Of a DNA stretch of 25,980 nt, positions 1 through 25,980 are shown in pieces. Location: positions 1,470 to 27,449 of IMG/VR virus record IMGVR_UViG_3300030110_002972. The stretch is one strand, 5' to 3'. Positions within the stretch are counted from its first letter, which is position 1, and the number at the start of each line of letters is the position of its first letter. A program made the position numbers and the translations under genes. Below the pieces are notes generated by a model. It did not search any database. It was given only the letters and a program-made list of their open reading frames with translations, and had not been told where the DNA came from. Origin of the DNA: a virus.

Positions 1-2
1 TG

Positions 3-2348
3 AAGGTTGCTCAAGCAATTGAAAATGAATGGTTTGGTAAAGATACTGGCATGCACAGATTTAACACAAATCAAAGTACTTTCCATAAATTAAGATTATA
101 CGCTAGAGGAGAACAATCAATACAAAAATATAAAGATGAATTATCTATTAATGGTGATTTGTCTTATTTAAATTTAGACTGGAAACCAGTACCTATTATA
201 CCTAAATTTGTAGATATAGTTGTAAATGGTATTGCAGATAGAAGTTATGATATAAAGGTATTTTCTCAAGATCCATATGGTGTTGACAAAAGAACAAAGT
301 ATATGGAATCTGTATTAAGAGATATGAATACTAAAGAGTTAAATGATTTTTCTCAAGAACAATTTGGTATTAATTTATATGAAAATAATCCAGAAAAATT
401 ACCTGAGTCAAAAGAAGAACTTGAATTACATATGCAACTTACCTACAAACAATCTATTGAAGTTGCAGAAGAACAAGCTATTAATACTATATTTCAAGGT
501 AATGATTATGATTTAACAAAAAGAAGATTTTATTATGATTTAACAGTTTTAGGTATTGGAGCTGTAAAAAATAATTTTTCTAAATCTGAAGGTGTTACTG
601 TAGATTATGTTGATCCAGCTAATTTAGTTTGGTCGCATACTGAATCACCTTATTTTGATGATATATATTATATTGGTGAAGTAAAAAATATCCCTGTAAA
701 TGAAATAAAAAAGCAATTTCCTAATTTAACGAATGAAGATTTAGAAGAAATAATTCAACAAGGTATACAGAAAAATTCTGTAGGTAATGTGGGTATTGCT
801 TATGAAGATGAATTAGATACTAATATTGTTCAAGTTTTATATTTTAATTATAAAACATATATGAACGAAGTATATAAGATTAAAGAAACAGCAACAGGTG
901 CTTCTAAATTATTAATTAAAGATGATTCATTTAATCCACCAGCTGATGTTTATGATGCAAATTTTGAAAAAGTAGATCGTTCAATAGAAGTATTATATGA
1001 GGGTGTTTTAGTTGTTGGTACAAAAAAATTATTAAAATGGGAGTTAGCAAAAAATATGCTAAGACCTAAAAGTGATTATACTAAAGTTAAAATGAATTAT
1101 TCTCTTTGTGCGCCAAGAATGTATAAAGGAAAAATTGAATCGTTAGTGAGTAGAATGACTAGTTTTGCTGACATGATACAATTAACTCATTTAAAATTAC
1201 AACAAGTATTATCAAGGATGGTACCAGATGGTGTATACTTAGATGCTGATGGTTTAGCGGAGGTTGATTTAGGTAATGGAACAAATTATAATCCACAAGA
1301 AGCTTTAAATATGTTCTTCCAAACTGGTAGTGTTATTGGTAGATCATTAACACAAGATGGTGATGGTAATCCTGGTAAAGTACCTATACAAGAAATACAA
1401 AGTGGTAGTGGTGGTGCTAAAATGCAATCATTAATTGGTTCTTATAACTATTACTTACAAATGATGCGTGATGTAACTGGTTTAAATGAAGCAAGAGACG
1501 GTAGTACTCCTGATAAAAATGCTTTAGTTGGTGTACAAAAAATAGCAGCAGCAAATAGCAATACAGCTACAAGGCATATTTTACAAAGTGGATTATACTT
1601 AACACATCAAATGGCTGAGGGTATATCATTGAGAGTTGCTGATATTATAGAATATTCACCAACTAGAGATGCTTTTATACAAGCAATTGGTTCACATAAT
1701 GTTGGTAGTTTAGAAGAAATGCATAATTTACATTTATATGATTTTGGTATATTTATTGAACTAGCGCCAGATGAAGAAGAAAAACAAATGCTTGAAAATA
1801 ATATACAAGCAGCGTTAGCTAAAAATAGTATTGAACTAGAAGATGCTATTGACGTGCGTGATGTTAAAAATTTAAAACTTGCAAATTCTTTATTAAAATT
1901 AAGAAGAAAAAAGAAGATTCAATTAGATCAACAAATGCAGCAACAAAATATACAAGCTCAAGCACAAGCAAACGCTCAAGCTCAACAAGTTGCGGCGCAA
2001 GCTGAGGTTCAAAAAAATCAAGCAATAACACAGCAAAAAGCTCAATTAGAAAGTATTGAAGCTCAAAATGACTTACAAAAACTACAAGCTGAAGCACAAT
2101 TGAAAAAAGATTTAATGAATCATGAGTTTCAAATTAACATGCGTTTAAGGCAGATGGAAATCGATTCATTAAAACAAAAAGAAACAAATAAAGAAGATCG
2201 TAAAGATGAAAGAACTAGAATTCAAGCATCTCAACAATCTGAATTAATTGATCAAAGAAAAACTGGTAAACCACCTAAAAGATTTGAGTCAACAAGTAAT
2301 GATATATTAAGTGGGGATTTTGATTTAGGTATGTTTGAACCAACGTAA
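3..2348 (+). CDS. Portal protein, 5'-partial (open at window start)
   Basis: Putative portal (head-tail connector) protein, which would form the dodecameric DNA channel at one capsid vertex. The frame has no stop from base 3 and reads KVAQAIENEWFGKDTG before the ATG at 51, so that ATG is probably internal and the gene begins outside the window; 781 residues are visible. The N-terminal part (segment around LNLDWKPVPIIPKFVDIVVNG) resembles portals I recall from uncultured marine podovirus-like phages. The last third is a long predicted helix very rich in Gln and Ala (about bases 1920-2130), followed by a charged Lys/Arg/Glu stretch and a short acidic tail ending in DFDLGMFEPT. Known portals such as that of P22 have a C-terminal helical barrel, and this helix could be its equivalent (inference). 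The position upstream of the scaffold-like and capsid genes supports the call. Confidence 0.82.
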   Translation, partial: KVAQAIENEWFGKDTGMHRFNTNQSTFHKLRLYARGEQSIQKYKDELSINGDLSYLNLDWKPVPIIPKFVDIVVNGIADRSYDIKVFSQDPYGVDKRTKYMESVLRDMNTKELNDFSQEQFGINLYENNPEKLPESKEELELHMQLTYKQSIEVAEEQAINTIFQGNDYDLTKRRFYYDLTVLGIGAVKNNFSKSEGVTVDYVDPANLVWSHTESPYFDDIYYIGEVKNIPVNEIKKQFPNLTNEDLEEIIQQGIQKNSVGNVGIAYEDELDTNIVQVLYFNYKTYMNEVYKIKETATGASKLLIKDDSFNPPADVYDANFEKVDRSIEVLYEGVLVVGTKKLLKWELAKNMLRPKSDYTKVKMNYSLCAPRMYKGKIESLVSRMTSFADMIQLTHLKLQQVLSRMVPDGVYLDADGLAEVDLGNGTNYNPQEALNMFFQTGSVIGRSLTQDGDGNPGKVPIQEIQSGSGGAKMQSLIGSYNYYLQMMRDVTGLNEARDGSTPDKNALVGVQKIAAANSNTATRHILQSGLYLTHQMAEGISLRVADIIEYSPTRDAFIQAIGSHNVGSLEEMHNLHLYDFGIFIELAPDEEEKQMLENNIQAALAKNSIELEDAIDVRDVKNLKLANSLLKLRRKKKIQLDQQMQQQNIQAQAQANAQAQQVAAQAEVQKNQAITQQKAQLESIEAQNDLQKLQAEAQLKKDLMNHEFQINMRLRQMEIDSLKQKETNKEDRKDERTRIQASQQSELIDQRKTGKPPKRFESTSNDILSGDFDLGMFEPT

Positions 2349-2377
2349 AATATGTTTAACAAGTAAATAATAGTAAA

Positions 2378-2731
2378 ATGGCAATAGTAAAAAATGATTG
2401 GACAGGTCAAATAATGGGATCTGTTTTTACAACAGCTTCAAGTGACGCTATTAAACCTCCGACAGGATGTGTGTTTATTGCATTTACAGCATTAACAGCA
2501 ACAGACTTTGATAGTTCTGGTGGTTTGGTTGCAGAAACAGCTACAGTATATGCTAACACTGAAGATGCCGCTAATGATTTAGCTGCAGGATCTGAAACTA
2601 ATTTAGAAGGTTCAGGTGGTGTTCAAATATCACAAACTAATGTAGATGTTCCAGCTGGCGTAACAATTTATGGTAGATATACTGAAATTGATGTAAACGC
2701 TGGGCAGATTATAGCATACATAGGGAAATAA
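2378..2731 (+). CDS. Small beta-rich phage structural protein, possible decoration protein
   Basis: A 117-residue protein without Cys clusters, signal peptide or membrane segment. It is rich in Thr, Ser, Ala, Val and Gly and reads as a compact beta protein: a core strand CVFIAFTALTATDF, then Asp/Ser-rich loops, and a C-terminal block with TIYGRYTEIDVNAGQIIAYIGK. Similar small proteins ending in a YGR-TEID-IAYIG pattern are, as I recall, common in the head modules of marine phages. It lies 29 bases after the portal and before the scaffold-like gene. A head decoration or head-associated role is inferred from position and fold type only. The ATG at 2378 follows the A/T leader TAATAGTAAA, and no alternative start fits better. 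Confidence 0.5.
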   Translation: MAIVKNDWTGQIMGSVFTTASSDAIKPPTGCVFIAFTALTATDFDSSGGLVAETATVYANTEDAANDLAAGSETNLEGSGGVQISQTNVDVPAGVTIYGRYTEIDVNAGQIIAYIGK

Positions 2732-2736
2732 GAAAT

Positions 2737-2750
2737 TGTACGAAAGTACA
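2737..2750 (+). other. GAAA-tetraloop hairpin in the gap before the scaffold-like gene
   Basis: TGTAC (2737-2741), loop GAAA (2742-2745), GTACA (2746-2750): a perfect 5-bp stem capped by a GNRA tetraloop, 5 bases after the stop of the 117-aa gene. The downstream sequence is A/T-rich but not a clean U run, so it is more likely an mRNA processing or stability element or a weak terminator than a strong terminator. The stem is short; function is not established. Confidence 0.4.
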
Positions 2751-2755
2751 TTATG

Positions 2756-2784
2756 TTTAATTAATTATATAATATTATATTATG
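2756..2784 (+). promoter_or_regulatory. A/T-only translation leader of the scaffold-like gene
   Basis: The start codon at 2782 is preceded by about 26 bases consisting only of A and T, ending in ATATTATATTATG. The same 13-base ending recurs in front of the gene at 5595. There is no GGAG-like ribosome binding site. A/T-rich, SD-less leaders are known in Bacteroidetes and their phages, so this is read as a translation-initiation context; a promoter role cannot be excluded. Confidence 0.45.
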
Positions 2785-4044
2785 GCAAAAGTAAAAAAAG
2801 AAGAGGTGGCTAAAAAAACCACTGACGAAAATGTTGAAACAAAAGGAGCAACAAAAGAAGGTAAATTAAAAGTAAAAAAACCTTCATTAAAAAGAATTGA
2901 TTATGATAATGAACCTATAAAAGTTGATTTATCAAAACCAATTGATACGCCTGAGGAAAAAGAAGAACCAAAGGTGGAAAACAAAGTAGAAGACCAACCT
3001 AAAGAAGAAAAAGATGATAAGGTTATTGAGGAGGTTCAAGAAAAAGTGGAACAAGAAAATGTTGAAGAAGAAAAGGTTGAAGATAAAAAAGAAGAAACTG
3101 AACAACCAGTTTTGGAGGAAATTACAGAAGAAAAGACTGATGAGGTTGTTGAAGATAAAGTTGAAGAAGTTAAAGAAACAGTTGAAGAAGCTGTAGAAGA
3201 AGCAAAAGAAACTGGTGAAGACTTACCAGAAAACATTCAAAAAGTTATAGACTTTATGAATGAAACTGGAGGTGATCTTGAAGATTATGTAAAATTAAAT
3301 CAAGATTACAGTAAGTATGATGACACGTCTGTATTACATGAATATTATAGACAAACAAAACCTCACTTAACTCAAGATGAGAGAAACTTTTTAATAGAAG
3401 ATAGTTTTTCTTTTGATGAGGAAGTAGATGATGTTAAAGATGTCAAGAGAAAGAAATTAGCGTTTAAAGAGCAAGTTGCCAACGCTAAAAACCACATGGA
3501 CGGGTTAAAGTCCAAGTATTATAAAGAAATCAAGTCAGGATCTAAGTTGGCTCCTGAGCAACAAAAAGCTATTGATTTTTTTAATCGATACAACACGGAT
3601 AAAGTAGAAGCTGATAAGGCAGCAAATAAACAAAGATCTGTTTTTAAAGAAAAAACAAATAATGTTTTTAACGACAAATTCAAAGGTTTTGAATATAATG
3701 TTGGTGAAAAGAAATTCAGATTTAATGTTAAAGATGTAAACGAAGTAAAGGAAACACAAAGTAATATTAATAATTTTACCAAAAAATTTATGGGTAAAAA
3801 TGATTTAATTGATAATGCTGATGGTTATCATAAAGCTTTATTTACAGCTATGAATTCTGATGCTATAGCTAATCACTTTTATGAACAAGGCAAGGCTGAC
3901 GCAATTAAAGAAAGCGTTGCTAAATCTAAAAACATTGATATGGAACCGAGACAAAATCACGGTGAAGTAAATGTTGGAGGATACAAAGTAAAAGCAATTA
4001 GTGGTGATGATTCTAACAAACTCCGATTTAAAATTAGAAAATAA
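2782..4044 (+). CDS. Putative scaffolding protein with acidic coiled-coil N-terminus
   Basis: A 420-residue hydrophilic protein in the usual scaffold slot between portal and major capsid protein. Residues 1-60 are Lys-rich; residues about 60-150 are a low-complexity Glu/Lys/Val region likely to be highly helical or disordered; residues about 150-250 form a conserved-looking helical segment (starting PENIQKVIDFMNETGGDLED, with YYRQTKPHLTQDE later); the C-terminal part is basic with a short Gly/Lys tail. High charge, helicity and lack of hydrophobic core match scaffolds, which guide procapsid assembly and then leave or are degraded. I recall similar proteins next to capsid genes in marine phages. 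No protease motif is visible. The start at 2782 follows an A/T leader and gives MAKVKK. Confidence 0.68.
   Translation: MAKVKKEEVAKKTTDENVETKGATKEGKLKVKKPSLKRIDYDNEPIKVDLSKPIDTPEEKEEPKVENKVEDQPKEEKDDKVIEEVQEKVEQENVEEEKVEDKKEETEQPVLEEITEEKTDEVVEDKVEEVKETVEEAVEEAKETGEDLPENIQKVIDFMNETGGDLEDYVKLNQDYSKYDDTSVLHEYYRQTKPHLTQDERNFLIEDSFSFDEEVDDVKDVKRKKLAFKEQVANAKNHMDGLKSKYYKEIKSGSKLAPEQQKAIDFFNRYNTDKVEADKAANKQRSVFKEKTNNVFNDKFKGFEYNVGEKKFRFNVKDVNEVKETQSNINNFTKKFMGKNDLIDNADGYHKALFTAMNSDAIANHFYEQGKADAIKESVAKSKNIDMEPRQNHGEVNVGGYKVKAISGDDSNKLRFKIRK
2950..3230 (+). repeat. Low-complexity GTTGAAGAA-like repeat tract in the scaffold-like gene
   Basis: Degenerate direct repeats built from GTTGAAGAAG, GAAGATAAA and GAAGAAACT units encode the Glu/Lys/Val region of the scaffold-like protein. 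The period is irregular, so this is codon-level low complexity rather than a clean tandem array. It also creates a long false open frame in another frame. Confidence 0.6.
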
Positions 4045-4071
4045 ATATAAACATTTAAAATTTAAAATAAA

Positions 4072-5517
4072 ATGGCAGCAATTAATCCGACCGCTGGATC
4101 GAATTTAAATTCAACCCCAGCGCCGAAAAAGCAAACCCTTTCAAGTAACTATATTGACTTTACGTCATCTAGTACTGAAGGTTGGGCACAACAGTATTTA
4201 CCTGACATTATAGCAAAAGAAGCTGAGGTATTCGGTAACAGAACTATCTCTGGTTTCCTTTCACAAGTTGGGGCTGAAGAGCCTATGAGTGCTGACAGAG
4301 TAATCTGGTCAGAGCAAGGTAGATTACATCTATCTGTTACAGGTGCGTCCGTAAATAACAATGGTGCAATCACCAATTGTGCAAATCACGGAGTTAGAGT
4401 TGGTCAAACTATCGTATTATCTGATGGTCAAGCTAACCCCACTATTACAAAATGTTACGTTTCTGTAGCTGATTCAGCAGCAGGTACGTTAACTGCATTA
4501 CCTTATTCCGTAGCAATAGTTGGAGATGTAGCTGGATTTGTTACTACTGATGATGGTGGCTCTCCTACATGTTCTTTCTTCGTTTATGGATCTGAATTCA
4601 AAAAAGGAGATAGTGGAATGAGTAACGCAGTAACACCTCAACACAAAACGCACGTAAACAAACCAATTATCATCAAAGATAAATTTGAAGTTAGTGGTTC
4701 TGATGCAACCGCGATTGGTTGGGTTGAAATTTCAGGTGAAGAAGGTCAAAACGGTTACCTATGGTATTTGAAAGCTGAAGGTGATACAAGAGCTAGATTC
4801 ACTGATTATTTAGAGATGGCATGTTTAGAAGGTGAACTTGGTGTACCTGGTACTTCTACAGTGGATTCACAATTAAGTGGAGCTGGTGCAGATTTTGGTA
4901 CTGAAGGTTTATTCGCAGCTATCAACGATAGAGGTCATGTTACTTCTGGTATTAAAGGCAATAGTGCTTCAGACGATTTAGGATCATTTGATAATATCCT
5001 TAAAAAGTTTGATGGACAAGGTGCAATAGAAGAAAACATGTTATACTGTAACAGAGCAGTATCTTTGGCTATTGATGATATGCTTGCATCTCAAAATTCT
5101 TATGGTGCAGGTGGTACTTCTTATGGGGTATTCAACAACGATGAGGATATGGCATTAAATTTAGGTTTCTCAGGTTTCAGAAGAGGTTCTTATGACTTCT
5201 ACAAATCTGACTGGAAATATCTAAACGATGCTTCTTTAAGAGGTCAAGTTGACGGAGATTATGATGACGTGAGAGCGGTTATAATCCCAGCTGGTGTATC
5301 AAACGTTTATGATCAAGGTTTAGGTAAAAATATCAAAAGACCTTTCTTACACGTAAGATATAGAGCTTCTCAAACTGATGATAGAAAAATGAAAACTTGG
5401 ATCACTGGTTCAGTTGGTGGAAACATCACTTCTGATCTTGATGCAATGGAAGTACATTATTTATCAGAAAGATGTTTAGTTGTTCAAGGAGCTAATAACT
5501 TCATGATCCTTAACTAA
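4072..5517 (+). CDS. Major capsid protein
   Basis: A 481-residue protein following the scaffold-like gene by 27 bases. The N-terminal block (EGWAQQYLPDIIAKEAEVFG, then NRTISGFLSQVGAEEPM and RVIWSEQGRLHLSV) matches the pattern I recall from major capsid proteins of marine podovirus-like phages; an HK97-type fold is expected but not shown. Residues about 100-165 are a Ser/Thr/Gly-rich beta insertion (GVRVGQTIVLSDG onward). The C-terminal half contains motifs such as NRAVSLAIDDMLASQN and a closing LSERCLVVQGANNFMILN. Codon choice differs from the neighbours: TTC, AAC, TAC and ATC are frequent, as expected for the most abundant protein of the virion. A strong terminator follows. The start at 4072 has the leader AAAATAAA, giving MAAINPT. 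Confidence 0.9.
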   Translation: MAAINPTAGSNLNSTPAPKKQTLSSNYIDFTSSSTEGWAQQYLPDIIAKEAEVFGNRTISGFLSQVGAEEPMSADRVIWSEQGRLHLSVTGASVNNNGAITNCANHGVRVGQTIVLSDGQANPTITKCYVSVADSAAGTLTALPYSVAIVGDVAGFVTTDDGGSPTCSFFVYGSEFKKGDSGMSNAVTPQHKTHVNKPIIIKDKFEVSGSDATAIGWVEISGEEGQNGYLWYLKAEGDTRARFTDYLEMACLEGELGVPGTSTVDSQLSGAGADFGTEGLFAAINDRGHVTSGIKGNSASDDLGSFDNILKKFDGQGAIEENMLYCNRAVSLAIDDMLASQNSYGAGGTSYGVFNNDEDMALNLGFSGFRRGSYDFYKSDWKYLNDASLRGQVDGDYDDVRAVIIPAGVSNVYDQGLGKNIKRPFLHVRYRASQTDDRKMKTWITGSVGGNITSDLDAMEVHYLSERCLVVQGANNFMILN

Positions 5518-5536
5518 TACATTATTATTATAAAAA

Positions 5537-5572
5537 GTTAGGTGCTTCGGCACCTAGCCTTTTATTTTTTTT
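5537..5572 (+). terminator. Rho-independent terminator after the capsid gene
   Basis: A 9-bp stem GTTAGGTGC (5537-5545) / GCACCTAGC (5550-5558) with one G-T wobble is closed by a TTCG tetraloop and followed by CTTTTATTTTTTTT. This is the clearest intrinsic terminator in the window and lies 20 bases after the capsid stop codon. It would end or attenuate the head-gene transcript. Confidence 0.9.
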
Positions 5573-5578
5573 AACTAT

Positions 5579-5597
5579 TTAATTATATTATATTATG
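5579..5597 (+). promoter_or_regulatory. A/T-only translation leader repeated from the scaffold-like gene
   Basis: The start at 5595 is preceded by an A/T-only stretch ending in ATATTATATTATG, identical over 13 bases to the leader at 2782. It sits directly downstream of the terminator, so a new promoter could overlap it, but no recognisable -10/-35 or Bacteroidetes TAnnTTTG box is seen. Confidence 0.4.
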
Positions 5598-6419
5598 GAA
5601 AAAACAAAAAACAAAACTTCTAAAAAAGAAGTTGAAATGAAAAAAGTTCCAGTTACACCTAAGAAAACAGAACCTAAAGCAATAGCAAAGGTTGATAAGG
5701 ATAATTGGGAAATAAAAGATAGAGTATATTACTTAAGGGATGGTTTATCACCATTAAGTTACACCGTTCAAAGTAGAGGAATTTATTGGTTTGATGAAGA
5801 AAAGGGACATGAAAGGGAATTGAAATATACTGAAAATCAAAAAACACCTTTTGTTGATGAGTTTAAAGGTGATGCTAGATTAGGTCACGTTACTTTTATT
5901 GATGGTGTATTAAATGTACCAAGAGAAAAACAAACACTACAAAAGCTGTTATCACTATATCATCCTCAAAGAAATAGATTATTTTATGAGTTTGATGCTA
6001 TTCAAGATGCAAAAGACGAACTAGTAGATCTTGAACTAGAAATAGAAGCTTTAAATACTGCTAAAAATATTGATATTGATATAGCAGAAGCTGTACTTAG
6101 AGTTGATCAAGGCAACAAGGTAAGCAACATGACATCTAAAGAAATAAAAAGAGATGTTATGCTTTATGCTAAAAATAAACCTAGTTTGTTTATGGATTTA
6201 GTTAATGATGATAACGTTCAACTAAGAAACGTTGGTATTAAAGCTATTGAAGCTGGATTACTAAAACTTTCTAGTGACAATAGAACTTTTCATTGGGGAA
6301 GTAATGATAGAAAAATCATGACTGTTCCTTTTGATGAAAATCCTTATTCAGCATTAGCTGCATACTTTAAAACAGATGATGGTATGGAAATATACCAAAA
6401 TATTGAAAAACAATTATAA
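5595..6419 (+). CDS. Uncharacterised phage protein next to the capsid gene
   Basis: A 274-residue soluble protein that I do not recognise by function. Residues 1-35 are a Lys/Thr-rich, probably disordered tail. Residues about 35-125 look like a beta domain (DRVYYLRDGLSPLSYTVQSR, then GIYWFDEEKGHEREL). Residues about 130-185 are a Glu/Asp-rich helix, and the C-terminal part (ending around NPYSALAAYFKTDDG) looks like a small mixed domain. There is no membrane segment or recognisable catalytic motif. It is the first gene after the capsid terminator and precedes the adaptor genes, so a head-completion or virion-associated role is possible but unproven. Proteins of this general shape accompany capsid genes in marine phages as I recall. 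Confidence 0.55.
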   Translation: MEKTKNKTSKKEVEMKKVPVTPKKTEPKAIAKVDKDNWEIKDRVYYLRDGLSPLSYTVQSRGIYWFDEEKGHERELKYTENQKTPFVDEFKGDARLGHVTFIDGVLNVPREKQTLQKLLSLYHPQRNRLFYEFDAIQDAKDELVDLELEIEALNTAKNIDIDIAEAVLRVDQGNKVSNMTSKEIKRDVMLYAKNKPSLFMDLVNDDNVQLRNVGIKAIEAGLLKLSSDNRTFHWGSNDRKIMTVPFDENPYSALAAYFKTDDGMEIYQNIEKQL

Positions 6420-6425
6420 TCACTA

Positions 6426-6456
6426 TATAGAGTAGTCACTCTATACGGGTGACTAC
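6426..6456 (+). promoter_or_regulatory. Two overlapping, mutually exclusive hairpins
   Basis: Hairpin A: TATAGAGT (6426-6433), loop AGTC, ACTCTATA (6438-6445), 8 bp. Hairpin B: GTAGTCACTC (6432-6441), loop TATAC, GGGTGACTAC (6447-6456), 10 bp with one T-G wobble. They share bases 6432-6445 and cannot form together. No U-tract follows hairpin B. It lies in the 55-base gap before the 67-aa gene. The geometry is that of an RNA switch, processing site or attenuator-like element; function is inferred only. Confidence 0.5.
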
Positions 6457-6474
6457 ACTATTAAATATAAAACT

Positions 6475-6678
6475 ATGGCAAACTATTGGAGTATAAAAAA
6501 ATCAGAAAAGAAAAAACAAAAACTAGATACTCGTTGGAAAGATGTATTAAAGCAATCTGCAAAAGATACAGATAACTCTGAAGAGGTATTCTCAATGAAT
6601 CCAAGTGGAAAACTAGAGAAAAAAATGAAAAAATATGATACCAAAGCAGCTAGGTATGATAAGAAAAAAGCAAGATAA
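6475..6678 (+). CDS. Small, very basic protein of unknown function
   Basis: A 67-residue protein with many lysines (for example KKSEKKKQK near the start and a closing KAARYDKKKAR), no cysteines and no hydrophobic segment. It probably has little fixed structure outside a helix. Strong positive charge would suit binding to DNA, RNA or the acidic scaffold-like protein, but there is no direct evidence. The gene is preceded by the double-hairpin region and followed after 12 bases by the 244-aa gene, with which it is probably co-transcribed. Reality of the gene is supported by its A/T leader, MAN start and exact fit in the gap. Confidence 0.6.
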   Translation: MANYWSIKKSEKKKQKLDTRWKDVLKQSAKDTDNSEEVFSMNPSGKLEKKMKKYDTKAARYDKKKAR

Positions 6679-6690
6679 ATAAAAATAATT

Positions 6691-7425
6691 ATGGCAGTAA
6701 GTATAGATACAGTATATCAAAGAGTATTATCTATTGCTAATAAAGAACAAAGAGGTTATATTACACCTCAAGAGTTTAACTTATTAGCAAATCAAGCACA
6801 AATGGAATTATTTGAGCAGTATTTTTACGATGTTAATCAATTTAGTAGAGTACCAGGAAACTCAAATAAATATTCAGATATGCTTGGTATATTAAATGAA
6901 AAAATTGATCATTTTGAAAAATACAGACAAGCTGTTGATATGAGCAATGGTAGTGGTGTAGGAATATTACCGGATTATTATAGAATGGGTGAAGTTCTAT
7001 ATTACGATAGTGATGGAAAATACGTATCGATAGATAAAATAGCTCAAAATAAAATTCACAACATATTAAATTCACCTCTAACAAATCCTGTTGTAACTAG
7101 ACCTGTTTACGTAAGGTATTCTGGAGCTGGTGATAATCAATCAAATAGAGAAAGAAGAATACAAATTTACCCAACCTCAATTACCTCAAACGTACAATGT
7201 AATTATATTGCCAAACCTGCTAAGGTAGAGTGGGCTTATACAGTTGTGAATGGAGAAGCTTTATATAACGCAAATAATAAAACAGATTTTGAATTACATA
7301 GCAGCGAAGAAACTAAATTAGTAATTAAAATATTAGAGTTAGCTGGTATAGTTATAAAAGATCCTAACTTATATCAATTAGTTGATAAAGAAGAAATAGA
7401 AACAATACAACAAGAAAAACAATAA
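6691..7425 (+). CDS. Putative head-tail adaptor / virion structural protein
   Basis: A 244-residue protein beginning with a helical block (SIDTVYQRVLSIANKEQRGY, ITPQEFNLLANQAQMELFEQ) that I recall from marine phage structural proteins between capsid and tail genes. The middle is beta-rich (YVRYSGAGDNQS, RRIQIYPTSI, VQCNYIAKPAKVEW), and the end is helical (SEETKLVIKILELAGIVIKD) and finishes with a charged tail. A helix bundle followed by a beta segment is consistent with adaptor-type proteins that bind under the portal, but fold assignment is inference. Only 4 bases separate it from the next gene, indicating one operon and possibly coupled translation. Confidence 0.55.
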   Translation: MAVSIDTVYQRVLSIANKEQRGYITPQEFNLLANQAQMELFEQYFYDVNQFSRVPGNSNKYSDMLGILNEKIDHFEKYRQAVDMSNGSGVGILPDYYRMGEVLYYDSDGKYVSIDKIAQNKIHNILNSPLTNPVVTRPVYVRYSGAGDNQSNRERRIQIYPTSITSNVQCNYIAKPAKVEWAYTVVNGEALYNANNKTDFELHSSEETKLVIKILELAGIVIKDPNLYQLVDKEEIETIQQEKQ

Positions 7426-7429
7426 ATAA

Positions 7430-8560
7430 ATGGCACTATTATCAAAAACTCAAGAATCGTATTATAATTTAAGCCAATCATTTACCGGTGATGGTAGCGA
7501 TAAAACATTTGATTTAACAACAGTTTATTTTAGTACATTACCAACAGTGGAAACACAATTTAATGTATTTATTAATGGTGTACAAATATCTAGTTCTAAC
7601 TATAGTTATTCATCACCAACGTTAACATTTACAGCAACGGATTATAATTCAGATGTACAAGAAACTGATGGTGCACCAAAAAATGGATTAACTATTTTAG
7701 TTCAACAAACTGATACAGCTGAAGAGTATGGTAATTACCAGTATGTTAAATTAAATGATGTGATTAATAACTTTTTAATTTCGTATGTTGGTGAGGGTAG
7801 AATTATACCTAAAGTATCTAAAAGCTTAGTTTCATTTCACGCACAAAGGGGATTAGCTGAAATGAGTTATGATATTTTAAGATCAGAAAAATCTTGGGAA
7901 ATAGAGATACCCACAACATTACAAATGGTTTTACCACATGACTATGTAAATTATATTAAGGTTACATGGACAGAAGGTGATACTGGTATAGAACACGTTA
8001 TATATCCAGCTAGAAAAACAAGTAATCCAAGAGGGATATTACAAGATTCAAATTATAATTATTTATTTGATGAAACGACAGGTGATTTATTAACTGATAG
8101 CGAATCACAAACTTGGCAAAAATACAAAAACAACAATGAAGAAGATGCCACTGACACTAGAAAAACAAGGGAAGATCTTAGAGAATTAAATATAGGGCAA
8201 CGATACGGTTTAGACCCACAGTTTTCACAGAATAACGGAAGTTTTTTTATTGATGATGTAACAGGTAAAATTTTCTTTAGTTCTAACTTAAGTAGTAAAA
8301 TTGTTACTTTAAAATATGTCAGTGATAGCTTAGGTACAGAAGAGGAAATGAGAATACATAAGCTAGCAGAAGAAGCAATGTATAAATATATAGCATACGC
8401 AGTATTAGCAACAAGTTCTAATGTGCCACCAGTAATAGTGCAACAATATAAAAGAGAAAGATTTGCTGAAATGAGAAAAGCTAAATTAAGATTATCTAAT
8501 TTAAAATCAGAAGAGTTAGCTCAAGTAATGAGAGGTAAATCGAAACATATAAAACATTAA
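7430..8560 (+). CDS. Putative tail adaptor (T7 gp11-like) with fibre-anchor-like N-terminal domain
   Basis: A 376-residue protein with two parts. Residues about 12-100 are beta-rich, with FTGDGSDKTFDLT, FNVFINGVQISSSNYSYSS, LTFTA and GLTILVQQTD: the order of strands resembles the N-terminal anchor domains of T7-type tail fibres (family knowledge; resemblance only). Residues about 110-376 contain helices and strands typical of tail tubular/adaptor proteins: GEGRIIPKVSKSLVSFHAQR, then a SYDILRSEKSW segment, LPHDYVNYIKVTW, and a helical C-terminus (LAEEAMYKYIAYAVLA) ending in a basic tail. It sits 6 bases before the nozzle-like gene, where podovirus gatekeeper or adaptor genes belong. It probably forms the ring between portal and nozzle and may also dock fibres. 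Confidence 0.6.
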   Translation: MALLSKTQESYYNLSQSFTGDGSDKTFDLTTVYFSTLPTVETQFNVFINGVQISSSNYSYSSPTLTFTATDYNSDVQETDGAPKNGLTILVQQTDTAEEYGNYQYVKLNDVINNFLISYVGEGRIIPKVSKSLVSFHAQRGLAEMSYDILRSEKSWEIEIPTTLQMVLPHDYVNYIKVTWTEGDTGIEHVIYPARKTSNPRGILQDSNYNYLFDETTGDLLTDSESQTWQKYKNNNEEDATDTRKTREDLRELNIGQRYGLDPQFSQNNGSFFIDDVTGKIFFSSNLSSKIVTLKYVSDSLGTEEEMRIHKLAEEAMYKYIAYAVLATSSNVPPVIVQQYKRERFAEMRKAKLRLSNLKSEELAQVMRGKSKHIKH

Positions 8561-8566
8561 TAAGAC

Positions 8567-11500
8567 ATGCCAGAATTAAAACATCATTTTAGAGCCGGCA
8601 AAATGAACAAGGATCTGGATGAGAGACTTGTTCCTAACGGTGAATATAGAAACGCTGAAAATATAGAAATTAGTACATCTGAAAGTTCTGATGTAGGTTC
8701 TGTGCAAAATGTTTTAGGTAACACTAAAAAGTTAGGAAAAACTTATGATCCAAACACAAAAACAGTAACAGCTAACTGGAGTTCAAATTATATTGATGAT
8801 TTAACTAACCCAAAGTGTATAGGTTCAATCGTTGACACTCAAAATGATAAAATTTACTGGTTTATTACTTCAACTAATGTTGATACTATAGCAGAATATA
8901 ACGAAACTGAAGGTATAATAAGCCCAGTTATTGTTGATAAGAATAGTATATTAAATTTTAGCGAAGACTACCCAATAACAGGTGTAAATGTTATTGAAGG
9001 TATGTTGTTGTGGACAGATAATCAGTCAGAGCCTAAAAAAATAAAAATATCTTCATTTAAATCTGGTTCTACAGATTTTAATACTCACACAACTTTTAAT
9101 AGCGTTGCTTTTACAGAAAATGATATTACTGTAGCTAAATTATCTCCATTAAATCCTCCAACTTTAACAATGTCTTCATCAAGAAGATCAGGCGTAGGTA
9201 CTGGTACAACGCCTGCTGAAACAAAGTTTGATTTTGTAGATGATAACGAGAATGTTACCGCAGAGGGTGAAAATATAGAGTTAACATTTACAAATGGAGA
9301 GCCTGACTACAAAGAGGGTGATAATTTAGTTTTAAGTTACACGCGACCTGATGATAACGTAACGTTTGAGGTAAAAGTTAAAGTAAGACAATTTCCTAAT
9401 GGTTTACTAAATAGCACTGGAACAGGTGTAAGTAAAGTTGGCGTAACAGTTGAAACTATACCAACAACTTTGCCAGATGGTAATTTACAATGGGAGGTTT
9501 TATTAGATGAGGAAGAAGCTTTCTTTGAAAATAAATTTGTAAGATATGCATATAGATGGAAATATAAAGATGGAGAATATTCATGTTATTCACCATTTTC
9601 TGAGGTTGCTTTTATTCCTTCAAACTTTAAATATCAAACAAAAACAGGTTTTAACGAAGCTTTACAGAATAATTTAAGAAGTTTAACTGTTAATATACCA
9701 GATGATAGACCAACAGATGTTGAGCAAATTGATATATTATACAAAGAATCTAATAACAACCTTGTTTATGTTGTAGATGAGTTAAAAGAAAACGCAGATG
9801 GAACGTTTCCATCTTTAAGTTATGAAGTTAAATCTGAAATAATAGGTAGCGTTGTTGAAGCTAATCAGCTATTAAGACCTTGGGATAATGTACCTAAAAA
9901 AGCAAAAGCACAAGAAGTAACAGCTAATAGATTAATATATGGTAATTATTATCAAAACTATGATATATTAAAGCAAAACTTACCTGTTATTCAAACTGAA
10001 GTTACAAGATCAAAACACATAGGATCGACAACACCTGACAGTGTTACAATAACACAAGCTGGCCAACCTGCTAAATCATTAAAATCACAAAGAACATATC
10101 AAATTGGTGTTGTATACAAAGATGCATACGGTAGAGAAACACCTGTATTTTCAAATAAAAATGCAGCAAAATTAATTGGAAAAAACCACGCTAATCAGGT
10201 TAATTCTTTAAAATGCAAACTAACTAATACAGCTCCTGAGTGGGCAACACATTATAAGTTTTTTGTAAAAGAAACATCTAATGAATATTATAATTTAGCA
10301 TTAGATAGATTTTATGAAGCAGAAGATGGTAACATATGGTTATCATTTCCGTCTTGTGAAAGAAATAAAGTTGGTGAAGATAGTTATTTAATATTAAAAA
10401 AGAGACATAATTCTGATGAATTTGTTAGTGACGCGGCTAAATATAAAGTGATTGATATTCAAAATGGACCACCAGAATATTTAACTATAAAACCGCAAAC
10501 AGTAGCAACCGCCACGTGTAAAATTAAAAGTGACGCTTCGGATAGACCAACCGTTGGAACTAAAACATTTGAAGTAAGAGGTCCCACGCCTGAATTTAAT
10601 GATAGGTTTGCCAAAGGCTTTACCGCGAATGCTAGTATAAGAATTATTACATCTGGCGGTACAACAAGAAAATATAAAGTAGAAAGTGGTGGACCAATTG
10701 GAGAGTTTAATGGTAGTGGTAATCCAAAAGAAATTTATAGAATAAGTTTATTAAGATCGTTTATGCAAGAAGATGAAGACGTTCTTGCTGCAACATATTT
10801 AGAGGCTAATGATTCAATAAAAATAGAATTATTTGAAGATAAAAAAGTAAATAAACCAGAATTTTTTGGAAAGTTTTTCGTAAAAATAAAAAGAGATGCT
10901 GAGTTAAATAAAAATATTATAACCTCTTTTCCTGGATTAGATACTGAATTTAGTGTAGTTGACACAATGCCAATATACAAGGAAATACAAAATGAATTTA
11001 AAGATGCAAAATGGAGCGTTGATGGGAAAACACCTAAAAGAGAAGTTGAAAGTGCAGGTTGGATAGATAATGTAAATGGAAGAGGATTACTTCACCCCGA
11101 TAGGTTTAAAGCACAAACTAATTTTCATCCATCAGGATCAACACATGAGTTTAGTTTTTATTATGCTGGTATTAACTATGGTGACGACTGGAGATCACCA
11201 GACAACATGAATGCTATATGTGAACAAACTAATAAAGATGACAAAATTGGTTGTGAGAAAGATAAAGACCAAAATAATCACGGCGGTAGAGCACATAATA
11301 AAGCCGATTCACTTAATCCGTTTTTAGGAAAAATAACAGAGAAAGGTACAGTATTTAGTTTTACCAATGTAGCAGGTGAAGAAAGTAGCAAAAACTATGA
11401 GGTAACAGATTCTTCAATACGCTATGAGTTTAGAGTTAACGATAGTAAGGATAGAAGAAAAACTGCAGCAATGCGTAGAAAATATACTATTAAATTTAAA

Positions 11501-14500
11501 GTTCAAGGTGATACTGATGGTTATTCAGATGATTTTGCATATGCAAATGACTCTGGTTTAACAGGAAGAATAAATCAAATTAATTTAAAAGAAGTAAATA
11601 TAATACCTGGAGAAGAAGTTATATCAACAACAAATCCAGCTGTTTGGGAGACAGAGCCAAAAGAATCAATTGATCTTGACTTGTATAATGAAATTAGTGG
11701 AGCATATCCAATAATACGACCAGGTATGACTGTTAGTGGTACTGGTATTGCAAGTTCTACAACAATAGCGTCAGTTACTGATGCCAACACTTTTACATTG
11801 TCACAAAATACAAACGCAGCTATTACATCTGGAACTATAACATTAACAGACAGTAAAGGTATATATAGTTTTGATGTTACAGCAACTGCATCAAACAGCT
11901 CAACAACTGTGACCGTATCAGATGGTCAAGTACATGGTCAAAAACAAACTATAGACTGGTACAACTGCTATTCATTTGGTAATGGTGTTGAGTCAAATAG
12001 ATTACGTGATGATTTTAATGCTATATTTATAGACAAAGGACCAAAGGTATCAACTGTATTAGCAGAACAATATAAAGAAGAACATAAACAAAATGGTTTA
12101 ATATTCTCAGGTATATTTAACTCAACAAGTAGTATTAATAGATTAAATCAATTTATACAAGCTGAGCCAATAACAAAAGATATAAACCCATATTATGGCA
12201 GTATTCAAAAGTTACATGGTAGAAGATCAGATCTATTAACGTTTTGTGAAGATCAAGTTTTAAAAATACTAGCAAATAAAGATGCATTATTTGAAGCTGG
12301 GGGTAATCAGCAGTTAACAGCAACAAATAGAGTTTTAGGCCAATCAATTCCTTATGCTGGTGAATATGGTATATCTAAATTTCCACAGTCTTTTGTTTCA
12401 CATGCGAATAATGTGTTTTGGGCAGATAAAGCAAGAGGTGTTGTGTGCACATTAGGTGCAAATGGTGTTTTTCCAATATCGTCACAGGGTATGGCTGATT
12501 GGTTTAAAGACAACTTAGCTATAGCAACTAATATTATAGGTACATATAATCAAAGTAAAAGCTCGTATAATATAACATTAAAAGGAACTACAAATTACAC
12601 ATTAAGTTATGATCCAAGAGTTGCTGGTTGGGTAAGTTTTAAATCTTTTATTCCAGAGTCTGGTTGCTCGTTAAACAATAAATACTACACGTTTAGTAAT
12701 GGTGAAATGTGGATACATAATAATGAAACAAGAAATAATTTTTATGGTACACAATATCAATCCGGGGTAACAGTATTATTAAATGATGCGCCAGAATTAA
12801 TTAAAGGCTTTAAGACATTAAATTACGAGGGTAGTGATGCGAGAAGATACACATACGCTGGTTCAATTAGTGGTACAGCTATTGGCAACGAAACAATGGA
12901 AGAGCTTGTTGCTGAAGGTTATACCGCAGCACAAATAAACAGTTTAACAGAAACAGCGACAAAAGGTTGGTATTGTAATTCAATCACAACTAATGAAGCG
13001 ACTGGTGCAATACGAGATTTTAAAGAAAAAGAAGGTAAGTGGTTTAATTATTTAAAAGGTGATACCACAACATTATCTAACCTTGATTCAGAAGAATTTT
13101 CAGTACAAGGTATTGGTCAATTGTCATCAATAAGTGGTGATACGTCAGTAACTGGATACGAAGCTGCAATAACTGTTGCTGCTGAAACTGGATTAACTAT
13201 AGCCAGTGTTACAGATACAGCTGGCAGTTCACATTGGGTATTAGACGGTAATGTTATAAGAAGATATAATAATGCTAGTGGCTTTAATGTAAATTCATTT
13301 GATGATCTGTTGATAACATTTACAGCTGATAATGGTTATGCATTACCAAGTAGTCAAAGTATAACATCGCAGAGTGTAACTGCATTTCTTGATGTTGATT
13401 CAGGTGATTCAGATTGGAATAGTTCAACTGGCGTATTAAGACTTGAATTTGCAAACCTACCTACTTCTGCTGATAGTAACCTGGGGGTTAATTTAAATTT
13501 AGCAAACGGTGGTGTTTTAAAAACATATACAGTTAGCGGCACGTTTATTACAAACGAAGTTAATACAACAACAGCTAGCGTTGAATCAACATATCAATCA
13601 TCTGCCACAGCGTCAGGTGCATCATCAACAGCAATGACAAGAACATTTACAGCTGCTAGTGGTCATTACTTTAAGGAACTACCCACTTGCACGGTAGCTA
13701 CACAAGATAACGATCCAGAAACAGCTTATACAATAGCAACGTCTGACACAACAACAACAATGGTTGTTAAGGGTGAATCACAAACAATAACAACAGCTAG
13801 AGCGTTTACTATTACATACAAGCATGGTGCAGAAAATAGAACTGGTGATGTATTAATTTTTGGTGCGCAAGCAGAAAGAAAGTGGGTTGAAAGAACAGAA
13901 GTTGTAGCAATAACAGGAATTCAAGCTGATAATGCATCAACTATTCCAATAGAAGGTGATACTAGAGTTATAGCTATATCCGCAACAACAGGTACTACAT
14001 CACCTACATTTCAATTAAAAAGAACAATAGGAACGTGGAGTGAGGCTGATTTAGACTTTGCAGATTCAGCGCCAAAATACTGGGATGGTGATGCGTGGAA
14101 TTTAACACCAACAACAATTACTTGGGCGGCAAGCACTGGCTTTACAAGTTATAGGGTTACAGAAACTTACGGTATAATGTCAACATCAAAAAGATATAAA
14201 TACGAAGTAATTGCTGTTAATCCAGGTTTATTATCTTCAGACTTTGAGGAGATTGCAAATCCAGTTATATTGTATCAATATGGCGATGTAACATTAACTT
14301 CCTTTGCTAAAGATGATCCAGCTGTTGCAAAATCAGATGGAACAAGAATATTAAATTATGACGTGGCTTATGACGCTTCAGCTAGTGGTACACATAAAAC
14401 ACAAAGTGCCAGCGATACTATATCATATGGCGCTAATGCAACCCCAACGTCTGGTAGTGAAAAGAATGTTTTATCCGTGTCTCATATTATAAAATCAAGA

Positions 14501-15379
14501 GAAGTTAGTCCAAATACAGCTGATGCGATATTAGTATTAAGAGACCCTGAATCAAGTGATTTTACATTTCAACAGGTTACAGGTATTGTTGGTAGCGCTG
14601 TAAATGGTTCTAAAACAGTTGTTTTACAAGAAGAGATACCAGCTATTGTTGCTAACATGGTAGTAACTAGTGATGAAAAACTTGTTAATTCACCTGTTAC
14701 TGTTACAGCTGTTAGTGGTAAAACAATAACATTATCATCAAGTCAAATTATACCAGCTTTATCTGAATTAATATTTAGCCCACCTAATGATTGGGAGTTT
14801 GAAGTAACAAATGTTGAAATTACAAAAGCAGATGTTGTAACAGCTGTTGATGGCATAAGCACTGGTAATCCCACATCGCCATTGTATGAAACTGTTACCG
14901 TAACTGCAGATTATGAAATTGACAAGTATGGAACAGTAGATTTAACATCAGTTTTAAAAACAAATAAGTTTTTAAGCTTCTGGGATGTTAGTGGTACAGG
15001 CTCTGGTAGCGGTTCAGTGTTAATAACGCTTCTTGCCGCGACGGGTAACATAAGTTCTTATGGTAGAATGACAGGTAAAGTAGTTGCTGTTGGAACAACA
15101 TCAGGCACAACATTAAGTGGAACTATTGTATTAAGAGGTAATTGGAGTGGAAACTCAGCATCAGATATAACAGTTGGTGTAGCTGCTGAAACAGACATGT
15201 CTGGTTTTAGTGATACTAGTTATTCTGGTGATACTGTATTATCAACATCTCAATTTCCTGGAACCGGTAATGGTAATGATGAAGCAACAATAAATTGGTC
15301 AATTGATTTAAATACAAACGTAACCGTATCAACTAGCTTAGTGTTAGGCTTTACAATTTCTTTAACAGAAACACCTTAA
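8567..15379 (+). CDS. Tail nozzle/stabilization protein fused to a long beta-rich fibre-like region
   Basis: A 2270-residue protein. The N-terminus (MPELKHHFRAGKMNKDLDER, then LVPNGEYRNAENIEISTSE and a VQNVLGN motif) is a pattern I recall from stabilization or nozzle proteins of marine podovirus-like and crAss-like phages, the functional counterpart of T7 gp12 and P22 gp10. Residues about 1255-1425 continue this theme (GEYGISKFPQSFVSHANNVF, a GWVSFKSFIPESG block, FYGTQYQSGVTVLLND). Residues about 1050-1095 hold a small beta module (GMTVSGTGIASSTTIASV) that occurs in many phage structural proteins, and a related one lies near 2012-2070. From about residue 1500 the protein is Thr/Ser/Gly/Val-rich beta sequence, as in fibres and receptor-binding regions. 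No peptidase, lectin or hydrolase motif is recognised. It is far longer than nozzle proteins of the T7 type. It probably closes the tail and contacts the cell surface. Confidence 0.7.
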   Translation: MPELKHHFRAGKMNKDLDERLVPNGEYRNAENIEISTSESSDVGSVQNVLGNTKKLGKTYDPNTKTVTANWSSNYIDDLTNPKCIGSIVDTQNDKIYWFITSTNVDTIAEYNETEGIISPVIVDKNSILNFSEDYPITGVNVIEGMLLWTDNQSEPKKIKISSFKSGSTDFNTHTTFNSVAFTENDITVAKLSPLNPPTLTMSSSRRSGVGTGTTPAETKFDFVDDNENVTAEGENIELTFTNGEPDYKEGDNLVLSYTRPDDNVTFEVKVKVRQFPNGLLNSTGTGVSKVGVTVETIPTTLPDGNLQWEVLLDEEEAFFENKFVRYAYRWKYKDGEYSCYSPFSEVAFIPSNFKYQTKTGFNEALQNNLRSLTVNIPDDRPTDVEQIDILYKESNNNLVYVVDELKENADGTFPSLSYEVKSEIIGSVVEANQLLRPWDNVPKKAKAQEVTANRLIYGNYYQNYDILKQNLPVIQTEVTRSKHIGSTTPDSVTITQAGQPAKSLKSQRTYQIGVVYKDAYGRETPVFSNKNAAKLIGKNHANQVNSLKCKLTNTAPEWATHYKFFVKETSNEYYNLALDRFYEAEDGNIWLSFPSCERNKVGEDSYLILKKRHNSDEFVSDAAKYKVIDIQNGPPEYLTIKPQTVATATCKIKSDASDRPTVGTKTFEVRGPTPEFNDRFAKGFTANASIRIITSGGTTRKYKVESGGPIGEFNGSGNPKEIYRISLLRSFMQEDEDVLAATYLEANDSIKIELFEDKKVNKPEFFGKFFVKIKRDAELNKNIITSFPGLDTEFSVVDTMPIYKEIQNEFKDAKWSVDGKTPKREVESAGWIDNVNGRGLLHPDRFKAQTNFHPSGSTHEFSFYYAGINYGDDWRSPDNMNAICEQTNKDDKIGCEKDKDQNNHGGRAHNKADSLNPFLGKITEKGTVFSFTNVAGEESSKNYEVTDSSIRYEFRVNDSKDRRKTAAMRRKYTIKFKVQGDTDGYSDDFAYANDSGLTGRINQINLKEVNIIPGEEVISTTNPAVWETEPKESIDLDLYNEISGAYPIIRPGMTVSGTGIASSTTIASVTDANTFTLSQNTNAAITSGTITLTDSKGIYSFDVTATASNSSTTVTVSDGQVHGQKQTIDWYNCYSFGNGVESNRLRDDFNAIFIDKGPKVSTVLAEQYKEEHKQNGLIFSGIFNSTSSINRLNQFIQAEPITKDINPYYGSIQKLHGRRSDLLTFCEDQVLKILANKDALFEAGGNQQLTATNRVLGQSIPYAGEYGISKFPQSFVSHANNVFWADKARGVVCTLGANGVFPISSQGMADWFKDNLAIATNIIGTYNQSKSSYNITLKGTTNYTLSYDPRVAGWVSFKSFIPESGCSLNNKYYTFSNGEMWIHNNETRNNFYGTQYQSGVTVLLNDAPELIKGFKTLNYEGSDARRYTYAGSISGTAIGNETMEELVAEGYTAAQINSLTETATKGWYCNSITTNEATGAIRDFKEKEGKWFNYLKGDTTTLSNLDSEEFSVQGIGQLSSISGDTSVTGYEAAITVAAETGLTIASVTDTAGSSHWVLDGNVIRRYNNASGFNVNSFDDLLITFTADNGYALPSSQSITSQSVTAFLDVDSGDSDWNSSTGVLRLEFANLPTSADSNLGVNLNLANGGVLKTYTVSGTFITNEVNTTTASVESTYQSSATASGASSTAMTRTFTAASGHYFKELPTCTVATQDNDPETAYTIATSDTTTTMVVKGESQTITTARAFTITYKHGAENRTGDVLIFGAQAERKWVERTEVVAITGIQADNASTIPIEGDTRVIAISATTGTTSPTFQLKRTIGTWSEADLDFADSAPKYWDGDAWNLTPTTITWAASTGFTSYRVTETYGIMSTSKRYKYEVIAVNPGLLSSDFEEIANPVILYQYGDVTLTSFAKDDPAVAKSDGTRILNYDVAYDASASGTHKTQSASDTISYGANATPTSGSEKNVLSVSHIIKSREVSPNTADAILVLRDPESSDFTFQQVTGIVGSAVNGSKTVVLQEEIPAIVANMVVTSDEKLVNSPVTVTAVSGKTITLSSSQIIPALSELIFSPPNDWEFEVTNVEITKADVVTAVDGISTGNPTSPLYETVTVTADYEIDKYGTVDLTSVLKTNKFLSFWDVSGTGSGSGSVLITLLAATGNISSYGRMTGKVVAVGTTSGTTLSGTIVLRGNWSGNSASDITVGVAAETDMSGFSDTSYSGDTVLSTSQFPGTGNGNDEATINWSIDLNTNVTVSTSLVLGFTISLTETP

Positions 15380-15392
15380 AATAAAAAAAAAT

Positions 15393-15725
15393 ATGGCTTC
15401 AATAACAATGACATTCGCAAACAATATTCAAGATTCAGTACAAGTTGGTGATACTGCGTATTATTGTACTATATCAAGTGGTATAGCATCATCACCAATT
15501 GAAATAGGTGCGATTACAGCTGTTACATCAACAACCATAACAGCTACTATAGCTACTGGCACAACTAGACCAACTAGTAATGATTTTATCATGTTTAGTA
15601 AAGATAATAAGGCAAACTTATCAGATTTACCTGGTTATTATGCTGAGGTAGAAATGAAAAATGATGCTACAGTTGCAGCGGAAATGTATGCCGTTGGTTC
15701 AGAGATGTTTGCTAGTAGTAAATAA
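15393..15725 (+). CDS. Small virion-associated beta protein
   Basis: A 110-residue protein, probably virion-associated. It carries QVGDTAYYCTISSG, an EIGAITAVTSTTITATIATG strand pair, FIMFSKDNKANLSDLPGYYA and the end YAVGSEMFASSK. I recall this architecture (a GDTAYY motif, a threonine-rich turn, F-F-KDN-AN-S-L-GYYAEV) from small proteins encoded beside tail genes in T4-like cyanophages and other marine phages, where the function is still undefined. The middle resembles the beta modules in the 2270-aa protein and the capsid protein. It follows the nozzle-fibre gene by 13 bases. It may be a tail or fibre accessory. Confidence 0.6.
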   Translation: MASITMTFANNIQDSVQVGDTAYYCTISSGIASSPIEIGAITAVTSTTITATIATGTTRPTSNDFIMFSKDNKANLSDLPGYYAEVEMKNDATVAAEMYAVGSEMFASSK

Positions 15726-15765
15726 AAAGAAAAAAGTGTAATTATAATATTTAGAAATAAAAAAA

Positions 15766-16464
15766 ATGGAAGAATTAATATATATAATAGATTTATTAAA
15801 ATATTTTTTATTAGGTAACCCTGATATTAATGTTAACTATAGCATTGCTCCAATGGCAATCATGGGTGCTTTAAAGCTGGGTAGTACGTTTATTGGTAGA
15901 GGAGCAAGAAGAGAAGAGCAAAGGTTAGCAGATGCGGAGTTTACAGCAGCAAAAAGAAGAACAGAAAACTTAGATACGTCAAACGTATATGCTGGATTAC
16001 AAAATACTATGGAAGATCTCACTGTAAACACACAAGCGGCGGATTTTGCAGCTCAACAACAGCAGCAAGGTTTAGCTAATACAATGGGTGCGTTAAGTGG
16101 TGCTGCAGGTGGTAGCGGTATAGCAGCTTTAGCACAAGCAATGGCTGGTCAACAATCACAAAATCTACAACAAGCATCAGCAAGTATAGCTCAACAAGAA
16201 CAAAGAAATCAAATGGCAGCAGCGCAACAGGGTATGCAAATACAACAATTAAAAGGTCAAGGTGAATTATATTCACAAAGAGCAACAGCTCAAAAAGAAG
16301 AGGGTTTAATGGGTGCAGCTATGGGTAGAAAACAAGCTGCAGACGCAGCAACAGCGGCAGCAACACAAGCACAAATTGGCGCTGTGTCTTCAATGGTAGC
16401 GCCTGGTGGAGATTTAGGTGGTGGTCTTCTTAAAGGTTTAGTTGGAAAACTTGGTGGACCTTAA
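15766..16464 (+). CDS. Internal virion (ejection) protein, T7 gp14-like in character
   Basis: A 232-residue Ala/Gln/Gly-rich protein. Residues 5-17 are hydrophobic (LIYIIDLLKYFLL) and residues about 28-42 are another short hydrophobic stretch (MAIMGALKLGSTFIG) followed by the basic GRGARREEQRLADAEF. The rest is a long helix-prone region with many Gln and Ala (for example FAAQQQQQGLANTMG and LAQAMAGQQSQNLQQ) and Gly-rich breaks, ending in Gly-rich GGDLGGGLLKGLVGKLGG. Small podovirus internal proteins that pass through the cell envelope with the genome have this composition and lie just before the large internal proteins, as here. A start at the later ATG near 15853 (MAIMGALK) is possible; the upstream ATG at 15766 has the usual A-rich leader and is preferred with moderate confidence. 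Confidence 0.6.
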   Translation: MEELIYIIDLLKYFLLGNPDINVNYSIAPMAIMGALKLGSTFIGRGARREEQRLADAEFTAAKRRTENLDTSNVYAGLQNTMEDLTVNTQAADFAAQQQQQGLANTMGALSGAAGGSGIAALAQAMAGQQSQNLQQASASIAQQEQRNQMAAAQQGMQIQQLKGQGELYSQRATAQKEEGLMGAAMGRKQAADAATAAATQAQIGAVSSMVAPGGDLGGGLLKGLVGKLGGP

Positions 16465-16483
16465 AAAATTAAATAAAAAAATT

Positions 16484-17470
16484 ATGATAAATACAAAACT
16501 ACTACAATCAGCAATTAATAATTATGGAGATTTAGAACAAACGATAGAACAAGCTCAAAAGCAACAAGTTATTGGAGCTAAACAAGATTATCTTGAGTTA
16601 GACAGGATAGACCAAACGCTACCAGGTAACTCAGACATGAGCCAAGGTACGAAAGATGGTAAAACTGGTATTATGAAAAAAATACAAAGTATAAAGCCAT
16701 CTGACAATACTTTTATGAGTCAAGTTGGTGAATACATGAAAAATATACATAAAATGTCTAACGCTAACGATTCATCTGTTATAGATATTATTAACAGCGC
16801 TGTTAGCGGTGTAGCTCCATTAATGATTGAAGATGGAAAAAAAGTGTTTGACTTTGGTGGTAAAAATAAAATATCAAAAAATCAAATCTCACAAATGATG
16901 GATAGTATTGTTGCTCCAGCAATGAGGCAACATAATGATTTAATTAATAGTGCCGCAAACATTGCTAAGCAAGTAACTGGTGGTATTGTACCAGAATCTA
17001 AAATTGATCAAGCCGTTGAGACTATAATGAATACGCCTTTTAATGCACAAGATACTGATCCAATGGGTATTATTGATGGTAAAAAATCTTTTGCTGTTGA
17101 TAGCCTTGGTGGTAAACCAAGCATGAGAGATTACTTTAAAAATTCTAAAGAATTTAATACAGCGTTTGATGCACTTAAAGAAGGCGCTAGTGACATGTTT
17201 GATGAAATGTTAAAACCATATTTAAAAGATGTATACTTTAGTCCAGTTCTGCAAGAAAAAGTTGCAGAGCAAACTAAGCCTGCTATTGATGACAAAGCAA
17301 GCGGTGTGCATGCGTACTGGGATTATACATATGGTACCGGTGAAGACACTGAGTGGTCACAAGTTCCTGAAGAAAGAAAACAAAAAATAAGAGAAGAATT
17401 TAAAAAATCAAAAACAGAAAAAGCTAAAACACCACCGTCTTGGAAGAATTTAATGATAAATACTAAGTAA
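16484..17470 (+). CDS. Putative internal virion protein of unknown function
   Basis: A 328-residue soluble, largely helical protein. A longer reading from a TTG at 16442 would overlap the previous gene by 23 bases and add MENLVDLKKLNKKI; the ATG at 16484 is preferred because it follows the A/T leader AAATAAAAAAATT and leaves a normal 19-base gap. Visible features are an N-terminal Gln-rich helix, a Gly/Asp/Lys loop around GNSDMSQGTKDGKTGIMKK, a middle helical part (NQISQMMDSIVAPAMRQHND), and a charged C-terminus. No enzyme motif is seen. Its place between the gp14-like gene and the giant ejection protein suggests it is a second internal core or ejection component. Podovirus ejection modules usually have three proteins, which fits, but this is inference. 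Confidence 0.55.
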   Translation: MINTKLLQSAINNYGDLEQTIEQAQKQQVIGAKQDYLELDRIDQTLPGNSDMSQGTKDGKTGIMKKIQSIKPSDNTFMSQVGEYMKNIHKMSNANDSSVIDIINSAVSGVAPLMIEDGKKVFDFGGKNKISKNQISQMMDSIVAPAMRQHNDLINSAANIAKQVTGGIVPESKIDQAVETIMNTPFNAQDTDPMGIIDGKKSFAVDSLGGKPSMRDYFKNSKEFNTAFDALKEGASDMFDEMLKPYLKDVYFSPVLQEKVAEQTKPAIDDKASGVHAYWDYTYGTGEDTEWSQVPEERKQKIREEFKKSKTEKAKTPPSWKNLMINTK

Positions 17471-17480
17471 ATTAATAGAT

Positions 17481-20400
17481 ATGGCAAATGGACAATTACA
17501 AAAAAAACTTGGTATTAATATTGGACCTACTCAAACTTTTAAAATTGGAAATGACGTTGTAAATTACGATGAATTATCACTAGAATTAGGACCTGAAAAT
17601 GTTGATAAAATAATTGATGATAATTTAAAAAATAATTCTAATTTTAATATTGCGAAAGATTCTGATATTATAGAGGTTAATAAAGAAAAAGAAAAAACAA
17701 AGGATAAATTTGCTCTAGAAAATCCCATATACAAAGCTGACTCTGATGGATCAGATTTTGTTATGAATTTTGAAAGAGATTTTTTAAATGAAGATTCGGA
17801 TGTTGGTACATATGATAGTGTTACAACAGAAGATATAGAACAAAATATTAATGATCCTTTAATACAACTTCCTAATGGTAAGATTGTAAAAAAATCAATT
17901 GCAGCAAGATATGATTTACTAAAATCATTAGAAAATTCAGTTTCGGCAGTTCCGCCAGAAGAAATATCCCCCTTAAGTGAAAACATAAGTGAAGTAGCAG
18001 ATAACTTTGTTAAAAAACAAGCTGATGGTGTTGTTGGTGAGGATAATAGAAATTCTAAAAGTTTAATAGAAGAATCAAGGGAATTATTTACTATACTGCG
18101 TGATAATGATGAGTTTTTGAATAAAGAATTTATGGCTGTGCATTTACACAAAAATAAAGATAAAATAACAGAGCATGCGCAAGATATAGCTGGTAGATTT
18201 GACTTTAATACTGAAGAGGGTGTAAATAATTTTAATGAAGAACTTAATAAATATATTCATAAAGAAATTTTAGTTCCAGCAACAGAAACAGATAAAAATT
18301 TTTTACAAAGAAATAAAGATATTCTTGATGTTGTGAATCAAAGATATGCTAAAGGTATTGAAAGTAAAACAGCTGAAGAAAAAAGAAATGAAATTTTACC
18401 TGACTGGTTAGAGGGTGATGGTTTATTAGCAAGTATGGGTCAAAGTGGATGGAAGTTTTTAAAACAGCAGCAGGGAAATTGGTTTGGTATGATGAATATT
18501 ATAGATGCAAAACAAATGGAAGCGCATAATGAATACCTAACTAATATTGATCTTAAAACCGATGAATTAGGTGAAGATGGTATGGTATATCAAAATCCAA
18601 AAACGGGCGAAATTAGTCGTGGCATGACAGCAAGCATTAGGAATAAAGTTTCACTAAAAGATGCTAAAAAAAATGTAAACCAGTTAAAAGTAAAAAATCA
18701 ACTTGAATTTTTAGAAGAACTAACTAAATCAAAAAAATATCAAAAAATAGTTGAAGAATTAGGATCCGCTGAGTTACTAGCAAAAGATTTTGATATTAGA
18801 AATATAGGATCAGGGCCAATATTTGATACAGATGCTAAAGAAGTTGCAGATGCTTTTATTACGCAAGGTGGTCAATTTTTACTGAGTTTTGTTACGCTTG
18901 GTGGTAATACCATGTTTCAAGAGTCTGTTGGGGCTTATAATGATATAGTAACGGGAAAAGCAGCAGAAAGAGCTTTTCCAGATGATCCAAAAGCCGAAGA
19001 AAAGTTTAATGCGTTGTCTGTAGAAGAGCAAGGTAAACACATGATGGCTGTCGTTGATGATGGTGAAGCTGATATAAATACAGCTTTAGCAACTGGTGGT
19101 ATTAACACAGCTATAGATTTAGTTGGTAATACGTTCGTTGGTTTGAAAGCAGTAAAAGGATTTGCGGAAGGTGGTAAGGGGTTAATAAAAAATCTAATTA
19201 GAAGTCAATATAAAAAAGGTTTAAAGAAAGTTGGTGCTGGAGCGGTTGGAACTGCTACCACATTAGGTGTTGATGGTATAGCAGAAGCATTACAGGAAAT
19301 AACATCAATGACAACTGTAGGGCAGTCTTTGGAAGATGAATTCTCTAAAGATGGATTTTCAGGATTTGTAGGTAGGGCCATGAAAAACAATAGACAAATA
19401 TCAGAATCATTTGTTCAAGCTATTGTAACTGGTGGTGGTATAACACAGGGTGCTACAGCGATTGGTACAACAAAAAATACTATTGGTAGTATAATAAAAA
19501 GTAATGATCCTAAGGCGTTAGAACATTATTACAAGCAACAAGAAGCAAAAATTAAATTAATGGATCCTAAGTTACAAGAGGCAGCTTATAAAGAACTTGA
19601 TGCCGCTATGGACTTCTCACAAAATACTAAGTACAAAAAACTTGATCCAAAGGCTAAAGAAATGGTTTTTGATAATCAACTTCAAATAGAAGCAGAAAAT
19701 ACTAGATTACAAGAGTTAGAAAAATTAACTAAAAAATCTAATCAAAAAGGTAGGCCAACAAACGCACAGCAACAAGCTGAGGTAGATATTCAAGCGTCAA
19801 TTGATAAAATTACTGAACTTGAAAACTCAAATAAAAAAGAAGTTGATATACTTGATTATAACACAACTGGGCAAGCTATAATTAAAAATATAAATGAAAG
19901 TAAAGAAGGAGAATTTAAAAACAAAAATGCTAAAAGTTTTAAAACTAAAAAAGACTTTAAAGAATTTATAACAAATAAATTTAAAGGTAAAACAATACCT
20001 AAAGACTATCAAAATTTTCTTGATGGTGATTCAAATGGCGTTGTAATTACAGAGAATGGCATTGATAACGCATTTTTTATAAATGAAAGAGTTGCTGAAA
20101 ATATTAGAAAAGGTGATGCGTTTGCTAAAAATGTTATACATCATGAAGCTACACACTTATTATTATCTGGCATGGATGATACAACAGTTCAACAAACTGT
20201 AAATAATATTAAAACAGAATTAAATAACTCTACTGATCCAGCTTTAAAACAAGCGGCGGAAACTGTTAATGCTGTTTTGAAAGGTAGAGATTATTCAGAT
20301 CAATCAATTAGAATACAAAACGAGGAATATTTAGCAGCACTATCCGATGTCGTCGCGGTCGCTAAAGGGACAGATTTAAATTTAGAACAAACTAGCACTT

Positions 20401-23400
20401 GGAGCAAAATTGGTAATCTATTTGGCGGTTTAGTAAATAAACAAATGCCAGGTTTTGATGTTAAAGGTTTACAAAGTGGAGATTCAGCTTTAGAATTTGT
20501 TAAAAAATTTAATGAATGGAAGGGTAAAGGCCCAGTTATCAGTTCTGATAAATTATTTAATCCAGCAAATAGAGATATACCAGCGAGAGAACAAAAATCT
20601 ATGCAAGATGATATAAACAATACTTTATTAGAAACAATAAAATCTGAACAAACAACTGATAGAGATAAAGGGCAAGCAATACAATCAATCATAGAAAACA
20701 ACCCTATAATATATAAAGCTTTAGGGTTTAATCTTGCTAAAGGTACAGTAACTCAAGCAGAAATTGATAGTGCTATTACGGCTGAATTGTTAGGTGCTGA
20801 GGGTGGTAGAGGTATAATAAATACATACGATGGATCAACTAAATTTAGTACATACTTACAAAATATTTTTAGTAAAAGAAGACAACAAGTTTATGAAGCG
20901 GCAGGTTTAGATATGAAAGGTGCGGTCACGGGTAGTTTACAAGCTGAGCAAGCGCGTGAGGTGGTGGATACTGAAGACATCACTGGTAAAGTAGACAAGG
21001 TACCTACGAGGAAAAGAGAGAAGGTTACAGAAAAGGTATTATCTAAAGAATTTAATTTTGATGGTATTGATGTTGCTGTTGCTAATCTGATGTTAGGTGC
21101 GGATTTTAAAGTACCAAAAGATTATAAGTCAGCTAAAGATATAGCACCTGCATTAACAGCTGAGCTGTTTGGAGTTGATCCTTATCAATATATGGATCCT
21201 AACAAATCATTAAAAAAATCTGATGTAATTGCGGCAAGAACATTTATAAGAAAAAACCCTGAGTTATTACACGGCTTATTACCTAACAACTTAACTACTC
21301 AAGGTAAAGCAACTGGCGTTAGGAAGTTATTATTAGATAAGTTTTATGAAAAAACTGGAAAAAGAAAAGAAGCAGCTTTAGGTAGAAGTAAACAAGGTTC
21401 ATTTGTTTTAAAGAAAAAACCATTTAATCAAAAGCAATTTTTAAAAGAATTTGGAATTATACCAGGGCAAGTTATGAAAGTAACTAATCAAACGCAACAG
21501 TCTGGAATTATATCAGCGCTAATGAATGAAACTGGTAAAATAATGACAAATCAAGCTATAAGAAAAAACCTACCTAAAGTCGAGGGAATGAGAGAAGCCG
21601 CTCAAAAATTATCAGATGGTAAATCTAGGGTTGTTTGGCAAAAAAGTTTAAGCGGCATAAAGGGTTTGAATGATATAGTAACAAAAGCTAAGCAGTTACC
21701 GCTTGATTCTAACGCTAAAAGAGATAGGGCGTTAATGAGAGACTGGTCTATTAATGAAATGCCAAAATACTTTCCAGCTAGTATTATTCTAGCTGACACT
21801 TTTGGTCCAAGCTCTAAAAGATCTGGTAAATTCTTTTTTAATAAACAAGAGAGAGATAAGATAAAAAAATTAGCAGCTAAAAATGAAAATCATAATTTAA
21901 AGCCAGAAGAAGTTATAGCATTAAAAGGTGCTTTTGGTAGTAAATCTAACACTTGGTTCAAACAAGATTTAACAAAAGGATTGTATAAAAGAAAAACTGA
22001 TAATAATACAGCTGGTATTGAGATAATGATTAAGCAGTTTAAAAAAATGTATAAGAAAAACCCTGGTAACATAAAATTTATTGCTGGCGTTTTCGCTGGC
22101 CAAGCTGATGCAACTGGACATGTGCTAAGGCAAATTGCATTACCAAATGGTGAAAGTAAAATAAATGGAGCAAAAATCAATGAACATGTTATCCCATCTA
22201 GTTGGATGAGTAATTTTATACTTGACACTATAGTAAAAAACAAACATACAAATGCTAGAATTAATTGGATAAAAGATAATTACTTTCAACTTCGTATATT
22301 AAAAACAGATGATACAAAAGTTAGTGATGCTGGTTTTACTACGGTTTTACCAACGGAATTTATAACAGAATTAGACAAAGCTATAGAGACTGGAGATTTT
22401 AGTAATGTTCCTAGTCCATTAATTAGATATGTACATCCTAAAGTTAATGCAATAAGAAATGGTTTTGATTTAAATAAAATAACATATAAAAATCAAACTT
22501 TAGCGCAATATTATAATATTGATGTTAAAGGTGTTTATATAAACAACACAACAAAAGGAATACAGCAGCAGTTAGCGTATGAAATAGAGACAAAAAAAAT
22601 AACAAAAGATCAAGCTAGAAAATATATAGATAGCTATTTAAAAATAGCTAGTGAGGTAAAGAAAACCGCAAATGTTAATTCTGCAGTTTTTAGTAATTTC
22701 TTAAACGCAGATATGAGCGTCACACAGCAGATAAAAACACTACAAAATATAGACAAAGCTTTGCGAGTAGCAAGAGACCCTAAAGCACAAGAAAAGGGAA
22801 TTACAATAGTTGATTTTGATCAAACGTTAGCAATTACAGAGGAAAAAGTTTTATATAGTATGCCAGATGGAACTACGGATAAATTGACTGCGTTAGAATT
22901 TGCGGAACAATCTGAGCAGCTACAACGCGATGGTGCCACATTTGATTTTAGTGAGTTTGAAAATGTTAAAGGTGCAACTAAAGGTCCATTTTTTGATATT
23001 GCACAGCAAATAAAAGGTAAATTTGGTAACAAAGATATATTTGTATTAACCGCAAGACCACAAGCAGCAGCTGTAGCTATACAAAGTTGGTTAAAGGGCG
23101 CTGGTTTAGATATTAAATTAGAAAATATTACTGGTTTAGAAAATGGCACACCACAAGCTAAAGCAAATTACGTCATTGAAAAAGCTTCACAAGGCTATAA
23201 TAACTTTTTATTTGCAGATGATGTTTATGCTAACGTAAAAGCCGTACAAGGTGTTTTAGACGTTGTTGATGTTAAAAGAGATGTTCAACAGGCTAGAGAA
23301 AGTAAGTTTGTAAAGATAGATGAAGAGTTTGATAAAATTATAGAAGAAAACACTGGCTTAAATAGAAACGCAACGGTTAGTGTTGCTAAGGCAAAGCAAA

Positions 23401-25358
23401 TTGGAGCAACAAGAGGTAGTTGGTTAAAAGATTTCTTCTTAGCACCATCATCTGAAGATTTTACTGGACTAATGTATACACTAATAGGTAAAGGTAAAAA
23501 AGGTGAAAAGCAATTTGAGTTTGTTAAAAATACTTTAATAAGACCATTTGCTAGGGGTATTAGAGATTTAAATGCAGCTAAACAGGTTATATCTAATGAG
23601 TTTGCTAATTTAAAGAAAATTTATCCAGATGTTACAAAGTCATTACGAAAGCCATCACCAGTAAAAGGTTATAATAATTCACATGCTATAAGGGTTTATC
23701 TGTGGAATAAAAACGGTATTCCAATACCTGGTTTATCAAAAACAGATCAAGCAGCTCTAGTTAAGCATGTAAATAATAATCCAGATATGAAGGTGTTTGC
23801 TGATCAAGCTGGTCAAATAACAAAGCTTGAAGAAGGATATACAACTCCAAGTAACTCATGGATGATAGGTAACATATCAACAGATATGATGGATGTAAGT
23901 AATAAAGTTAAAAGATCTGAGTATTTAAAAGAGTATTTAGACAACTATGAAAAAATGTTTACACCTGAAAGGTTAAATAAACTTGAACTTATATACGGTA
24001 GTAAATTTGTTGAAGCGTTAAATGACATGAAATATAGGATGGAGTATGGAACAAACAGATCTCAAGGTCAAGATAGAATAACACAAAAATGGCAAAACTG
24101 GGTTAACAACTCTGTTGGTGCTATAATGTTCTTTAACATGAGATCAGCGGTGTTACAGACGTTATCATCTGTAAACTTTGTAAACTGGAACGATAATAAT
24201 CCATTTAAAGCTGCTAAAGCTTTAGCTAATCAAAAGCAGTATTGGAAAGATTTTAGTTATATATTTAATCACCCAACTTTAAAACAAAGAAGAGCTGGGT
24301 TAGATATAGATGTTAACGCTTCTGAAATTGCTTCAAGAGTAGCTGATAGTAAAGATAAAATATCAGCTGGTTTAAATCACTTATTACAATTAGGTTTTAC
24401 ACCAACAAGAATAGCTGATAGTTTTGCTATTGCATCAGGTGGTGCTACGTTTTATAGAAATAGAATTGAAACTTATGTAAAACAAGGTTTAAGTAAAAAA
24501 AGAGCAGAAGAAAAGGCATTTTTAGATTTTCAAGAAATATCAGAAGCAACGCAGCAGTCAGCTAGACCTGATATGATTTCACAGCAACAAGCTGGTCCAT
24601 TAGGTAGATTAGTGTTAGCTTTTCAAGTAACACCAATGCAGTATACAAGATTAATGAAAAGATCAGTACAGGATTTAGTTGCTGGTAGAGGTGATATGAA
24701 AACACATATATCAAAGATTATATATTATGGTGCTGTACAAAATATGATATTTAATGCGTTACAAAGCGCTGTATTTGCATTAGCATTTAATGATGATGAA
24801 GAAGATGATGAAGATAAAATGTCAGAAAAAGAAAAAAGAAAAGCAGTAAGAGTAGCAAACAACATGGCTGATAGTTTATTAAGAGGTTTAGGTGTTCAAG
24901 GTGCTGCTGTAGCTACAATTAAGAATATGATTATTAAATTTTTAGAGCAAGAAAAACGTGGATACAGAGCTGATCATGCTTACACAATGATTGAAGGATT
25001 AAATATATCGCCACCGATAGGTAGTAAGGCAAGAAAAGTATACAGTGCAACACAAACGTATAAATTTAATAGAGATGCTATAAAAGAAATGGGATTTGAT
25101 ATTGACAACCCAGCTTATGAAGCTGTAGGTAATATTGTATCAGGTACTACTAATGTTCCTCTTGATAGAGTTATAGCAAATGTTAATAACGTTAGAGCTG
25201 CTATGGATAAAAATAATGCAGCATGGCAAAGAATATCTGTACTTTTAGGTTGGAACGCTTGGGATGTGGGTATACCAGATAGAGAGGTAGAAAAAGTAAA
25301 ACAAGAGATAAAAAAGAGAAAAGCAGAGGAAAGAAAGCGTAAAAAAAGTAAAAAGTAA
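17481..25358 (+). CDS. Giant polyvalent internal virion/ejection protein with metallopeptidase-like, sigma-like and HAD domains
   Basis: A 2625-residue protein, almost one third of the window. Residues 1-450 are charged and helical. Residues about 455-640 include hydrophobic segments (QGGQFLLSFVTLGGNTMFQ, then a Gly/Ala-rich stretch). A zinc-peptidase motif HEATH lies at 888-892, with Glu948/949 as possible third ligand. Residues about 1040-1150 contain YDGSTKFSTYLQNIFSKRRQ, resembling sigma-70 region 2. A HAD domain covers about 1775-1935: DFDQTL (Asp1778, Asp1780), VLTARP (Thr1857) and FADD (Asp1913/1914). Residues about 1985-2070 (FLAPSSEDFTGLMYTLIGKG) and the C-terminal part (MFFNMRSAVLQTLSSVNFVN; DSFAIASGGATFYRNR) resemble segments I recall from large marine phage polyvalent proteins. 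The C-terminus is very basic. Such proteins are packaged and injected with DNA; here peptidase and phosphatase activities may act in the host (inference). No lytic transglycosylase is visible. Confidence 0.75.
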   Translation: MANGQLQKKLGINIGPTQTFKIGNDVVNYDELSLELGPENVDKIIDDNLKNNSNFNIAKDSDIIEVNKEKEKTKDKFALENPIYKADSDGSDFVMNFERDFLNEDSDVGTYDSVTTEDIEQNINDPLIQLPNGKIVKKSIAARYDLLKSLENSVSAVPPEEISPLSENISEVADNFVKKQADGVVGEDNRNSKSLIEESRELFTILRDNDEFLNKEFMAVHLHKNKDKITEHAQDIAGRFDFNTEEGVNNFNEELNKYIHKEILVPATETDKNFLQRNKDILDVVNQRYAKGIESKTAEEKRNEILPDWLEGDGLLASMGQSGWKFLKQQQGNWFGMMNIIDAKQMEAHNEYLTNIDLKTDELGEDGMVYQNPKTGEISRGMTASIRNKVSLKDAKKNVNQLKVKNQLEFLEELTKSKKYQKIVEELGSAELLAKDFDIRNIGSGPIFDTDAKEVADAFITQGGQFLLSFVTLGGNTMFQESVGAYNDIVTGKAAERAFPDDPKAEEKFNALSVEEQGKHMMAVVDDGEADINTALATGGINTAIDLVGNTFVGLKAVKGFAEGGKGLIKNLIRSQYKKGLKKVGAGAVGTATTLGVDGIAEALQEITSMTTVGQSLEDEFSKDGFSGFVGRAMKNNRQISESFVQAIVTGGGITQGATAIGTTKNTIGSIIKSNDPKALEHYYKQQEAKIKLMDPKLQEAAYKELDAAMDFSQNTKYKKLDPKAKEMVFDNQLQIEAENTRLQELEKLTKKSNQKGRPTNAQQQAEVDIQASIDKITELENSNKKEVDILDYNTTGQAIIKNINESKEGEFKNKNAKSFKTKKDFKEFITNKFKGKTIPKDYQNFLDGDSNGVVITENGIDNAFFINERVAENIRKGDAFAKNVIHHEATHLLLSGMDDTTVQQTVNNIKTELNNSTDPALKQAAETVNAVLKGRDYSDQSIRIQNEEYLAALSDVVAVAKGTDLNLEQTSTWSKIGNLFGGLVNKQMPGFDVKGLQSGDSALEFVKKFNEWKGKGPVISSDKLFNPANRDIPAREQKSMQDDINNTLLETIKSEQTTDRDKGQAIQSIIENNPIIYKALGFNLAKGTVTQAEIDSAITAELLGAEGGRGIINTYDGSTKFSTYLQNIFSKRRQQVYEAAGLDMKGAVTGSLQAEQAREVVDTEDITGKVDKVPTRKREKVTEKVLSKEFNFDGIDVAVANLMLGADFKVPKDYKSAKDIAPALTAELFGVDPYQYMDPNKSLKKSDVIAARTFIRKNPELLHGLLPNNLTTQGKATGVRKLLLDKFYEKTGKRKEAALGRSKQGSFVLKKKPFNQKQFLKEFGIIPGQVMKVTNQTQQSGIISALMNETGKIMTNQAIRKNLPKVEGMREAAQKLSDGKSRVVWQKSLSGIKGLNDIVTKAKQLPLDSNAKRDRALMRDWSINEMPKYFPASIILADTFGPSSKRSGKFFFNKQERDKIKKLAAKNENHNLKPEEVIALKGAFGSKSNTWFKQDLTKGLYKRKTDNNTAGIEIMIKQFKKMYKKNPGNIKFIAGVFAGQADATGHVLRQIALPNGESKINGAKINEHVIPSSWMSNFILDTIVKNKHTNARINWIKDNYFQLRILKTDDTKVSDAGFTTVLPTEFITELDKAIETGDFSNVPSPLIRYVHPKVNAIRNGFDLNKITYKNQTLAQYYNIDVKGVYINNTTKGIQQQLAYEIETKKITKDQARKYIDSYLKIASEVKKTANVNSAVFSNFLNADMSVTQQIKTLQNIDKALRVARDPKAQEKGITIVDFDQTLAITEEKVLYSMPDGTTDKLTALEFAEQSEQLQRDGATFDFSEFENVKGATKGPFFDIAQQIKGKFGNKDIFVLTARPQAAAVAIQSWLKGAGLDIKLENITGLENGTPQAKANYVIEKASQGYNNFLFADDVYANVKAVQGVLDVVDVKRDVQQARESKFVKIDEEFDKIIEENTGLNRNATVSVAKAKQIGATRGSWLKDFFLAPSSEDFTGLMYTLIGKGKKGEKQFEFVKNTLIRPFARGIRDLNAAKQVISNEFANLKKIYPDVTKSLRKPSPVKGYNNSHAIRVYLWNKNGIPIPGLSKTDQAALVKHVNNNPDMKVFADQAGQITKLEEGYTTPSNSWMIGNISTDMMDVSNKVKRSEYLKEYLDNYEKMFTPERLNKLELIYGSKFVEALNDMKYRMEYGTNRSQGQDRITQKWQNWVNNSVGAIMFFNMRSAVLQTLSSVNFVNWNDNNPFKAAKALANQKQYWKDFSYIFNHPTLKQRRAGLDIDVNASEIASRVADSKDKISAGLNHLLQLGFTPTRIADSFAIASGGATFYRNRIETYVKQGLSKKRAEEKAFLDFQEISEATQQSARPDMISQQQAGPLGRLVLAFQVTPMQYTRLMKRSVQDLVAGRGDMKTHISKIIYYGAVQNMIFNALQSAVFALAFNDDEEDDEDKMSEKEKRKAVRVANNMADSLLRGLGVQGAAVATIKNMIIKFLEQEKRGYRADHAYTMIEGLNISPPIGSKARKVYSATQTYKFNRDAIKEMGFDIDNPAYEAVGNIVSGTTNVPLDRVIANVNNVRAAMDKNNAAWQRISVLLGWNAWDVGIPDREVEKVKQEIKKRKAEERKRKKSKK

Positions 25359-25371
25359 GTAATAATAAAAT

Positions 25372-25671
25372 ATGGCACTAAACAAAAACCAGACAACTAA
25401 AGAAATACTAAGAATATTAGAATATCAAGTAGAGCAAATATTTACTGAAGTTGAAAAAATAAAAGAAGATAATAGGTCTGCACACGATGAGGTGAAAGAC
25501 GACTTACGTTTCATAAAGAACAATCTCTTTGATCCAAAAGAGGGTATATGGACAGAAGTTAAAGATAATTCAAATTTTAGAAAAGAAACTGTGAAGTGGA
25601 GAAATGCTTTAGGTTTTGGTATATTTAGTTTAATCGGTAAGCACATTTGGGATTTTATAAAAGGAACATAA
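25372..25671 (+). CDS. Small coiled-coil protein with C-terminal hydrophobic segment (possible holin-like/lysis accessory)
   Basis: A 99-residue protein. Residues about 8-50 are a charged helix or coiled coil (ILRILEYQVEQIFTEVEKIK), followed by LRFIKNNLFDPKEGIWTEVK and FRKETVKW, and a C-terminal hydrophobic stretch (ALGFGIFSLIGKHIWDFI) that may be one membrane segment. I recall the FIKNNLFDP-EG-W-EVK pattern from small phage proteins of unknown function. A coiled coil plus one C-terminal membrane helix is also the layout of haemolysin XhlA-like phage proteins, so a lysis-accessory role is possible. It follows the giant protein by 13 bases and precedes the next small membrane-type gene by 4 bases. 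Confidence 0.5.
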   Translation: MALNKNQTTKEILRILEYQVEQIFTEVEKIKEDNRSAHDEVKDDLRFIKNNLFDPKEGIWTEVKDNSNFRKETVKWRNALGFGIFSLIGKHIWDFIKGT

Positions 25672-25675
25672 TAAC

Positions 25676-25960
25676 ATGGAAGAAATTTTAGACAAAAAAG
25701 TAGGTATAGATATAGATGGTGATAAAAAACCAGATATAAAACTCGACATTAAAAGTATTTTAATAGTCGGTGGTTTTCTTATATCAGGGGTTATGTCATA
25801 TAGTAACTTAAAACAGGAGATAGAAATAGCTAAAAATCTTCCAGAGCAAGTTAAAGTTGACGTAGAAAAATTTGATACAAAAATAGAATATCTACAAAAA
25901 GAAATTGATAAATTAGAAAAACAAGTTGATAACTTAGAAGATAAAATATATAAACGTTAA
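25676..25960 (+). CDS. Small membrane protein with Asp-rich loop and coiled coil
   Basis: A 94-residue protein in three parts: an N-terminal DIDGDKKPD loop (Asp12, Asp14, Asp16, Asp20) resembling dockerin or EF-hand-type calcium loops, a hydrophobic segment at about 25-42 (IKSILIVGGFLISGVMSY), and a Lys/Glu coiled coil from about 62 to the end (heptad-like LQKEIDKLEKQVDNLEDKIY). There is no lipobox. The membrane helix plus coiled coil layout fits an inner-membrane spanin or lysis accessory, but position alone cannot show this. It overlaps nothing, starts 4 bases after the previous stop and ends 4 bases before the next ATG. Confidence 0.5.
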   Translation: MEEILDKKVGIDIDGDKKPDIKLDIKSILIVGGFLISGVMSYSNLKQEIEIAKNLPEQVKVDVEKFDTKIEYLQKEIDKLEKQVDNLEDKIYKR

Positions 25961-25964
25961 GATC

Positions 25965-25980
25965 ATGGCATTTAGTAAAA
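25965..25980 (+). CDS. Start of a further gene (3'-partial)
   Basis: An ATG at 25965 opens a frame reading MAFSK to the window end. The 4-base gap after the previous stop and the MA- start match the other genes. Nothing can be said about its product. Confidence 0.4.

Follow-up and report, generated by a model that had tools for sequence, protein, structure and literature searches.

What does an uncultured phage encode in a single reading frame of 2625 residues at the end of its virion genes, and what might this protein do when infection starts? We addressed this question for a stretch of 25,980 nucleotides (henceforth the window) from an uncultured virus record of 27,449 bases, the phage being described as uncultured and marine. 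A sequence-only reading had proposed that one giant ejection-type protein joins metallopeptidase-like, sigma-like, HAD and membrane-prone parts. The features on which our analysis draws are the following.

51..2348, + strand: portal protein (phrog_6547, E 5e-145; tblastn matches to Flavobacteriia phage portals)
8567..15379, + strand: tail protein of 2270 aa with a crAss muzzle C-terminal domain (Pfam crAss_MUZ_C, 34 bits, cut-off 27)
15766..16464, + strand: Gln/Ala-rich protein of the virion module, 232 aa
16442..17470, + strand: probable companion virion protein, 342 aa, 0 Cys, just 5' of the giant gene, in the position of phi18:3 gp121 (MS/MS) and phi38:1 gp100
17481..25358, + strand: predicted giant polyvalent ejection-type protein, 2625 aa, 0 Cys, closing the virion gene module as its last large gene
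19947..20516, + strand: zincin-like metallopeptidase domain, residues about 823-1012 (69 relatives all keep HExxH...E; family members match IrrE/M78 and DUF6782 weakly)
20142..20156, + strand: HEATH, residues 888-892, putative catalytic zinc motif
20325..20327, + strand: E949, probable third zinc ligand (invariant column E157 of alignment A5)
20592..20930, + strand: sigma-70 region-2-like domain, residues about 1038-1150 (Pfam in an ortholog, hhalign, structure matches)
20826..20855, + strand: YDGSTKFSTY, residues 1116-1125, motif resembling region 2.2/2.3
22182..22196, + strand: EHVIP motif, residues 1568-1572, in an unassigned conserved domain (EH invariant in alignments A7 and A8)
22788..23303, + strand: predicted HAD phosphatase domain, residues about 1770-1941 (D1778, D1780, T1857, R1859, K1894, D1913, D1914)
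23358..25280, + strand: helical C-terminal core, residues about 1960-2600, the family anchor (44-68% mean identity in 75-residue bins)
25281..25355, + strand: Lys/Arg-rich tail, in whose place other members have one or two DUF5763-type Cys/His modules

We verified the claimed positions. The giant is a single open frame at 17481-25358 (+) of 2625 amino acids, and the motifs HEATH (888-892) and YDGSTKFSTY (1116-1125) and the HAD set (D1778/D1780, T1857, D1913/D1914) lie exactly where they had been placed. The several membrane-prone segments that had also been proposed did not survive the analysis. The top 19-residue Kyte-Doolittle mean of the protein is 1.32, below the median maximum of 1.75 in shuffled copies of the same protein, and on this comparison we rejected membrane-spanning segments.

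Portal, capsid and tail genes precede the giant gene, which sits beside virion structural genes. The portal protein is 25-56% identical to the portals of Flavobacterium, Maribacter, Cellulophaga and Tenacibaculum phages and of one uncultured phage. In the cultured and other relatives defined by the portal, the module likewise ends in a giant gene, whose product has 3859 aa in ctfjg026, 1829 in Panino, about 3700 in the elemo phages, 1691 in phi38:1 and 1935 in phi18:3. The annotation of the phi18:3 protein (gp123) comes from virion MS/MS, and the giants of the elemo phages and phi38:1 are annotated as structural. The portal similarity, the crAss muzzle domain and the synteny with giant virion proteins support the proposed assignment to a podovirus-like ejection module in a phage of Bacteroidetes. 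Direct homology between the window giant and the isolate giants was considered and dropped, as neither BLAST nor HMM comparison detected any overall similarity; because of this, the probable location of the window giant in the virion is read from its position. It shares the module-end place and the near absence of cysteine with phi18:3 gp123, phi38:1 gp101, elemo gp72 and ctfjg026 UOF82488, and an HExxH motif with the latter two, whereas all four lack the HAD and sigma signatures of the window giant. Two side observations concern the neighbouring genes. The listed TTG start of the companion gene overlaps the preceding gene, and an in-frame ATG 14 codons in (16442-16490; MINTKLLQ) is a likelier start. 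After the giant gene and a gene for 99 aa, positions 25676-25960 encode a protein of 94 aa that weakly matches a holin/anti-holin family (phrog_10340, E 1.6e-5).

Sequence searches with the whole giant matched nothing in Pfam, PHROG or PDB, and we therefore built families first. In the phage record collection searched, tblastn matched nothing. A search with the HAD region recovered 17 loci. In the first alignment of 17 relatives, conservation is concentrated in the HAD domain and the C-terminal core (mean identity of 40-68% within bins), and the sequence varies over the N-terminal two thirds; neither the N-terminal part of the window giant nor that of eight relatives had a credible Pfam match. 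Alignment-based searches then confirmed at least 564 and at least 585 stretches in viral contigs, and relatives of the giant are encoded on more than 560 contigs of uncultured viruses. The family thus occurs widely among such contigs, and none of the libraries that we searched assigns it. Host clues from the MAG bins of family members are mixed and unreliable. The analyses below use 131 non-redundant complete giants, the window giant included, of 1146-4044 aa. Several distinct domains follow one another on a single chain, namely a zincin motif, a sigma region-2-like segment, an EH..P domain, the HAD domain and the C-terminal core. Judged by its sequence, the window giant carries the marks of a zinc peptidase, of a sigma-factor core domain and of an intact HAD phosphatase. 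Overall, the sequence-only reading proved real and for the most part correct.

The HAD assignment is borne out by residues and by predicted fold. All eight catalytic or motif residues tested are identical in 133 out of 133 sequences, with motifs I-IV (DxDxT, T/S, K, DD) intact. Among 70 complete giants found via the C-terminal core alone, 66 have the domain and four lack it. The predicted model of residues 1730-2625 (pLDDT 80.3) matches HAD proteins, and its five best structure matches are all 3'-phosphatases of T4 Pnkp or bacterial Pnkp1 (Z 13.0 to 11.3, rmsd about 2.5), headed by the T4 Pnkp 3'-phosphatase (Z 13.0, rmsd 2.5, 126 residues). In agreement, hhalign aligned T4 PseT with the family profile at a pairwise E of 2e-4. 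With Foldseek, neither predicted model (residues 1730-2625 or 793-1262) had a match in PDB or BFVD at E ≤ 0.001. One relative (L015) has an insertion of ~130 residues after HAD motif I (HAD region 10034-11059), and its close relatives lack it.

The substrate of the domain cannot be read from the fold, as HAD folds act on many substrates. It is quite conceivable, although we would not favour it, that the domain is a nucleotide or small-metabolite phosphatase of the dNMP or phosphosugar type instead of a polynucleotide end-repair enzyme. In favour of this alternative, the Pnkp chains are followed by phosphoserine phosphatase (Z 10.4), and many other HADs at Z 9-10.4 stand among the best 50 matches listed. 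An AAA_33 5' kinase that could act as a partner was found in none of 13 near-complete relatives of 62-72 kb (L235-L246 among them). Against a metabolite phosphatase, the five Pnkp structures stand ahead of these other HADs by about 1 to 2.6 Z units. The 3'-phosphatase domain of T4 PseT (Pnkp) shares with the giant the HAD fold, the order of the motifs and an arginine after motif II; the giant differs in lacking a kinase domain and in that its HAD domain sits in a putative virion protein.

The peptidase-like claim stands for the motif and its conservation. An H[EQ]xxH motif lies N-terminal to the C-terminal core in 122 out of 131 giants, where shuffled sequences lead to an expectation of 1.6 (maximum 4). 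In alignment A5 (69 diverse sequences with a mean identity of 15%), the sole invariant columns are H888, E889, H892 and E949. The HExxH residues were used to select these sequences, and the downstream glutamate played no part in the selection. This glutamate lies 49-89 residues after the HExxH motif in the chain (median 61). The giant therefore has the HExxH motif together with a candidate third ligand, the combination that marks zincin-like metallopeptidases, and weak matches of family members to IrrE, M78 and DUF6782 agree with this assignment. The fold itself was not recovered. In the predicted model of residues 793-1262 (pLDDT 72.9), the zincin region is helical with pLDDT mostly 80-94, and no zincin was present among the 324 chains aligned in the structure search, which leaves a zincin fold unconfirmed without excluding it. 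Structure prediction, proposed as a check of the original reading, thus recovered the HAD fold and did not recover a peptidase fold. Two relatives (L021 and L023) have EExxH in place of HExxH; the peptidase site can therefore be lost and seemingly was lost there.

Several comparisons bear out the sigma-like claim. In the ortholog L011, Pfam detects Sigma70_r2 (PF04542) at 27.2 bits, above the curated cut-off of 24 and over positions 1-67 of 71; two other relatives (L014 and L065) have matches under the cut-off, and the window giant's own segment has no Pfam match. We compared 53 family segments with sigma factors from five genomes using hhalign and obtained a score of 31.2 (pairwise E 1e-4, probability 57%), where the maximum of 100 column shuffles was 12.5. 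When the whole giant was tiled, the tiles overlapping residues 1038-1150 alone stood out, at about 29, and the next tile reached 17.3. As a calibration, the free sigma factors of the relatives score 27.3 on the bacterial profile that gives the giant segment 31.2, and the giant segment scores 29.2 against these free sigma factors (null maximum 18.3). Sigma factors also head and dominate the VIA structure matches of model residues 246-358 (equivalent to 1038-1150), which include sigma-70, SigI, sigma-S and the AR9 polymerase specificity subunit. The best of these matches has Z 5.8 and rmsd 4.3 over 96 residues, a low Z that would be unconvincing alone for helical folds. T4 gp55 is the best PDB sequence match of the A5 profile (E 0.2), and the PDB profile E-values range from 0.04 to 0.2.

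The low Z and large rmsd, the hhalign probability and these PDB E-values are what one might expect of a generic helical module that has come to resemble region 2 by convergence and is unconnected to transcription. We regard such convergence as unlikely. It does not account for an ortholog that exceeds the curated Pfam cut-off, for an hhalign score well above the column-shuffled controls, for the lack of score in the remaining tiles of the giant, or for the fact that real phage sigma factors score no higher on the same bacterial profile. Homology of the giant segment to sigma region 2 is likely. In fold and motif, the modelled segment appears to resemble region 2 of the T4 late sigma factor gp55 and of sigma-70; it differs from them in being embedded in a huge chain, and region 4 was not recognised in the giant.

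The transcription genes of the 13 near-complete relatives provide context for this segment. Of these, 12 encode a complete free sigma factor, about 255 aa long. No beta'-type RNA polymerase was found in any of the 13, while all 14 control genomes were positive; the T7-type profile PF00940 was silent in the 13 relatives, as it was in its control. No RNA polymerase domain of the window giant was matched by Pfam. Since a free sigma factor occurs without a detected beta'-type polymerase, phages of this family probably rely on the host RNA polymerase, as far as gene content indicates. Four of the 13 relatives encode an RNA ligase.

Two further parts of the chain are conserved. The EH..P domain lies between the sigma-like and HAD domains (window positions 21960-22680), and EH..[PS] is present in 88 out of 131 giants. 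An HNH-like assignment of this domain was considered and set aside, as Pfam and PDB searches gave no credible match in its support. The C-terminal core likewise had no convincing match in Pfam or PDB. Behind the core, members have a Lys/Arg-rich tail, a short helical LGLT..EEDRVKKIIELQ tail, or one or two DUF5763 Cys/His modules (Pfam 33.2 bits, cut-off 26.3). We noted tail variants in L131 (locus positions 11948-12148), L106, L143 and L150, equivalent to 25281-25355 of the window. This alternating tail may serve in packaging or DNA binding.

The giant is also depleted in cysteine. None of its 2625 residues is a cysteine, and the same holds for 81 out of 131 relatives. Three or more cysteines occur in 38 relatives, and in most of these 38 they lie at the extreme C-terminus, where one or two DUF5763-type modules replace the Lys-rich tail. 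The isolate giants have 0-1 cysteines, N4 gp50 has 0 in 3500 residues, and crAss001 gp46 and gp47 have 0 and 1 (in 2341), in contrast to 17 in 858 for the crAss001 RNR, 12 in 706 for its DNA polymerase and 13 in the 2270-aa tail protein of the window. We infer that cysteine depletion is a mark of ejected proteins that cross the periplasm. If the reading of the giant given below is right, cysteine depletion combined with an HExxH site would be a simple marker for ejected giants in unannotated genomes.

We favour, with moderate confidence, the interpretation of the giant as a polyvalent ejection protein that acts on host transcription and nucleic acids. The observed basis is domain signatures, conservation, fold similarity and synteny, and from these we infer packaging, ejection, cleavage, RNA polymerase binding and the substrate. 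The giant would probably be packaged in the virion and passed with the DNA through the tail into a Bacteroidetes host. A chain free of cysteine would suit passage through the periplasm, possibly in a partly unfolded state, and packaging and ejection are probably the roles of the conserved C-terminal core and of the basic tail. Once inside the host, the giant would most likely be cleaved into working units by its own zincin domain. Its sigma region-2 module would next engage the host RNA polymerase, probably at the beta' clamp helices, and steer or block the enzyme as infection begins. Its HAD domain, which resembles Pnkp, would strip phosphates from the ends of polynucleotides or nucleotides, most likely from 3' ends left by host nucleases. 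The most specific form of this proposal, in which one ejected giant brings both a sigma region-2 module that seizes the host RNA polymerase before phage gene expression and a polynucleotide 3'-phosphatase, is tentative, and we consider it possible rather than probable. If true, it would link virion cargo to the host RNA polymerase in phages that seemingly depend on the host enzyme. The domain boundaries given here make each predicted activity directly testable.

It is rather improbable that the giant serves chiefly as a scaffold for ejection or for the virion core, as the internal proteins of T7 or P22 do, with enzyme-like domains used for virion maturation only and zincin self-processing as proposed for P1 DdrB: the highest conservation beside the HAD domain is in the helical C-terminal core and not in the peptidase or sigma part, Iyer et al. 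report that P1 DdrB is processed before packaging (PMC5512222), and the HAD domain is missing in the four C-terminus-anchored giants mentioned above, but a pure scaffold needs neither HAD residues invariant in 133 out of 133 sequences nor an HExxH..E site kept at 15% mean identity.

We compared the preferred ejection protein with known systems. Polyvalent proteins were defined by Iyer et al. in 2017, with the zincin MPTase as their commonest (hub) domain, which was proposed to cut the polyvalent chain into working units; the N4 virion RNA polymerase, with its MPTase, is counted among these proteins (PMC5512222). Like the giant, they are large multidomain chains encoded in a late or virion context, and an HExxH metallopeptidase is what they have in common. 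The giant differs by its sigma-like and HAD modules, and its C-terminal core matches no Pfam family. The words 'sigma', 'haloacid' and 'phosphatase' are absent from the main text of that survey (PMC5512222), and our literature search, with limited journal coverage, yielded no other report on the combination of zincin, sigma and HAD, consistent with the suggestion that this set of domains may be undescribed. In our best reading, the giant belongs with the polyvalent ejection proteins known since 2017 and has two modules, a sigma region 2 and a Pnkp-like HAD domain, that we did not find in that survey.

If this reading is true, injected phage proteins can carry two kinds of module beyond those already known from them. 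The virion RNA polymerase of N4 (gp50, Schitoviridae) is a T7-like RNA polymerase that is packaged and injected. It resembles the window giant in being a giant (3500 aa), free of cysteine and equipped with HExxH, whereas the window giant has a sigma region-2-like module instead of a detected RNA polymerase domain. The phage crAss001 ejects giant cargo proteins through its tail (PMC10172136). Its cargo proteins gp45-gp50 (PMC10172136) share with our system a muzzle-domain tail relative, cysteine-poor giant cargo and an HExxH motif, there in gp47; the crAss001 cargo includes a multi-subunit-type RNA polymerase, whereas no beta' subunit was detected in the relatives of the window phage. In contrast to N4 and crAss phages, the window phage would, if our reading is true, seize transcription at entry without bringing a polymerase.
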